Source: Cryobacterium fucosi
Lineage (GTDB): Bacteria; Actinomycetota; Actinomycetes; Actinomycetales; Microbacteriaceae
Reading direction: 5' to 3'
Assembly (NCBI RefSeq): GCF_004403515.1
Contig: NZ_SOHH01000066.1
Location: forward strand, 1-64,000
Length of the DNA stretch: 64,000 nt
The stretch's first letter is position 1. Every line of letters starts with the position of its first letter. Of this stretch, positions 1-64,000 are shown piece after piece. Position numbers and translations under genes: made by a program. The notes beneath the pieces were generated by a model, which worked only from the letters and a program-made list of their open reading frames with translations, had not been told where the DNA came from and did no database searches.

Positions 1-84
1 CAGACCACTGTCCGCGCCGCTGCCCGCGCCGGCATCCGCCTCGGTGAAGGCGGTGGTGGCACTGGGATCAGGGTTTCCTGCCAT
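1..84 (-). CDS. N-terminal fragment of an unidentified gene cut by the window edge
   Basis: An ATG on the minus strand at position 84 opens a frame that stays open to the window edge (28 codons). The visible residues are MAGNPDPSATTAFTEADA followed by Gly/Ala/Ser-rich sequence, a low-complexity leader typical of actinobacterial N-termini before a folded domain. No domain can be recognised. The AT-rich stretch just upstream (85-190), with an inverted repeat, looks like a promoter region and supports this as a true gene start. Confidence 0.45.
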   Translation of the reverse strand, partial: MAGNPDPSATTAFTEADAGAGSGADSGL

Positions 85-123
85 GCCCCCAGAATACCAC
101 AAATCGAACATGAATACGATAGA

Positions 124-143
124 ATCTCACTTTGAATTGAGAT
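124..143. promoter_or_regulatory. Inverted repeat, candidate operator
   Basis: ATCTCA and TGAGAT arms (6 bp) are separated by 8 bp in an AT-rich island about 40 bp upstream of the partial leftmost gene. The size and symmetry fit a dimeric repressor site. The regulator is unknown and a chance occurrence is possible. Confidence 0.25.
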
Positions 144-270
144 ATTTTCGAACTGAATTGCACAACGGTAAACTGCACAACAGAGATCGTGACAACGCCG
201 GGGCCGACGGTCGCCCCTGCGGCCACACGCCAAGCGATCGATGGATCCACCGCGCTCGAAGGGATCCCGG

Positions 271-1128
271 TCAGATCAAACCGTGGCGGCGGAAGGCGTT
301 CCAGACGCCGTCATCGAGCACGGCCGTGGTGACCTCGTCGGCGTGGGCCTTCACCTCATCGGTGGCGTTCCCCATCGCGACACCGACACCACACACCTGC
401 AGCATCTCAATGTCGTTGTTGCTGTCGCCAATGCCGATGGCGGATGCCGCGTCGATGTCGAGCAGGTCGAGTAGTTGCACGATCGTGCTGCCCTTGTTCA
501 CCCCGCCGAGGGTCACCTCTCCGCTGCCGCGACCCATGTGCGGGATGGTGCCCGTGATGACATGGAAATCTCCGCCGAGGGCTTCCAACACGCGATCGAA
601 CGCCATCAGGTCGCCGGCGAGGAACACCGACTTCGCGATGCCGGTGAAACTGAGCGGTCGCACATCGGCAAACGCTCTCAGGGCCGGGTGTTCGTCGTGG
701 TCGGACACGGATTCGTGATCAGCCCGGATTTCCCCCCTGCGCTCCCGGTCATCTTCGAGATACGTCGCGAAGCGCCCGCGCACGCCGGGGCTCGGGTACA
801 ACTCGTCGAAGGCCTGCAGGTAGAAGTCGTACCCCGACTCCTCGTAAAAAGCAACCATGCGCGCCACCGCGTCTTCGGGCATCGTGCGGGTGATCACCAG
901 CTCGTCGCCGACCTCGGCGAACCCGCCGCCGGCGCTGATGGCGCCGTCGAATCCGATGTCACGGATCGAGGGGTAGATTTCGACGGATGCGCGCCCGGTG
1001 CTGAGGTAGACCAGATGGCCTTTCTGTCGGGCGGTGCGCACCGCATCGATTGTTGACGGTGCGATCACCTCACCTGAGTCGATGAGGGTGCCGTCGACGT
1101 CGAGGAACGCGATGCGGGGGGAAACCAT
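271..1128 (-). CDS. Cof-type HAD-IIB hydrolase
   Basis: A 285-aa cytosolic phosphatase of the HAD superfamily, subclass IIB. Motif I is FLDVDGTLIDSG near residues 8-19, with the nucleophile Asp and the +2 Asp both present. Motif II is LSTGR, motif III is the Lys in GGVNKGST, and motif IV is GIGDSNNDIEML. The cap domain lies between motifs II and III. Members dephosphorylate sugar phosphates or nucleotide cofactors, and the substrate cannot be read from sequence. I chose the ATG at 1128 because GGAG lies 6 bases before it; an earlier in-frame TTG overlaps that ribosome site. It lies downstream of the remains of a beta-glucoside PTS operon on the same strand and may once have belonged to it. 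Confidence 0.85.
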   Translation of the reverse strand: MVSPRIAFLDVDGTLIDSGEVIAPSTIDAVRTARQKGHLVYLSTGRASVEIYPSIRDIGFDGAISAGGGFAEVGDELVITRTMPEDAVARMVAFYEESGYDFYLQAFDELYPSPGVRGRFATYLEDDRERRGEIRADHESVSDHDEHPALRAFADVRPLSFTGIAKSVFLAGDLMAFDRVLEALGGDFHVITGTIPHMGRGSGEVTLGGVNKGSTIVQLLDLLDIDAASAIGIGDSNNDIEMLQVCGVGVAMGNATDEVKAHADEVTTAVLDDGVWNAFRRHGLI

Positions 1129-1200
1129 GGTGTGCTCCAAAAACGCGGCTGTCTCCGGGACGGTTCATCCCAGCGACAGCCGACAGGGTATGACTCGACG

Positions 1201-2462
<1,262 letters not shown>

Positions 2463-2475
2463 CACGCATTTCACG

Positions 2476-2898
2476 GTGCGGGTCTTGCACTTCTACTCTA
2501 AACATTGCGCGGTAGGCATTAGCCCCCGTCAATTGAGGGAGAAAGCAGAGTCCGAGCGACGGCCACACGAGTTACCGGCAGCTCATAAGTCTGCACGACA
2601 GCTTCGCGCCCACGAGGTAGACGATCTCATTACCCGGTATCGCATGCTAAAGAACATCAATCAGGTGGCTCGAAAGTTCAAAATGTCTCGGACAACGGTG
2701 AAAGGCCACCTAGAACGACGAGGCATTGATATACCGAGTAAGCGGATGACCACGGCCGACATCGATCAAGCCATTCAGCTCTACGGCGAAGGTAAATCAA
2801 GCATGGTTATCGGTAAGCAGCTTGGCTTTGACAACCACACTATCTTGAAGGCGTTGAAGTTGAATGATGTCGTGATCAGGAAGCAGCTCGGGCGATGA
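2476..2898 (+). CDS. Small double-HTH DNA-binding protein, resolvase/invertase C-terminal type
   Basis: A 140-aa protein with two helix-turn-helix units of the Hin/resolvase C-terminal type: DDLITRYRMLKNINQVARKF then KMSRTTVKGHLERRGI (about residues 49-85), and DIDQAIQLYGEGKSSMVIGK then QLGFDNHTILKALKLNDV (about 95-132). No catalytic Ser recombinase domain precedes them. Such stand-alone proteins are common in actinobacterial genomes, often beside mobile or decayed DNA. The start is uncertain: GTG at 2476 is the furthest upstream, and residues 1-20 align with nothing obvious. The gene begins where the PTS homology breaks off and is richer in A/T than its neighbours, suggesting transfer. Confidence 0.6.
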   Translation: MRVLHFYSKHCAVGISPRQLREKAESERRPHELPAAHKSARQLRAHEVDDLITRYRMLKNINQVARKFKMSRTTVKGHLERRGIDIPSKRMTTADIDQAIQLYGEGKSSMVIGKQLGFDNHTILKALKLNDVVIRKQLGR

Positions 2899-2954
2899 TT
2901 GCGGGCACGGGGGTAAGCCTTACGTGGACCCTTAGTTATCACTTTCAGCGTGAG

Positions 2955-3138
2955 CTACTTCTTCTTTAGATTGAGATTGAATCTGCCGCAGTCACATTTG
3001 AAGGTCTCTTCGCGGCCGGCCGACGACATAGATCCACCCGGGGCATTCCGAGTTTTCGCACGTGAAGAGATCGAGAAAAACGAAATGCCCCCGCCCGGGT
3101 TTGCGCGCGGGGTGATCGAAGCAGTACTGCTCATTCTC
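2955..3138 (-). pseudogene. Cys-rich small protein, probably frameshifted
   Basis: Minus-strand translation gives EQYCFDHPARKPGRGHFVFL followed by DLFTCENSECPGWIYVVGRP, then a change of frame near 3020 (one extra base within CCGCGAAGAG) to EETFKCDCGRFNLNLKKK and a TAG stop at 2955. The spaced cysteines (YC, CxxxxC, CxC) resemble a zinc-ribbon-like fold, and meaningful sequence on both sides of the shift argues for a real, broken gene. No start codon is visible before EQYC, where the TetR gene ends. I do not recognise the family. Confidence 0.3.
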
Positions 3139-3724
3139 GTGGTGCGGTGGCGTTCTTGAAGAGTTCGACGTTTCCTGGGTAGACCGCGGCGAGCAGGTCG
3201 CGCACCATCTGGTTGTCGTCATATTCACGTGGAAGCTGAAGACCCAAGATCACGTTGGAGAGCATGCCCGCGGCCAGCACCTGCCCGGCCTGCTCGGGGG
3301 AAAGGCGTCCTTGGTCCACCAAGGTGCGGTAGACGCGGACGAAGCCCTCACGGGCGAGCGGTCCGATCGTCGGATCGGCGCCAGCGGTGAACGCGTGGGC
3401 CAGGCACAGCAAGAGGCCTTCCTCTTCCTGAAAAAGCCCGAGGTACGCAGCACCGATATGCGCGGGGAGTTCGTCCGGCGCGTGGGCGTCGATCGCGGCA
3501 ACGAAGGCATCCACGACGCGCTGGATCGCATAGCCGACGATGTCAGCCACAAGAGCGTCCTTGCTGCCGAAGAGATGGATGACGTAGGGCTGGCTCACTC
3601 CTGCGTCACGTGCAATGTCACCGGTAGTCGCGGCAACGAAGCCTTTCTCAGCGAACACCCGGATAGCTGCCGCACGGACAGCAACCCGTCGTTCGTCCGA
3701 GTTGAGTCGAGTGCGCTGTTCCAT
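3131..3724 (-). CDS. TetR/AcrR family transcriptional regulator
   Basis: A 197-aa regulator. The N-terminal HTH spans about residues 10-56, with IRVFAEKGFVAATTGDIARD then AGVSQPYVIHLFGSKDALV, the TetR core in which the Tyr of the recognition helix follows VSQP. The C-terminal ligand/dimerisation domain is all-helical and unspecific. It is transcribed away from a two-gene membrane-protein operon, with a perfect 16-bp palindrome in the 73-bp gap, the usual layout for a TetR protein repressing itself and its divergent target. The ligand is unknown. Confidence 0.88.
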   Translation of the reverse strand: MEQRTRLNSDERRVAVRAAAIRVFAEKGFVAATTGDIARDAGVSQPYVIHLFGSKDALVADIVGYAIQRVVDAFVAAIDAHAPDELPAHIGAAYLGLFQEEEGLLLCLAHAFTAGADPTIGPLAREGFVRVYRTLVDQGRLSPEQAGQVLAAGMLSNVILGLQLPREYDDNQMVRDLLAAVYPGNVELFKNATAPRE

Positions 3725-3734
3725 ATTGACATGT

Positions 3735-3771
3735 TATCAATCAATCAATAATGTTTTGATTGATCAATCAA
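3735..3771. promoter_or_regulatory. TetR-type operator region between divergent genes
   Basis: Positions 3756-3771 read TTGATTGATCAATCAA, a perfect 16-bp palindrome. A second related element, ATCAATCAATCAAT, lies at 3737-3750. Both sit between the ATG of the TetR gene (3724, minus) and the TTG of the first membrane gene (3798, plus), where they would overlap both promoters. TetR regulators commonly bind such palindromes as dimers, so autorepression plus control of the divergent operon is the simplest reading. Confidence 0.7.
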
Positions 3772-3797
3772 TAGGTAACTTAATCTGGAGGTGTTCT

Positions 3798-4265
3798 TTG
3801 GATCTACTACTCTTCGCAACCGTCGCTGTCACCGGTTTCACCGCGTCGGCCGAGTTTGGCTCCTATGCGTTCGTGCATCCCGTGATCAAGCGTCTCCCGC
3901 GGAGTGAGCACATCCTCGTGGAGCAGGGCCTGCTGCGCACCTTCGGCGTCGTCATGCCAATTCTCATGACCGGTTCCCTGGTGCTCACCATCAGCTACGC
4001 GGCCCGTCCAGACGGTGACGGGCTAACAGAAGTCCTCCGGTGGAGCGCCGCGGCGGTCTGGGCGAGCGGCATCGTCACGACCGTGCTCGTGAACGTCCCG
4101 ACCAACCTCGCCACGCTGCGCTGGAACCATGAAGCTCCCCCCGAGAACTGGAAGGGGCGTCGCAACCGCTGGGAGTGGTTCCAGGGGTACCGATCGTGGG
4201 CATACCTCGCCGCATTCCTGCTCCTCGTGCTTCAGCTCGCCGTCACGCCGGGAGTTCTCGGATGA
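3798..4265 (+). CDS. DUF1772-like small integral membrane protein
   Basis: A 155-aa protein with about four hydrophobic segments: LLLFATVAVTGFTASAEFGS, GVVMPILMTGSLVLTISYAA, a third around AAAVWASGIVTTVLVNVPTN, and YLAAFLLLVLQLAVTPGVL at the end. The conserved NVPTN, the RW pair before the last helix and the overall plan match DUF1772 (anthrone-oxygenase-like) proteins. I chose the TTG at 3798 because GGAGG lies 6 bases upstream; a longer open frame upstream is inside the TetR gene. It overlaps the next gene by 4 bases (ATGA) and is probably repressed by the divergent TetR protein. Confidence 0.7.
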   Translation: MDLLLFATVAVTGFTASAEFGSYAFVHPVIKRLPRSEHILVEQGLLRTFGVVMPILMTGSLVLTISYAARPDGDGLTEVLRWSAAAVWASGIVTTVLVNVPTNLATLRWNHEAPPENWKGRRNRWEWFQGYRSWAYLAAFLLLVLQLAVTPGVLG

Positions 4266-4645
4266 ACATGTTTGAGATACTGAGGCTCATCGCTCTCGTG
4301 GCCCACTTCCTCGGGCTGGCGACCGTCATCGGTCCGTTCCTGGCACAACTGCGCCGGCGAGAGGGGTTCCATCTCGGGCTCATGCACGCTGGCGCGATAA
4401 CGCAGCTCGTGAGCGGTGGCGTTCTCATCGCAGCCCGTCTGGCACAGCATCTCGCGGTAATCGAGTTCAAGATGGTGGCGAAGATCCTCATCGCGGCAAT
4501 TGTGCTCGTGGCCCTGATCATCGCCATGGTGATCCAGCGCCGACGACGCACCTCAGGCGTTACGGATGCCGACGCGCGACCCTGGTTCTTGGCTGCCGGA
4601 TCACTTGCTGTCGTGAATGTTATCGTCGCGACCGCCTGGACTTGA
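4262..4645 (+). CDS. Small integral membrane protein, partner of the DUF1772 gene
   Basis: A 127-aa protein with four predicted membrane helices: around LRLIALVAHFLGLATVIGPF, GAITQLVSGGVLIAARL, ILIAAIVLVALIIAMVI, and LAAGSLAVVNVIVATAW. An Arg-rich loop (QRRRRTSG) precedes the last helix. The ATG overlaps the stop of the upstream gene, so the two are translationally coupled and probably act together in the membrane. The family is not known to me beyond resemblance to small conserved actinobacterial membrane proteins. Confidence 0.7.
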   Translation: MNMFEILRLIALVAHFLGLATVIGPFLAQLRRREGFHLGLMHAGAITQLVSGGVLIAARLAQHLAVIEFKMVAKILIAAIVLVALIIAMVIQRRRRTSGVTDADARPWFLAAGSLAVVNVIVATAWT

Positions 4646-4658
4646 GGCCACATCAGAC

Positions 4659-4678
4659 CGGGGCCGCACCGGCTTTTT
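4659..4678 (+). terminator. Rho-independent terminator candidate
   Basis: A short GC stem (GCCG-CAC-CGGC, 4663-4673) is followed directly by TTTTT (4674-4678), 18 bases after the stop of the second membrane gene. The stem is only 4 bp, so efficiency is doubtful. Confidence 0.4.
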
Positions 4679-4854
4679 CTCCAGGCTTCGCCGGGGAAGA
4701 CTGCGGCCACCCTGACCGTCCTGTCCTCCCCAAGCAGGCGGGCCTGCTGTATCGCGCGCCGAGTCCGCGTGACGCGGCAGAGGTATCAGGATCTCGCAAC
4801 CCTTCGATCGAAAATCAGTATCGTACCAGAACTCATCTAGTAAGCGTTCTACGG

Positions 4855-4926
4855 TGCCCCTGGAGGGATTCGAACCCCCAACCGTTTCCTTAGGACGGAA
4901 CTGCTCTTCCGTTGAGCTACAGAGGC
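4855..4926 (-). tRNA. tRNA-Arg (anticodon CCU)
   Basis: Read on the minus strand, the 72-nt sequence folds as acceptor GCCTCTG/CAGGGGC, D-stem GCTC/GAGC, anticodon loop GTCCTAA (anticodon CCT at 4892-4894), and T-arm GGGGG-TTCGAAT-CCCTC. The discriminator is A. CCA is not fully encoded (the sequence continues CCG). The outermost anticodon-stem pair is a G-A mismatch. This gene is a frequent integration site in bacteria, but I found no second copy of its 3' end here. Confidence 0.93.
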
Positions 4927-4960
4927 TGGCTGTGAAAGCTTAGCCGGTCCAGGCGGCCGG

Positions 4961-5959
4961 TCAGGCCGGCGGGTAGAGGAACAGCGGCACTTCGCTGGCC
5001 TTGATCGTGCGCTTGTTGTACGCGTGGGTACCCATCCAGTTGTATTCCTCCAGCACGACCGACCCGTCGCCACCGATCGACTGCACGTAGGCGACGTGGT
5101 TGTAGTTGAACCAGGCCACCGCACCGACGACGGGCGTCTTGCTGGTCGCCCAGCCGCGGCTCGACCAGGCGTTGGCCCAGTTGCTCGCGTTGCCGCCACT
5201 CGGGGTGAGGGAGCTCCAGGTCCACTTGAACGGGGCGCTCGTCGATCCGGCGTCACGGTTGAGGCGCCAGGCGACGAAGTCGACGCATTCGCGGTAGTAG
5301 TAGTTGAACGGCGAAAACCCGCCGCCCTGGGACTCGGTGGGCATGTTGTACCACTGGTAGTCGTCGCCCTCGGCGCGAACGCCGTAGACGGCGAAGGATG
5401 CCGCGGTCGTCCGGGCCGCTTCGGCCGCCTTCTGCGCCGCGAGGGCGCGCTTTGCGTCGGCTTCCTTCTGGGCGAGTTCTTCCTTGCTCGTGGCGGTGAA
5501 GCCGTCCCTGGCCACGGTCACCGCCGAGGCGCCGGCCGCCACGGTGACGCCCTGAGCGCCGGCCTCGGCCAGCGAACGGGTGGATGCCGCACCCTGGTTC
5601 GCGCCGGCCCCGGGTGAGAAGGCGTAGGCGGGAAGACCCGCGGTGAGGAACAGTCCGGGAATCGCCAGGAGAGTGACGGCGATCTTCAGAGGGCTGCGCC
5701 GGTTGGAGACCCGGGCGGGCCGAGGAGCGGGGCGCGGGGCCTGCGCGGGGGACGCCACCGAGCGGCGGCCGGACTGCGACACGATCGCCGGGACATCCGG
5801 AACAAGGCCGGGCGCGGACGCCGCGGTCGCGGGGACCAGCGCCGAAGCGTTCGACTGGGCAGAACCGGGTTCGCGCTGCGCGCGCAACTCACGGCGCGAC
5901 AGGATCGCGTTCTGGTTCTCTGGAGGAACGGATGTGCCGGGTTCGCCGGAATGGGGCAA
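4961..5959 (-). CDS. CHAP-domain cell-wall hydrolase
   Basis: A 332-aa protein with a long cytoplasmic N-terminus, one membrane-spanning or signal segment (IAVTLLAIPGLFLTAGLPAYA, about residues 92-114), an Ala-rich coiled stretch around KEELAQKEADAKRALAAQKA, and a C-terminal CHAP domain. The CHAP catalytic Cys lies in RECVDFVAWRL, the His in YNHVAYV and the third polar residue in EEYNW. CHAP enzymes cut peptidoglycan peptides as amidases or endopeptidases, so it probably acts outside the membrane in wall remodelling. The start is a TTG with AGAGGA upstream. A direct repeat of the GTAAC-N6-GTAAC type lies about 80 bp before the start, compatible with MtrA control. Confidence 0.85.
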   Translation of the reverse strand: MPHSGEPGTSVPPENQNAILSRRELRAQREPGSAQSNASALVPATAASAPGLVPDVPAIVSQSGRRSVASPAQAPRPAPRPARVSNRRSPLKIAVTLLAIPGLFLTAGLPAYAFSPGAGANQGAASTRSLAEAGAQGVTVAAGASAVTVARDGFTATSKEELAQKEADAKRALAAQKAAEAARTTAASFAVYGVRAEGDDYQWYNMPTESQGGGFSPFNYYYRECVDFVAWRLNRDAGSTSAPFKWTWSSLTPSGGNASNWANAWSSRGWATSKTPVVGAVAWFNYNHVAYVQSIGGDGSVVLEEYNWMGTHAYNKRTIKASEVPLFLYPPA

Positions 5960-6039
5960 AATCTGATCCTCTGCGTGGCCTGGTTCTGGTCAAAGCTCCC
6001 CCCACCCTATGGGAATACGGGCCGGAAGTCACCCCTTGC

Positions 6040-6061
6040 GTTACCTTTTCGTTACATGTGC
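6040..6061 (-). promoter_or_regulatory. MtrA-box-like direct repeat upstream of the CHAP gene
   Basis: On the minus strand the sequence reads GTAAC-GAAAAG-GTAAC, two GTAAC half-sites at an 11-bp period. MtrA, an essential actinobacterial response regulator, has been reported to bind such spaced repeats upstream of cell-wall hydrolase genes. Position (81-102 bp before the start) and the nature of the target both fit. Binding itself is inferred. Confidence 0.45.
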
Positions 6062-6064
6062 TGG

Positions 6065-6562
6065 TCAGGCCGCAGGCGCGAGGAACTCATCCCATTGCGG
6101 CAGCGGCCGCTCGGCGCCGCGCACCACCCAGGTCGTGCCCAGCGGCATCCGCGGGTGGAAGAGCAGGTTCCAGCCCATCTCCCCCGGCGTCCGGTCGCTC
6201 TTGAGGTTGTTGCAGCGCAGGCAACACGCCACGAGATTGTCCCAGGTGTCCCGGCCGCCCCTCGACCTGGGCAGCACATGGTCGATCGTGTTCGCGGTCT
6301 TGCCGCAGTAGCAGCAGTGATGATCGTCACGGCGCAGCACGCCCCGCCGGCTGACCGGCACCGAGCGTAGCCGCGGGATGCGCACATACCGGGTGAGCAG
6401 GATCACGCTCGGCCGGTCCCACGACCCGGATGACGCCCAGACCGGGTGACCCTGGTCGGACTGGACGATCGTGGCCTTCTGGTTCATGACCAGGATGAGG
6501 GCCCGTTTGAAGGAGACCACGGCGAGGGGCTCGTACCCCGCGTTGAGGACCAGTGTGCGCAT
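6065..6562 (-). CDS. HNH endonuclease family protein
   Basis: A 165-aa protein starting MRTLVLNAGYEPLAVVSFKR, the hallmark N-terminus of a widespread actinobacterial/cyanobacterial HNH family. The HNH module (about residues 80-130) has CxxC (HHCCYCGKTA), the catalytic pair in NTIDHVLPRSRGG, and CCLRCNNLKSDRTP, giving two Cys pairs for the structural zinc. AAAGGGA lies just before the ATG at 6562, which excludes the longer upstream frame. Function in vivo is not established; DNA processing is assumed. A terminator-like hairpin sits 81 bp upstream of its start. Confidence 0.85.
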   Translation of the reverse strand: MRTLVLNAGYEPLAVVSFKRALILVMNQKATIVQSDQGHPVWASSGSWDRPSVILLTRYVRIPRLRSVPVSRRGVLRRDDHHCCYCGKTANTIDHVLPRSRGGRDTWDNLVACCLRCNNLKSDRTPGEMGWNLLFHPRMPLGTTWVVRGAERPLPQWDEFLAPAA

Positions 6563-6642
6563 GCGTTCCCTTTCGAAAAGGGCTGGACGGCTTCCAGCCA
6601 TTCGAACTACGTCCCAATGCGGCGAATGGGAAGCGAGCGGGC

Positions 6643-6676
6643 AAACAAAAAGGACGCCGTCACAATGACGACGCCC
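6643..6676 (-). terminator. Rho-independent terminator (minus strand) upstream of the HNH gene
   Basis: On the minus strand an 11-bp stem (GGGCGTCGTCA / TGACGGCGTCC, loop TTG, two G-U pairs) is followed by TTTTTGTTTG (6642-6651). It ends a transcript coming from the right, where no gene lies for 350 bases, so it either ends an untranslated RNA or the dtxR-like transcript, or acts as an attenuator in the leader of the HNH gene. Confidence 0.7.
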
Positions 6677-6833
6677 TACTGGAAACAACGTGGCTGAGAC
6701 ACGCGCGACCGAGACATGCTTGACTGCTGTGCCGTGGCGCGAAGCGGCAGCGCACATCCATGGTGTGGATCGTGCGCCGCTCTCGCCGTGGCTCTTCCGA
6801 AAATTCGCAGAACATCAGGTCATCAGGTTAACC

Positions 6834-6872
6834 CAGATTCGGCACCGGGCGAAACGCCGGGCGCCGAATCTG
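6834..6872. repeat. Long hairpin in a 463-bp gene-free gap (6563-7025)
   Basis: CAGATTCGGCACCGGGCG and CGCCGGGCGCCGAATCTG pair over 18 positions with two mismatches around an AAA loop. No T-run follows on either side. A palindrome GGTTAACC (6827-6834) abuts it on the left, and GTTACGAAAC/GTTCACCTCTG repeats (6879-6899) on the right. The rest of the gap shows only the terminator at 6643-6676. No convincing coding frame exists on either strand. It may be a structured RNA read on the minus strand, between the dtxR-like gene and the HNH gene. Confidence 0.6.
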
Positions 6873-7025
6873 CCAGCTGTTACGAAACGTTCACCTCTGC
6901 CGGGCGATCAGATGCCGTAGACCGACGCGAGGTCGAAGCTTCATCCACTTGTCACCCGAAATTCTCTTCTTCTAACAAGTCGGTAACGAAACCCGCGTCG
7001 TTTCGGGGCGATCGGGCGGCGAAAG

Positions 7026-7733
7026 CTACGCCGGAACCAGTGGCGTCGTCACGAAGATGTGGCTCGCCACCTCGTGCGGCAGTTCGAGGCCGGCGCCGCA
7101 TCCGTCGACTCGCACGAGCACGTAGGAACCGGCCGCGGAGAACACCCCGGTGTTGCCCGGGAGCACCCCGGAGTTCTTCAGCTGGGCCAGCAGCTCCGGA
7201 TCGAATTGCACCGGCTCACCGAGGCGACGGATGACCGCGGTCACCGGCTCGGCGGAACTCCCGACCACGTCGACCAGACTGGTCACTCCCGCCATGAATG
7301 CGACGGCCGGGGAATCGCCCAGTTCGTCGAGCCCGGGGATCGGGTTGCCGTACGGGGACTCGGTCGGATGGCCCAGAATCTCAAGGATCTTGCGCTCAAC
7401 CTGCTCGCTCATCACATGCTCCCAGCGGCATGCTTCGTCGTGCACGAACTCCCATTCGAGCCCGATCACGTCGCTCAACAGGCGTTCGGCGAGGCGGTGC
7501 TTGCGCATCACATGCACGGCCTTGCGACGACCGGCCAGGGTCAGTTCGAGATGCCGGTCACCGGAGACGACGACGAGGCCGTCCCGCTCCATCCTGGCGA
7601 CGGTCTGCGACACGGTCGGGCCGGAGTGGCCGAGCCGCTCCGAAATGCGCGCCCGAAGGGGAACGATGTTCTCCTCTTCGAGGTCCAGAATCGTCCGGAG
7701 ATACATCTCGGTGGTGTCGATCAGATCAGTCAT
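7026..7733 (-). CDS. DtxR-family metal-dependent transcriptional regulator
   Basis: A 235-aa protein with the three-domain plan of DtxR/IdeR: N-terminal winged helix (DTTEMYLRTILDLEEENIVP then LRARISERLGHSGPTVSQTV), dimerisation/metal domain with HRLAERLLSDVIGLEWEFVH then DEACRWEHVMSEQVERKI, and a C-terminal SH3-like domain. The Cys, Glu and His of CRWEHVMS are the expected primary metal ligands, so Fe(II) or Mn(II) is the likely corepressor. I start it at MTDLIDTTEMY (7733), matching the family, rather than nine codons upstream. It is divergent from serC. Confidence 0.87.
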   Translation of the reverse strand: MTDLIDTTEMYLRTILDLEEENIVPLRARISERLGHSGPTVSQTVARMERDGLVVVSGDRHLELTLAGRRKAVHVMRKHRLAERLLSDVIGLEWEFVHDEACRWEHVMSEQVERKILEILGHPTESPYGNPIPGLDELGDSPAVAFMAGVTSLVDVVGSSAEPVTAVIRRLGEPVQFDPELLAQLKNSGVLPGNTGVFSAAGSYVLVRVDGCGAGLELPHEVASHIFVTTPLVPA

Positions 7734-7773
7734 CCCCAGAGCCTCCCGGTCGGCCTCCATGCAAGTGACAACC

Positions 7774-8926
<1,153 letters not shown>

Positions 8927-8935
8927 GTACGCACC

Positions 8936-9169
8936 ATGCGCCTCTGGTTGAAAGACAGCGAACGCCGGCCTGATCCGATGCCGGCGCGCACGGACGCCCG
9001 GATGGCGATCCTCGCGGGATCGGCCGGCTGGCTCCTAGCCCTGGCGCTCGCTGTCTTCTTCCAGGGCGACCTTGCGGCGGCGGGACTTGGCTGGTGGCCG
9101 GCGTGCGCCGCCATCGGCCTTGGCCTGGGGCTCGTCGGCCTCGGCTGGGTTCAGTTCCGGCGCAGGTAG
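8936..9169 (+). CDS. DUF2530 small membrane protein
   Basis: A 77-aa protein with two membrane helices (ILAGSAGWLLALALAVFF and WWPACAAIGLGLGLVGLGWV) and a basic C-terminus (QFRRR). This is the DUF2530 pattern, found beside serC and DUF3027 in many actinobacteria. Its last 135 bases overlap the 3' end of the convergent DUF3027 gene, an unusually long coding overlap on opposite strands. Confidence 0.8.
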   Translation: MRLWLKDSERRPDPMPARTDARMAILAGSAGWLLALALAVFFQGDLAAAGLGWWPACAAIGLGLGLVGLGWVQFRRR

Positions 9170-9718
9170 CACCTCACCGAAGTCGATCCCGTCGAGCACG
9201 TCCACGCCGCGGTCGTCGTCGAAGTCGTCGTCGAGGGCGAGCGAGTCGTCGTCCGGCTCGTCGTCCTCGCCGTCGTCCGGCTCGTCGTCGTCATTGTCCG
9301 ACTCGTCGTCGTCCTCCGACTCATCATCATCGTCATCGTCATCGTCATCATCGTCGTCGTCCGTGTCGAGTGTCTCCGCCGCGGCGACCGCGGCGGCGAG
9401 CTCCTGCGCGGTGCGATAGTCGGCGAGCCGGTCGGACCACGGGATCCAGTCGGGGGCGACCAGGGCCTCGTCGCCGGGGGTGAGTTCGGTCTCGAGGATG
9501 GACGGCAGGGAATCGTCGTCGACCCGGGACAGGCTCACTGTCCATCGCCACCCCGGGTAGCCGCTCATGGTGCAGTCGAAGAGCAGAGTCAGTACGTGTT
9601 CGCCCTCGACGATGTGGCCTACGACCTCGCCGACGGTCCCGGCCGGGGTGATATCGAGCAGAGCCTCGCGGGCCTGGTCAACGGCCGCCAGAAGAGCGGG
9701 ATCCGCCTGATCAGGCAT
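9035..9718 (-). CDS. DUF3027 domain protein with an Asp-rich tract
   Basis: A 227-aa cytosolic protein. The N-terminal about 120 residues (VDQAREALLDITPAGTVGEV, YPGWRWTVSLSRVD, DWIPWSDRLADYRTAQ) match DUF3027, an uncharacterised actinobacterial family. It then has 13 consecutive Asp and further D/E-rich sequence to about residue 200, encoded by near-tandem GAT/GAC codons (9310-9365), and ends in a basic KSRRRKVALEEDSERQG. The start is ATG at 9718, overlapping the stop of the upstream cold-shock gene by 8 bases, so the two are coupled. Confidence 0.8.
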   Translation of the reverse strand: MPDQADPALLAAVDQAREALLDITPAGTVGEVVGHIVEGEHVLTLLFDCTMSGYPGWRWTVSLSRVDDDSLPSILETELTPGDEALVAPDWIPWSDRLADYRTAQELAAAVAAAETLDTDDDDDDDDDDDDDESEDDDESDNDDDEPDDGEDDEPDDDSLALDDDFDDDRGVDVLDGIDFGEVLPAPELNPAEADEPQAKADGGARRPPAKSRRRKVALEEDSERQG

Positions 9719-10091
9719 CGAGTTCCTCCGCGACCTTGCGCAGCATCGCGGCGATCTTGTGGCTGTGCGTGCTGTCGGGGTAGCGACCCCGGCGCAGGCT
9801 CGCACCGATGCCGTCGAGAACCTTCACGAGGTCCTCGATGATGATCGCCATGTCATCGGCCGGCTTGCGGCTGAGCTTCACCAGGCTCGGCGGGGCCTCG
9901 ATGATGCGCACGGACAGTGCCTGGGCGCCCCGCTTGCCATCGGCGATGCCGAATTCGAGTTTCGTCCCTGCCTTGACCGTGACTCCGGCGGGCAGCGCAG
10001 AAGCGTGGAGGAAGACCTCATGGCCGTCATCAGAACTGATGAAACCAAAACCCTTCTCCTCGTCGTAGAACTTGACCTTGCCGGTGGGCAT
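9711..10091 (-). CDS. Cold-shock domain protein with C-terminal extension
   Basis: 126 aa. Residues 1-67 form a cold-shock domain (MPTGKVKFYDEEKGFGFISS, then EVFLHASALP) carrying the RNP1-like KGFGFI and RNP2-like VFLHAS nucleic-acid motifs. The remaining about 60 residues (KLSRKPADDMAIIIEDLVKV and after) are an extra helical domain absent from ordinary Csp proteins, typical of the actinobacterial form that lies next to DUF3027. Likely binds single-stranded RNA or DNA. I start it at the Met directly before the domain. Confidence 0.85.
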   Translation of the reverse strand: MPTGKVKFYDEEKGFGFISSDDGHEVFLHASALPAGVTVKAGTKLEFGIADGKRGAQALSVRIIEAPPSLVKLSRKPADDMAIIIEDLVKVLDGIGASLRRGRYPDSTHSHKIAAMLRKVAEELDA

Positions 10092-10184
10092 CTGGACCTC
10101 GCTGCATTCCGGGCGCGCGGAATGCGCGCCAACCGCACTCAGCCTATTCGGTCGGACCGGGAGATGCCCCGTATCCTTGGGAGT

Positions 10185-10460
10185 GTGACCAATCAAACTC
10201 CACATGCCGCGAGCCGGCTCGAACGCATCCTGGCTTACATGGTTGCGGGTGTGGTGGGTCTGTCGATCCTCGCCTTCCTCGCCGTGATCATCGGCACCGC
10301 CGCCGGCGCAGGAGCCGACAACGGTTTCGGCCAGGGGGTCTGGCCGGCCGTGCTCGCCCTGCCGCTCTTCGGCTTGCCGCTCGGATTCCTCCTGATCATC
10401 GCCCTCCTGGTGATGACCGCCATTCGCCGCGCACGCGAGGCACGTCAGAACAGGGAGTAG
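10185..10460 (+). CDS. Small two-helix membrane protein
   Basis: A 91-aa protein starting at GTG (VTNQTPHAASRLERILAY), with two long hydrophobic helices (YMVAGVVGLSILAFLAVIIG and WPAVLALPLFGLPLGFLLII, extending to ALLVMTA) and a basic tail (RRAREARQNRE). A -10-like TATCCT lies 8 bases before the GTG, suggesting a leaderless message. Its stop is 5 bases before the helicase-partner gene. No function can be given; similar small proteins are conserved at this locus in related actinobacteria. Confidence 0.65.
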   Translation: MTNQTPHAASRLERILAYMVAGVVGLSILAFLAVIIGTAAGAGADNGFGQGVWPAVLALPLFGLPLGFLLIIALLVMTAIRRAREARQNRE

Positions 10461-10465
10461 CCGCC

Positions 10466-12343
10466 ATGCTCACGCTCGCCTCACGCCTTCGGGCACTCGA
10501 CGACGCAGCGTTGCGTCGCACACTCGCAATCCGCGCCGTCTCGGCCACCGGCATCCGCGACTTCTTCGACCTTGCCGAGACCCTCCTCGAACCTGACGCC
10601 GTGCAGCGCGCCCTGGCCCAGCTCGACCGGGCCACCGTCGCGGTCCTGGCCGTCGCCGGGGAACTGTCGATCGCCACCGACCCGGACTCCGCGCCCACCG
10701 CGCCCACCCTTGCCGAGCTCGCCGAACGCCTGTCCGAACTGGCCGGCTCCCCCGTTCCCGAAACGGATGTCGCGGCCCGCGCCGCCGTGCTGGACTCCCT
10801 GATGCTGGGCCGCCTCTCCGACCAGCGATTCCGGCCGTACGACGCCGTGGCCGCCCAGCTCCTGACCTGGCCGGCGCGCGGACTGCCGGCCGCGACCGAA
10901 CTGGCGGGGGCACCCGCGCCCTCGGCCCTGGCCGGCGTGTCCGCGACCGACACCCGGTTCACCGACCGGCTCGCCGCCGAGCGCGCGTTCGCCGCCGTGT
11001 CGTCGATCGCCGAACTCGTCACCGAGCTCGCCCGCGAACCGGCGAGGGAACTCAGCCGCGGCGGCCTCGGGCTGCCCGACACGAAGCGCCTTGCCGCGGT
11101 CATGGGCGCCGAATTGGAGGTGGTGGCATCCTTCGTCGCCACCGCGGCCCGCGCCGGCCTGATCGCACACGTCAACGGCTACTGGAACGAAACCGAGGCC
11201 GGCGAGGCCTGGCTCCTCGAGGGCACGGCACGCCGCTGGGCGACGATCGCCGAGTCCTGGCACGCCGCTCTCCCGCCGGACGTTCGCGGCATCCTCGCCC
11301 GGCGTCCCGGCGTCTCCTGGGGTGAGGGCCTTCGCTCGTTCGTCGCCTGGCTCTACCCCGCCGGCGGCGAATGGATGGACGGCCGGGTCACCGAATTCGC
11401 CGACGACGCGGAACTCATCGGGATCACCGCCCACCAGACCACGAGCCCGGCCGGTGCAGCGGTGTTGGCCGGCGACCTCCAGGCGGCGATCGCCACAATG
11501 ACGGCCGCCCTGCCTGCCGAGGTCGGCGCCGTGTACCTGCAGAACGACCTGTCCATCGTCTCGCCCGGTCCGCTCGCCCCGTCGATCGACGCCCGCCTGC
11601 GCGGACTCGCCGACGTCGAGAGCCGTGAACTCGCCCTGAGCTATCGCATCTCGGCGACCTCGGTCAATCGAGCACTCGCCGCCGGGGAGAACGCGGACTC
11701 GCTGCTCGACTTCCTTCGCGCGGTATCCCTCACCGGGATCCCCCAGCCGGTTGACTACCTGATCCGCGAGTCCGCGGCCCGGTACGGCCGGGTGCGGGTG
11801 GGCCCGACCGACCCGGGCGAGTCGCCGACCCAGAGCTACGTGCGATCCGAGGACTCTGCCCTGCTCGGCACCATCGCCGTTGACCAGACTCTCGCCCCCC
11901 TCGGCCTCGTCCGCGGCGACGGGAACCGGCTGACCAGCCGGTTCGGCAGCGACGTCGTATTCTGGGCCCTCAGCGACGCACGCTACCCGGTCGCCGCCGA
12001 GAACGCGGCGAACGAGATCGTGCACCTGCGCCGCCATCAGCTCGCGCGGGTTGTGCCGGTGACGACCGTCGACCCCGCGATCGCCCTGGTCGAAAAGCTG
12101 CGCGCCAGCGACGGCGGCGAAGGCCAGGCAGCGGATGCCTGGCTCGCCAGGCAGCTCGACTCCGCGATCAAGGCCAAGCAGACCGTCGTCGTGAGCATTG
12201 CCATGCCGGGCGGCGTGGTCGTGGACTACCTGCTGGAGCCCGCCAGCGTGGGTGGCGGACGTTTTCGCGCCCGTGACCGACGAGCCGACATCGAACGCAC
12301 CCTGCCCCTGTCGAGCATCATCAGCATCACGCCAGCCCCGTAA
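10466..12343 (+). CDS. Helicase-associated domain protein, partner of the XPB helicase
   Basis: 625 aa. Seen: an N-terminal helical region (LASRLRALDDAALRRTLAIR, then LDRATVAVLAVAGELS), a winged-helix-like middle (LPPDVRGILARRPGVSWGEG), and a C-terminal segment (AAVYLQNDLSIVSPGPLAPS-like core, then VKAKQTVVVSIAMPGGVV-like strands) that matches the helicase-associated Helicase_C_3 family. No Walker motifs are present, so it is not itself an ATPase. It lies directly upstream of an XPB-type helicase, a conserved pairing in actinobacteria, and probably forms a DNA repair or remodelling unit with it. Confidence 0.75.
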   Translation: MLTLASRLRALDDAALRRTLAIRAVSATGIRDFFDLAETLLEPDAVQRALAQLDRATVAVLAVAGELSIATDPDSAPTAPTLAELAERLSELAGSPVPETDVAARAAVLDSLMLGRLSDQRFRPYDAVAAQLLTWPARGLPAATELAGAPAPSALAGVSATDTRFTDRLAAERAFAAVSSIAELVTELAREPARELSRGGLGLPDTKRLAAVMGAELEVVASFVATAARAGLIAHVNGYWNETEAGEAWLLEGTARRWATIAESWHAALPPDVRGILARRPGVSWGEGLRSFVAWLYPAGGEWMDGRVTEFADDAELIGITAHQTTSPAGAAVLAGDLQAAIATMTAALPAEVGAVYLQNDLSIVSPGPLAPSIDARLRGLADVESRELALSYRISATSVNRALAAGENADSLLDFLRAVSLTGIPQPVDYLIRESAARYGRVRVGPTDPGESPTQSYVRSEDSALLGTIAVDQTLAPLGLVRGDGNRLTSRFGSDVVFWALSDARYPVAAENAANEIVHLRRHQLARVVPVTTVDPAIALVEKLRASDGGEGQAADAWLARQLDSAIKAKQTVVVSIAMPGGVVVDYLLEPASVGGGRFRARDRRADIERTLPLSSIISITPAP

Positions 12344-12387
12344 GCGGGTGGCTGTCGTTCCAGCACACGCGGGTAGGATTGACGGTT

Positions 12388-14043
12388 ATGTCTGATGGCC
12401 CACTGATCGTCCAAAGTGACCGCACCGTGTTGCTCGAAGTCGCGCACCCTCTCGCCGAGGATGCCCGCCACGATCTGGCCGTGTTCGCCGAGCTGGAACG
12501 CGCGCCGGAACACATCCACACCTACCGGATCACCCGGCTCGGCCTGTGGAATGCGCGCGCCGCCGGACACGACGCCTCCGACATGCTCGCCACGCTAGAG
12601 AAGTACTCGAAGTTCCAGATCCCGCAGACCGTCAGTATCGACATCACCGAGACCGTCGGACGCTACGGACGCCTCGTCATCGAGCGGGATGCCGAGGGCC
12701 GGCTGATCCTGCAGAGCAACGACCAGGCGGTGCTCACCGAGGTCGCCGGCGCCAAGCGCATCTCACCGCTGCTGATCGGGCATCCGTCGCCGGATTCGTT
12801 CCTGGTCGAGCCGTGGGCCCGAGGGCAGCTCAAGCAGGAGCTCGTGAAGCTGGGCTGGCCGGCCGAGGACCTCGCCGGGTACACGCCGGGCACCCCGCAT
12901 CCGATCTCGCTCCTCGAAGACGGCTGGGCGCTCCGGGACTACCAGAACAAGGCCGTCGCCAGCTTCTTCGACGGCGGTTCCGGTGTGGTCGTGCTGCCCT
13001 GCGGCGCCGGGAAGACCCTCGTCGGGGCCGGGGCCATGGCCACCGCCAAGACGAACACGCTGATCCTGGTCACCAACACGGTCTCCGCCCGTCAGTGGCG
13101 CGACGAATTGCTCAGGCGCACCACTCTCACGGCCGAAGAGATCGGCGAGTACTCCGGTCAGGTCAAGGAGGTCAAGCCGGTCACGATCGCGACCTACCAG
13201 ATCCTCACCGCCAAGCGGAAGGGCGAGTACGCCCACCTCGAACTGCTCGACGCGATGGATTGGGGCCTGGTGATCTACGACGAGGTGCATCTGCTGCCGG
13301 CGCCCGTCTTCAAGCTCACCGCCGAGCTCCAGGCGCGCCGCCGCCTCGGCCTGACCGCGACGCTCGTGCGCGAGGACGGCCGCGAGGGCGACGTGTTCAG
13401 CCTGATCGGCCCCAAGCGGTTCGACGCCCCGTGGAAGGAGATCGAGGCCCAGGGCTTCATCTCGCCGGCGTCCTGCTACGAGGTGCGGATCGACCTGCCG
13501 CAGTCAGAACGGCTGAGCTACGCCGCGGCGGCGGACGACGAGCGCTACCGGATGGCCGCAACGGCGCCGGCGAAGCTGGACGTGGTCAGGCGCCTGGTGG
13601 CCAAGCACCCGGGCGAACGCATCCTCGTGATCGGCCAGTACCTCGACCAGATCGACGAACTCGCCGACGCCCTGGACGCCCCCAAACTCACCGGTGCCAC
13701 GCCCGTCGACGAACGCGAACGCCTGTACCAGGCGTTCAGGGTGGGCGAGGAGAACCTGCTCGTGGTGTCGAAGGTCGCGAACTTCTCGGTCGACCTCCCG
13801 GAGGCCACCGTCGCCATCCAGGTTTCCGGGTCGTTCGGTTCACGCCAGGAGGAGGCCCAGCGCCTCGGCCGCCTGCTCCGCCCGAAGGAGTCCGGCCTGT
13901 CGGCGAATTTCTACACCCTGGTCGCCCGGGACACCGTCGACCAGGACTTCGCCCAGAACCGCCAGCGCTTCCTCGCCGAACAGGGCTACAGCTACACGAT
14001 CCTCGACTCGCAGAACCTGGACTCCCCCACCCTGGTCGCCTGA
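12388..14043 (+). CDS. XPB-type DNA repair helicase
   Basis: A 551-aa superfamily 2 helicase. Motif I is VVLPCGAGKTLVGA, motif Ia LVTNTVSARQWRDELLRR, motif II VIYDEVHLLP (DEVH), motif III LTATLVREDGREGD (with the XPB-type RED), and motifs V-VI lie in FSVDLPEATVAIQVSGSFGS followed by RQEEAQRLGRLLRPK. An N-terminal damage-recognition-like region (residues 1-180) is present. This is the bacterial homologue of eukaryotic XPB, a 3'-5' translocase. A TAGGAT box (12374-12379) lies 8 bases before the ATG, suggesting its own leaderless transcript in addition to read-through from the partner gene. Confidence 0.9.
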   Translation: MSDGPLIVQSDRTVLLEVAHPLAEDARHDLAVFAELERAPEHIHTYRITRLGLWNARAAGHDASDMLATLEKYSKFQIPQTVSIDITETVGRYGRLVIERDAEGRLILQSNDQAVLTEVAGAKRISPLLIGHPSPDSFLVEPWARGQLKQELVKLGWPAEDLAGYTPGTPHPISLLEDGWALRDYQNKAVASFFDGGSGVVVLPCGAGKTLVGAGAMATAKTNTLILVTNTVSARQWRDELLRRTTLTAEEIGEYSGQVKEVKPVTIATYQILTAKRKGEYAHLELLDAMDWGLVIYDEVHLLPAPVFKLTAELQARRRLGLTATLVREDGREGDVFSLIGPKRFDAPWKEIEAQGFISPASCYEVRIDLPQSERLSYAAAADDERYRMAATAPAKLDVVRRLVAKHPGERILVIGQYLDQIDELADALDAPKLTGATPVDERERLYQAFRVGEENLLVVSKVANFSVDLPEATVAIQVSGSFGSRQEEAQRLGRLLRPKESGLSANFYTLVARDTVDQDFAQNRQRFLAEQGYSYTILDSQNLDSPTLVA

Positions 14044-14069
14044 CCCTTCGGCGAGGTGGCCGGCCCAGG

Positions 14070-14780
14070 TCAGGCCGAACCGCGGCCGTAGCGCAGGAAG
14101 AGCATGTCGCCGGCGGTGAGCACGTGCAGCAGCGCCATCCGCCGGGTGACGGCGGAGTCGTTACGGGCGATCCGGCCCGCGCCGCCGCCCTCGAGCACCG
14201 GGCTGATGGTCAGGCAGAGTTCGTCGACGCAGTCCGCCGCGATCAGCGCGCCGAACAGATGCGGGCCGCCCTCACAGAGGATCTGGCCGAGCCCGCGGGC
14301 GACCAGCGCCGCGACCATCACCGCCGGGTCCATGGCCTGCTCCCCGCAGACGAGCACATCGGCCACCGCCGAGAGTTCGGCCCGGCGCCCGGCCGACGAC
14401 CCGCCGTGCGTGAGCACGATCGGGCGCACCGCCGCATCGCGGAAGAACGGATGCCCCGGCTCCAGCTCGAGCCGCGACGACACGACCGCCACCGGAACCT
14501 GGGGCGGCAGGCCGTGGCTGAGCCGCCAGGCGGCATCCGCCGGGCTGAGACGGATGCCGCCGTACCCCTCGGCGCGCACGGTCCCCGCACCCACGACGAT
14601 CACGTCGGAGAGCAGCCGCAGGGTGTCGAAGACGAGCTTGTCGTCGTCGTTGCCCAGCCCGCCGCTGCGGCCGTCGACGGTGGCGGCCCCGTCCAGGCTG
14701 GTGATGAAGTTCACCCGCACCCGCGTTAAGGTGCGGTCGGCGACCTGGTAGCGCCTGATCAGTTCGGCCCGGTCCAGCAT
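14070..14780 (-). CDS. RibD C-terminal-like (dihydrofolate reductase-fold) reductase
   Basis: A 236-aa protein of the RibD_C/DHFR superfamily. Seen: VRVNFITSLDGAATVDGRSG, DVIVVGAGTVRAEGYGG, the nucleotide-binding CEGGPHLFGALIAADCVDEL, and the ISPVLEGGGAGRI end motif. Members reduce the pyrimidine intermediate of riboflavin synthesis or related pteridines with NADPH. No deaminase domain is attached. It starts two bases after the stop of the FolP2-like gene, in an operon oxidoreductase, FolP2, this gene, so a pterin- or flavin-related role is plausible. Confidence 0.8.
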   Translation of the reverse strand: MLDRAELIRRYQVADRTLTRVRVNFITSLDGAATVDGRSGGLGNDDDKLVFDTLRLLSDVIVVGAGTVRAEGYGGIRLSPADAAWRLSHGLPPQVPVAVVSSRLELEPGHPFFRDAAVRPIVLTHGGSSAGRRAELSAVADVLVCGEQAMDPAVMVAALVARGLGQILCEGGPHLFGALIAADCVDELCLTISPVLEGGGAGRIARNDSAVTRRMALLHVLTAGDMLFLRYGRGSA

Positions 14781-14782
14781 GC

Positions 14783-15691
14783 TCAGGCCTGGTTGTGGCG
14801 CAGGTAGGCCGGCTGGCGAAAGCCCAGGATCGCTTCGGTCATCCGCACCGCGTCCACGGCGGCCACCACATTGTGCATGCGCACGATCCGTGCCCCCTGG
14901 AGGATGCAGTACACCGCGGCGGCAAGGGACCCCTCGACCCGGGCACCCCGCTCGCGATCGAGCGTCTCCCCCACGAAGTCCTTGTTGGACACCGCGACCA
15001 GGGTCGGGTAGCCGATCGCCGTGATCTCCGCGAGCCGCCGGGTCAGCTCGAGCGAGTGGGAGGTGTTCTTGTTCAGGTCGTGGCCCGGATCCACGATGAT
15101 CCGTTCGGCGGGAATCCCGTGATCCCGGGCGAGCGCGACCCGCTCCCGCAGGAATGCGGACACCTCGTCGACGACATCGATGTAGCTCGGCGACGGGTGG
15201 ACTGTGCGCGGCGGGGCCAGGCTATGGGTGATCACGAGGGTGGCGTCGCTGTCCGCGACGACGTCCGCCATCGCCGGGTCGTGGACGCCGGTGGTGTCGT
15301 TGATCACATGCGCGCCGGCCGCGATGCCGGCGGCCGCGACCTTCGGGTGGAACGTGTCGACGGAGATGACTGCGCCGGAACCGCTGAGTGCTTCGACGAC
15401 GGGAACCACCCGGTCGATCTCCTCGTCGATCGGGATCGGAGGGCCAGGGGCGAATTTGGCGCCGCCGATGTCGATCCAGTCCGCGCCGTCCTCGATCGCC
15501 CGGCGGGCGGCGCTGACCGCGGCGTCCAGCGCGAAGGTGGCCCCCTTGTCGTAGAACGAGTCCGGGGTTCGGTTGATGATGGCCATCACCGCCACTTCGC
15601 GTGAGAAGTCGAACATCCGGCCGCCGATCATGCGGCGGGGCCGGAGCAGGTCGGGGAGCGCGATGAACGGTCGGGCGGGCGCGGTGTCCAT
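14783..15691 (-). CDS. Dihydropteroate synthase-like protein, FolP2 type
   Basis: 302 aa with the DHPS TIM-barrel signs: VMAIINRTPDSFYDKGATF, DWIDIGG, VISVDTFHPKVAAAGIAAGA, HVINDTTG, IVDPGHDLNKNTSHSLELTR. Two signatures differ from true FolP. The DIGGESTRPG loop is DIGGAKFAPGP, and the substrate-binding S-R-K-R loop is VAVSNKDFVGETLD. These substitutions mark the FolP2 branch, for which the mycobacterial member was reported to lack DHPS activity. ATG at 15691 is one base after the stop of the oxidoreductase gene. Function is probably not folate synthesis. Confidence 0.85.
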   Translation of the reverse strand: MDTAPARPFIALPDLLRPRRMIGGRMFDFSREVAVMAIINRTPDSFYDKGATFALDAAVSAARRAIEDGADWIDIGGAKFAPGPPIPIDEEIDRVVPVVEALSGSGAVISVDTFHPKVAAAGIAAGAHVINDTTGVHDPAMADVVADSDATLVITHSLAPPRTVHPSPSYIDVVDEVSAFLRERVALARDHGIPAERIIVDPGHDLNKNTSHSLELTRRLAEITAIGYPTLVAVSNKDFVGETLDRERGARVEGSLAAAVYCILQGARIVRMHNVVAAVDAVRMTEAILGFRQPAYLRHNQA

Positions 15692-15692
15692 G

Positions 15693-16946
15693 TCAATTCC
15701 CCTGGTCGGCTGCTGCTGCGAGTACTCCCTCGAGTGCAATGCTCTCATTTCCGAGCAGGTGCGGGTCGAACCGGAGCCCCGAACGGATGATGGCCTGGAC
15801 GGTCTCGTTCACGTCCCGGACGTTCACGTTCATGCCGGCGACCACCCGGCCGTCCGCCAGCCAGAATGCGACGAAGGCCCGCCGGGCACGGTCCCCGCGG
15901 AAGACGACGTCGGTCTTCCGCGCCAGCGCACCGTAGCCGGAATACTCCATCCCCAGTCCGAACTGGTCGGTAGAGAAATACGGGATGGCGTCGTAGCTGA
16001 CCGCATGGTCGAGCATGGACCTCCCCGCAGCGGCCCCCGCATTCTCGGCGTTGGCCCAGTGTTCGACCCGGAAATGGTGGCCGAGAACCGGGTGGTACAC
16101 GCTCGCGACATCCCCCGTCGCGTAGACATCCGGATCGGTGGTGCGGAAGGCCGCGTCCACCACGATGCCGTCGTCGACGTGCAGCCCGGCGGCGCGAGCC
16201 AGGCCATCCTCCGGCAGGGCGCCGATCCCGACCACGACGACATCCGCCGGCACCACCTCCCCGCCCGCGAGAAGCACCCCGGCCACCCGGCCGGAGCGGC
16301 CGGTCAACTCCGCCACGGCCATGCCCATCCGGAGGTCCACCCCGTTGTCGCGGTGCAGCCCGGCGAAGACGGCGCCGACCTGGTCGCCGACGGCGGAACC
16401 CAGCGGAACGCGCCCCCGGCCGAGCACCGTGACGGCGTTGCCGTGGCCGCGGGCGGCAGCGGCAACCTCGAGGCCGATCCAGCCGGCCCCCACGACGACG
16501 ACCCGGCGGCCGCCACCTTCCAGCTCGGCACGCAACCGCTCGCTCTCGGTCACCGTGCGCAGGTGGTGCACGCCGGCCAGGTCCGCCCCGGGGCCGGCGA
16601 ACCGCCGCGGGGACGCACCCGTCGCCAGGAGCAGCTTGTCGTAGTGCAGCGTGCGCCCGTCGGTGATCGTCAAACGATGAGTGTCCAGTTCGAGCCCGGC
16701 CGCCGGGCGTCCGCGCAACACCTCGATCTCCTGGTCGGCGTACCACCCGGGCACGTGCACGTCCACGGACGCCCGGTCGACGCTTCCGGCCAGGTAGGCC
16801 TTGGACAGGGGCGGCCTGAGGTAGGGGAACTCATCCTCCCCCGCGACCAGGATGAGCCGACCGCCGAATCCCTCCGCACGGAGGGACTCCGCGGCGCGCG
16901 CCCCGGCGAGTCCGCCGCCGGCGATCACGAAGGTCGACACACTCAC
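15693..16946 (-). CDS. FAD-dependent NAD(P)/FAD oxidoreductase, ferredoxin-reductase type
   Basis: 417 aa. The N-terminal FAD site is FVIAGGGLAGARAAESLR, followed by YLRPPLSKAYLAG (typical of rubredoxin/ferredoxin reductases), the NAD(P) site VVVVGAGWIGLEVAAAARGH, and the second FAD signature DVYATGDVASVYHP. The C-terminal reductase domain includes FRVEHWANAENAG. It would pass electrons from NAD(P)H to a small iron-sulfur protein; none is adjacent. The GTG at 16946 was chosen for the GGGAG just upstream. It is the first gene of the operon with FolP2 and the RibD-like protein. Confidence 0.85.
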   Translation of the reverse strand: MSVSTFVIAGGGLAGARAAESLRAEGFGGRLILVAGEDEFPYLRPPLSKAYLAGSVDRASVDVHVPGWYADQEIEVLRGRPAAGLELDTHRLTITDGRTLHYDKLLLATGASPRRFAGPGADLAGVHHLRTVTESERLRAELEGGGRRVVVVGAGWIGLEVAAAARGHGNAVTVLGRGRVPLGSAVGDQVGAVFAGLHRDNGVDLRMGMAVAELTGRSGRVAGVLLAGGEVVPADVVVVGIGALPEDGLARAAGLHVDDGIVVDAAFRTTDPDVYATGDVASVYHPVLGHHFRVEHWANAENAGAAAGRSMLDHAVSYDAIPYFSTDQFGLGMEYSGYGALARKTDVVFRGDRARRAFVAFWLADGRVVAGMNVNVRDVNETVQAIIRSGLRFDPHLLGNESIALEGVLAAAADQGN

Positions 16947-17056
16947 GACAGGCTCCCAACGCCGCAATCCCGTTGACTCTGACACCAATCTACCCACGCA
17001 GGCGCCGCGCCAACAGCTCTCAGGAAACCACCAGCTAACGCGCAGATACTTGGGGC

Positions 17057-17749
17057 ATGACCGATGGCCCCCGCATTCTTATTGTCGACGACGAGCCCAA
17101 CATCAGGGATCTCCTCACCACCAGCCTACGCTTCGCCGGTTTCGCCGTGCGCGCCGTCGGCAACGGGGCGCAGGCGATTTCCGCCGTGCTCGAGGAAGAG
17201 CCGGACCTCATCATCCTGGACGTGATGCTGCCGGACATGAACGGCTTCGGCGTGACCAAGCGCCTCCGTTCGGCCGGGTACACCGCGCCCATCCTCTTTC
17301 TCACCGCCAAGGACGACACGGAAGACAAGATCACCGGGCTCACGGTGGGCGGCGACGACTATGTCACGAAGCCGTTCAGCCTCGACGAGATCGTCGCCAG
17401 GATCAAGGCGATCCTCCGCCGCACCATGCACGCGGACGAAGACGCGGTCATCCGCGCCGGCGAGCTCACCATGGACCAGGACACCCACGAGGTGCTCGTC
17501 GGCGACGAGCCCATCGAACTCAGCCCGACGGAATTCAAGTTGCTGCGCTACCTGATGCTGAACCCGAACCGGGTGCTGTCCAAGGCCCAAATCCTCGACC
17601 ACGTCTGGGAATACGATTTCAACGGCGACGCCGGCATCGTCGAGTCCTACATCTCCTACCTCCGCCGCAAGGTCGACGCTCACTCGACCGAGCCCCTCAT
17701 CCAGACCAAGCGTGGCTTCGGCTACATGCTCAAGGCAGCCAAGGCGTAG
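17057..17749 (+). CDS. OmpR/PhoB-type response regulator
   Basis: 230 aa. The receiver domain has DDEPN, the phospho-accepting Asp55 in LIILDVMLPDMNG, the Thr in LFLTAKDD and the Lys in YVTKPFSLDE. The C-terminal winged helix runs from about residue 135, with IELSPTEFKLLRYLMLNPNR and DAGIVESYISYLRRKVD. It is followed 31 bases later by a histidine kinase, forming a two-component pair resembling mycobacterial TrcRS-like systems. The stimulus is unknown. Confidence 0.9.
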   Translation: MTDGPRILIVDDEPNIRDLLTTSLRFAGFAVRAVGNGAQAISAVLEEEPDLIILDVMLPDMNGFGVTKRLRSAGYTAPILFLTAKDDTEDKITGLTVGGDDYVTKPFSLDEIVARIKAILRRTMHADEDAVIRAGELTMDQDTHEVLVGDEPIELSPTEFKLLRYLMLNPNRVLSKAQILDHVWEYDFNGDAGIVESYISYLRRKVDAHSTEPLIQTKRGFGYMLKAAKA

Positions 17750-17780
17750 TCCCAGACTCCGCCTCTACACTGGGGGCCTG

Positions 17781-19511
17781 ATGCATCAGTCACTAATGGA
17801 GCGGTGGAGTCGCATCTCCCTCCGCTCCAAGATCACCGGCGTGACCGTGCTCATGCTGACGCTCGGCCTGCTCGTTTCCGGCGTCGGCACCATGGCCATG
17901 TTGCGCCAGTACGTCATCCAGCAGGTCGACGCACAGCTGCAGGCGGATGCCCAGACCGCCTCCAACGGCTACTCCGCCAGCGCGCTCGGCCAGGGCAACC
18001 CCGCGGTGGTGTCGTCCGACTATTTCGTCGCGCTCTACGACGAACACGGCACCGTCAAGGACCACACCTGGAAAGACCGGCCGACGCAGGAACTCCCGGT
18101 GATCAGCTCGCCCCTTGACCTCCAGTCGGTCATCGAGCTCGACGGCAAGACCGTCACCCTCACGGACTCGGCGCGGGACACCGAGTTCCTGGCCGTCGCG
18201 GTTCCCCTCGTCATCACGCCCCAGGGCACCCTGGGCACACTCGTGATGGCGGTCTCGCTCAAGCAGACCGAGAACACGATGGCCACCTACCTCACCATCT
18301 TCCTGGGCTTCGGACTCGGCGTGGTGCTCGTCGGCGCCCTGCTCACCCGGCTGCTGGTCACGACCACGTTCGCGCCCCTGCGCGAGGTGGAGCGCACCGC
18401 GGCGGCGATCGCCGACGGTGACTTCAGCCAGCGCCTCGGCGGGGCGACGCCGAACACCGAGGTCGGCCGTCTCAACCGGTCCCTGAACACCATGTTGAGC
18501 CGCATCGACCGGCTCTTCAAGGATCGTGCGCGCACGATCGACCAGATGCGCCGCTTCGTCGGGGACGCCAGCCATGAGCTGCGCACCCCCCTCGTTTCGG
18601 TGCGCGGCTACGCCGAACTCTACCGGATGGGCGCCCTGCAGACGCCCGAGGAGGTTGCCCAGGCGATGGAACGCATCGAGAAGGAGGCGATCCGGATGGG
18701 CGGCCTGGTCGAGGACCTCCTCGAACTCGCCCGCCTCGATGAGACCAAGCCCCCCGCCCTCGCCCCCGTCGACCTGATGCCGCTCGCCAGGGACGCCGCC
18801 CTCGACGCCATGGCCTCCTCCCCGGGGCGGAGCGTCACGGTCGTCACGCCCACCCCGACCGAGTTCGAGGATGCCGGCGACCGGCCGCAGATCGACCTGG
18901 CACACTCCACCGGGGAGGTCGCGACGCCGGCTCTAGCCCTGTCCACCGCTGCGTCCCCGCCGAAGCCGGGGGAGCAGGCCGTCCACGCCGGCAATGTCTT
19001 CTTCGCCGGTGCCACTCTCGCCCGGCTGCGCACCCGCAAGCCGCGCAGGACTGATGCCACCGGGCCGCTCCCGGCGCCCCCGCCGTTGACCCCGCCCGGC
19101 AACGTGCAGGCGATCATCATGGCCGAAGAGAACAAGATCCGACAGGTGATCACGAACCTGATGGGCAACGCCCTGCGCTTCAGCCCGCCGGACAGCCCGG
19201 TCGAACTCGAGGTGGCGGTCGACCGCAGGAACCAGCGCGCCTCCGTGGCCGTCGTCGACCATGGCGAGGGCATTCCGCCCCAGATCCGGGACAAGATCTT
19301 CCAGCGCTTCTGGCGCGCGGACACCTCCCGGGCCAGGGAGACCGGTGGCAGCGGCCTCGGCCTGGCCATCGTCGCCTCCATCGTCGCAAGCCACAACGGC
19401 ACCGTGCAGGTTCTCGACACGCCGGGCGGCGGAGCAACCTTCCGGGTCTGGTTCCCGCTCGCCGGGTCGCCGAACGCGCCGCAGCGCCTCCACGTGTCGT
19501 CCGCCTCGTAA
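17781..19511 (+). CDS. Sensor histidine kinase with an unusual insert
   Basis: 576 aa. Two membrane segments (about residues 18-40 and 170-195) bracket an extracytoplasmic sensor of about 130 residues. A HAMP domain follows, then HisKA with His265 in DASHELRTPLVSVRGYAELY, and an ATPase domain with N box EENKIRQVITNLMGNALRFS, G1 VVDHGEGIPPQIRDKIFQRF and G2 TGGSGLGLAIVASI. Between HisKA and the ATPase domain lies an extra Pro/Ala-rich segment of about 80 residues (about 366-445, containing TRKPRRTDATGPLPAPPPLT), where related kinases have a short linker. It pairs with the upstream response regulator. Confidence 0.9.
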   Translation: MHQSLMERWSRISLRSKITGVTVLMLTLGLLVSGVGTMAMLRQYVIQQVDAQLQADAQTASNGYSASALGQGNPAVVSSDYFVALYDEHGTVKDHTWKDRPTQELPVISSPLDLQSVIELDGKTVTLTDSARDTEFLAVAVPLVITPQGTLGTLVMAVSLKQTENTMATYLTIFLGFGLGVVLVGALLTRLLVTTTFAPLREVERTAAAIADGDFSQRLGGATPNTEVGRLNRSLNTMLSRIDRLFKDRARTIDQMRRFVGDASHELRTPLVSVRGYAELYRMGALQTPEEVAQAMERIEKEAIRMGGLVEDLLELARLDETKPPALAPVDLMPLARDAALDAMASSPGRSVTVVTPTPTEFEDAGDRPQIDLAHSTGEVATPALALSTAASPPKPGEQAVHAGNVFFAGATLARLRTRKPRRTDATGPLPAPPPLTPPGNVQAIIMAEENKIRQVITNLMGNALRFSPPDSPVELEVAVDRRNQRASVAVVDHGEGIPPQIRDKIFQRFWRADTSRARETGGSGLGLAIVASIVASHNGTVQVLDTPGGGATFRVWFPLAGSPNAPQRLHVSSAS

Positions 19512-19633
19512 CGCCCCGGCATCCCTCCCCCGGGGTCTCCCCGCACATCCTCTGCACGGCCTGAACGGGATTCAGCCGCGGTCGCCGAGGTGGCTCCTAG
19601 CCTGTTCGGCATTCCCCTGCCGAAAGGACAACC

Positions 19634-19924
19634 ATGACCCGATACCAGGTCGACAGCGAGGCCGTGCTCAGCACGACCGTCGCGACCCGCGCCTCAATGG
19701 GACGCATCCAGGCCGAGGTCGCCGCCCTCGTCGCCCTGCTCACCGCGTTGGAGGGCACCTGGTCCGGTCAGGCCGCCACTGCCTTCCAGGCTGCTGTGGC
19801 CGACTGGCGCGCCACCCAGGACCAGGTCGCCGAGTGCGCGGAGGCGCTCGGCCAGGCGTTGAGCCAGGCCGGGCAGCAGTACGCGGAGATCGAGCAGGCG
19901 AACGTGCGTCTCTTCTCCCGGTGA
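19634..19924 (+). CDS. WXG100-family (ESX) small secreted-type protein
   Basis: A 96-aa helical hairpin protein. The central turn is LEGTWSGQAATAFQ, i.e. W-S-G, the defining WXG motif. The C-terminal helix ends QQYAEIEQANVRLF, giving the YxxxE-like secretion signal region. AAAGGACAACC precedes the ATG. Such proteins are exported by type VII systems as dimers. No EccC, EccD or partner gene lies in the window, so this is an orphan copy. Confidence 0.85.
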   Translation: MTRYQVDSEAVLSTTVATRASMGRIQAEVAALVALLTALEGTWSGQAATAFQAAVADWRATQDQVAECAEALGQALSQAGQQYAEIEQANVRLFSR

Positions 19925-19935
19925 CAGGCCGGGCA

Positions 19936-19971
19936 GACGAAAGCAGGGCGCCCCCGAAGGAGACGCCCTGC
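19936..19971 (-). terminator. Terminator downstream of groL
   Basis: On the minus strand GCAGGGCG and CGCCCTGC (8-bp stem, 13-nt loop, 19943-19971) are followed by TTTCGTC. It lies 18 bases after the groL stop and could also end the convergent WXG100 transcript. The T-run is short. Confidence 0.5.
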
Positions 19972-19988
19972 CGTGAATCGGTTCGGAC

Positions 19989-21679
<1,691 letters not shown>

Positions 21680-21686
21680 ATCGATT

Positions 21687-21713
21687 CTGGCACTCTGGGG
21701 TCGAGAGTGCAAG
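21687..21713 (-). promoter_or_regulatory. CIRCE operator 2 of groL
   Basis: CTGGCACTC, nine bases, GAGTGCAAG: the central GCACTC/GAGTGC is intact, the outer three positions only partly match. It starts 7 bp after the first CIRCE, giving a tandem arrangement one or two helical turns apart. Confidence 0.85.
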
Positions 21714-21726
21714 TGAACGGCGGGGG

Positions 21727-22794
21727 CTATGGCACCAGGGTGACCGAGCCGCGATCCACCGGGACCAGCTCGATCCAGGTGTTGCCCGCTGCGAGGCGGA
21801 TCGTGACCCCGTTGTCGTCGGTCAGACGGATCGGTGCGTCCTGGGCGGCCTTGGTCCAGAGCGCGTGCACTGTCTTGCCGCCGGCGGACACCCAGGCCTC
21901 TCCTGACCCGATCATCGTGGTCTTCGGAACGTTGAGGTAGGTGTCGTCGATTTCCACCCGCAGGGCCAGCACGTTCGTCGACCGGAGTTGCACGCCGCCC
22001 GCGTCGAGGTCGGGCGCTCCCTCCTGATTGCGCAGGTAGGAGGTTGACGCGGCATCCCAGGTCCAGTCGGGCCAGCGCGAGTCGGAGAACCGTGAGCTGA
22101 TCGTGGTCACCGGTGTGCCGTCCACTGTTGCGGAGGACTCCGGGACGGTCGCCGCATAGGCGAACTGCTGGGATGGTGCCGGGACGGTGTCGTTCCGGTC
22201 TACGAGTGCCTTCGACTGCAGGACGACGTTGTGCGGCGCCTCCCGTTCGCCGGTGCGGGAGAACAGGCCGGTCTCGTCGGAGTCGAAGGCCGCGTTGACC
22301 ACGGAGGTGCGGGTCATCAGGTCGATGAATTGCTGCTGCCCACCCGAGTAGGCCACGATCCCGCCCAGCGGGGCGATGATGTCAGGGTCCATCGGCCGGA
22401 TCGACCTGATCGGTCCGACAACGTCGGGGATGTCGGAGTGCCAGACGGCGACATAGCGGGTCAATCCGCCCTCGACGAGTTCCTCGAAGACGACGTCGGT
22501 GCGCTCAAGGCCGAATTGGGGCCTGGCCGCCTCGTGGTTGTCGATCTTCGCCGCCAGGGACGGATGCGCCAGGCTGCCGGTCGGAACGCTCGTCCCGCGC
22601 AACGGGGCCGTCTCCGTCGCGGGCGGAGCGGTGTAGCTCGACTCCGCCTGGCTGGCTCGCGGGCTCGCGGTGGGCGCCGGCTGGTCCGCGGAGCACGCCG
22701 AGAGGAGTAGCGCACAAGGAAGAAGCACGGCGCCGAAGATCCGGGCCGTGCTCCTCCGCCTGTCTGGTGTTCTGTACGCTCTCACGTCCCACAC
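21727..22794 (-). CDS. DUF3048 (YerB-like) lipoprotein
   Basis: 355 aa. The N-terminus has a lipoprotein signal (FGAVLLPCALLLSACSADQP, lipobox LLSAC near residue 33), then a Ser/Pro/Thr-rich linker and two DUF3048 parts: AHPSLAAKIDNHEAARPQFG with LERTDVVFEELVEGGLTRYV and GPIRSIRPMDPDI, and later TSYLRNQEGAPD with YLNVPKTTMIGSGEAWVSAG. Attached to the outer face of the membrane; function unknown. The start is probably the GTG at 22794, with another GTG three codons later. Confidence 0.82.
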   Translation of the reverse strand: MWDVRAYRTPDRRRSTARIFGAVLLPCALLLSACSADQPAPTASPRASQAESSYTAPPATETAPLRGTSVPTGSLAHPSLAAKIDNHEAARPQFGLERTDVVFEELVEGGLTRYVAVWHSDIPDVVGPIRSIRPMDPDIIAPLGGIVAYSGGQQQFIDLMTRTSVVNAAFDSDETGLFSRTGEREAPHNVVLQSKALVDRNDTVPAPSQQFAYAATVPESSATVDGTPVTTISSRFSDSRWPDWTWDAASTSYLRNQEGAPDLDAGGVQLRSTNVLALRVEIDDTYLNVPKTTMIGSGEAWVSAGGKTVHALWTKAAQDAPIRLTDDNGVTIRLAAGNTWIELVPVDRGSVTLVP

Positions 22795-22868
22795 ACTAAC
22801 GCCACGCGGTCAAACCGCCTGCGCGCCTGGGGGCGTGCCTTGAGATCCGATTCGCCTGGTCTGAAGTA

Positions 22869-23072
22869 TCAGACCGCGCGCACCGATTCAGCTTGTGGCC
22901 CCTTTGCCCCGGTCCCCAGTTCGAAGATGACGTGCTGGCCCTCTTCGAGAACTTTGTAGCCGTGCATGTCAATTGCGGAGTAGTGGACGAACACGTCCTG
23001 TCCACCCCCATCGACAGTGATGAAGCCGAAGCCCTTTTCAGCGTTGAACCATTTGACGGTTCCGTTCGCCAT
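22869..23072 (-). CDS. Major cold-shock protein, CspA family
   Basis: A 67-aa single cold-shock domain: [28 protein letters not shown], and a C-terminal [14 protein letters not shown]1 (KGFGFI) and RNP2 (VFVHYS) are intact. It acts as an RNA chaperone at low temperature. About 268 bases separate its ATG from the next gene upstream; the region just before the start contains CAACAGGGAGTTAGAC with GGGAG as the ribosome site. A long untranslated leader is likely but has no structure I could define. Confidence 0.93.
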
Positions 23073-23340
23073 GTCTAACTCCCTGTTGCAGTCGTTCCTT
23101 CAGCACTCGCCTTGTGGCCGTACCGGGCCTGGCGCAGTGACTGCGTCCATCGTTTCCGAGCAGTGGAATACGCCCCCTACGGAGCGCCTGTGCGAATAAA
23201 TGAGCGACCAATTCCAGATAGTACTGAAGCCTCAAGGGAACGAAAGGGGGTTGACGACGGGCGGGCCGACGTATATACGAAAAGCCGAAAGTGGAGTCTC
23301 GCCTGCACTTTCAGCGATCGCCGCGGAAAAGGGGCGCGGG

Positions 23341-23904
23341 TCAGCCCGCCGGGACGTAGTCGTTGCCGACCACGACGGTGAGGTCGGCACCGGATTCGGC
23401 GAAGTCCGTGGCGAGAAGCACGTCCGCCCCGGGAAGGGACGCGGCAACACCGCGGGCCGCGCCCTCCAGCTTCGCGTCGGCGTAGTAAACGGTCGTCTTC
23501 GGCACATCTTCGTTGCTGGCGTTGCTGAGCGCTCCGACGGTCCAGCCGGCGGCCGTGAGAACGTCGCCCACCTCGGCGGCAACACCGGCCCCGGCGGTTC
23601 CGTTGAGCACCGTGACGGACAGCCCGGGGTCGACGGTGGCCACGGCCGTGGGCGCCGTCGTCGGCGTGGCGACCGGTGCGGACGCACTGGACGAGGCGGA
23701 AGATCCGGGCAGGTCGAAGCTGAGGCGATTGTTCAGGCTGGCGAGCACGGCCACGCCGGCCCCGATGAGCACGACCGTCGCGGCCAGGGCCCACCAGAAC
23801 GCGACCCAGCCGCGGCCCTTCTTCGGCGGGGCGCGGTGCGCGCCGACCCGTTCCGTCGTGTGCGGCAGGTGGTCGAATCGGTCTTTGGGGTGGGAGGTGG
23901 TCAT
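23341..23904 (-). CDS. LytR C-terminal domain membrane protein
   Basis: 187 aa: a cytoplasmic basic N-terminus, one membrane helix (WALAATVVLIGAGVAVLASL, about residues 38-58), a Ser/Ala/Thr-rich spacer, and a C-terminal LytR_C domain (LSVTVLNGTAGAGVAAEVGD, LTAAGWTVGALSNAS, TVVVGNDYVPAG). There is no LCP catalytic domain, so this is the stand-alone extracytoplasmic LytR_C type common in actinobacteria, thought to be linked to the cell envelope. It is followed on the same strand by cspA. Confidence 0.8.
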   Translation of the reverse strand: MTTSHPKDRFDHLPHTTERVGAHRAPPKKGRGWVAFWWALAATVVLIGAGVAVLASLNNRLSFDLPGSSASSSASAPVATPTTAPTAVATVDPGLSVTVLNGTAGAGVAAEVGDVLTAAGWTVGALSNASNEDVPKTTVYYADAKLEGAARGVAASLPGADVLLATDFAESGADLTVVVGNDYVPAG

Positions 23905-23961
23905 CGTGGGACTGATTCGTTCCTTTTTAGGCTGTGCGTTGGCTGGTCGAACGGACGAGCG

Positions 23962-24261
23962 CTAGTCGGTTGAACGGAGTGAGCGGCCGTCCCTGGCCTG
24001 AGCCCGGGCATCCCGCATCCGATGCAGGCGCTTCACCAGCATAGGATCATGGGCCAGCGCGCCCGGCAAATCGATCAGGATGCCCAGGAGTTGATAGTAC
24101 CGGGGGGCCGAAAGGTCGAACTGGGCGCGGATTGCCTGTTCCTTCGCTCCGGCATGCCTCCACCATTGACGTTCGAAGGCGAGGATGGCCGCATCCCTCT
24201 CGGTCAAGCCGGCGGGAAGCCCCACGCGCTCGGCCGCGTTCGCCGCCTGCGTTCCGTCCAC
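23962..24261 (-). CDS. DUF3263 protein
   Basis: A 99-aa basic cytosolic protein. The core LTERDAAILAFERQWWRHAG, AKEQAIRAQFDLSAPRYYQL and LGILIDLPGALAHDPMLVKR is the DUF3263 signature; the KEQAIRAQFDLSAPRYYQ part reads like a helix-turn-helix, so DNA binding is likely. It lies 57 bp upstream of the LytR_C gene, as in other actinobacteria, and the two are probably cotranscribed. Confidence 0.85.
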   Translation of the reverse strand: MDGTQAANAAERVGLPAGLTERDAAILAFERQWWRHAGAKEQAIRAQFDLSAPRYYQLLGILIDLPGALAHDPMLVKRLHRMRDARAQARDGRSLRSTD

Positions 24262-24448
24262 CTGCCACCTCCTTGACTGTCATCCTATTTGCCACGATCT
24301 GGATACTCGCTGGACCACCCCGGCAGCGTGAAACGGGATGTGAATCCGCTGTGCGGTCTCCCGGGCCGGAATACCGACCGGTCCGGGCGAGTTTAGGGTT
24401 GGGAGAAGAGAAGTCGGCCGCGCCCCGGCCGAGACGGAAGGACGCACG

Positions 24449-24850
24449 TTGGACTACGAAGTCAGGAAGTCAGACGCCGAGTGGCGCGAAGAATTGAGTC
24501 CGGAGAGGTACGCGGTCCTGCGCGGCGCCGCCACCGAGCGCGCGTGGACCGGAGAGCTTCTCGATGAGGGGCGTTCCGGCGTCTACACCTGCGGAGCCTG
24601 CGACGCCGAGCTTTTCAAGAGCGGAACGAAGTTCGACTCCGGTTGCGGCTGGCCGAGCTTCTATGAGTCGGTGCGACCGGAGGCGGTCGAGCTGATCGAG
24701 GACCGCTCGCTCGGTGTTGTGCGCACTGAGGTGCGCTGCGCGAACTGCGGTTCGCACCTGGGCCACGTATTCGACGACGGTTTCGGCACCCCCACCGGCG
24801 ATCGGTATTGCATGAATTCCATTTCGCTGAACTTCACGCCGGTCGAGTAG
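24449..24850 (+). CDS. msrB: Peptide-methionine (R)-S-oxide reductase
   Basis: 133 aa. Repairs methionine-R-sulfoxide in proteins. Seen: two zinc-binding CxxC pairs (YTCGACD and VRCANCGSHLGHVF), the SGCGWPSFYE motif, and the catalytic Cys in GDRYCMNSISLNF. The start is TTG at 24449 with GGAAGGAC upstream. The next gene begins 3 bases after its stop, indicating an operon with a nitroreductase-like protein. Confidence 0.95.
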   Translation: MDYEVRKSDAEWREELSPERYAVLRGAATERAWTGELLDEGRSGVYTCGACDAELFKSGTKFDSGCGWPSFYESVRPEAVELIEDRSLGVVRTEVRCANCGSHLGHVFDDGFGTPTGDRYCMNSISLNFTPVE

Positions 24851-24853
24851 CCG

Positions 24854-25402
24854 TTGTCCGTGGTCCTCGACGCGGTCGGCGCCCGCCGTTCCTATTCCAG
24901 GGTGACGGCGGCCGTGCCCACCCACGAAGACCTCCTGCCCCTCGTCGCTGCGGCGGCCAGGGTCGCCGACCATGGTGCGCTGCGCCCGTGGAGGCTGATC
25001 GAGCTACGCGGCGACGCTCGCCGCCGGCTGGGCGGCGCGCTGGTGGCGGCATCCGGTCTCGCCGGCGCTGACGCTCTCAGGCTGGCCGAGAAGCCGCTCC
25101 GCGCGGAGCTGCTCATCGCCGTGGTCGCCAGTCGACGCGACAACGCCAAGGTCGCCGACTGGGAGCAGGACGCCGCGGCCGCGGGGGTCGGGCACGCCTT
25201 GAGCCTTCTCCTCGCCGATGCAGGCTGGGGCGTGATGTGGCGCACCGGACCGCTGACCAGGACCCGCCAGGTCCACGATCTGCACCGCCTCACCGAATCG
25301 GAGGAACTCCTCGGCTGGCTGTACGTCGGCGGGGTCCCTGAGGATGCCAAGCCAGGGGTGCGTCAGGCCATCGACCCGGCGGAGTTCCTGAGCGTGCTTT
25401 AG
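24854..25402 (+). CDS. Nitroreductase-family flavoprotein
   Basis: 182 aa. Seen: VLDAVGARRSYSRV (the R-R-S of the FMN phosphate site), a long middle helix DWEQDAAAAGVGHALSLLLA then DAGWGVMWRTG, and the end ELLGWLYVGGVPED. It is the short one-domain type that dimerises and uses NAD(P)H to reduce nitro compounds, quinones or similar electrophiles. Starts with TTG three bases after msrB; translational coupling is likely and a link to oxidative stress is plausible. Confidence 0.82.
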   Translation: MSVVLDAVGARRSYSRVTAAVPTHEDLLPLVAAAARVADHGALRPWRLIELRGDARRRLGGALVAASGLAGADALRLAEKPLRAELLIAVVASRRDNAKVADWEQDAAAAGVGHALSLLLADAGWGVMWRTGPLTRTRQVHDLHRLTESEELLGWLYVGGVPEDAKPGVRQAIDPAEFLSVL

Positions 25403-25533
25403 CCGGTGGCTCCGACGAGCGGATACCGGCGGCCCGGTCCGACCACACGTCACCCCGAATGGACACCGTCACTTCACGGAATCGTCGGTTTCGCCTCCAC
25501 GCCGCCGTCACTGACGCGTTCTACTCTCAAGCC

Positions 25534-25860
25534 GTGAGCACAGACACCAGCACCCCAGTCATCCGCATTCCACCCGTCGGCAGGCAGGACATCGGCAGGC
25601 GGGAGTTCACCGGCCCCGTGATCCGCACGCCCGGCGGGGGTCCACGCCTCGAGCCGATGGTCGACACCGTCCTGCGCCTGCTCTGGCAGCTCGTGGGCGT
25701 CTATGTCTGGCTGGTGCTGCTCGCCAAGCGGGAACGACCCGCACGAGCCACTGTGTGGGGCCGGCCACGGGACAGCCTTGGCTTCAGCCTGGCTGCGCGA
25801 GCGGTCAAGGGGGCGCCAAGGCAGAGTCACTCAAGCAGCAGCCTCGGAGGCCACCGGTAG
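25534..25860 (+). CDS. Small one-helix protein whose C-terminus was replaced by island insertion
   Basis: A 108-aa frame starting GTG (VSTDTSTPVIRIPPVGRQDI), with a Gly/Pro-rich N-terminus and one hydrophobic helix (TVLRLLWQLVGVYVWLVLLA). TACTCT lies just upstream, suggesting a leaderless start. Codons 74-80 (WGRPRD region) fall inside the 20-bp repeat that copies the end of tRNA-Thr. After the repeat the frame runs into island DNA for about 28 codons (SLGFSLAARAVKGAPRQSHS and beyond). In an uninterrupted site the frame would end after only LNP and a TAA inside the tRNA antisense. The original protein would thus be 83 residues. Family unknown. Confidence 0.55.
   Translation: MSTDTSTPVIRIPPVGRQDIGRREFTGPVIRTPGGGPRLEPMVDTVLRLLWQLVGVYVWLVLLAKRERPARATVWGRPRDSLGFSLAARAVKGAPRQSHSSSSLGGHR
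25754..25773. repeat. Distal attachment repeat (copy of the tRNA-Thr 3' end)
   Basis: TGTGGGGCCGGCCACGGGAC here is identical over 20 bp to 31132-31151, the CCA end, acceptor and T-stem part of tRNA-Thr. Sequences diverge at once on both sides. This copy has no tRNA attached, as expected of the displaced 3' end left at the far border of an integrated element. Confidence 0.85.
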
Positions 25861-26523
25861 TTTGGCCAGTCGCCACTCCAGCATCCCCTCGTTCAAGCGG
25901 GTTGCTCGGCGGCCGCTCCGGCGCAGCAGGCTAATGGCCTCGTAGGCGAGCACGCAGTACGCGCCGCGGCAGTAAGCGACGACGTCGCGTCCCGGCGGCA
26001 GCTCACTGAGCCGGTCACTGAGTTCCTCGAGGGGGATGGAGAGGGCGCCGGGGATGTGTGCGGCCTGGTATTCCTGCCATGGCCGGACATCCAGCACGGT
26101 TACCGTCCCCGCCGCGGCTCGGGCGAGAAGTTCCTCTCGGGTGATCTCCTCTCCCGCTTCATGGACCCCCGGCTCGGGTTCATCGCGCCCAAGGTAGGCG
26201 ACACGCTTCAGTTCCACGTCGGACAAGCGTGTCTGAGCGACGGTGCGCACGAGGCTGTACAGCCGGGCAACGTCGTCTCCGGCCAGTTGGTAGTGAATCC
26301 GCGTGCCCTCCCTGCGGGTGGTGACCAGACCCGCATGTTTGAGGGTCTGCAGGTGGGCGGATGCGGTGGTCAGCCCAAGGCCGGCAACGGTCGCCAACGA
26401 TTCCACCGTGCGTTCGCCCTGGGAGAGAAGGTCGATCAGCTCGAGGCGTTTGCCGCTGCCCAAGGCCTTCCCGACGCGTGCGAACTGCTCGAACAGCTCC
26501 GATTTCTTCTCACGATCACCCAT
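25831..26523 (-). CDS. ArsR-family regulator fused to a rhodanese domain
   Basis: 230 aa. The N-terminal winged helix (GKALGSGKRLELIDLLSQGE, VESLATVAGLGLTTASAHLQ, TLKHAGLVTTRREGTRIHYQ) is ArsR/SmtB type. It contains no Cys, so it is not a classical metal sensor or a SqrR-type dithiol switch. The C-terminal rhodanese domain (about residues 125-225) has VTVLDVRPWQEYQAAHIPGA and the active loop VAYCRGAYCVLAY with the catalytic Cys and a second Cys five residues on. The fusion suggests that sulfur transfer or persulfide on the rhodanese Cys is sensed. A strong AAGGAGG precedes ATG 26523. The divergent, AT-rich 115-bp gap holds a TCCAT-N6-ATGGA repeat (26567-26582), a candidate operator. Confidence 0.9.
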   Translation of the reverse strand: MGDREKKSELFEQFARVGKALGSGKRLELIDLLSQGERTVESLATVAGLGLTTASAHLQTLKHAGLVTTRREGTRIHYQLAGDDVARLYSLVRTVAQTRLSDVELKRVAYLGRDEPEPGVHEAGEEITREELLARAAAGTVTVLDVRPWQEYQAAHIPGALSIPLEELSDRLSELPPGRDVVAYCRGAYCVLAYEAISLLRRSGRRATRLNEGMLEWRLAKLPVASEAAA

Positions 26524-26638
26524 GCGCGTCCTCCTTGGTTCCCTCCACACTAGTATCAACTAATAATCCATGGTTTTATGGAATATGTGAGTTTCCTGCT
26601 GCACGGCAGGGGTCGTCTGAGTTGAGGAGTGCGTGCAC

Positions 26639-28012
26639 ATGGCAACATTGCATCTTGTTCCGGTTGTTGACGAGGGGTTGGGTAACTCCACCTACCTTCT
26701 GGATGTCGGTGAGGATCGGGCGCTGGTGGTGGACCCGGAGCGGGACCTGCGCCAGGTGCGCGCGGAGGCTCGGCAATTGGGGCTGACGATCGCCTACGCC
26801 GCAGAAACCCACCTGCACGCGGACTTCATCTCCGGCGTGCGCGAGCTGCAGCACACTGAAGGCGCCACGGTGCTCGCCCCGGAGGCCGGCCCGCGCGAAT
26901 TCGCCCACACGGTAATCAACGATGGCGACACCCTGGACCTCGGCGACTTCACTCTGCAGGCGCTCGCGACACCCGGCCACTCGCCCGAACACCTCTGCTA
27001 CCTGCTCCTCGACCACGGGCGCATCGTCGGCGTGTTCACCGGCGGGTCCCTCATGGTCGGGACCGCCGGTCGCACCGACCTCGTGAGCCCGGACATGACC
27101 GTTCCGCTGGCCCGTGCCCAGTACCACTCGTTGCACCGGCTAATGGAGCTACCCGACGACACACCGGTCTGGCCCACCCACGGCGCCGGGTCGTTCTGCT
27201 CGGCCGCAGCCGGTGGTGAACGTACGACCACGATCGGCCGGGAACGCGCGACCAACCCGCTGCTCCAGGTCGTCGGCGAGGACGCCTTCGTCGAGGCGCT
27301 GCTCGGCTCCCTCGGCACCTTCCCGGACTACTTCCTGCGCCTCGGCGAGGTCAACCGGCGGGGACCCGTCGTGCTCGGGACAACCCCGTCCCTGCCGGCG
27401 CTGTCCGCCGACCGGGTGAAGGAGCTGCAGGAGCAGGGCGCGCAGATCGTGGATGCCCGCCAGCCCGCGGACTTCGCGGCCGGGCACATCCCCGGCTCCC
27501 TGTCCATCGCGCTGCGCCCGGCGTTCGCCACCTGGCTCGGCTGGCTGGCCGACCCCAATCGGCCAATCATCATTGTGCGGAATCCGGACCAGGATCCGGA
27601 GGACATCGTCTGGGCGTCCGCGAAGGTCGGCTTCGACGCCCTCACCGGTGAACTCGACGGCGGCATTCCGGCGTGGACTCGCTCATCCGCAGCCGTGACG
27701 GCATCGCTGATTGACGCCGAGCGTCTGGTCTCAGGCGCCGAGGCATCCGCCGCCGTGATCGATATCCGGCAGGCCTCGGAGTATGCGACAGGTCACGTGG
27801 CCGAGGCGCGGAGCATCGAGTTGGGTGGCCTGACCGAGCATCTTTCCGAACTCCCCACGGGTCCGCTGGTCGTCATGTGCGGGCACAGTGAGCGGGCCAT
27901 GAGCGCCGCGAGCATTCTCGAGCGCTCAGGCCGGACCGACGTCTCCGTCCTGGACGGTGGTCCAGCGGATTGGATGCGGGCTGCAGGTCGCAGCCTGGAG
28001 AACGGACGATGA
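26639..28012 (+). CDS. MBL-fold hydrolase fused to two rhodanese domains (persulfide dioxygenase-like)
   Basis: 457 aa. The metallo-beta-lactamase domain (1-210) has ETHLHADFISG, the HxHxD metal motif, with further ligands in LATPGHSPEHLCY and VWPTHGAGSFCS. This is the glyoxalase-II/ETHE1-like branch. Rhodanese domain 1 (about 250-345) has IVDARQPADFAAGHIPGSLS, but its active loop is IIIVRNPDQD, without Cys. Rhodanese domain 2 (about 355-455) has VVMCGHSERAMSAAS with the catalytic Cys. The family is linked to persulfide and sulfane-sulfur handling. ATG 26639 is 10 bases after GAGGAG; GTG 26633 is an alternative. It overlaps the next gene by ATGA. Confidence 0.88.
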   Translation: MATLHLVPVVDEGLGNSTYLLDVGEDRALVVDPERDLRQVRAEARQLGLTIAYAAETHLHADFISGVRELQHTEGATVLAPEAGPREFAHTVINDGDTLDLGDFTLQALATPGHSPEHLCYLLLDHGRIVGVFTGGSLMVGTAGRTDLVSPDMTVPLARAQYHSLHRLMELPDDTPVWPTHGAGSFCSAAAGGERTTTIGRERATNPLLQVVGEDAFVEALLGSLGTFPDYFLRLGEVNRRGPVVLGTTPSLPALSADRVKELQEQGAQIVDARQPADFAAGHIPGSLSIALRPAFATWLGWLADPNRPIIIVRNPDQDPEDIVWASAKVGFDALTGELDGGIPAWTRSSAAVTASLIDAERLVSGAEASAAVIDIRQASEYATGHVAEARSIELGGLTEHLSELPTGPLVVMCGHSERAMSAASILERSGRTDVSVLDGGPADWMRAAGRSLENGR

Positions 28013-29292
28013 AGGCCGCGCGCGCCGTCATCACGCTGGGACTTCGGCAGAACATCGCCCAGTTCATGCTTCTCGTCGCCGTGAACGCCCTCGTCGGCGG
28101 CACGCTCGGCCAGGAACGCACGGTGCTTCCCCTGCTGGCAGACCAAGTCTTCCACCTGGATCTGTACACGAGCGCCCTGACCTACATCGTCGCCTTCGGC
28201 CTGGCCAAGGCCGGCACCAACTACTTCGCGGGCACCCTCTCCGACCGGTACGGTCGCAAACCCGTCCTGATCTCCGGCTGGCTGATCGCCATCCCCGTGC
28301 CGCTGCTGCTGATCTTCGGCCCGTCGTGGGGGTGGATCGTAGCGGCCAACGTCGTCCTCGGCATCAGCCAGGGCCTGACCTGGTCGACCACCGTGATGAT
28401 GAAGATGGACCTCGTCGGCCCGGAACGTCGCGGACTGGCGATGGGCTTCAACGAGGCCGCCGGTTACCTGGGCGTCGCGGGCACGGCCCTGGCCACCGGG
28501 TACATCGCGGCCAACTATGGCCTGCGCCCCGGCCCGTTCCTGCTCGGCGCCGCCTTCATCGCCCTGGGCCTCGGACTCTCCGTGCTCTTCGTGCGAGAGA
28601 CGCACCACCATGCCAAGGTCGAGGCGGCCAACCACGTCTCCGTGCACGCCCAGGCCGGCTCCACCCTCAGCAACCGGCAGGTGTTCACCCTCACCAGCTT
28701 CCGGGACAGATCGCTGTCTTCGGTCAGCCAGGCCGGCCTGGTCAACAACCTCAACGACGGCCTGGCCTGGGGACTGTTCCCGATCCTGTTCGCGGCCGCC
28801 GGCCTGAGCATCGAACGCATCGGCATCCTCGCCGCCGTCTACCCGGCGGTCTGGGGAGCCGGCCAACTCATCACCGGAGGCCTCTCCGACCGGATCGGCC
28901 GCAAGTGGTTGATCGTCGGCGGGATGATCGTGCAGGCCGTCGCCCTGGGGATGGTGGCTTTCGGACACAGTTTCGGGGTCTGGCTGGCGGCCGCCGTGCT
29001 GCTGGGGGCCGGCACAGCCATGGTCTACCCGACCCTGCTCGCCGCCATCGGCGACGTCGCCCACCCCGAATGGCGCGCTCGCGCCGTGGGAATCTACCGG
29101 TTGTGGCGTGACGGCGGGTTCGCCGTGGGGGCGCTGCTCTCCGGGCTTCTGGCCGACGCCTTCGGCATCCCGTGGGCTGTCGCCGTGGTCGCCGCGCTGA
29201 CGGCGGCATCTGGACTCATCGTCGCCGTCCGGATGCGCGGCTCTGACCACCACCACCGGCCGCCGCTGCCTGTGAAGTTGAGCGTCGCATGA
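28009..29292 (+). CDS. MFS transporter
   Basis: A 427-aa protein with about 12 hydrophobic helices and the MFS loop motifs GTLSDRYGRKPVLISGWLIA (2-3 loop) and GGLSDRIGRKWLIVGGMIVQ (8-9 loop). A central loop carries ETHHHAKVEAANHVSVHAQA, rich in His, and the tail is GSDHHHRPPLP. Direction of transport and substrate cannot be told. Placed between a persulfide-type hydrolase and a thiol-conjugate-type deacetylase, efflux of a sulfur compound or of a detoxified product is a reasonable guess. Starts and ends overlap both neighbours by 4 bases. Confidence 0.88.
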   Translation: MKAARAVITLGLRQNIAQFMLLVAVNALVGGTLGQERTVLPLLADQVFHLDLYTSALTYIVAFGLAKAGTNYFAGTLSDRYGRKPVLISGWLIAIPVPLLLIFGPSWGWIVAANVVLGISQGLTWSTTVMMKMDLVGPERRGLAMGFNEAAGYLGVAGTALATGYIAANYGLRPGPFLLGAAFIALGLGLSVLFVRETHHHAKVEAANHVSVHAQAGSTLSNRQVFTLTSFRDRSLSSVSQAGLVNNLNDGLAWGLFPILFAAAGLSIERIGILAAVYPAVWGAGQLITGGLSDRIGRKWLIVGGMIVQAVALGMVAFGHSFGVWLAAAVLLGAGTAMVYPTLLAAIGDVAHPEWRARAVGIYRLWRDGGFAVGALLSGLLADAFGIPWAVAVVAALTAASGLIVAVRMRGSDHHHRPPLPVKLSVA

Positions 29293-30026
29293 CCGCAAAC
29301 CTCCTACCAGCGTGGCGTCGAGTTCTCGTTGTCGTTGCCCATCCTGATGACGAGTCGTTCGGTCTCGGTGCAGTTCTCGCGTCCTTTGTGGGATCTGGCT
29401 GTGAGGTGTCGGTACTTTGCCTGACGCGAGGTGAGGCTTCCACGCTCCATGGCGTCGCAGGGGACCTTGCGAAGATCCGGGGCGCGGAACTGGCGGGAGC
29501 TGCACGCGAGCTCGGCATCGGACGGGTCGAACTGCGCGACTACCCTGACGGTCAGCTGTACGACGTGCCGCTCACCGTCCTCATCGATGAAATCGCGACG
29601 TTCGCTGCGGGGCAGCGCGGTGATGGCATCCTCGTGTTCGACCCGAGTGGCGTCACCGGCCATCCCGATCATCGGCGGGCAACCGAGGCAGCTCTCGCCT
29701 TCGCCCAAATTCATGGCAGTCCCGTCCTGGGCTGGACGCTGCCCTCAGCCGTGGCGCTGGCATTGCAGACGGAGTATGGCGCGCCATTCCTCGGCCACGC
29801 ACCGGCGGACATCGACATGGTCGTCAGCGTCGACCGTGCCACACAGAAGAAGGCCGTGGCCTGCCACCCGAGTCAGGCCGTCCCGGGCCATGTCCTGTGG
29901 CGCCGACTGGAACTCCTCGGCCCCCACGAACACCTGCGATGGCTTCACGGGGATGAATCTCAGGCAGTTAGAGACAACGATCCGGCACTTGATCGGGCGC
30001 ACAACCACCAAGAAAGAATCTCATGA
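29289..30026 (+). CDS. PIG-L family (LmbE-like) deacetylase
   Basis: 245 aa. The zinc motif AHPDDESFGLGAVL lies near residues 18-31 and the second His ligand in GVTGHPDHRRATEAAL. These are the landmarks of MshB/Mca/BshB enzymes, which deacetylate GlcNAc-inositol or cleave mycothiol S-conjugates. With mshD elsewhere in the window (46694-47590), a mycothiol-conjugate amidase-type role is attractive, but substrate is not proven. Position inside the sulfur island favours a thiol-related function over glycolipid synthesis. Confidence 0.85.
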   Translation: MTANLLPAWRRVLVVVAHPDDESFGLGAVLASFVGSGCEVSVLCLTRGEASTLHGVAGDLAKIRGAELAGAARELGIGRVELRDYPDGQLYDVPLTVLIDEIATFAAGQRGDGILVFDPSGVTGHPDHRRATEAALAFAQIHGSPVLGWTLPSAVALALQTEYGAPFLGHAPADIDMVVSVDRATQKKAVACHPSQAVPGHVLWRRLELLGPHEHLRWLHGDESQAVRDNDPALDRAHNHQERIS

Positions 30027-30373
30027 ATGTCTTGATGATCATCAACGGATCGGCCTACGGGCTGGACTCCACCTTCAACGCCATCCGACTCTCCAACACC
30101 CTCGCCAAACGAGACGGCGTCGATGTGACCGTTTTCCTCATGGGAGACGGCGTGACCGCAGCGATGTCCGGGCAGAAGACCCCGGACGGCTACTACAAAC
30201 TCGACCGAATGCTCGGCACCATCACCCGCAGCGGCGGCCAAATCCTGTGCTGCGGCACCTGCATGGATGCCCGCGGCATCACCGAGGCGATGTTAGTGGA
30301 GGGCGCTAGCCGATCCACCATGGAGGCGCTCGCCGACCACACACTCGCTGCGGACAAAGTCCTCGTCTTCTGA
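30023..30373 (+). CDS. DsrE-family sulfur-carrier-like protein
   Basis: A 116-aa protein with the DsrE/F fold: MNVLMIINGSAYGLDSTFNA, VDVTVFLMGDGVTAAM, and a conserved Cys cluster GGQILCCGTCMDARGI (about residues 73-88), the position of the persulfide-carrying Cys in DsrE/TusD proteins. It would pass sulfane sulfur between enzymes of the module. ATG overlaps the PIG-L stop by 4 bases. Confidence 0.87.
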   Translation: MNVLMIINGSAYGLDSTFNAIRLSNTLAKRDGVDVTVFLMGDGVTAAMSGQKTPDGYYKLDRMLGTITRSGGQILCCGTCMDARGITEAMLVEGASRSTMEALADHTLAADKVLVF

Positions 30374-30427
30374 CCCCTCCATACCCACCCCCAATTCAAT
30401 CGACCAAATCTTGTCAGGACCAAAACC

Positions 30428-30952
30428 ATGAAGCCCAACAACATTGATCTGACAGTCATTGCCGGTATCCTCGAACGAGGAAAACAGGACCCAACGGCCC
30501 TCAAAATACACAAACGAGTCGAAGGCACCTGGAATTTCGCTCAGGGGGCCCCTGCCTTCACAGCAACCATGGCCCACGGGACGCAGACGACCACCTTGCA
30601 CGTCGACATTGCCCCCGGATTCGGCGGTGCCGGCCTGGCACCCGACCCCCTTCAGTACATGCTGCTCGGACTCGGCTCCTGCTACGCGGCAACCGTCGTC
30701 ACCATCGCAGCCCTCGAGAACACCGAGGTAACTGACCTGCAGGTCATTGCCGAGAGCCATGCGGACGTGTCCAGCGTCTACGACATCGCCGACAACCCCC
30801 TGATGGAACGAGTGTCCGTCATCGTCAAGATCACCGCGGACGTCGACGACGACACGCTCAATCGGTGGCAGCAGAGCGCGCGGGACAAGTGCCCCTTCGC
30901 TTACACCGTCATGAGTGCGGTTCCGTTGGAGACTCGCATCGAACGGGCGTAA
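30428..30952 (+). CDS. OsmC-family thiol peroxidase-like protein
   Basis: 174 aa. Both peroxidatic/resolving cysteines are in place: LGLGSCYAATVVTIAALEN and ARDKCPFAYTVMSAVPLETR. OsmC/Ohr proteins reduce organic peroxides, and some members act on persulfides. It lies 54 bp after DsrE on the same strand, last gene before the island border. AGGACCAAAACC precedes the ATG. Confidence 0.87.
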   Translation: MKPNNIDLTVIAGILERGKQDPTALKIHKRVEGTWNFAQGAPAFTATMAHGTQTTTLHVDIAPGFGGAGLAPDPLQYMLLGLGSCYAATVVTIAALENTEVTDLQVIAESHADVSSVYDIADNPLMERVSVIVKITADVDDDTLNRWQQSARDKCPFAYTVMSAVPLETRIERA

Positions 30953-31131
30953 GCGGCCACGGTTCACCAAGCGGGTCCCGTCCCCGGTGACCGAAGTGCG
31001 ACAACACCGGACGTAGAAGTTTGTACACTGGCGTCCGGGCGCTGAAGGGTCGGAGTTCACGACCTACGCACGCACATCCTGCCCCGCTGGGGCGCCGGTC
31101 GCCATCGGCTCGATCAGCCGCCACGAAGGGT

Positions 31132-31151
31132 TGTGGGGCCGGCCACGGGAC
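31132..31151. repeat. Proximal attachment repeat inside tRNA-Thr
   Basis: Identical 20-bp copy of 25754-25773. It covers the encoded CCA end, the 3' acceptor strand and part of the T-stem of tRNA-Thr, plus two bases beyond, the classic location of an att site in a tRNA gene. Confidence 0.85.
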
Positions 31152-31209
31152 TTGAACCCGTAACCCCCACTTTACAAGAGTGGTGCGCTACCAATTGCGC
31201 CAGGCCGGC
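31134..31209 (-). tRNA. tRNA-Thr (anticodon UGU)
   Basis: 76 nt on the minus strand: acceptor GCCGGCC/GGCCGGC, D-stem GCGC/GCGC, anticodon arm CCACT-CTTGTAA-AGTGG with anticodon TGT, T-arm ACGGG-TTCAAGT-CCCGT. CCA is encoded, which puts C at discriminator position 73. It is intact despite island insertion at its 3' end. Confidence 0.93.
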
Positions 31210-31284
31210 ATGAGACGGATGCCGCCTCGAGACTCATCCTAAATCACGAACGCGACCGACGGGGCCACCCGGGTTCGCGCCCGA

Positions 31285-32193
31285 CTATCCGGCGGGGGTC
31301 GGGGTCGGGGTGGACGTCGAGTAGGTTTCCCCTGCGGACTGGAGCACGAAGGCCGCGAATTCCTTGGGGTCGTCGAGAGCCCCGACGTACTGCTTGCCAT
31401 TGACGAGCACGGTGGGTGTCCCGGTGATCGCCTTGACCGCACTGTTGGGCAGGGGCCCGGACAGCGCCCGATCGGTGGCCGCCACGACCCAGGACTTGAA
31501 GGTTGCTTGGTCAATGCACGTGTTGACCTTCGTGCGGGCGGCACCGACCCCCGCACTCTTCACGAGGCTCTTGATCTTCGAGTTGTCGAGCCCGGCCGTG
31601 CCTTCCTTGGGCTGGTTGCCGAACAGAGCCGCGTTGAAGGCGTAGAAGTCGTTCGGGGAGTAGTTGGCGACGCAGGTCGCCGCGTTTGCGGCGCGCAACG
31701 AGTACTGCGTGCCCGCCGATTTGCTGGTCAGGATGGAAATGGGGTGGATCTCCACGGTCGCGGCCCCCGACTTCACCCACTGGACGACCTGGGCGCTGTT
31801 GGTCTTCTCGAACTGTCCGCAGAACGGGCAGAGGTAGTCGACGTAGACCCTGATGTCGGCCACGGTGCCGGTCGAGTCGGGCTTGGACGCGATCGGCTTC
31901 GCCTTCGGCTGGAGCGCGGCCGTCTTGACGACCGCCATTCCCTCGCCGATCAGGACGCCGTCGCTGGCCATGTTCGCGGGGCCGGGGCCGGCCGGCCGGA
32001 TCGAGTTCATGATGATGAGGGCGATGACCGCGACGACGGCGATGGACGCCACGGCGATGCCACCCTGCAGGAAGACCCGGTTTCGGCGATCCTTCTTCTT
32101 CTGTTCTACGCGTAACCGGGTGGCCTTGATCCGAGCCGCGTCGCGCCGCTGGTTCTTAGAGGGACGGCCCTCGACTGATCCGCCAATAGTCAT
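31285..32193 (-). CDS. Membrane-anchored DsbA-like thiol-disulfide oxidoreductase
   Basis: 302 aa: basic cytoplasmic N-terminus (KNQRRDAARIKATRLRVEQK), one membrane helix (VFLQGGIAVASIAVVAVIAL, about residues 41-63), then an extracytoplasmic DsbA-type thioredoxin fold with the CPFC active site in VDYLCPFCGQFEKT and the cis-Pro loop ITGTPTVLVNGKQY. It ends in a Thr/Pro-rich tail. It would oxidise or fold exported proteins. I start at MTIGGSVEGRPSK (32193), 48 codons inside the longest frame, because the earlier residues look like upstream noncoding sequence. Confidence 0.85.
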   Translation of the reverse strand: MTIGGSVEGRPSKNQRRDAARIKATRLRVEQKKKDRRNRVFLQGGIAVASIAVVAVIALIIMNSIRPAGPGPANMASDGVLIGEGMAVVKTAALQPKAKPIASKPDSTGTVADIRVYVDYLCPFCGQFEKTNSAQVVQWVKSGAATVEIHPISILTSKSAGTQYSLRAANAATCVANYSPNDFYAFNAALFGNQPKEGTAGLDNSKIKSLVKSAGVGAARTKVNTCIDQATFKSWVVAATDRALSGPLPNSAVKAITGTPTVLVNGKQYVGALDDPKEFAAFVLQSAGETYSTSTPTPTPAG

Positions 32194-32365
32194 GAATGTT
32201 CGCTCCGGGTAGACGAGTGCACGAACATTTCGTCTGCGCATGCATTCCAAATAGTAGGTGCCCAGTCTGGGAAATCCCCAGACGGAGCCTACTAAAGGTT
32301 GCGGCGACGGGATGATCCGCCGGGCGCTCCACGTCACGTGACATACTGGAGAGGTCGGACTTCGG

Positions 32366-32393
32366 TGAACAGCCGGTGACCGACCGCTAAAAT
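32366..32393 (+). promoter_or_regulatory. Candidate promoter of the sugar ABC ATPase gene
   Basis: TGAACA (32366-32371) and TAAAAT (32388-32393) are 16 bp apart, in a 254-bp gap that otherwise shows nothing. A GAAGGAGA ribosome site lies about 10 bases before the ATG at 32448. Confidence 0.35.
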
Positions 32394-32447
32394 CCCATCA
32401 CTACGGATCGTCCGGCACGTACCTGCCGGTGAAGGAGAATACAGAAA

Positions 32448-33545
32448 ATGGCTTCAGTCACGTTCGACAAGGCAACCCGTCTCTACCCGGGTTCCACCCG
32501 CCCCGCGGTCGACCACCTCGACCTTTCGGTCGCCGATGGTGAATTCCTCGTACTGGTCGGCCCCTCCGGCTGCGGAAAGTCCACCTCCCTGCGCATGCTC
32601 GCCGGCCTCGAAGAGGTCAACGACGGCAACATCTTCATCGGTGAGCGCAACGTGACGGATGTCCCGCCGAAAGACCGCGACATCGCCATGGTCTTCCAGA
32701 ACTACGCTCTGTACCCGCACATGACCGTCGCCGAGAACATGGGCTTCGCGCTCAAGATCGCCGGCGTCAACAAGGACGAGCGCGCTGCGCGGGTCCTCGA
32801 AGCGGCCAAGCTGCTCGACCTCGAACCGTACCTCAGCCGCAAGCCGAAGGCCCTCTCCGGTGGCCAGCGTCAGCGCGTCGCCATGGGACGCGCCATCGTG
32901 CGTCAGCCCCAGGTGTTCCTGATGGACGAGCCGCTGTCAAACCTCGACGCCAAGCTGCGCGTGCAGACCCGCACCCAGATCGCGTCGCTGCAGCGCCGCC
33001 TGGGGGTCACCACCGTTTACGTCACCCACGACCAGACCGAGGCCCTCACCATGGGCGACCGCATCGCGGTGCTCAAGGACGGCGTGCTCCAGCAGGTCGG
33101 CACCCCCCGCGACCTGTACGCGAAGCCGAACAACGTGTTCGTCGCCGGCTTCATCGGCAGCCCGGCCATGAACCTGTTCCTGGCAGACACCGTCGATGGC
33201 GGCATCAAGTTCGGCACCGCGACGGTCCCCGTGCCCCGCGAGACGCTCGCCGGCTCCACCGGCAAGAAGGTCACCATCGGAGTCCGCCCCGAGGACATCC
33301 ACCTGTCGGCCACCCCGGGCGACGGCCTCGAAGTTGCCGTCGACCTGGTCGAGGAACTGGGCGCCGACGGCTACCTCTACGGGCACTCCACGGTCGAGGG
33401 CAAGCGCACCGACATCGTCGCCCGCGTCGATGGCCGCTCGCACCCCGCGGCCGGCGACACCGTCTACCTCACCCCGACGGCGCACCACCTGCACGTGTTC
33501 GACGCAGAGTCCGGCCTCCGCCTCGGCGGGGCAGTCACTGACTAA
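32448..33545 (+). CDS. Sugar ABC transporter ATPase, UgpC/MsmK type
   Basis: 365 aa. Walker [18 protein letters not shown]-loop VFQNYALYPHMT, signature LSGGQRQRVAMGRAIV, Walker B VFLMDEPLSNLDAK, and H-loop YVTHDQTEALT. The C-terminal TOBE/regulatory domain (about 240-365) has GVRPEDIHLS. Such ATPases are shared by several CUT1 sugar importers, and no permease or binding-protein gene is next to it, which fits a multitask ATPase. A strong terminator follows. Confidence 0.93.
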   Translation: MASVTFDKATRLYPGSTRPAVDHLDLSVADGEFLVLVGPSGCGKSTSLRMLAGLEEVNDGNIFIGERNVTDVPPKDRDIAMVFQNYALYPHMTVAENMGFALKIAGVNKDERAARVLEAAKLLDLEPYLSRKPKALSGGQRQRVAMGRAIVRQPQVFLMDEPLSNLDAKLRVQTRTQIASLQRRLGVTTVYVTHDQTEALTMGDRIAVLKDGVLQQVGTPRDLYAKPNNVFVAGFIGSPAMNLFLADTVDGGIKFGTATVPVPRETLAGSTGKKVTIGVRPEDIHLSATPGDGLEVAVDLVEELGADGYLYGHSTVEGKRTDIVARVDGRSHPAAGDTVYLTPTAHHLHVFDAESGLRLGGAVTD

Positions 33546-33561
33546 GACAGAGTTCACCACT

Positions 33562-33600
33562 GAAGCGGCCGGACGGAGCATCGCTTCGTCCGGCCGCTTC
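33562..33600. terminator. Strong hairpin terminator after the ABC ATPase gene
   Basis: A 14-bp perfect stem (GAAGCGGCCGGACG / CGTCCGGCCGCTTC) with an 11-nt loop, 17 bases after the stop. There is no long T-run, as is common for actinobacterial hairpin terminators. Confidence 0.65.
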
Positions 33601-33624
33601 GCTATGCACAGTTAGGCCCCCGAC

Positions 33625-34953
33625 ATGAGCGGTTCTCTCAATATCACCTCGGCCACGGCCGATCCGGCCCTGCTCGATCTGCCCTGGCAGCTTCCGTTGG
33701 ACGCCTGGCCGAACGAGAACATCGCGGCGCTGCCCAAGGGCCTCTCCCGGCACCTGGTGCGTTTCGCGCACCTCAGCGGGCGCGTCGTAGCCATCAAGGA
33801 AACGACCAGCGAAATGGCCAGGCGCGAGTACGAGATGCTGCGCACTCTGCAGGGACTCGAGATCCCCTGCGTCGAGCCGCTCGCCGTGATCACCAACCGG
33901 ACGACGGATGACGCCGAACCGTTGAACTCGGTGCTCGTGACCCGGCACCTCAAGTTCTCGCTGCCTTACCGCGCCCTGTATTCGCAGACCCTGCGCCCCG
34001 ACACCGCCACCCGCCTGGTTGACGCCCTCGCCCTCCTCCTCGTGCGGGTGCACATGGCCGGGCTGTTCTGGGGCGACGTGTCCCTCTCGAACACGCTCTT
34101 CCGCCGGGACGCCGGCGCGTTCGCCGCGTACCTCGTCGACGCCGAAACCGGCCAACTCTACCCCGGGGGGCTCTCCAACGGGCAGCGGGAAAACGACCTC
34201 GAAATCGCCCGCGTCAACATCGCCGGCGAACTGATGGACCTCGAGGCCGGCGGCCGCGTCGCCGACGAGCTCGACCCCATCCGGGTCAGCAACGGCATCG
34301 TCGCCGCGTACCGGTTGCTCTGGACCGAGCTCACCGGCTCCGAGTCCTTCTCCAGCACCGAACGCTGGCGGATCACCGAACGTGTCGAACGCCTCAACGA
34401 CCTCGGCTTCGACATCGAGGAACTTGCGATCAAGACCGACAGCGCCGGCACGACCGTGCGGATCCAGCCGAAGGTCGTCGACGCGGGCCACCACCAGCGC
34501 CGCCTGTTGCGGCTGACCGGCCTCGACGCCGAGGAGAACCAGGCCAGGCGCCTGCTCAACGACCTCGACTCCTACCGGGTCACCTACGGCGACCCGGACG
34601 CCGACGAGGAGATGCTCGCCCACGAGTGGCTCGTGCGGGTCTTCGAACCGGTGATCCGGGCCATCCCCCGCGACCTCAAGGGCAAGCTCGAACCGGCCGA
34701 GGTCTTCCACCAGTTGCTGGACCACCGGTGGTTCATGGCGCAGAACCAGGGCCGGGACATCCCCCTGGCCGAGGCCGTCACGTCCTATGTCAAGGATGTC
34801 CTCCGTCACCGCCGTGACGAGGCGACGGTGATCGAACCGCCGACCGGCTCGATCACGGTGCCGATCGACGTGACCGACGACGAGGTCGCCGCTGCTGCGG
34901 ACGCGGCCGACACCGCTGCCGACGACGAGGCCGACTGGCGCCTCAAGGTCTAG
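33625..34953 (+). CDS. DUF4032 kinase-like protein
   Basis: 442 aa. The N-terminal half looks like a degenerate protein-kinase/Kdo-kinase fold: VVAIKETTSEMARREYEMLR (the Lys and Glu of lobe N), LVRVHMAGLFWGDVSLSNTL (catalytic-loop region with Asp and Asn), and AYLVDAETGQLYPGG (the D-x-E replacing DFG). The C-terminal half (DUF4032) contains ERVERLNDLGFDIEELAIKT and VLRHRRDEATVIEPPTG. Conserved in actinobacteria, function unknown; phosphotransfer is possible because the key polar residues are kept. Confidence 0.8.
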   Translation: MSGSLNITSATADPALLDLPWQLPLDAWPNENIAALPKGLSRHLVRFAHLSGRVVAIKETTSEMARREYEMLRTLQGLEIPCVEPLAVITNRTTDDAEPLNSVLVTRHLKFSLPYRALYSQTLRPDTATRLVDALALLLVRVHMAGLFWGDVSLSNTLFRRDAGAFAAYLVDAETGQLYPGGLSNGQRENDLEIARVNIAGELMDLEAGGRVADELDPIRVSNGIVAAYRLLWTELTGSESFSSTERWRITERVERLNDLGFDIEELAIKTDSAGTTVRIQPKVVDAGHHQRRLLRLTGLDAEENQARRLLNDLDSYRVTYGDPDADEEMLAHEWLVRVFEPVIRAIPRDLKGKLEPAEVFHQLLDHRWFMAQNQGRDIPLAEAVTSYVKDVLRHRRDEATVIEPPTGSITVPIDVTDDEVAAAADAADTAADDEADWRLKV

Positions 34954-34972
34954 ACCGAGCGGTTGAGGAACG

Positions 34973-36049
34973 TCAGGCCGTCGCGGCCGCCTTCGCGGCC
35001 TTGGCAGCCTTCGCGGCGGCGCGGAGGCGGGAGATCTCGTACAGGGTGACGCTCGCCGCGATGCCGGCGTTCAGCGACTCCGTCGTGGCGCTGATCGGGA
35101 TCGAGACGATGGCGTCGCAGGTCTCGGTGACGAGGCGGGACAGGCCCTTGCCCTCGCTGCCGACGACGACCACGATGGGCCGTTCGGCGAATCCGATGCC
35201 GAGCTCCGGCAGGGAGGTGTCGCCCGCGCCGTCGAGGCCGATCACGAGCACGCCCTTCTCCTTGAGCGCCTTGAGCGTCTGGGTGAGGTTGCTCGCCATC
35301 GCGACCGGGGTGCGCGCCGCGGCGCCGGCGGAGGTCTTCCAGGCGGACGCGGTGACGCCGACGGAGCGACGCTGCGGCACGATGATCCCGTGTCCGCCGA
35401 AGGCGGCCGTCGAACGGATGATGGCACCCAGGTTGCGCGGGTCGGTGATGCCGTCGAGCGCGACGAAGAGCGGCTTGTGCCCGCGGCTGATCGTCAGCTC
35501 GAGCAGTTCCATCGGGTGCGCGTATTCGTAGGCGGGCACCTTGAGGGCGAGGCCCTGGTGCACGGAGTCGCGGCCGGCGAGGCGGTCCAGCTCCGGACGC
35601 ATCACCTCGAGCACGGGGATGCCGCGGGTGGTGGCGAGGGTAAGGACTTCCTTGACCCGGTCATCCATCTCGATGCGCGTCGCGATGTAGAGGGCGGATG
35701 CGGGGATCTTGGCTCGCAGGGCCTCGAGCACGGAGTTTCGGCCGGTGACGACCTCGTGCTCGTCCGCCTGCTTCGCCCGTCGGGTCGACGTGCCGCCGCC
35801 ACCGCTGTTCGCGGTGCTGCGGGGCGCCTGCGAACCGGCGGTGCTGCGGCTGCGGCCACCGCCGGCCGCGGCGAAGCGGTCCTGGGCTGCCTTGCGCTTG
35901 CCGGCGGGGTGGTACGGACGGTCTTCTGCCTTGGGGGTGGGCTTCTTGCCCTCGAGGGCCTGTCGTCCCTGGCCGCCGGAGCCGACCTGCGGCCCACGGC
36001 TGCCCTTGCGCACGGACCCGGTACGCGCCTTGCGGTCAGTGTTCTTCAT
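34973..36049 (-). CDS. rlmB: 23S rRNA (guanosine-2'-O)-methyltransferase RlmB
   Basis: 358 aa of the SpoU/TrmH family. The N-terminal about 100 residues are a basic low-complexity extension (RKARTGSVRKGSRGPQVGSG), followed by the substrate-binding domain (VVTGRNSVLEALRAKIPASA) and the knotted SPOUT domain: LDGITDPRNLGAIIRSTAAF (motif 1), VVVGSEGKGLSRLV (motif 2) and ISATTESLNAGIAASVTLYE (motif 3). It methylates G2251 of 23S rRNA in E. coli. The start overlaps the cysS stop (TGATG). Confidence 0.93.
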   Translation of the reverse strand: MKNTDRKARTGSVRKGSRGPQVGSGGQGRQALEGKKPTPKAEDRPYHPAGKRKAAQDRFAAAGGGRSRSTAGSQAPRSTANSGGGGTSTRRAKQADEHEVVTGRNSVLEALRAKIPASALYIATRIEMDDRVKEVLTLATTRGIPVLEVMRPELDRLAGRDSVHQGLALKVPAYEYAHPMELLELTISRGHKPLFVALDGITDPRNLGAIIRSTAAFGGHGIIVPQRRSVGVTASAWKTSAGAAARTPVAMASNLTQTLKALKEKGVLVIGLDGAGDTSLPELGIGFAERPIVVVVGSEGKGLSRLVTETCDAIVSIPISATTESLNAGIAASVTLYEISRLRAAAKAAKAAKAAATA

Positions 36050-37464
36050 CAGTCAAAACTCCAATGTGCACCCGACGGGGTGTCTTCGATGGTAATTCCG
36101 GCGGCGATGAGCTCGTCCCGGATACGGTCTGCGGCCTTGTAGTCACGGCCCTGCCTGGCGATCTCGCGGTCGTCGAGCAGGCGCTCGACAAGGGCGGTGA
36201 GGGCGATCATGGCCGGTTCGTCGGTGGCGACTGCCCAGCCGGGCGACAACGGGTTGATCCCGAGGACTTCGCTCATCGCGAGCACGTGCCCGCGGGCGGC
36301 CGCGGCGGCGTGGAGGTCTTCGGCGTCGAGCGCGGCGTTGCCGGTGCGCACGGTCTCGTGCAGCACGGCGAGGGCCTGCGGCACGGCGAGGTCGTCGTCC
36401 ATGGCGATCGCGAATTCGTCCGGGACGATCTGCACGCCTGAGCCGGCGAACCGGGTGTCGGCGAGCCGCCGGTCGGCACGGTCAAGGAAACTCTCCACGC
36501 GTTCGAGCGCGGCCTCGGCCTCGACCAGCGAACCCTCGTGGAAGTCGATGGTGGACCGGTAGTGCGCGGCGCCGAGATAGTAGCGCACGACGATGGCACG
36601 GGCCTGCTCGAGGAGTTCGGCCGCGAACACCGAGTTGCCGAGCGACTTCGACATCTTCTGCCCGTTGACGTTGACGAGGCCGTTGTGCATCCAGTAGTCG
36701 GCGAAGGCGTCCCCGGCCGCGCCGGACTGGGCGAGTTCGTTCTCGTGGTGCGGGAAGCGCAGGTCCAGCCCGCCGCCGTGGATGTCGAACTGCGCGCCGA
36801 GATAGCGAGAGGCCATCGCGGAGCATTCGATGTGCCAGCCCGGGCGGCCGGCGCCCCAGGGCGAAGGCCAGGAGGCCGACTCCGGCTCGTCGGCCTTGTG
36901 CCCCTTCCACAGGGCGAAGTCGCGGGGGTCCTTCCTGGCGCGCGGGTCAGCATCCGTCGCCGACTCCATGTCGCCGGCGCCCTGGCGGGTGAGGGCGCCG
37001 TAGCTCGGCCAGCTCTTCGTGTCGAAATAGACGTCGCCGGAGCCGTCCGGGGCCGGGTAGGCGTGGCCGCGTTCGATCAGCCGGGCGATGAGGTCCTGCA
37101 TCTGCTGCACGCTGGCGGTGGCCCGAGGTTCGTAGCTGGGGGCGAGGATGCCCAGACGCTGGTAGCCCGCGGTGAATTCGAGTTCGTAGCGGTAGGCGAG
37201 CGCCCACCATTCCTCGGTGGTGCCGGCGGCGTTGGCGAGGATCTTGTCGTCGATGTCGGTGACGTTGCGCACGAAGGTCACGTCGAGGCCGCGGTAGGTA
37301 AGCCAACGGCGCAGCTGGTCGTAGACCAGGGCGCTGCGCAGGTGGCCGATGTGTGGCGACGACTGCACGGTCGGTCCGCAGACGTAGATGCCGACCGCAC
37401 CGGCCTTCAACGGGATGAAGTCACGAAGGGCCTGGGCCTGGGAATCGTAGAGTCGGATGGTCAC
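36049..37464 (-). CDS. cysS: Cysteinyl-tRNA synthetase
   Basis: 471 aa. Class I synthetase: the first zinc Cys and HIGH motif in [20 protein letters not shown], the zinc-binding region [11 protein letters not shown] and [20 protein letters not shown], and KMSKSLGN. Length and order are normal for CysS; it is not MshC, which ends differently. A longer in-frame extension to the right is antisense to ispDF and was rejected; the start is GTG at 37464, overlapping the ispDF stop by 3 bases. Confidence 0.95.
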
Positions 37465-38699
37465 GCCTCCCAGCTTAGAACAGGGCGCACGGCGGAAACG
37501 GGGAACAGGATCGCGGTCGCGAGGGCCGCGACGCCCTCGCCACGGCCGGTGAAGCCGAGCGCATCCGTCGTCGTCGCGGAGACGCTCACCGGCGCGCCGA
37601 GGAGGGCGCTCAGCCTGGCTTCGGCCTCGGCGCGGCGCGGCGCGAGTTTCGGACGGTTGCCGATGATCTGCACGGTCACGTTCCCGACCCGGAATCCGGC
37701 CTCGGCGACCATCCTGAGGGTCTCCCGCAGGAACACATCGCCGTGGGCCGCCGCGAAGGCCGGGTCGTCGGTGCCGAATACCCCGCCGATGTCTCCGAGC
37801 CCGGCCGCGGCGAGCAACGCGTCGCAGACGGCGTGCACCGCGGCATCGCCGTCGCTGTGCCCGGACAGACCGCGCTCTGCCGGCCAGTGCAGGCCGGCGA
37901 GCCAGAGCGGCACGCTGTCGTCGAAGGCGTGCACGTCGAGGCCGGTGCCGACCCTGGGGTCCCGGCCGGCGGTCGCACCGGAGGTGCCGGCCGCGGCCGC
38001 CCAGGCGCTGAGCAGTGATTCGGCCCGGCGCAGGTCCCACGGCGTGGTGATCTTGAAGGCGAGGGCGTCGCCGGGGATGACGGTCACCGGGTGCCCGGCG
38101 GACGCCACCACGGCGGCGTCGTCGGCCGCCTCGCCCGTCGCGGCGGCTGCGGCTTCGACGAGCACGTCCCGGGGGAAGCCCTGGGGGGTCTGCACCGCGG
38201 ACAGCTCGGACCGGTCGACGGCGCCGAGGATCGCGCCGCCCTCGCCGACACGCTTGATGGCGTCGACCACGGCCAGGCCGGGGACGATCCCGTTGCCGGT
38301 CGCCCGAACGGCGTCGACCACCGCATCGCACAGGGCCGACGGGGTGAGCGCCCTGGCGGCGTCGTGCACGAGGACGGTGAGCACGCCTGGCCGCAGCACG
38401 GCCAGCCCACGGTTCACGGAATCCTGCCTGCTCGGTCCGCCGGCGATGACGTCCACCCGGCCGCCGACGGGCCCGGCGACGGCACCGGCGATCGCCCGCG
38501 CCTGGTCGAGTCGGTCTTCGGGGGCGACGACGATCACCTGGGCCGGCTCCCGCATCCCGAACACGGTCAGCAGGGCGCGCTCGAGCAGGGTACGGCCGGC
38601 GAGGGACACGAAGGCCTTGGGTTCGCTGTGCCCGAGACGGCTGCCGCTGCCGGCGGCGACGACAATGACCGCGACCAGGGGCGCAGGGAAATCAGTCAT
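37461..38699 (-). CDS. ispDF: Bifunctional IspD-IspF enzyme of the MEP isoprenoid pathway
   Basis: 412 aa. Residues 1-235 are Isp[21 protein letters not shown] (CTP loop), [10 protein letters not shown], and [12 protein letters not shown]. Residues 250-412 are Isp[15 protein letters not shown] (metal Asp and His), [32 protein letters not shown], and [17 protein letters not shown]. Fusion of the two is known in alphaproteobacteria, Campylobacter and some actinobacteria, whereas mycobacteria keep them separate. It makes CDP-methylerythritol and then the cyclic diphosphate. Follows carD, precedes cysS. Confidence 0.95.
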
Positions 38700-38770
38700 G
38701 TCTGGAGGCTATCTGGTGAGGTCGACGTCGGACAGGGCGGCTGCGCTGACGACTCGGGAGGAGAAACGCG

Positions 38771-38795
38771 AAAGGCGGCACCCTGCGGCGCCGCC
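38771..38795 (-). terminator. Terminator candidate between carD and ispDF
   Basis: On the minus strand GGCGGC-N10-GCCGCC is followed by TTTCGCGTTT, 20 bases after the carD stop. The 6-bp stem is modest, so partial read-through into ispDF is likely. Confidence 0.45.
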
Positions 38796-38814
38796 CTCCA
38801 ACGAAAGAACGGTG

Positions 38815-39297
38815 TTACGAGGCGAGCACCTCGTCGAGAACGGTGGATGCCTTCTCTTCGTCGGTCTTCTCGGCCAGCGCCAGTTCGGAGATCAGGATCT
38901 GGCGAGCCTTTGCCAGCATGCGCTTCTCCCCGGCGGACAGGCCGCGGTCCTGGTCGCGGCGCCACAGGTCGCGCACGACCTCGGACACCTTGATGACGTC
39001 GCCGGAGGCGAGCTTCTCCAGGTTTGCCTTGTAACGGCGTGACCAGTTCGTGGGCTCCTCGGTGAACGGCGCGCGGAGCACCTCGAACACCTTGTCAAGC
39101 CCCTCTTTGCCGATCACGTCGCGCACGCCGACGAGGTCGACATTCTCGGCGGGCACCTCAATGGTGAGATCGCCCTGAGTAACATTGAGCTTCAGGTACA
39201 ATTTCTCTTCACCCTTGACAATCCGCGTCTTCACCTCGGTGATTGTCGCGGCTCCATGGTGGGGATAAACGACGGTTTCGCCAACCTCAAAAAGCAT
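38815..39297 (-). CDS. carD: CarD-family RNA polymerase-binding regulator
   Basis: 160 aa. The N-terminal Tudor-like RNAP-interaction domain is [20 protein letters not shown] with [20 protein letters not shown]. The helical C-terminal DNA-binding domain has [20 protein letters not shown] with the conserved Trp, then [20 protein letters not shown]. CarD stabilises open complexes, notably at rRNA promoters. I start at MLFEVGE (39297), seven codons inside the longest frame. Synteny LpqE/carD/ispDF/cysS/rlmB matches M. tuberculosis. Confidence 0.96.
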
Positions 39298-39469
39298 GTA
39301 TGTATATCCCTTCAGCAACGTCTAGGATACCACAGCTGACGGTGGTAGGGTTCGCCGCGCCAACCGCCCCCACCCTCCCCCGGGTCGTGCGCGACCAGTA
39401 GGCTAGGCTCAAAGCCAAATTTCCGGTGCGTCGCCATGGGCGGGGTCACCGAACTGTTGTGGAGGTCTT

Positions 39470-39967
39470 GTGAGGGCTCGAGTCATAGTGTCTGTCGTTC
39501 TGGCGGCCGGCGTCCTGTTGGGCACCAGCGGCTGCAACCTCCTGGCACCGCAGTCGACCACCAAGAACTACGACGCCGGCGACGGAGTGAGCGGCAACGT
39601 GGGCGACCTCGCCATCCGCAACGCCATTGTGCTCTCGGAGGACGGCAGCACCGGCAGTCTGCTCGTCACAGTGGTCAACTCGGGCGACTCGGCGCACAGC
39701 CTCAACGTGCAGTTCACCGGCGACGCGGGCAAGGTGACCCAGAAGGTCACCGTGAAGGCCGACTCCACGACCTCCTTCGGCACCGAGGACTCCCCGGTCG
39801 TCGCCATGGACGCCATCACGGCCCCGCCGGGGTCGCTGTTCCCGGTCTTCTTCCAGTACGGCAATGAGACCGGCGTCGAGCTGCTCGTGCCGGTGCTGGA
39901 CGGCTCCCTCGGCCCGTACTCGACGCTCGTTCCCACGGCCACGGCCACGGCCACTCCCACGCCGTAG
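39470..39967 (+). CDS. LpqE-like lipoprotein
   Basis: 165 aa, starting GTG. Lipoprotein signal VSVVLAAGVLLGTSGCN with the lipobox Cys near residue 23. The mature part is a beta-rich domain (LAIRNAIVLSEDGSTGSLLV, VVNSGDSAHSLNVQFTGDAG) ending in a Thr/Pro/Ala tail. It occupies the position of mycobacterial lpqE, divergent from carD, and has the same overall size. The fold resembles PCuAC-like copper chaperones, but the Met/His ligands are not evident. Confidence 0.75.
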   Translation: MRARVIVSVVLAAGVLLGTSGCNLLAPQSTTKNYDAGDGVSGNVGDLAIRNAIVLSEDGSTGSLLVTVVNSGDSAHSLNVQFTGDAGKVTQKVTVKADSTTSFGTEDSPVVAMDAITAPPGSLFPVFFQYGNETGVELLVPVLDGSLGPYSTLVPTATATATPTP

Positions 39968-39977
39968 CCCGCCCTGG

Positions 39978-40658
39978 TCAGGCCTCGAAGCGGTAGCCCA
40001 GTCCGCGCACGGTGACCAGCATGGTCGGCTCGGACGGCGTGGCCTCGATCCGTGAGCGGATGCGCTTGATGTGCACGTCGAGCGTCTTGGTGTCGCCGAA
40101 GTAATCGGTTCCCCAGACCCGGTCGATCAGCTGGCCGCGGGTGAGCACCCTGCCGGCATTCCGGAGGAGGAACTCGAGCAGTTCGAATTCCTTGAGCGGC
40201 ATGTTCACAACCTCGCCGGAGACCGACACGACGTGCCGTTCGATGTCCATGCTCACGGTGCCGGCCGTGAGGACGCTGTCGTCCTCGAGCTCAACCTCGG
40301 TGCGCCGGCGGGACACGGCCCGGATGCGTGCGAGCAGCTCCCGGGTCGAGTACGGCTTGGTGACGTAGTCGTCGGCGCCCAGCTCGAGCCCGACGACGAT
40401 GTCGACCTCGGAGTCCTTCGCAGTCAGCATGATGATCGGGACGGTCGACCGGGTGCGGATCTCCCGGCAGACCTCGGTGCCCGGGATTCCCGGGAGCATG
40501 AGGTCGAGCAGGATGAGGTCGGCCCCCGTGCGGTCGAATTCGCGGATGGCGCTCGGGCCGTCCTCGGCCACCGTGACCTCGTACCCTTCCCGCTCGAGCA
40601 GGAAGCTCAGCGGCTCGCTCAGGGCTTGCTCGTCTTCGACCAGAAGGATGTGCGTCAC
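39978..40658 (-). CDS. regX3: Response regulator RegX3 (PhoB-like)
   Basis: 226 aa. Receiver with ILLVEDEQALSEPLSFLLER, phospho-Asp52 in LILLDLMLPGIPGTE, Thr in IMLTAKDSEVD and Lys in YVTKPYSTRELLAR. The winged helix has MPLKEFELLEFLLRNAGRVL, WGTDYFGDTKTLDVHIKRIR and VRGLGYRFEA. It pairs with the SenX3-like kinase 64 bases upstream, beside phoU and gpmA, the mycobacterial phosphate-starvation arrangement. It likely activates pstSCAB at 50930-55011 through the Pho-box-like repeats there. Confidence 0.9.
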   Translation of the reverse strand: MTHILLVEDEQALSEPLSFLLEREGYEVTVAEDGPSAIREFDRTGADLILLDLMLPGIPGTEVCREIRTRSTVPIIMLTAKDSEVDIVVGLELGADDYVTKPYSTRELLARIRAVSRRRTEVELEDDSVLTAGTVSMDIERHVVSVSGEVVNMPLKEFELLEFLLRNAGRVLTRGQLIDRVWGTDYFGDTKTLDVHIKRIRSRIEATPSEPTMLVTVRGLGYRFEA

Positions 40659-40722
40659 TGTGATTCTCCTGTTTCAATCGGCTGGAGGAGAGTCGCCGGG
40701 TGGCGTGTCACCGCGTGACGAG

Positions 40723-41877
40723 TCACTGTGGCGCTCCTGTCGTCGCTGGGGCGGGATGGGGTGCCTCGGGGAGGCGGATGGTGAAGGTCGACCCGCTGCC
40801 GGGTTGAGACCAGACACGGATGTCGCCACCGTGGATCTGCACGATGTGCTTGACGATCGAGAGGCCGAGGCCGGTCCCGCCGGTGTGCCGGGACCTGGCC
40901 TGGTCGACCCGGAAGAAGCGTTCGAAGATGCGGTCCAGGTCTGCCTCGGCGATCCCGACGCCCTGGTCGGTGACGGTGATCTCCACCACACCGTCGTGTC
41001 GGCGCACCCCGACCCCGACTCGGGAGCCCTCCGGCGAGTAGTGCACGGCATTGGCGACCAGGTTGTGCACGGCCATCACCAGCAGGCGCTCGTCGCCGCT
41101 CACCTCTGCGCCGGACTTCTTGCCCACGGCGATGGTGATTCGCGCGGCATCCGCCACCACCCGGCTCTGGTCGACGGCGGCGGAGACGACGGCGTCCACG
41201 TTGAGGCGCTCCGGTTCGGAGAGCGAATCCTGCGCCTGGAGCCGGGACAGTTCGATGATCTCCTGGGTCAGGCGGGTCAGCCGGCCGGACTCGGTGGTCA
41301 GCCGGTTGGCGAAACGACGAACCTGCACCGGTTCATCCGCCGCCTGGTTGAGCGCCTCGGCGAGAAGTCCGACGGCGGCGATCGGCGTCTTCAGCTCGTG
41401 GCTGATGTTCGCGACGAAATCGCGGCGAACCTCGTCGAGCCGGAAGGCCTCTGTGCGGTCCTCGGCCAGGACCAGGACGTACCGGGCGCCCAGTCGCGCC
41501 AGTCGCACCCGCACGCGCATGCTCGCGTCGTTGAACGGGCCGCGGGAGAGGATCAGGCTCTCGGAGATCGGGTCGCCGGAGCGGCGAACCTTCCTGGCCA
41601 GTTCGAGCAGTTCGGGGTGCACCAGCTGCTGGTTCCAGACCAGGCCCATGGACACGGCGGCCGGTGACGCCTTGATGACGTTGTTCGACGGGTCGAGCAC
41701 GGCCCCCGCGCTTTCGAGGGCGTCGAGCACCTGGTCGATCCCGTCGGGGACCGCCGGATTCACCACCTCGGCGGCGCGCCGGCCGTGGCGTTCGGCAACA
41801 TGCAACAGGGTGACGAAGCCGGCACCGACGGCGAGGCCGAGTGCCAGCGACACCAGCACCAGCCATGTCGATTCCAT
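40723..41877 (-). CDS. senX3: Sensor histidine kinase SenX3
   Basis: 384 aa. One N-terminal membrane helix (WLVLVSLALGLAVGAGFVTL) in place of the two of SenX3, then a PAS-like linker (LDALESAGAVLDPSNNVIKA), HisKA with FVANISHELKTPIAAVGLLA, N box MAVHNLVANAVHYSPEG, G1 VTDQGVGIAEADLDRIFERF and G2 GTGLGLSIVKHIVQIHGGD. No large extracellular sensor is present, consistent with sensing through the Pst-PhoU complex. Transcribed with regX3; divergent from phoU. Confidence 0.9.
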   Translation of the reverse strand: MESTWLVLVSLALGLAVGAGFVTLLHVAERHGRRAAEVVNPAVPDGIDQVLDALESAGAVLDPSNNVIKASPAAVSMGLVWNQQLVHPELLELARKVRRSGDPISESLILSRGPFNDASMRVRVRLARLGARYVLVLAEDRTEAFRLDEVRRDFVANISHELKTPIAAVGLLAEALNQAADEPVQVRRFANRLTTESGRLTRLTQEIIELSRLQAQDSLSEPERLNVDAVVSAAVDQSRVVADAARITIAVGKKSGAEVSGDERLLVMAVHNLVANAVHYSPEGSRVGVGVRRHDGVVEITVTDQGVGIAEADLDRIFERFFRVDQARSRHTGGTGLGLSIVKHIVQIHGGDIRVWSQPGSGSTFTIRLPEAPHPAPATTGAPQ

Positions 41878-42057
41878 TTAGCCAGATTACTGACAGTTAA
41901 TCGGGCCGGTTGACGTGCGGCCGCCGGGCGCAAGCTACTTTAGGAAGTGTTCAAGCCCACGGCACCTGCCGTTAACCTCGGTCCAGCATGATTCGCTGGG
42001 GCCAGGTGGGTCTCACGTGTCTGCGCGTAACGCGCGCCCAGGAAGGACCACACACTC

Positions 42058-42729
42058 ATGCGTGAAGTATTCCAACAGGAGCTCGCCGAGGTCCAGGACC
42101 GTCTCGTTGAGATCTCCCGCCTCGTGGCGATCTCGATCAACAAGGCCACCCAGGCGTTCAACGAGTCCGATGTCAGCCTCGCCGAGGAAGCGATCAGCGA
42201 AGACGAGAAGATCGACGAGTTGACGATCGAACTCGACGAACTCGCGATCACCATCCTCGCCCGGCAGCAGCCGGTCGCCCGCGACCTCCGCATCGTCGTC
42301 AGCGCCCTGCGCATCAGCGCCTCGCTGGAGCGGATGGGCGACCTGTCAACGCACATCGCCCAGCTCGCCCGGTATCGCTTCCCGGACAAGGTCGTCCCGA
42401 AGAGCCTGCGCGGCACCTTCGCCGAGATGGGCAGCCTGGTCACGGCGATCGCGAACATGCTCACCGAGCTCCTCACCAATGAGGACATGGCGCTGGCCGA
42501 GACGATCCGCAACGAGGACGACAAGGTCGACGCCCTGCACCTGAGCGTGTTCGACGCCGTGCTCGGCGAGACCTGGAAGGGCGAGGCCGCCGACACCGTC
42601 GACGCAACCCTGGCCAGCCGCTATCACGAGCGGTTCGCGGACCACGCCGTCTCCATCGCGAAGAAGGTGCAGTACCTCGGAACGGGCGCCTGGCAGCAGA
42701 ACACCGGCGCGCCCCACACGAGCGCGTAA
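42058..42729 (+). CDS. phoU: Phosphate-signalling protein PhoU
   Basis: 223 aa, all-helical, two PhoU repeats. Metal-binding signatures of the family are visible as DEKIDELTIELDELAITILA in repeat 1 and NEDDKVDALHLSVFDAVLGE in repeat 2, plus ARDLRIVVSALRISASLERM. It links the Pst transporter to the SenX3 kinase and keeps the Pho response off when phosphate is ample. A perfect hairpin terminator follows. Confidence 0.94.
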   Translation: MREVFQQELAEVQDRLVEISRLVAISINKATQAFNESDVSLAEEAISEDEKIDELTIELDELAITILARQQPVARDLRIVVSALRISASLERMGDLSTHIAQLARYRFPDKVVPKSLRGTFAEMGSLVTAIANMLTELLTNEDMALAETIRNEDDKVDALHLSVFDAVLGETWKGEAADTVDATLASRYHERFADHAVSIAKKVQYLGTGAWQQNTGAPHTSA

Positions 42730-42764
42730 GACCGTCGCCGGCCCGGCCGGTCAGGCCGTCAGGC

Positions 42765-42806
42765 ACGAGAAAGCCCCGGAAGCGATCGCTTCCGGGGCTT
42801 TCTCGT
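42765..42806. terminator. Perfect 42-bp palindrome, bidirectional terminator of phoU and gpmA
   Basis: A flawless inverted repeat centred at 42785/42786, with arms running from ACGAGAAAGCCCCGG inward to GATC. The A-rich left and T-rich right shoulders give T-rich tails on both strands. It lies 36 bases after the phoU stop and 21 bases after the gpmA stop, ending both convergent transcripts. Confidence 0.9.
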
Positions 42807-42826
42807 TCGATCGGTGGACGGGAAGG

Positions 42827-43576
42827 TTACTTCTTACCCTGGGCGGCGACGGCAGCGGCGCCGGCAGCGGCGGCTTCGGGGTCGAGGTAGGTGCCGGGGC
42901 CGAGCGGCATGAGGTCCTCGCCGAGGCGGTAGACCAGCGGGATGCCGGTCGGGATGTTCAGCTCGGCGATGTCGGCGTCGGAGATGCCGTCCAGGTGCTT
43001 GACCAGGGCGCGGAGCGAGTTGCCGTGGGCGGTGACGAGCACGGTCTTGCCCGCGCGCAGGTCGGTGGCGATGTCGGACTCCCAGTAGGGCAGCATCCGG
43101 TCGACGACGTCGCTGAGGCATTCGGTGCGCGGGAGGAGGTCACCGAGGCCGGCGTAACGCGGGTCGTGCGCCTGGGACCAGGGGGAATCGTCGGCGAGCA
43201 CGGGCGGCGGCACGTCGAAGGAGCGGCGCCACAGCTGGAACTGCTCCGGGCCGAACTTGGCCAGGGTCTCGGCCTTGTCGAGCCCCTGCAGGGCGCCGTA
43301 GTGGCGCTCGTTCAGGCGCCAGGACCGCTTGACGTCGATCCAGAGCCGGTCGGCCTCTTCGAGCGCGATGTTCGCGGTCTGGATTGCACGGGTAAGTAAT
43401 GAGGTGTGCAGCACGTCGGGCAGGAGGCCCGACTCGGCGATGAGCTCGCCGGCCCGGCGAGCCTCGGTCGCTCCCTGCTCGCTGAGCCTCACGTCCACCC
43501 AGCCGGTGAAGAGATTTTCTTGGTTCCATAGGCTCTGGCCATGGCGGAGAAGGATGAGATTGTAGGTTTCTGACAT
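42827..43576 (-). CDS. gpmA: 2,3-bisphosphoglycerate-dependent phosphoglycerate mutase
   Basis: 249 aa. The catalytic phospho-His loop is [20 protein letters not shown], followed by [40 protein letters not shown], and [19 protein letters not shown] with the second His. Glycolysis and gluconeogenesis. An Ala-rich C-terminal tail is present. The start is MSETYNL at 43576; the longer frame runs into intergenic repeats and was rejected. It lies close to senX3-regX3 as in mycobacteria. Confidence 0.95.
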
Positions 43577-43600
43577 GCCTTCAACTCTACCGAGGTGCCG

Positions 43601-43710
43601 GGTCTCGACAGGCTCGACCACCGGTGATTGAGCCTGTCGAAATCACCCTCTCGGTCTCTGACAGGCTCGACCACCGGTGCGGGCGGGGTCTCGACAGGCT
43701 CGACCACCGG
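43601..43710. repeat. Cluster of REP-like intergenic repeats
   Basis: Three direct copies of a 24-25 bp unit (core GACAGGCTCGACCACCGG) lie at 43601-43624, 43653-43677 and 43687-43710. An inverted variant (GATTGAGCCTGTCGAAATC) is at 43626-43644. Copy 1 and the inverted copy can pair into a hairpin. Such CGACAGGCTC repeats are scattered between genes in many Microbacteriaceae genomes. The cluster sits 25 bp upstream of the gpmA start, within its presumed leader or promoter. Confidence 0.85.
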
Positions 43711-43740
43711 GGCGGCTCGGACACCGGGGCGGGCCGACGG

Positions 43741-44904
43741 TCAGTGACCGGGGGTGCGGATGCCCAGCCGCGGCAGGCGGGGAATCTCCGCCACGGAGCC
43801 GGCCGATTGCGGCACGATGATTTCCTGGGCCGCCGCGACGGAGATCCCCTGCGATTGCACGTGCAGGGTGACGTCGGCCGGGACGGTGCGCTTGATCACG
43901 GCGAGGGCGATCGGACCGAGTTCGTGGTGCCGGGCGCTCGAGGTGATCACGCCGACGGCGCGACGCTCCGTCTCGCCGTCCGCCAGCCGCTTCGTCGCCT
44001 GCACCTCGTCGCCGTGCACGGGCAGCACGGCATCCGACCCGTCCAAGTGGAGCAGCACGAGCCGGCGCGGCGGGTGGCCGAGGTTATGCACCTTCGCCAC
44101 GGTTTCCTGGCCGCGGTAGCAGCCCTTGCTCAGATGCACGGCACTGCGCAGCCAGTCCAGTTCGTGCGGGAGGGTCTTCTCGTCGACCTCGGTGGCGCGG
44201 CGTGGGCGCCAGACCGCGATCCGGAGCGCCTCGAGGGCCAGAGTGCCGGCGGCGGAGACCGTGCCTGCCCGCACGGCGTCGCGCAGCGCAGGGAGCCCGT
44301 CGCGGGGCACGAGGGTCTCGGTCCAGTGCCAGTCCGCGGCGGGGTGCGCCGGCGCGTCGGCATACTGGAACCCGCCCGTGCCGACCCGGCCCCACGGGTC
44401 GCGCCAGGCCAGCGCAACACCGTTCGGTGCGGCCGGAGCAAGGTGCACATCGGACGGCTCGGCCGCCATCGTGCCGACCACCGCGTAGGCCAGGCTGTGG
44501 TCGACGACCTGCACCCGCAGGGTGAAGCGCATCTTGTCGAGCCAGGCGTGCAGGCCAGGCAGCTCTCCCGCCTCCAGTATCAGCCAGGTTTCCACGCCGT
44601 CGTCGACGACCGCCATCGCGTATTCGATCCGGCCGTTCGGGTCCAGCAGCAGGGTCTCGGTGGATTGCCCCGGGGTGAGGCCGCGCAGTTCCTGGCTGGA
44701 GATCGAGTTGAGCCAGGTGAGCCGGTCGGGCCCGGCCACGCCGAGCACGCCCCGGTTGGACAGGTCGACGACGGCCTCGCCGGCCAGAAGCCGGCGCTGC
44801 TCGATCATCGGGTTGCCGTAGTGCGCGGCGACCCCCGCGTCGAGGCCGTCCGCCTGCACGGCGCCGTCGAGTTCGAGGAGGGGGGAAACGCCTGCTTGGG
44901 TCAT
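43741..44904 (-). CDS. ygfZ: YgfZ/GcvT-type folate-binding Fe-S maintenance protein
   Basis: 387 aa. The family signature KGCYRGQETVAKVHNLGHPP is present (the Cys is the reactive residue of YgfZ), preceded by VVDLSNRGVLGVAGPDRLTW then LNSISSQELRGLTPGQSTET. YgfZ/IBA57 proteins bind tetrahydrofolate and help repair or assemble certain Fe-S clusters. I start at MTQAGVSPL (44904). Twenty bases separate it from the FABP-type gene upstream, so they form an operon. Confidence 0.88.
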   Translation of the reverse strand: MTQAGVSPLLELDGAVQADGLDAGVAAHYGNPMIEQRRLLAGEAVVDLSNRGVLGVAGPDRLTWLNSISSQELRGLTPGQSTETLLLDPNGRIEYAMAVVDDGVETWLILEAGELPGLHAWLDKMRFTLRVQVVDHSLAYAVVGTMAAEPSDVHLAPAAPNGVALAWRDPWGRVGTGGFQYADAPAHPAADWHWTETLVPRDGLPALRDAVRAGTVSAAGTLALEALRIAVWRPRRATEVDEKTLPHELDWLRSAVHLSKGCYRGQETVAKVHNLGHPPRRLVLLHLDGSDAVLPVHGDEVQATKRLADGETERRAVGVITSSARHHELGPIALAVIKRTVPADVTLHVQSQGISVAAAQEIIVPQSAGSVAEIPRLPRLGIRTPGH

Positions 44905-44924
44905 GATCGCTCTTTCCAGAATTT

Positions 44925-45539
44925 CTATTCGACCCGTTTGAGCCGGCCGGAGGCGTGGGTGCGGAGCGGCTGGCCCAGCGCGGCGATGTCCCAGGCCCAC
45001 AGCAGATGGCCCTCGACGAGGCCGTACAGCCGGGTGGCCGCCGAGTACGCCTTGGCACCCTGGGTGCGCATCACGGCATCCGTGGCCAGGTCGATCCGGG
45101 GCCCCTTCACCTGGCCCAGGTAGATCTCGGCCACGCCCCCGGGATGCACGAGCGTCACGTCGATGTCGAACCCGCCGTCACTGTTGCGGAGCGTCTCGAC
45201 CGCCGCCGCGGTGACGAACGGATGCTCGCCCTCGGCGGGCAGCAACCCGGGGCCTGGATCGCCGGGCCCCTGCGGTCGGCTCAGCCGCCAGTAGCCCGTC
45301 TCCGTCATCAACGGGGTCTTCTCATCGCTGCCGGTGCCCGGCACCGGTTCGAGCCAGGTGTAGGAGTTGTAGTTCAGGTGCGGCAGACCGTCATGGCTGA
45401 AACTCAGCCGATGGCCGAATTCCCTCGTGACCGACGTGTCGCCGATGGGATAGTCGAGGATGCCGGAGCCCTCCCAGACGCCCAGAAGCCACGAGAGCGG
45501 TACGAGTTCGGACGGGAGCTGAGTCGGAAGCTCGAACAT
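44925..45539 (-). CDS. FABP-family nitrobindin-like heme protein
   Basis: 204 aa. N-terminal LVPLSWLLGVWEGSGILDYP contains the GxWxGxG motif of the THAP4/nitrobindin family. TETGYWRLSRPQ and the conserved His candidates near the C-terminus support a ten-stranded beta-barrel that binds heme and isomerises peroxynitrite. Annotated elsewhere as FABP or DUF1794. Upstream of ygfZ on the same strand, as in other actinobacteria. Confidence 0.85.
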   Translation of the reverse strand: MFELPTQLPSELVPLSWLLGVWEGSGILDYPIGDTSVTREFGHRLSFSHDGLPHLNYNSYTWLEPVPGTGSDEKTPLMTETGYWRLSRPQGPGDPGPGLLPAEGEHPFVTAAAVETLRNSDGGFDIDVTLVHPGGVAEIYLGQVKGPRIDLATDAVMRTQGAKAYSAATRLYGLVEGHLLWAWDIAALGQPLRTHASGRLKRVE

Positions 45540-45545
45540 CGAAGG

Positions 45546-45659
45546 TTACCGCTGCCCCCGAAACAACTTGAACAGGACGATTCCGGAGACCCAGGCGATC
45601 GACAGACTCGCCAGCGCGAGGAGCCCCAGGAAGAAGATTTCGAGTGCGAGGGTTGACAT
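45546..45659 (-). CDS. 37-aa single-helix membrane peptide
   Basis: ATG at 45659 opens a short frame: MSTLALEIFFLGLLALASLS then IAWVSGIVLFKLFRGQR. One long hydrophobic helix followed by a positively charged end gives an N-out, C-in orientation. It ends 6 bases before the FABP gene start and is on the same strand, so it may be the first gene of that operon. Function unknown. Shortness makes chance possible, but composition and spacing favour a real gene. Confidence 0.5.
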   Translation of the reverse strand: MSTLALEIFFLGLLALASLSIAWVSGIVLFKLFRGQR

Positions 45660-45690
45660 GAGCCAACTCTAGCCCGACGACGGTCGAAAT

Positions 45691-45981
45691 CTAGGCGAAG
45701 CCGGCCAGGGCGAAGATTCCGGTGGCTCCGGCCAGCACAACCACGGCGCCGACCAGGCTCACCGTCACCCGGTTGACGTAGCCCTCTTTGCGGCCGGTCG
45801 CGAGCTGCACGCAGAGCGTTCCGATCATGCAACCGGCGAACGACAAGCCGATCCAGACCAGCGCCTGGCCGGGGAACGAGAACAGTCCGGTCAGCACGGC
45901 GCAGACGAGCGCGAACAGCCAGACCACCACCACGCTCTTCCACTGCCAGCTCACTCTCCCATTCTGCCCTGCCCGGGGCAC
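45691..45981 (-). CDS. Three-helix membrane protein
   Basis: 96 aa as drawn (87 if the GTG at 45954 is used). Hydrophobic stretches: [40 protein letters not shown], and [20 protein letters not shown]. Conserved hypothetical in appearance. Divergent from glnR, with 39-45 bp between. Start is uncertain because GGGAG lies too close to the GTG at 45954. Confidence 0.6.
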
Positions 45982-46026
45982 ATTCGCGGCACGCTAGGAT
46001 GGGGCCACAATCCTTGGAGGGTGCGC

Positions 46027-46719
46027 GTGGCGCAGTTGTTGATCCTGACCTCGGCGGTCAACAGTGAGGTTCTCCCCGCCCTGGCGTTGCTGTCGCACGG
46101 CACGCGCATCATTCCGGCCCAGCCGGACCAGCTCGTCAACGCACCCGACGCCGACGTGATCCTGGTCGACGCCCGGACCAACCTGATCGGCGCCAGGTCC
46201 CTCTGCCAGATTCTCCGCACCACCGGGAACACGGTTCCCCTCATGCTCGTGATCACCGAGGGAGGGCTGGCCGCGGTCAGCGCCGACTGGGGCGTCGACG
46301 ACGTGATCCTCGACGCGGCCGGTCCGGCCGAGGTGGACGCCCGCATCCGTCTCGCGATCGGCCGCTCCCCCAGACCGGAGGAAACGGCCACGATCCGCGC
46401 CGCCGGCGTGGTGATCGACGAGGCCAGCTACTCGGCGAAGGTGCATGGGCGGCCGCTCGACCTCACCTACAAGGAATTCGAGTTGCTGCGTTTCCTCGCC
46501 GCGCACCCGTCGAGGGTGTTCACCCGGGAGCAGCTGCTCAGCGAAGTCTGGGGCTACGACTACTTCGGCGGCACCCGCACGGTCGACGTGCACGTGCGCA
46601 GACTGCGCGCCAAGCTCGGCGACCAGGAGTCGCTGATCGGCACGGTGCGCAACGTCGGTTACCGTTTCAACGTGTCGGAAGAGGACGGTGTGCGTGGAAT
46701 TCATCCGGTCGGGGCCTGA
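46027..46719 (+). CDS. glnR: GlnR-type orphan response regulator (nitrogen metabolism)
   Basis: 230 aa. The receiver-like domain keeps VILVDARTN at the phosphorylation position but lacks the acidic pair near its N-terminus ([10 protein letters not shown]), as in actinobacterial GlnR, which works without a partner kinase. [20 protein letters not shown] and [20 protein letters not shown] match GlnR closely. The winged helix has [20 protein letters not shown] and [20 protein letters not shown]. It controls nitrogen-assimilation genes. GTG 46027 fits the GGAGG spacing better than GTG 46021. It overlaps mshD, the same neighbour as in M. tuberculosis. Confidence 0.9.
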
Positions 46720-47590
46720 CCTGGCGGATGCCGCGTTCACGGCTGAGTTCCGGGGCATCGCGGCCGAGGCCGGTGAGGCCGACGGTTATCACCCGTTCAA
46801 CGAGCAGTCCCTGTTCGACGTCTCCGCCGGACGGCGCACCCCGCTCCTCCTCTCCGACGCGGGACGCCACGTCGGCGCCGTGATCACCGGCCGGGGCGAA
46901 CTCGACCTCGTCGTACGGCCAGGCGTCCGCCGTCTCGGGCACGGCGGCGCCGCACTCGGGACGCTCCTGCCCGGCAGGCCAGGGGAGCTGACCGCCTGGG
47001 CGCACGGCGACCATCCGGGCGCCAGGGCCCTCGCCACCCGCTTCGGCTTCACCGCCGACCGCACCCTGCTGCAACTGCGCCGGCCGCTCCCCGAGGACAC
47101 GGGCGGCGGCGATCCGGCGGACCTCGACGACACACCCGCCGCCGCGACGGACATCGGCCCCTTCCGCCCCGGGGCCGACGACGCCGAGTGGGTCACCCTG
47201 AACGCCCTCGTCTTCGCGGGTCACCCGGAGCAGGGTGCGCTCACCCGGGCCGACCTCGAGGACAGGCAGTCCGAGCCCTGGTTCGACGCGGGTGATTTCC
47301 TGCTCGCCCGTGACCGGGCAAGCGGCCGCATCCTCGGCTACAACTGGCTCAAGATCGAGCCGGACGCTGCCGTCGGCGAGGTCTACGTCATCGGTGTGCA
47401 CCCGGATGCCGCCGGGCGCGGCGTCGGCCGCCGGCTGATGCTCGCGGGCCTCGAACGACTGCGTTCCAGAGGCTGCCGTGCCGCGGCGCTCTACGTCGAG
47501 GCGGACAGCACAGCGGCCGTGCACCTCTACCGCTCCCTCGGTTTCGCCGACCACACCGTCGACGTGCAGTACCGCCGGGACCCGCGTTAG
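46694..47590 (+). CDS. mshD: Mycothiol synthase (tandem GNAT)
   Basis: 298 aa with two GNAT domains. The N-terminal one is degenerate ([20 protein letters not shown]). The C-terminal one has the acetyl-CoA loop [20 protein letters not shown] and [20 protein letters not shown]. MshD acetylates Cys-GlcN-inositol, the last step of mycothiol synthesis. GTG 46694 is 8 bases after AAGAGGA and lies inside the 3' end of glnR. Presence of mycothiol matters for interpreting the PIG-L, MBL and DsrE genes of the tRNA-Thr island. Confidence 0.9.
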
Positions 47591-47647
47591 CCATCCGTTC
47601 ATGCCGGATCGTCGCCTCTGCCCCGCACTCGGTGTCAAGATGGACAG

Positions 47648-49822
47648 ATGGACGGCGACAACATCCCGACGGACTCCGGTCTCGGCACTGACTTCGACGA
47701 CGATTTCGATCCCCTGGTCGGCACGAACGACCCCGCTCTGCCCTCGGACCGTTACCTCGATCGCGAACTGAGCTGGCTGGCCTTCAACCAGCGCGTGCTC
47801 GAGCTCGCCGAAGACCCTGACCTGCCGGTGCTCGAGCGCACCAACTTCCTCGCCATCTTCGCGAGCAACCTGGACGAGTTCTTCATGGTGCGCGTTGCCG
47901 GGCTCAAGCGGCGCATCCTCACCGGCCTCGCCGTGCCCACCAACATCGGGCGGGCTCCCCAGGACGCCCTCTCCGACATCTCCGCGGCGGCGCACGTGCT
48001 GCAGGCCAGGCACGCGCACGCCTTCCAGGACCAGGTGATCCCGGCGCTCTCCGAGGCCGGCATCGACATCGTCAAGTGGGACACCCTCGACGAGGCCGAC
48101 CACCGGTCCCTCCGCGGCTACTTCTCGAACCAGATCTTCCCGGTGCTGATGCCGCTGGCCGTCGACCCGGTGCACCCGTTCCCGTACATCTCCGGGCTCT
48201 CGCTCAACCTCGCCGTGCGCGTGCGCAACTCCAAGACCGGCAAGCAGGAGTTCGCCCGGCTCAAGGTGCCGACCATGCTGCCGCGCTTCATCCGGGTGGA
48301 CCGGCGCGAGAACGTGGAGAGCGTGCGCTTCATCACGCTGGAAGACCTCATCGCCAACCACCTCGGCGACCTGTTCCCCGGCATGGACATCCTCGAACAG
48401 CACGTCTTCCGGGTGACCCGGAACGAGGACGTCGAGATCGAGGAAGACGAAACCGAGAACCTGATCAAGGCCCTCGAGAAGGAACTGCTGCGCCGCCGTT
48501 TCGGCCCGCCCATCCGCCTCGAGATCACCGAGGACATGGACGAGGTGACCCTCGGCCTCCTCGTTCGCGAGCTCGACGTGTCCGAGCAGGAGGTCTACCG
48601 GCTGCCGGCGCCGCTCGACCTCGGCGGCCTCTTCGACCTGCGGATCGACCGTCCCGACCTGCACTACGCGAAGCACGTGCCGACCACGGCCGTGCAGCTG
48701 ATGGCCGGCGAACCGAACGCGCAGCCGGACATCTTCAGCTCCATCCGCCGCCGGGACATCCTGCTGCACCACCCGTACGAGTCGTTCGCCACCAGCGTGC
48801 AGGCGTTCCTCGAACAGGCCGCCGCCGACCCGAACGTGCTCGCAATCAAGCAGACCCTGTACCGCACCTCGGGGGACAGCCCCATCGTCGAGGCCCTCAT
48901 CGACGCCGCGGAGTCCGGCAAGCAGGTGCTCGCCCTGGTCGAGATCAAGGCCCGCTTCGACGAGCAGGCCAACATCTCCTGGGCGCGCAAACTGGAGAAG
49001 GCCGGCGTGCACGTCGTCTACGGCCTGGTCGGGTTGAAGACGCACTGCAAGCTCGCCCTGGTCGTGCGCAACGAAGACGGCCTGCTGCGGCACTACAGCC
49101 ACATCGGCACCGGGAACTACAACCCGAAGACCAGCCGGCTCTACGAGGACCTCGGGCTGCTCACCACCGACCCGCAGGTCGGCAAGGACCTCACCCGGCT
49201 GTTCAACGAACTGTCCGGTTACGCCATCGAGAAGAAGTTCAAACGACTCCTCGTGGCTCCGCTGCACCTGCGCCGCGCGCTGCTCAAGAGCATCGCCGAC
49301 GAAACCGCGGCCGCCCTCGCCGGCAAGCCATCCGGCATCCGCATCAAGGTGAACTCAATGGTCGACGAGGCCATCATCGACTCGCTCTACCGGGCCAGCC
49401 AGGCCAGGGTGCCGATCGAGATCTGGGTGCGCGGGATCTGCAGCCTGAAGCCGGGGGTCCCTGGGATGAGCGAGACGATCCGGGTGCGGTCCATCCTCGG
49501 CCGCTACCTCGAGCACTCGCGGATCTTCTCCTTCCACAACGCCGGCGACCAGCAGGTGTTCATCGGCAGCGCCGACATGATGCACCGCAACCTCGACCGC
49601 AGGGTCGAGGCGCTCGTGCGCCTCGTCGACCCTGAGCACCTCAGCGAGATCGATGGGCTGTTCAACCGGGCGATGGACGACCGCACCGCGTCGTGGTGGC
49701 TGGACAGCTCGGGCGAGTGGATCCGTCGCCACCTGGACGGCGCCGGGCATCCGCTCGACGACATGCAGAACCGGCTCATGCAGCAGATCTCCCTCCGCAA
49801 GCGTCCGGCAGGTCGTCGGTGA
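47648..49822 (+). CDS. ppk1: Polyphosphate kinase 1
   Basis: 724 aa. Order of parts: N domain ([20 protein letters not shown]), head domain ([20 protein letters not shown]), C1 ([40 protein letters not shown]) and C2 with the autophosphorylated His in [20 protein letters not shown], then [20 protein letters not shown]. It makes polyphosphate from ATP reversibly. The first 30 residues are acidic. Overlaps mutT1 by GTGA. Position between mshD and the pst operon fits a phosphate cluster. Confidence 0.96.
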
Positions 49823-50757
49823 CCGAGTCGCCGGTCTTCGCCGCCGGCGCCGTCTGCTGGCGCCTGATCGAGGGCAGGATGCACGTGCTTCTCATCCACC
49901 GCACGGTCTACGGCGACGTGACCATTCCCAAGGGAAAGGTCGATCCGGGCGAGACGCTCCCGCAGACGGCGGTGCGGGAGATCGAGGAGGAAACCGGGCT
50001 GGCGGTGGCCCTCGGCGTTCCGCTGGGGATATCCACCTACTCGATGCCGGGCGGCCGGGAGAAAATCGTGCACTACTGGGCCGCCGAGGTGAGCCCGGAG
50101 TCGATCCAGCGTTCCACCTTCGTGCCCAACGGCGAGGTCGCCGCGATCGAGTGGGTCACGATCAAGAAGGCCAGGACCTATCTCAGCTACACCCCCGACG
50201 TCGAGATCGTCGACGCGTTCGCGAAGCTCGTTGACGCCGGCGTCACCCGCACCTTCGCGCTGATCGCACTCCGGCACGGCAAAGCGGTGCAGCCCGGCAA
50301 CTGGGACGGACCGGACGCCACCCGCCCCCTCACCGAGCGCGGGGTCAGCCAGGCGGCCGGTCTCGTCGGCACGATCGCCGCGTGGCGTCCCCGGCGCATC
50401 ATCTCCAGCACCGCGACCCGCTGCGTCACGACGGTGGCGCCGCTCTCCGCCGCCACCGGCATCCAGATCAAGCGCACCGAGGTGTTCAGCCAGGACGCCT
50501 ACGAGCAGGGTCTCGCCGACGTGCGCGCGGGCATCGGAAAACGGGTGCGTTCACGCAAGTCCGCCGTGATCTGCAGCCACGGGCCCGTGCTGCCCGAGAT
50601 CCTCCACGAAATCGCCCTCGCCACCGGGACGACCTTCGGTTCGTTCGTGGCCGACGCCGCGAGCCTCGACACCGGGGCGTTCGCCGTCGTGCACCTCTCG
50701 TCCGAGAACCCGAGCGCGGGCATCGTCGCCATCGAAACGCACGCCCCCGCCGCGTAG
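49819..50757 (+). CDS. mutT1: MutT1-type Nudix hydrolase with histidine phosphatase domain
   Basis: 312 aa. Residues 1-135 are Nudix: [20 protein letters not shown] followed by TGL fits GX5EX7REUXEEXGU. Residues 155-312 are a histidine-phosphatase domain with [45 protein letters not shown] and the second His in [11 protein letters not shown]. The same fusion next to ppk is found in mycobacteria, where MutT1 acts on 8-oxo-(d)GTP and Ap4A. GTG start overlaps the ppk1 stop. Confidence 0.92.
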
Positions 50758-50792
50758 GCACCCCGTTGGTCGTTCGTCACGACCGACGATTC

Positions 50793-50824
50793 GTTGACGC
50801 GCGTTAACCTGCCGTTCACCTCAC
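50793..50824 (+). promoter_or_regulatory. Pho-box-like direct repeats upstream of pstS
   Basis: GTTAACCTGCC (50803-50813) is followed directly by GTTCACCTCAC (50814-50824), with a weaker GTTGACGCGC (50793-50802) before them. Two or more 11-bp GTTCACC-type repeats are the binding unit of actinobacterial PhoP, and RegX3-type regulators recognise related sites. It lies 106-137 bp before the pstS GTG. Confidence 0.7.
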
Positions 50825-50929
50825 GGGGGGAATGTCGTTAATCATGCCGAATATGGTCTCACCGAGGCCGGCACCGGCCTCTGCCTTGCACTCAAGTAAT
50901 TCTGCAGTCAACCCTCGAAAGGGATCCTT

Positions 50930-52024
50930 GTGAATTTCACGCGTTTTGGCCGACCCGCGGTCATCGCCGTCGTTGCCGCTCTTGCACTCTCCTCCTGTGC
51001 CGCGAATGAGGCCGCACCCGCCGCCTCGGACGCCGCCACGGCCAGCGCCCTCACCGGCACCCTGACCGGCGCGGGCTCGTCCGCACAGGGCTCCGCCCAG
51101 GAGGCCTGGATCGCAGCGTTCCAGACCGCCAACCCCGACGTCACCGTCAACTACGACCCGTCCGGCTCCGGCGCGGGCCGCGCAACGTTCATCGCGGGCG
51201 GCTCCGACTTCGCCGGCAGCGACTCCTACCTGAAGGACGAGGAGCTGGCCGGCACGTTCGCCGCCTGCGCCCCCACCGGTAAGGCAGTCGACCTCCCGGT
51301 CTACATCTCCCCCATCGCCGTCATCTTCAACGTCGAGGGCGTCAAGGACCTCAACCTCGACTCGCCCACCCTCGCCAAGATCTTCAAGGGCGACATCACC
51401 ACCTGGAACGACCCGGCGATCGCCGCGTTGAACCCGAAGGCCACCCTGCCGACCACGGCGATCACCGCCGTGCACCGCTCGGACGACTCCGGCACCACGA
51501 AGAACTTCTCGGACTACCTGAACCAGACCGCACCCGATGTGTGGACCGAGAAGCCGGGCGACCCCTTCCCGTACCAGACCGGTGAGGGCGCCAAGGGTAC
51601 CTCCGGTGTCGTCGACGCCGTCACCAACGGCACCGGAACCATCGGTTACGCGGATGCGTCCAGGGCCGGCAAGCTCGGCGTTGCGAAGATCAAGGTCGGC
51701 GACAAGTTCGTCGGTTACACGGCCGAGGCCGCCGCCGCCGTCGTGGCCGAGTCGCCTCTCGTCGAGGGCCGCGACGCGAGCGACCTCGCCATCAAGGTCG
51801 ACCGTCTGACCACTGACCCGACGCACTACCCGCTCGTGCTCGTGAGCTACGCGCTGGTCTGCACCGAGTACGCCAAGCCGGCCCAGGGTGAGCTCGTCAA
51901 GGCCTACGTCAGCTACATGGCAGGCACCGACGGCCAGTCCGTCGCAGCCTCCGCCGGTGGCGCAGCGCCGCTGTCCGCCGATCTGGCCGACAAGGTCGCC
52001 GCGGTCCTCGAGTCCATCAAGTAA
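50930..52024 (+). CDS. pstS: Phosphate ABC transporter substrate-binding lipoprotein
   Basis: 364 aa, GTG start. Lipobox in VVAALALSSCAANEA, Cys near residue 22. Phosphate-binding loops: LTGAGSSAQGSAQEAWIAAF, YDPSGSGAGRATFIAGGSDF then AGSD, and VHRSDDSGTTKNFSDYL. It captures phosphate outside the membrane for PstCAB. Strongly expressed in phosphate starvation in related bacteria. A hairpin between it and pstC may set its excess over the permease. Confidence 0.95.
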   Translation: MNFTRFGRPAVIAVVAALALSSCAANEAAPAASDAATASALTGTLTGAGSSAQGSAQEAWIAAFQTANPDVTVNYDPSGSGAGRATFIAGGSDFAGSDSYLKDEELAGTFAACAPTGKAVDLPVYISPIAVIFNVEGVKDLNLDSPTLAKIFKGDITTWNDPAIAALNPKATLPTTAITAVHRSDDSGTTKNFSDYLNQTAPDVWTEKPGDPFPYQTGEGAKGTSGVVDAVTNGTGTIGYADASRAGKLGVAKIKVGDKFVGYTAEAAAAVVAESPLVEGRDASDLAIKVDRLTTDPTHYPLVLVSYALVCTEYAKPAQGELVKAYVSYMAGTDGQSVAASAGGAAPLSADLADKVAAVLESIK

Positions 52025-52039
52025 CACCGCGTGAAGTCT

Positions 52040-52082
52040 GCCCGGCCCGGGAGTCGCATTGCATGCGCCCCCGGGACCGGGC
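52040..52082 (+). terminator. Intercistronic hairpin between pstS and pstC
   Basis: GCCCGGCCCGGG and CCCGGG-A-CCGGGC pair over 12 bp with one bulged A and an 18-nt loop, 16 bases after the pstS stop. No T-run follows. In pst operons such a hairpin can protect pstS mRNA or reduce read-through, giving more PstS than permease. Confidence 0.55.
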
Positions 52083-52160
52083 ACACTTAGGTTTGTGGCC
52101 AGCGGCTCGAACCTGCTCCCCCCCAATTCAGCACCTCACCACTCCAGGGAGACGCCCGGC

Positions 52161-53105
52161 ATGACCACCATCGTTGCCCGTGACACCATCCGGGCGCCCC
52201 AACGGGCCGGCGATCGCATCTTCTCGACCGCAACCGTGGTGGCCGGCAGCCTCATCCTCGCCGTCCTCGCCGCCGTGGCAGCGTTCCTGCTCGTGCAGAG
52301 CCTCCCCGCGTTCGTCGCCACACCGGCCGACTTCAAGGGCGACGCCGCCAACTTCTGGGCCTACGTCTGGCCCCTGGCCTTCGGCACGCTCTGGTCGGCC
52401 CTGCTCGCGCTCCTGATCGCCATTCCGCTGGCGATCGGCATCGCCCTCTTCATCTCGCACTATGCCCCCCGCAAGCTCGCCCAGGGCCTCGGCTACATCA
52501 TCGACCTTCTGGCCGCCGTGCCGTCGGTGGTCTTCGGCCTGTGGGGCATCGGCGTGCTCGCCCCGCTCCTGCAGCCCTTCTACACGAGCCTGGTCGAATG
52601 GTTCGGCTGGATCCCCCTCTTCGCCGGCCCCGTCTCCGGGACCGGGCGCACGATCCTGACGGTCTCGATCGTTCTGGCCGTGATGGTCTTGCCGATCATC
52701 ACCGCGATCTGCCGGGAGATCTTCCTGCAGACCCCGGTGCTCTACGAGGAGGCCTCCCTGGCCCTCGGCGCGACGCGCTGGGAAATGATCGCGATGGCGG
52801 TGCTGCCCTTCGGCCGCTCCGGCATCATCTCCGCGTCCATGCTCGGCCTCGGCCGCGCCCTCGGTGAGACGATGGCCGTCGCCATGGTGCTCTCGCCGAG
52901 CCCGCAGGTCATCTTCGCACTGCTGACGTCCCAGAACCCGACGACGATCGCCGCGAACATCGCCCTCAACTTCCCCGAGGCGCACGGGACCGGAGTGAAC
53001 ATCCTCCTCGCCACCGGCCTCGTACTGTTCGTGATCACCCTGGCCGTGAACATGGTCGCCCGGGTCATCATCAACCGCCGCAAGGCATTCTCCGGAGCGA
53101 ACTGA
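52161..53105 (+). CDS. pstC: Phosphate ABC transporter permease PstC
   Basis: 314 aa, six membrane helices. The first is VVAGSLILAVLAAVAAFLLV. Seen: AQGLGYIIDLLAAVPSVVFG, FLQTPVLYEEASLALGATRW then EMIAMAVLPFGRSGI, the EAA loop contacting PstB. I start at ATG 52161 (MTTIVARDTIRAP), preceded by CAGGGAGA. The stop overlaps the pstA start (TGATG). Confidence 0.94.
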   Translation: MTTIVARDTIRAPQRAGDRIFSTATVVAGSLILAVLAAVAAFLLVQSLPAFVATPADFKGDAANFWAYVWPLAFGTLWSALLALLIAIPLAIGIALFISHYAPRKLAQGLGYIIDLLAAVPSVVFGLWGIGVLAPLLQPFYTSLVEWFGWIPLFAGPVSGTGRTILTVSIVLAVMVLPIITAICREIFLQTPVLYEEASLALGATRWEMIAMAVLPFGRSGIISASMLGLGRALGETMAVAMVLSPSPQVIFALLTSQNPTTIAANIALNFPEAHGTGVNILLATGLVLFVITLAVNMVARVIINRRKAFSGAN

Positions 53106-54193
53106 TGAGCACCACCACAGTGGCCGTGCCCCTCACCAACTCGCTCACCGCCGGCAAGCTGCCCAGGCACTCCGGGCCGGTCGTGCTGCTGGTGAGCTGG
53201 CTGGTCACCGCGGCCGTCTTCCTGATCGTGCAGCTCTCCGGCGCCAGCACGAGCTTCAACGTCGCCGGCACCCTGTTCTTCGGCACCGTGCTGTACTGCA
53301 TTGCGATCTATCTGCTCTCCTTCTTCGTCGAGGGCGTGCGGAAGGCCAAGGACCGGCTGGTCACCGCCCTCGTCACCGCCGCGTTCGTGATCGCTCTGCT
53401 CCCCCTGATCTCCCTCGTCGCAACGACGGTCATCAGCGGGCTGCCGGCCTTCCTCACCCCGACGTTCTTCACCTCCTCCCAGCGCAACGTCGTCGGCCCC
53501 GGCGGCGGCGCACTGCACGCCGTGATCGGCACCCTGCTCATCACGGGCCTCGCAACGTTGATCTCCGTGCCGATCGGGCTGCTCTCCGCGATCTACCTGA
53601 CCGAGTACGGCCGCGGCCGGCTGGCGCGGGCGATCACCTTCTTCGTCGACGTGATGACGGGCATCCCGTCGATCGTGGCCGGCCTGTTCGCCTTCGCGCT
53701 GTTCTCCCTGCTGTTCAATGACCCCGGGATCCGGTTCGGGTTCGGCGGTGCGATCGCCCTGTCGGTGCTGATGATCCCCGTGGTCGTGCGCTCGAGCGAG
53801 GAAATGCTCAAGCTCGTGCCTAACGAGCTGCGCGAGGCCGCCTACGCGCTCGGCGTGCCGAAGTGGCTGACCATCCTCAAGGTGGTGCTGCCGACATCCC
53901 TGGCCGGGATCGTCACCGGAATCATGATCTCGATCTCCCGCGTGATCGGCGAGACGGCGCCGCTGCTGATCATCTCCGGCTTCACCGCCAGCATGAATTA
54001 CGACCTGTTCAACGAGCGGATGATGACCCTGCCGGTGTTCGTGTACACCCAGTACGCCAACCAGGGCACGGACACGCAGGCCTACCTCGACCGGGCCTGG
54101 GCCGGCGCGCTCACGTTGATCCTGATCGTGATGGTGCTCAACGCCCTCGCCCGGCTGATCGCCAAACTCTTCTCCCCCAAGCTCGGCCGATAG
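53105..54193 (+). CDS. pstA: Phosphate ABC transporter permease PstA
   Basis: 362 aa. Longer than usual because the N-terminus has two extra membrane helices ([20 protein letters not shown] and [18 protein letters not shown]) before the six of the PstA core. EAA loop: [20 protein letters not shown] followed by [15 protein letters not shown]. The extra pair is frequent in actinobacterial PstA. Translationally coupled to pstC. Confidence 0.94.
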
Positions 54194-54231
54194 GCTCCAC
54201 CCGGCCGCTGGCCTCCAACTCGAAGGAATGC

Positions 54232-55011
54232 ATGTCCAAGCGCATTGAAGTCAACGACCTCAACGTCTACTACAGCAAGTTTCTGGCTGTCGAAGGCGTG
54301 TCGCTGACGATCGAGCCTCGCACCGTCACGGCCCTGATCGGGCCGAGCGGGTGCGGCAAGTCCACCTTCCTGCGCACGCTGAACCGTATGCACGAGGTCA
54401 TCCCGGGCGCCTACGTCAAGGGTGAGGTGCTCATCGACGGCAACAACCTCTACGGCCCCGGTGTCGACCCGGTGCTCGTGCGCCGCCAGGTGGGCATGGT
54501 CTTCCAACGCCCGAACCCGTTTCCGACCATGTCGATCGGCGACAATGTGCTGGCCGGGGTGAAGCTGAACAACCGCCGGATGGCGAAATCCGACGCCGAC
54601 GACCTGATCGAGAAGTCGCTCCGGGGGGCCAACCTGTGGAACGAGGTCAAGGACCGCCTGGACAAGCCCGGCTCCAGCCTCTCCGGCGGGCAGCAGCAGC
54701 GCCTCTGCATCGCTCGCGCGATCGCGGTGCAGCCCGACGTCATCCTGATGGACGAGCCCTGCTCGGCGCTCGACCCGATCTCGACCCTCGCGATCGAGGA
54801 CCTGATCGAGGAGATGAAGGCCGACTATACGATCGTCATCGTCACGCACAATATGCAGCAGGCCTCGCGGGTCTCGGACCGCACCGGGTTCTTCAACATC
54901 GCGGGAACCGGCAAGCCGGGCAGGCTGATCGAGTACAGCGACACGACGACGATCTTCTCGAACCCGAGCATCCAGGCCACCGAGGACTACGTCTCCGGCC
55001 GCTTCGGCTAA
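54232..55011 (+). CDS. pstB: Phosphate ABC transporter ATPase PstB
   Basis: 259 aa. Walker [21 protein letters not shown] (the Asn-Arg-Met is PstB-specific), Q-loop [20 protein letters not shown], signature [20 protein letters not shown], Walker [22 protein letters not shown]-loop [20 protein letters not shown]. The ATG at 54232 has GAAGGA upstream; a much longer frame to the left is antiparallel to nothing real and lies inside pstA, so it was rejected. Confidence 0.96.
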
Positions 55012-55019
55012 CCCGCCGG

Positions 55020-55907
55020 TCAGGCTGTGCGGGCGAGGAGGTAGGCGTTGAGGGACCGGGTCAGGTCGACGTCCGTCCGGCACGGCTGGTCGTCTATTGC
55101 TGTGACGGCCACGGCCAGGCGCACGCTGGAGACCAGCCAGACCGACCCGGCGTGCCTCAGTTCCTCGACCGTGACGTCCCGGTACTCGGTCTTCTCCCCG
55201 GCCCCCTCCAGATACTCGAACACGCTCTGCTGGGTCGTGCCGTGCAGGATGGCGCCGCTCGGCGCCGGGGTGACGTAGACGCCGCCGGACCGGATGATCA
55301 CACTCGACGTCGGCCCCTCCATCACGTAGCCGTCGTGGGTGGTGAAGATCGTGTCGTCGGCGCCGCGACGCCTGGCCTCGCGGATCGCGGCCATGTTGAT
55401 GGCGTAGCTGAGCGTCTTCGCGCCCATCAGCAGCCACGGCGCCTGCTCGGCCACCCCGCGGGGGTAGCCACGGTCGAGGGTCACGACGCGAACGCCCCGC
55501 TCCCGCACCGCGCGGTAGTCGGGGGCAGCCGTGGCGTGCAGCCACGCCGTCGGGGCCGGCCCTGACTCGACGCCGCGGCTGAGCACGAACTTGAGCGCGA
55601 GTTCGCCCTCACTGGGGATCCGGTCGACGGCATAGGCGATCGCCGCCCGCCACTGTGCGGCGTTGGGCACGGGCAGTTCGCAGATCTCGGCTGAGTTGCG
55701 CAGCCGGCTGATGTGCGGTTCGACCTCCTGCGGGTGGCCGTTCACCACGCTGAGGGTCTCGAAGATGCCGTCGCCGCGCTGGGTGCTCAACTCGCCCACC
55801 CGCAGCGCCGGTGCGGTCGATTCCATCTCGTGGAAGGTCTCGGCGAAGTCGGTACGGGTGGAATCCGCGGGAACCGGGTCGATCAGCAGGGTGAAAGGCA
55901 GCGTCAT
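55020..55907 (-). CDS. Class IV aminotransferase, aminodeoxychorismate lyase-like
   Basis: 295 aa PLP fold type IV. Seen: TQRGDGIFETLSVVNGHPQE (Arg and Glu of the PabC active site), the Schiff-base Lys in LLMGAKTLSYAINMAAIREA, DDTIFTTHDGYVMEGPTSSV (Glu contacting the PLP ring N) and ILHGTTQQSVFEYL. PabC makes p-aminobenzoate for folate; branched-chain or D-amino-acid transaminases are alternatives. Convergent with pstB, 8 bases apart. Confidence 0.82.
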   Translation of the reverse strand: MTLPFTLLIDPVPADSTRTDFAETFHEMESTAPALRVGELSTQRGDGIFETLSVVNGHPQEVEPHISRLRNSAEICELPVPNAAQWRAAIAYAVDRIPSEGELALKFVLSRGVESGPAPTAWLHATAAPDYRAVRERGVRVVTLDRGYPRGVAEQAPWLLMGAKTLSYAINMAAIREARRRGADDTIFTTHDGYVMEGPTSSVIIRSGGVYVTPAPSGAILHGTTQQSVFEYLEGAGEKTEYRDVTVEELRHAGSVWLVSSVRLAVAVTAIDDQPCRTDVDLTRSLNAYLLARTA

Positions 55908-55930
55908 ACCCCGAGCCTACTTCGATCGAA

Positions 55931-56815
55931 TCAGGAACTCTGGATGGCGATAATCGGGTCGGTCGTCGGCTGCCTGGAGCCGCCCTTGGGCTCGACCGTG
56001 ACCCCGATGAGGTCGCCGAACGTCATGCTGCCATCGAGCACGCGCCAGACCGTTCCGGTGCCGGAGGAATCGAAGGTGCCGGCCGACACCGGTCCTTTTC
56101 CGCCGATGTACCAGAGCTGGTAATCCTTGTCGGAGGGCAGCGCCGGCAGGTCGTCGACCAGCAGCGCGGAGAGCTTGCGTTCGACGGACCAGACCAGGGT
56201 GGCCTTGTGGCCGTCTGCGGTGGTGGTCGAGGCGCGCTTGGAGTCCGGCGCCGAGTTGATCTGGGCCAGCCCGGCCGCCTGCTGCTGCTGGAACTGGTCG
56301 GAGTTGAACGCCTGGCCGGCGAACGCGCCACCGACGAAAAGTGCTGCGGCCGCGGCGGCCGCCGCGAGCATGCCGACCGGTCCCCGGAACCACCGCTGCC
56401 TGGCCCGCTCGGACGCGGTGCCGCGTGAGGGCGACACCGTGGGCGTGACGGAGCCGGCGGATGCCTCGGCAGGGGTCTCGACGGCATCCGGCGGCACCGA
56501 AGCGGGCCCGGCAGCGGAGGCGGCCGGGGCGGCCGCCGGAGCCTGAAGAAGGGGAAGTTGCGGGGTCGAGGCGAGCCGAGCCATCAGCGACGCCTTGACG
56601 GCGGCGGACGGCTGGACCGGCGCGGTGGCCAGACCGAGGGCCACGGCGGTGTCGCTGAGCTCCGCCGCCTCGATCCTGGCCTGTTCCGACGATGCGAGGT
56701 GGGCCTCGTAGCGGGCAGCCTCGTCGGGGTTGAGCGCGTGGAGGGCGTAGGCGCCGGACAGTTCGCCGGGGTTCTCGCCCCCGTTGTCGACGCGGTTGTT
56801 TCCTGAGCCGGTCAT
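55931..56815 (-). CDS. rskA: Anti-sigma factor RskA
   Basis: 294 aa. The N-terminal cytoplasmic anti-sigma domain has LSGAYALHALNPDEAARYEA and DTAVALGLATAPVQPSAAVK. A Pro/Ala-rich linker leads to one membrane helix (MLAAAAAAAALFVGGAFAG). The extracytoplasmic RskA domain ends VLDGSMTFGDLIGVTVEPKG. It holds SigK inactive until proteolysis. Start overlaps the sigK stop (ATGA). Confidence 0.92.
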   Translation of the reverse strand: MTGSGNNRVDNGGENPGELSGAYALHALNPDEAARYEAHLASSEQARIEAAELSDTAVALGLATAPVQPSAAVKASLMARLASTPQLPLLQAPAAAPAASAAGPASVPPDAVETPAEASAGSVTPTVSPSRGTASERARQRWFRGPVGMLAAAAAAAALFVGGAFAGQAFNSDQFQQQQAAGLAQINSAPDSKRASTTTADGHKATLVWSVERKLSALLVDDLPALPSDKDYQLWYIGGKGPVSAGTFDSSGTGTVWRVLDGSMTFGDLIGVTVEPKGGSRQPTTDPIIAIQSS

Positions 56816-57396
56816 GATGCCACGCCCAATTCGTCCCTCAGGCGGATCATGCCGTCTCGAAGGCGGGTCTTCACGGTGCCGAGCGGGATATGCAGGCGTT
56901 CGGCGACTTCGCTGTGACTGAGACCACCGTAGTACGCGAGGCTGATCGCCTGGCGTTGCAGTTCGGTCAATCGGGACATCGCCTTTTCCACCCTTTCATG
57001 CTCGATTCGTGTTTCGACGGTTTCGGACACGTTGTCGTACTCCACCGCGAGATCGCGGATGCCGATCTTCGTGTCCCGGTCGCGGCCGGCCTGGGACGAC
57101 CGGATTCGGTCGACCGCACGCCGGTGCGCCATGGTCAGGATCCAGGTCGAGGCACCGCCACGCTGAGCCTCGTACCGCGACGCCGACTGCCAGATCTCCA
57201 GGAAGATCTCCTGGGTCACTTCTTCCGACTGCGCGTGGTCGACCAACAGGCGTTTGACCAGACCGAGCACCCGAGGGGCCATCTGGTCGTACAGGTCTCC
57301 GAAAGCCGCTTCGTCTCCCCGGGCCACGCGGCCCAGCAGCTCCTCCTTGGAGGCAGGAGCAGTCGACTCAAGGTCGAAGTCGAAGTCAGCAGTCAT
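56812..57396 (-). CDS. sigK: ECF sigma factor SigK
   Basis: 194 aa. Region 2: DEAAFGDLYDQMAPRVLGLV, SEEVTQEIFLEIWQSASRYE, ASTWILTMAHRRAVDRIRSS. Region 4: MSRLTELQRQAISLAYYGGL, SHSEVAERLHIPLGTVKTRL, RDGMIRLRDEL. The linker DTKIGIRDLAVEYDNVSETV is typical of SigK. Start taken as MTADFDFDLES (57396). The upstream 260 bp (57397-57659) contain a perfect hairpin-forming repeat GGGTTCGG-TG-CCGAACCC and no gene. Confidence 0.92.
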   Translation of the reverse strand: MTADFDFDLESTAPASKEELLGRVARGDEAAFGDLYDQMAPRVLGLVKRLLVDHAQSEEVTQEIFLEIWQSASRYEAQRGGASTWILTMAHRRAVDRIRSSQAGRDRDTKIGIRDLAVEYDNVSETVETRIEHERVEKAMSRLTELQRQAISLAYYGGLSHSEVAERLHIPLGTVKTRLRDGMIRLRDELGVAS

Positions 57397-57659
57397 GAGA
57401 CCTAGCATGTCAGGTCTTTTCCCGTTCCATGACTAGGGTTCGGTGCCGAACCCGGCTCGGATTGGTGGAAAGACGAATCAACGGCGAAGTGAACTCGGAG
57501 TGAAGGCCGGGCCGCAGAACGCCTCTCGGCGCGAGGCCGCTCGGAGCGGCGAATATTGGAGCCCGGGGTTACTGCGGCCCGACCAGCATCCAGTGTAAAC
57601 GACGACCCCGGATGTTTTGTTCCCCGCATCCAGAGACCGCCGACCCGGTCACACCCGAA

Positions 57660-58289
57660 TCAGTCGAGGGACTGGCTGCGCCACAGCCGGGCGCACGAGC
57701 CGAACTCCTGGGCCGTGGTGGAGAAGCGGAGGGCGCGGGTGGTGAGCTCGGTGGAACGCGCGGGCTCGGTGTTCTCATAGTCGTCGGCCACGCTCGTGCA
57801 GCCGATCGAGACGACCCGGCAGAAGGCCGCCGCGCGGTCCAGGGCCACGGCGAAGTCACCGGTGAACACGCCGCGGAGAATCTGGTCGGCCAGGGCGATG
57901 ATCTCGGCGGGCCCCGTCGGGACCGCGACGCCGGCCACAACCGGGTCGATCGCCACGGTGACCTCGGTCCCGCGCTGGTAGAGCAGGGCGGTGCCCTGCG
58001 GGTCCTGGCGGATGAGGAGCCGCACCAGGTAGATCCGCCAGAGCGCCCCGGGGAGGCTTCGGGGGGTCGCGCTCGCCCACAGTTCGGCGACGGCGTCGAT
58101 GCCGTGCTCGTCGGTGTAGGCGACCAGCCGGTCGACGACCGCGGGATCCGGGTCGTTGCGCACCCGGGCGAGGAGCGCGTGGGCCGTCTCGTGGGCGACC
58201 CGGCTGATCGAGGCCGGGTCGTCACCGCCCTGGAAGGACTCGAACTTGCTTCCCGAGAACTGGGTGGGCTTGTGAAAAGCGTCGGCCAT
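57660..58289 (-). CDS. Conserved actinobacterial hypothetical protein
   Basis: 209 aa, cytosolic. Seen: MADAFHKPTQFSGSKFESFQ, ISRVAHETAHALLARVRNDP, ASATPRSLPGALWRIYLVRL, IIALADQILRGVFTGDFAVA, CARLWRSQSLD. Mostly helical, no catalytic motif. Similar proteins in Microbacteriaceae are sometimes labelled RNA polymerase beta-like, without support. GAGGATGAG lies before the ATG; 20 codons of longer frame upstream were rejected. Confidence 0.65.
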   Translation of the reverse strand: MADAFHKPTQFSGSKFESFQGGDDPASISRVAHETAHALLARVRNDPDPAVVDRLVAYTDEHGIDAVAELWASATPRSLPGALWRIYLVRLLIRQDPQGTALLYQRGTEVTVAIDPVVAGVAVPTGPAEIIALADQILRGVFTGDFAVALDRAAAFCRVVSIGCTSVADDYENTEPARSTELTTRALRFSTTAQEFGSCARLWRSQSLD

Positions 58290-58397
58290 CTCATCCTCCT
58301 GCGGTTCAGATCGGCACCGCTGCCCCGACGTTCGCGGGACGCAGTTCAACGGTACCCAGAAAACCCGCGCGTGAATCCACGCTAGATTATTAACCGC

Positions 58398-58470
58398 GGG
58401 CCTCTAGCTCAGTTGGTAGAGCAAAGGACTTTTAATCCTTGGGTCGTCGGTTCGAGCCCGACGGGGCCCA
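58398..58470 (+). tRNA. tRNA-Lys (anticodon UUU)
   Basis: 73 nt: acceptor GGGCCTC/GGGGCCC (one G-U), D-stem GCTC/GAGC, anticodon arm AAGGA-CTTTTAA-TCCTT with anticodon TTT, variable GGGTC, T-arm GTCGG-TTCGAGC-CCGAC, discriminator A. CCA is not encoded. No second copy of its end was found nearby. Confidence 0.95.
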
Positions 58471-58524
58471 CTTGTGTCGCGGTCGGGGTGCGCGAACGCC
58501 GGATGCCACCGGCACCCGCGTGAA

Positions 58525-59805
58525 TCAGGCGTGGCTGGCCTGCCGGGCCAGCTCGCTCTGAACCGTGAGAGCGAGTTCGCGAAGCAGAACCAGGTTGACG
58601 TCCGCCTCCGCACGCGGCTCCGCCCCGAACACGCACAGGGCCCCGATCCGTTCGCCGGAGGGAGACTCGATCGGGAACCCGGCGTAGAACCGAACCTCCA
58701 GCCTGCCTGCGGCAGTCGGACCGGTGCGGAATCGTTCATCCGCCCGGGCGTCGGGGATGACCGTGGCTCCCGATTCCCTGATGACGAGGGTGCAGAATGA
58801 GTCGGCACGGGGCAACTCGCCGCGGTCGAGCCCTGCGGTGCACGACATCCTGACCCGCTCGGCGCCTACGATGCTGAAGGATGCCCCGTCCGCGCCGAAC
58901 GAGGTGAGCGCAAGCTCGACGATCGGGCCGAGGAGTGCCTGATAGTCCGGGTCGGGCCGGTCGAGTTCATCGACAGCGCGTTGCCGCCTCGCCTCGCTCC
59001 GCAGTGCGTCAGGCTCCGACGGATCGGCCTCCCCGCTCTCGTGCCGATGCAGCGCCGGATCGAGGGCGGGCGTCAGGACGGCGGCCAGCAACTCGGCCCA
59101 CTGCTCGTACACCGGGGCCGCCCGGTAGTCCTGGTACTGACTGCGCTCCGGCAGATCGGGCGCGATCGACAGCAGAGTGGCGCGCTGCATCGGCGCGCAC
59201 ACCGCTCGGGTGATTCGGTTCAGGCGCTGCGCGTGCCGCTCGGCGAGCGTGCCCAGCACGGAGTCGAAGATCGGAATGGAACGGATGCCCGAGGCCTCGA
59301 CGATGTAGACCTGCGTGGTCTGGGAGGTCGAGCGCTCCAGCCGTGCGAGCAGGTCGGCAACGGCGCGCCGCCACAGGCTCGTCGCCGTGTAGAAGACGGC
59401 GTCGCCGACGCCGAGGAACACGACGATCGCGTCGTAGCGGCAGAGCCTGGCCCCGTCGAGGGCGCCGACGGCCGACCCGATGAGCATCTGGGGGTCGGCA
59501 ATGACGTCGACGTCCGCCACGCGGCCGGTCCGCCGGGTCAGCGCCCTGGCGAGTGCCCCCGGTACGCCCAGGTCGTGGCTGAGCACTCCCCAGCCGACCA
59601 GCGGCCCGCTGCCGAAAAGCAGCACCCGGTCGGAGTCGAGGCCGGCGGAGTGGGCCTGGGGCGCATCCGAGGGCCGGGGGATGTTCTCCAGGTCGCGGAA
59701 GTTCAGGATCACCCAGGCGCGCATCAGCGGCGCCAGCGCGAGTCGGAACGGAGCGGATGCCCAGCCGTCGAACGGGTGGGCCGGCCACCGAGTCATCTTC
59801 GCCAC
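58525..59805 (-). CDS. Pseudo-SGNH hydrolase-like domain fused to a GAF domain, paralogue 1
   Basis: 426 aa. Residues about 30-265 have SGNH/GDSL secondary structure order: DRVLLFGSGPLVGWGVLSHD (block I, where GDS is replaced by GSG), YDAIVVFLGVGDAVFYTATS (block III, usual GxND is GVGD), [10 protein letters not shown], and PVYEQWAELLAAVL (block V without the DxxH). The catalytic triad therefore appears lost. Residues about 285-426 are a GAF domain: [40 protein letters not shown] then CVFG. GTG 59805 follows GGGGGACG. About half identical by eye to 62197-63426. Confidence 0.7.
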   Translation of the reverse strand: MAKMTRWPAHPFDGWASAPFRLALAPLMRAWVILNFRDLENIPRPSDAPQAHSAGLDSDRVLLFGSGPLVGWGVLSHDLGVPGALARALTRRTGRVADVDVIADPQMLIGSAVGALDGARLCRYDAIVVFLGVGDAVFYTATSLWRRAVADLLARLERSTSQTTQVYIVEASGIRSIPIFDSVLGTLAERHAQRLNRITRAVCAPMQRATLLSIAPDLPERSQYQDYRAAPVYEQWAELLAAVLTPALDPALHRHESGEADPSEPDALRSEARRQRAVDELDRPDPDYQALLGPIVELALTSFGADGASFSIVGAERVRMSCTAGLDRGELPRADSFCTLVIRESGATVIPDARADERFRTGPTAAGRLEVRFYAGFPIESPSGERIGALCVFGAEPRAEADVNLVLLRELALTVQSELARQASHA

Positions 59806-60012
59806 TGAGCGTCCCCCGCCTCGGGCCTGTCCAGGCAGTCTGCCCATGTCGCAGTCAACCACTCGAGCCGCTCCCCCGCCAGCCCACCTTCGGGGAACGC
59901 GGACGGCCGGATTCCGGCCGGTCCCACTACGCTCGAGCTATCGACCAGATGGTTTCGACCCGGAACGGGCTGGGACGTGCTTCAGAACGACGAGACACGA
60001 GGAGAGGTCAGA

Positions 60013-60396
60013 ATGTCCAGAAAAGTGAAGTGGCTCGGCCAGCCCGACGCCGAAGACTTCCCGAAGGCGGCGAACTACCTGCATCTGCTGGTCAATGACG
60101 GCGCCGTCGATGCCACCGTCGGCGCGCTTGAAGCGGCCCCGCTCACGCACCAGAAGGCCAAGGACATCCTCCGGGCCAGCGGCCTGCCGCTGCTCGATGC
60201 CGCCGACCCGCACGTGGCCACCTACCTGAAACAGATTCGCGACGGCGTGAGACTGTCGCCGATCCTGCTCGTGCGCGGCAATCTGCCCGCCGGGGTGCCC
60301 CTACACATCGCGGACGGCTACCACCGGGTGTGTGCCACGTACCTGACCGACGAGAACACCGACATCCCCGTGCGGCTCGCCGACCTGACGCTCTGA
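60013..60396 (+). CDS. Small ParB/sulfiredoxin-fold-like protein
   Basis: 127 aa. The C-terminal part ILLVRGNLPAGVPLHIADGY then HRVCATYLTDENTDIPVRLA resembles the ParB/Srx nuclease-like core (usual GxHR is GYHR). No HTH is present, so it is not a partition protein. Residues 1-60 (WLGQPDAEDFPKAANYLHLL) are unassigned. GAGGTCAGA precedes the ATG. It lies 20 bases upstream of the antiporter gene, and the two form an operon. Confidence 0.6.
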   Translation: MSRKVKWLGQPDAEDFPKAANYLHLLVNDGAVDATVGALEAAPLTHQKAKDILRASGLPLLDAADPHVATYLKQIRDGVRLSPILLVRGNLPAGVPLHIADGYHRVCATYLTDENTDIPVRLADLTL

Positions 60397-60415
60397 ACAT
60401 CGGAACCGGGCCGAG

Positions 60416-61588
60416 ATGACGTTCCAGACCCTGGCGATCATCTCCGTCGTCGCCCTGCTCGGGCCTCTGCTCGCCATTCCCCGCCGCTGGCGCCTGCCGG
60501 TGATGCTCGGACAGCTCCTGGCCGGGATCGTCGTCGGGCAGAGCGGCCTCCGGCTGGTGGACTCGACCGACCCCTCGATCACGCTGTTGGCCGACGTGGG
60601 ATTCGCGTTGATGATGTTCGTCGCCGGAACCCACGTTCCGGTGCGGGACGGTCAGATCCGCTCGGCGCTCGGGAGGGGGGCGGCCAGGGCGACGGTCACC
60701 GCGCTGCTCGCCGCCGGGCTCGGGACGGGGATCGCCATGCTCTTCGGCATCAACCACGCGCCGCTCTACATCGTGCTGCTCGCCTCGTCGTCGGCCGCCC
60801 TGGTGCTGCCGATCATCGACTCCCTGCGGCTGAAGGGGAGCCCTGTGCTCGAGGTCATCGCGCAGGTCGCCCTCGCCGACATCGCCGCGATCGTCGCCCT
60901 GCCGCTGGCGATCGACCCGCCCAACGCCGGACGGGCCGCGGTCGGCGCGGCCGCGGTGGCCGCCGCATCCGTGCTGCTGTATCTGGTGCTCTCCCGACTG
61001 GAGTCGACCGGGGCCCGGCTGCGGCTGCACCGTCTGTCGGAGTCCCGCAAGTTCGCGTTGGAACTGCGCATCCAGCTCGGGATCCTCTTCGCGATGGCGG
61101 CACTGGCCGTCTACAGCCACGTGTCGATCATGCTGGCCGGGTTCTCGTTCGGGCTGGCCGTCGCCGCCGTCGGCGAACCGAGACGATTGGCCAGGCAATT
61201 GTTCGCCATCGCCGACGGATTCCTCGGCCCTCTGTTCTTCGTCTGGCTCGGCGCCTCCCTCAACCTGCTCGACCTCCTGACCCGGCCGCAGATGATCCTG
61301 CTCGGCCTGGCGCTGGGGGTCGCCGCCATGCTGGCTCACGCCGTCACGCGCCTCCTCGGGCTGCCGCTGCCTCTCGGCCTGATGTCGGCCGCGCAACTCG
61401 GGGTGCCGGTGGCCGCGGTCACGATCGGAACCCAGTCGAAGCTGCTGCTGCCCGGCGAGGCCGCGGCACTGATCCTCGGAGCCCTGGTCACGATCGGGGT
61501 CTCCGCGATCGCGGGCGGGCGGTCGGTCACTCCCGCGGAGACGGAGCCGGTTTCCCCGTCGCGGACTCCGGAGGTCACGGCGCCCTGA
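60416..61588 (+). CDS. Cation:proton antiporter, CPA2 (Kef/Nap) type
   Basis: 390 aa with 11-12 hydrophobic helices. Seen: PLLAIPRRWRLPVMLGQLLA then GIVVGQSGL (helices 1-2), GFALMMFVAGTHVPV (conserved in CPA2), ASSSAALVLPIIDSLRLKGS, QVALADIAAIVALPLAI (the helix-5 Asp of Na+/H+ or K+/H+ exchangers), and FLGPLFFVWLGASLNL. No TrkA-N/RCK domain follows, so nucleotide gating as in KefB/C is absent. Probably exports K+ or Na+ for H+. Confidence 0.85.
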   Translation: MTFQTLAIISVVALLGPLLAIPRRWRLPVMLGQLLAGIVVGQSGLRLVDSTDPSITLLADVGFALMMFVAGTHVPVRDGQIRSALGRGAARATVTALLAAGLGTGIAMLFGINHAPLYIVLLASSSAALVLPIIDSLRLKGSPVLEVIAQVALADIAAIVALPLAIDPPNAGRAAVGAAAVAAASVLLYLVLSRLESTGARLRLHRLSESRKFALELRIQLGILFAMAALAVYSHVSIMLAGFSFGLAVAAVGEPRRLARQLFAIADGFLGPLFFVWLGASLNLLDLLTRPQMILLGLALGVAAMLAHAVTRLLGLPLPLGLMSAAQLGVPVAAVTIGTQSKLLLPGEAAALILGALVTIGVSAIAGGRSVTPAETEPVSPSRTPEVTAP

Positions 61589-61736
61589 CCTGCCGAGGCC
61601 GTATTCGCGGCTCAGGGAGCACAGCCTGAGGAATTCCCGGCGGGCGTACAGCGTTGATGCGGTCAGTGTTCGGGTTTCCCGCTCATACTGCAGAGCAGAA
61701 CGGGCACGGCCCGGCGACGAACCAAGGAGGTCGCAC

Positions 61737-62189
61737 GTGGAAAGAGTGAATGAAGAGGTAGAGGTCAACACCGGAGTGATCGAGAAGTACCGGCGCCACG
61801 GCAACGGGCGTGGACTGGTCTCCCCCGCCGCCCGGGTGCACGCGAGCGCGTTCGTGTCGAGCACGGCCTATGTCGAAAGCGGCGCGCAGGTCAGCGCCGA
61901 GTCATGGATCGGACCGGGGAGCTGGATCGATCACGGGGCCGTCATCGGGTCGAAGGTCTTCGTCGGGCAGAACGTGCACGTGGGCGCGGACGCGCAGGTG
62001 GGAAACGGAGCCCGGCTGGGCAGTCATTCCCGAATCGGCCGGAACGCCCGCGTCCCGGCCGGCGCCGTTCTCGACCGGGACCTCCGGGTGCCGGACAACG
62101 CGGTGGCCGCCGTCACCGTGTCGCGCGCGGCCCACGCCGCGCGCCGACAGGCCGACCTGCCGGGGACCGGGCTCCGCTCGGCCGCCTGA
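61737..62189 (+). CDS. Left-handed beta-helix (hexapeptide repeat) protein
   Basis: 150 aa starting GTG, after an AAGGAGG ribosome site. Residues 30-125 are imperfect hexapeptide repeats (VSPAARVHASAFVSSTAYVE, VSAESWIGPGSWIDHGAVIG, SKVFVGQNVHVGADAQVGNG, ARLGSHSRIGRNARVPAGAV), giving about five coils of an LbH. This is the fold of acyltransferases and gamma-carbonic anhydrases. The His triad of carbonic anhydrase is not clear and no acyltransferase loop stands out. Convergent with paralogue 2, 7 bases apart. Confidence 0.75.
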   Translation: MERVNEEVEVNTGVIEKYRRHGNGRGLVSPAARVHASAFVSSTAYVESGAQVSAESWIGPGSWIDHGAVIGSKVFVGQNVHVGADAQVGNGARLGSHSRIGRNARVPAGAVLDRDLRVPDNAVAAVTVSRAAHAARRQADLPGTGLRSAA

Positions 62190-62196
62190 TCCGGCG

Positions 62197-63426
62197 TCAG
62201 GTGGGGCTCGGCGGATGCTGCAGCTCGCGCTGGACCATCAGCGCGAGCTCCCGCAGCAGGACCAGGTCCACCTCTCCGTCGGGGCGAGGCTCCGGGTCGA
62301 AGACGCAGAGAGCGCCGATCCGCTCCCCCGACGGGGATTCGATCGGGAACCCGGCGTAGAACCGGATGTGCGGCTCGCCGACGACGAGCGGGCTCTCCCG
62401 GAACCGATCGTCGAGCAGGGCGTCCGCGACCACCATCGGTTCCGGTCCCTGGATCGTGACCGTGCAAAAGGAACTGCTCCGCGGCACCTCGTCGAGGTCG
62501 AGGGAGACCCTCGCCTTGTGCCATTGCCGGTCACGGTCGATCACGGTCACCGCCGCGGAACGGGTGCCGAACAGGATCCGGGCGATATCGGCGATGCGGT
62601 CGTACCGTTCCTCCGGCGCCGTGTCGAGGATGCCGAGCCGGTCGACCGCGTGCTGCCGCATGGCCTCGCGGGTGGCAGCATCCCTCAGGACAAGAGGGGT
62701 GCCCTCCTGGGCGAACGCAAAACGCTCCGTCTCCAACTCAGGCACCATCGATGTCGCCAACAGTCCCGCCCAGTGGGCGTACACCTCCGGGGAACGATAG
62801 CGATCAGAGGTGGGCGGCGGCGCACCGTCGAAGGGCACGAAGGTGGCGCGCGGGACCTCGGCGCAGATCGCGGCCGTGAACCGGTTGAGCCCACGGGCGT
62901 GACCGTTGGCCACGTCGCCGAGCGGGCTGTCGAAGATCGGTATCGACCGGATCGGCTGGACTCCGGCAACGAAAACCCGGGTGCTGCCCGAGGAACTCCG
63001 GACCAGCTGGTGCAGAAGCCTGCCCAGCTCGAGCCGCCACACCCGTTCGGACGCCAGGGTGACAGACTCGTTCACGCCCAGGGTGACGACGATCGCGTCG
63101 AACCGCGTCAGCCTCAGGTCGCCGAGTTCGGCGAGTGCCGTGACCGACGTCATCCGGGGCCGGGCGACAACGTCGACGTCGACTCCTCGCCCGGTTCGCG
63201 CCGAGATCGCGCGCGCCAGCGCCCCGGGCAGGGCGAGGTCGTGGCTCATCACGCCACGGCCGACCGCCGGCCCGGAGCCGAAGATGAGGACGCGGTCGGA
63301 GTCGACGCCGGCTGAGTGCGCTTGCGGGGCATCCGTGGGCATCGGGATGTTGCTGAACTCCCGCTCGGCGGCCATCGCCCACGCGCGCATCGTCGGCGCC
63401 AGCGACCTGCGGATGAGTTCGTGCAC
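62197..63426 (-). CDS. Pseudo-SGNH hydrolase-like domain fused to a GAF domain, paralogue 2
   Basis: 409 aa, same plan as 58525-59805: [40 protein letters not shown] (GSG in place of GDS), [20 protein letters not shown] (keeps GVNE, close to GxND), [28 protein letters not shown] (no DxxH). Between the halves is [20 protein letters not shown] typical of GAF-domain lead-ins, then GAF with [20 protein letters not shown] and [20 protein letters not shown] then CVFD. GTG 63426 follows AAGAGGAC. A catalytically silent SGNH fold joined to a ligand- or redox-sensing GAF is unusual. Confidence 0.7.
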
Positions 63427-63555
63427 CGAGTCCTCTTGCGGGTCAACACACGAGGGAGGTCCACGCGGGTTGGCCCAGTATCCCCCATCGGACGAAATTG
63501 TATGCAATTTGTGGCGAGTGTCGCCGCCGGCAGGCCCGGCCCAGTTCAGTTCAGA

Positions 63556-64000
63556 TCAGATCAGGGACACGACGGCTTGCGCGGCCGCGAAGATGGCCAG
63601 TCCGGCGAGGGCACCGACGACCGTGCCGTTGATGCGGATGAACTGCAGGTCCTTGCCGACCTGCAACTCGATCTTCTCCGAGGTCTCGGTCGCGTCCCAC
63701 CGTTCGACGGTCTCGGTGATGACACCGGCGATCTCGTGCCGGTAGCTGCGCACGAGGTGGCTGGCCGAGTCGGCCAGCCACCGGTTGATCCTCGCGCCGA
63801 GGGCGCCGTCGCTCTGCAGCCGCGCGCCGACCTCGATCACGGTCGAGCGGATGCCGGCGCGAAGCGCGCTCGCCGGGTCACCGAGGGAGTCGGCCAGGGA
63901 GGCCTTGACCGACTCCCACGTTTCCCCGGCGAATTCGCGCAACCGGGCGCTGTCGAGCAGCTCGAGCTTGAGCGTCTCCACCCGCGTGATCATGGCGGGA
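63556..64000 (-). CDS. DUF445 membrane protein, C-terminal part (gene continues past the right edge)
   Basis: About 148 residues are visible, and the frame is open to the window edge. Helical, amphipathic sequence (LREFAGETWESVKASLADSL, IRSTVIEVGARLQSDGALGA, HLVRSYRHEIAGVITETVER) ends in the DUF445 signature ELQVGKDLQFIRINGTVVGA and a terminal membrane helix LAGLAIFAAAQAVVSLI. DUF445 proteins have an N-terminal helix too, outside the window. Function unknown. The stop overlaps a pentamer repeat (CAGTT x2, CAGAT x2). Confidence 0.8.
   Translation of the reverse strand, partial: PAMITRVETLKLELLDSARLREFAGETWESVKASLADSLGDPASALRAGIRSTVIEVGARLQSDGALGARINRWLADSASHLVRSYRHEIAGVITETVERWDATETSEKIELQVGKDLQFIRINGTVVGALAGLAIFAAAQAVVSLI

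Follow-up and report, generated by a model that had tools for sequence, protein, structure and literature searches.

A decayed island at tRNA-Thr(UGU) of Cryobacterium fucosi with a remnant of a tyrosine integrase and probable persulfide detoxification genes

Between positions 25754 and 31151 of a 64,000-nucleotide stretch of the Cryobacterium fucosi genome (contig NZ_SOHH01000066.1), referred to here as the window, an island is located at the 3' end of a tRNA-Thr(UGU) gene. The island is real and well supported, and its kind, a decayed tRNA-site island, is already known. It very probably goes back to an element of the type found in two relatives (genomes G040 and G008), which integrated at this tRNA gene and then lost its mobility, while the cargo persists. 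Integration, as proposed in an earlier note on this sequence, follows from the geometry of the repeats, from empty sites in relatives and from a relic of an integrase gene. For an island placed in a tRNA gene by a tyrosine recombinase, four features are expected: the 3' end of the tRNA repeated directly at its borders, absence from close relatives, an integrase at this tRNA in related genomes, and an integrase of its own. The first three features are present; of the fourth there is no intact gene in the island but a 67-bp relic only, and for that reason it was classified as a decayed derivative.

The 20-mer TGTGGGGCCGGCCACGGGAC forms an exact direct repeat on the same strand, at 25754-25773 and 31132-31151, placed as reported earlier. 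With up to three mismatches allowed, these two matches were the only ones in the window, and two matches were reached in none of 100 shuffles. The tRNA gene, regarded as the integration site, was identified by ARAGORN and Rfam (RF00005) at 31134-31209 on the minus strand, and the second repeat copy is thus situated on its 3' side, again in agreement with the earlier note. The extent of the duplication from the tRNA could be refined. The proximal att copy (31132-31151) consists of 18 bp within the tRNA 3' end plus TG, and the distal att remnant (25754-25773) is an exact copy of the same 18 bp plus TG. The 18 bp comprise CCA, the discriminator, the 3' strands of the acceptor and T stems and two bases of the T-loop. 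The TG in front of them is not part of the tRNA and likewise forms the native flank at the empty site of G020, and therefore the tRNA-derived repeat was counted as 18 bp; that both copies share the TG may be coincidence. In the whole assembly (3.44 Mb, 122 contigs), the 18-bp part was found in these two places only, with up to one mismatch allowed.

For comparison, 57 genomes of the genus, including that of the window, were searched for the tRNA-Thr region, and all of them matched. The tRNA-Thr neighbourhoods of the 56 other genomes, with as much as 16 kb towards the island, represent 57 loci, two of them from G039; L089, a weak second match in G043, was left out of later counts. Eight loci end early at contig ends (L033, L058, L065, L067, L073, L076, L079, and L088), three of them (L058, L073, and L079) before the upstream genes are reached. 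Empty sites were detected in G003, G039, and G020, where a single repeat copy is followed by TTGAACCCG, and the flanks of the window, joined by script, align with these sites. A small upstream ORF ends about 2 bp short of the tRNA in G003 and G039 and about 20 bp within it in G020, while in the window its tail is new and supplied by the island. The prediction that island-free relatives should have one repeat copy and an upstream frame running to tRNA-Thr was therefore borne out, the ORF reaching the tRNA gene or ending a short way inside it. In 15 of the 57 loci (14 genomes), the end of the nitroreductase match is separated from the tRNA by no more than 360 bp, and a second 18-bp copy (up to one mismatch) is absent from all 15, so that a second copy without an insertion, named earlier as a finding that would speak against integration, was not seen. 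In the remaining loci, either a distance of 0.7 to 10 kb separates the upstream genes from the tRNA or no such genes were detected on the island side. In G052 (L064), the orientation of the tRNA with respect to its neighbours is reversed.

None of the six island proteins was detected by tblastn (1e-5) in the stretch beside the tRNA in any of the 56 same-genus genomes, with eight of the 57 loci ending early and three of these before the upstream genes. The other finding that would have contradicted integration, the same genes at this place in all relatives, was thus not seen in the stretches fetched. The same result bears on the view that the genes are ancestral here and were lost in the relatives, the repeat being coincidental. 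No point in support of this view was found, and with 0/56 relatives showing the genes, an 18-mer confined to two places and the integrase relic described below, it was rejected as having next to no probability.

Other islands with a tyrosine integrase at the same tRNA, anticipated in the earlier note, are present in three relatives, and their cargo differs from that of the window. Repeats of 39 bp of the tRNA 3' end were found in G040 and G008 (39/39 identical) and in G051 (38/39), at distances from the tRNA of 5.3, 3.8, and 1.9 kb, respectively, and in G038 a 37-bp stretch of the tRNA 3' end is repeated at 89% identity. G040 and G008 harbor an intact integrase of 414 amino acids that reads towards tRNA-Thr, the two being 97% identical to each other, and G051 contains a broken copy of a tyrosine integrase beside the tRNA. 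Their hosts are not equally close to the window, as the DsbA-like flank protein is 94% identical to that of the window in G040 and 77% in G008. The intact integrase contains the domains PF00589 and PF14659 (SAM-like), and the island stretch of G040 includes an RHS-repeat protein. In phages, the match ranked first has 37.5% identity to the integrase, and among 1373 matching records none attains 60%. A search for the integrase in 398 genomes of the family (E<=1e-130) revealed nothing, which shows little since the draw cannot have included the three known carriers.

The island had been described as lacking an integrase. This holds for an intact gene: among ORFs of at least 70 amino acids in positions 15001-36000 of the window, none matches a profile built from five integrases, and no integrase or transfer protein was recognized among the six island genes by Pfam. 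It does not hold for integrase sequence, because positions 31060-31126 (plus strand, reading towards the tRNA) match the integrase gene of G040 with 62 of 67 positions identical and one gap (E 2.6e-19 in the genome search), and that of G008 with 61 of 66. The match scores 96 bits; none of 200 shuffles exceeded 42.8 bits. This out-of-frame relic corresponds to approximately codons 109-130 of the 414-aa integrase, inside the N-terminal SAM-like domain, and is placed after the last cargo gene and ahead of the tRNA, where G040 and G008 keep their integrase. A further candidate piece at 31008-31037, similar to the leader 5' of the integrase gene in G040, was dropped, as 133 of 300 shuffles scored as high. 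Directly after the relic, the last 8 bp of the att arm of the element, AAGGGTTG, are found (31126-31133, plus strand). In G040 the same two pieces are 905 bp apart. The 8 bp precede the tRNA in three of the 57 relative loci (G040, G050, and G049), each with the arm. Judged by this arrangement, about 905 bp between the relic and the tRNA-side end of the element are gone from the window. The relic and the adjoining arm end indicate that an integrase gene was once present here and has mostly been deleted; the absence of an integrase from the island is a secondary loss.

From these data the following history is proposed. An integrative element with a tyrosine recombinase, like those that G040 and G008 still contain, would have entered the 3' end of tRNA-Thr(UGU). 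The insertion would have restored the tRNA and pushed the original 3' end outward, which is now seen as the second repeat copy. A persulfide/sulfide-detoxification cassette may have been part of the element from the start or may have been acquired later. Mobility would have been lost through deletion of most of the integrase gene, of which 67 bp remain, next to the last bases of the att arm. The far repeat would also have been trimmed to 18-20 of 39 bp, the full length being retained in G040, G008, and G051. The steps of decay are deduced from comparison with these three genomes. The cargo would have stayed on as a fixed chromosomal gene set.

The island could also be viewed as a still active, cis-mobilizable element, with att sites usable by an integrase provided from another element. 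The tRNA-derived repeats are kept at both ends, and tandem accretion at tRNA-Thr is suggested by G008 and G051, because in both the tRNA-side arm of the element, GTGGATCCCAGTG, precedes the far repeat itself. However, the far repeat of the window is short of 19-21 of 39 bp, the proximal arm is gone save 8 bp, and no copy of this integrase family was found in the genome of the window (E<=1e-60), which has eight PF00589 places elsewhere. Present activity is therefore considered very unlikely.

The integrase has often been lost at this site. Arms of the element were detected just before the tRNA in eight of the 57 loci, six by pattern with up to two mismatches (L036, L041, L042, L043, L044, and L053) and two by eye (L059 and L082), and a fainter trace was noticed in L035. 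When these nine genomes were searched with PF00589, just two (G040 and G008) proved to have an intact integrase near the tRNA and one (G051) a broken copy; the other six have no integrase within 30 kb on the same contig. As an intact integrase is near only two of the eight arms, islands at tRNA-Thr(UGU) in this genus might routinely shed their integrase yet persist, forming a standing pool, the sulfur island included, that may be remobilised through accretion of incoming elements with an integrase. This extension is quite doubtful.

The cargo consists of six genes. An ArsR-type regulator fused to a rhodanese domain (25831-26523, minus strand, start codon chosen by us; PF00581, PF01022, NF033788) is followed on the plus strand by an MBL-fold persulfide-dioxygenase-like protein with two rhodanese stretches (26639-28012; PF00753, PF00581 twice), an MFS transporter (28012-29292; PF07690), a PIG-L family deacetylase/amidase (29289-30026; PF02585), a DsrE-family protein (30023-30373; PF02635), and an OsmC-like protein (30428-30952; PF02566). 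The combination of an MBL domain and two rhodanese domains in one chain is the architecture of CstB-type persulfide dioxygenases. The best PDB sequence matches of this protein, nearly full length, are 3tp9 and 3r2u, the latter of which we take to be S. aureus CstB; ETHE1 (4chl) was also matched. PIG-L shows weak similarity to BshB, MshB, and Mca, below the cut-offs. Judged by domains and gene neighbourhoods, the cargo is probably a persulfide/sulfide detoxification set. The ArsR-rhodanese protein would sense sulfane sulfur and act as a repressor, and the CstB-like enzyme would yield sulfite and thiosulfate by oxidation of low-molecular-weight persulfide. Relay or reduction of sulfane sulfur could fall to DsrE and OsmC, the MFS protein could export a product, and PIG-L perhaps acts on mycothiol conjugates.

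Genes for ArsR, dioxygenase, and MFS with 83-85% DNA identity are present at other places in five congeners (G048, G049, G014, G019, and G046). In the last four, identity of these genes at four-fold sites is 57-73% versus 38-56% for the flanking core, for which only DsbA was comparable in G014 and G019. In G048, core (58-68%) and cargo (64-70%) are equally diverged. For DsrE, four-fold-site identity is 34-43%, which does not exceed the level of the core. On these values, the ArsR-dioxygenase-MFS block has probably moved between lineages within the genus, and DsrE may have come from another source. The spread of the block speaks for the proposed history, the values for G048 and DsrE against it. 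No integrase match was found near the block in the five congeners, nor a tRNA repeat by the cargo where a tRNA is near (G019 and G046). In the latter two, a second tRNA-site island at tRNA-Ser, 1.1-1.2 kb from the cargo, was considered and rejected, since no tRNA match longer than 9 bp exists on the cargo side. Because the cargo occurs elsewhere without an integrase match or, where a tRNA is near, a tRNA repeat, it may have arrived separately and been added to an already decaying element.

Such a two-step history is a variant of the preferred explanation in which the element integrated and decayed first and the cassette was inserted later by homologous or illegitimate recombination, the integrase never having moved the six cargo genes. 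It would fit the block at other places in the five congeners, the GC content, which varies along the cargo from 0.678 (ArsR to MFS) over 0.640 (PIG-L) to 0.615 (DsrE), with 0.625 from OsmC to the island end, and the distal end of the island, which has no resemblance to that of G040. But an extra event is needed, and the cargo is located between the two repeat copies, as it is in G040. The two-step history is possible, though the less probable course. With a far repeat of 18-20 bp instead of 39 and a distal end unlike that of G040, the two ends of the island need not stem from one integration. Loss of mobility by an element integrated at tRNA-Thr(UGU) remains the preferred explanation.

The cargo genes also have relatives beyond these congeners. 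PIG-L relatives with 61-62% identity are present at other places in G029 and G054; among 398 genomes of the family (E<=1e-40) only the PIG-L of the window was detected, a draw that cannot settle the genus in view of these two relatives. Similarly, OsmC was found only in the window itself among 396 genomes of the order (E<=1e-25), and its matches on plasmids, three records, are all 23-27% identical. In the neighbourhoods of the best 80 of at least 518 PIG-L loci in named genomes, ArsR was found 16 times, dioxygenase 15 times (many of these matches only 32-37% identical), DsrE 14 times, MFS four times, and OsmC never. In one of them, L142 from a MAG of Dormiibacterota, the order ArsR (minus strand), dioxygenase, MFS, PIG-L is the same. 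The three-gene block is also contained in plasmids of Rhodococcus and Streptomyces (66-70%), and none of 111 matching plasmid records holds 80% of the island in one place. The recurring neighbourhoods support the interpretation of the cargo as one predicted functional set for handling sulfane sulfur.

The island is a fossil of a known kind, a tRNA-site integrative element decayed towards a CIME. According to the description in PMC5704250, CIMEs are elements that have lost integration and transfer genes but keep attL and attR; decay with subsequent accretion is described there as well. In line with this description, the island of the window has no integration genes and lies at the 3' end of a tRNA between repeats derived from att, in a place with signs of accretion of related elements. 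Unlike the CIMEs described there, one att copy is truncated, with 18-20 of 39 bp retained at the far end, and the proximal arm is mostly deleted, which makes mobilizability doubtful. Integration and transfer genes are absent, the latter possibly from the start; no ICE or IME parent carrying transfer genes came to light, and no accreted element was seen beside the island. With the islands of resources of the Islander/TIGER kind (PMC12424338) it shares tyrosine-integrase origin, duplication of a tRNA 3' end and empty sites in relatives. According to that source, its software accepts no island without an integrase gene, and an integrase-less island such as this one would be skipped, as the earlier note had supposed. 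Regarding the cargo, the CsoR-PDO-rhodanese-sulfite-transporter circuit of S. coelicolor (PMC7533328) and the bigR operon (PMC5823870) are known sulfane-sulfur systems. As outlined in these sources, they have in common with the cargo a regulator, a persulfide dioxygenase, rhodanese domains and a transporter. The cargo differs from both in its ArsR-rhodanese fusion regulator, the MFS protein, and the added PIG-L, DsrE, and OsmC.

The locus gives a base-level view of a mobile island turning into a resident gene set. At one tRNA in one genus, an empty site, an intact element, a broken integrase and a fossil integrase are all visible. Cargo of this sort, in the present case a probable sulfide/persulfide-detoxification set, would escape island finders that depend on an integrase. 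The case is an ordinary but unusually legible example of a mobile island becoming fixed.

ARAGORN reported a tRNA-Ala(GGC) of 92 nt at positions 58490-58581, for which no support was obtained from Rfam, and this is probably a false call. The cis-regulatory msiK RNA motif (RF01747) was detected by Rfam at positions 32385-32443. It is directly followed by an ORF at position 32448, the sequence of which suggests an ABC-transporter ATPase-like protein.

The tRNA-Thr of the window carries a C directly 5' of CCA (positions 31134-31137), which would be unusual for tRNA-Thr. At locus L064 of the related genome G052, the tRNA-Thr gene is inverted between its customary neighbours, a DsbA-like gene and the nitroreductase/msrB genes.

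In two relatives, at loci L114 (G019) and L115 (G046), a distance of 1.1-1.2 kb separates the ArsR-dioxygenase-MFS block from the tRNA-Ser(GCT) 3' end. A tRNA repeat bounding the block was searched beside tRNA-Ser(GCT) at both loci and was absent.

At tRNA-Thr itself, the att arm of the integrative element adjoins the tRNA gene also at loci L042, L044, L053, L059, and L082, and a search for the integrase domain PF00589 gave no matches within 30 kb of tRNA-Thr on the same contig at any of these five. They are additional occupants of the site without an integrase. At L041 (G051) and L043 (G008), a second copy of the tRNA-side arm precedes the far 39-bp repeat on the island side of tRNA-Thr, which suggests that elements accreted there in tandem.
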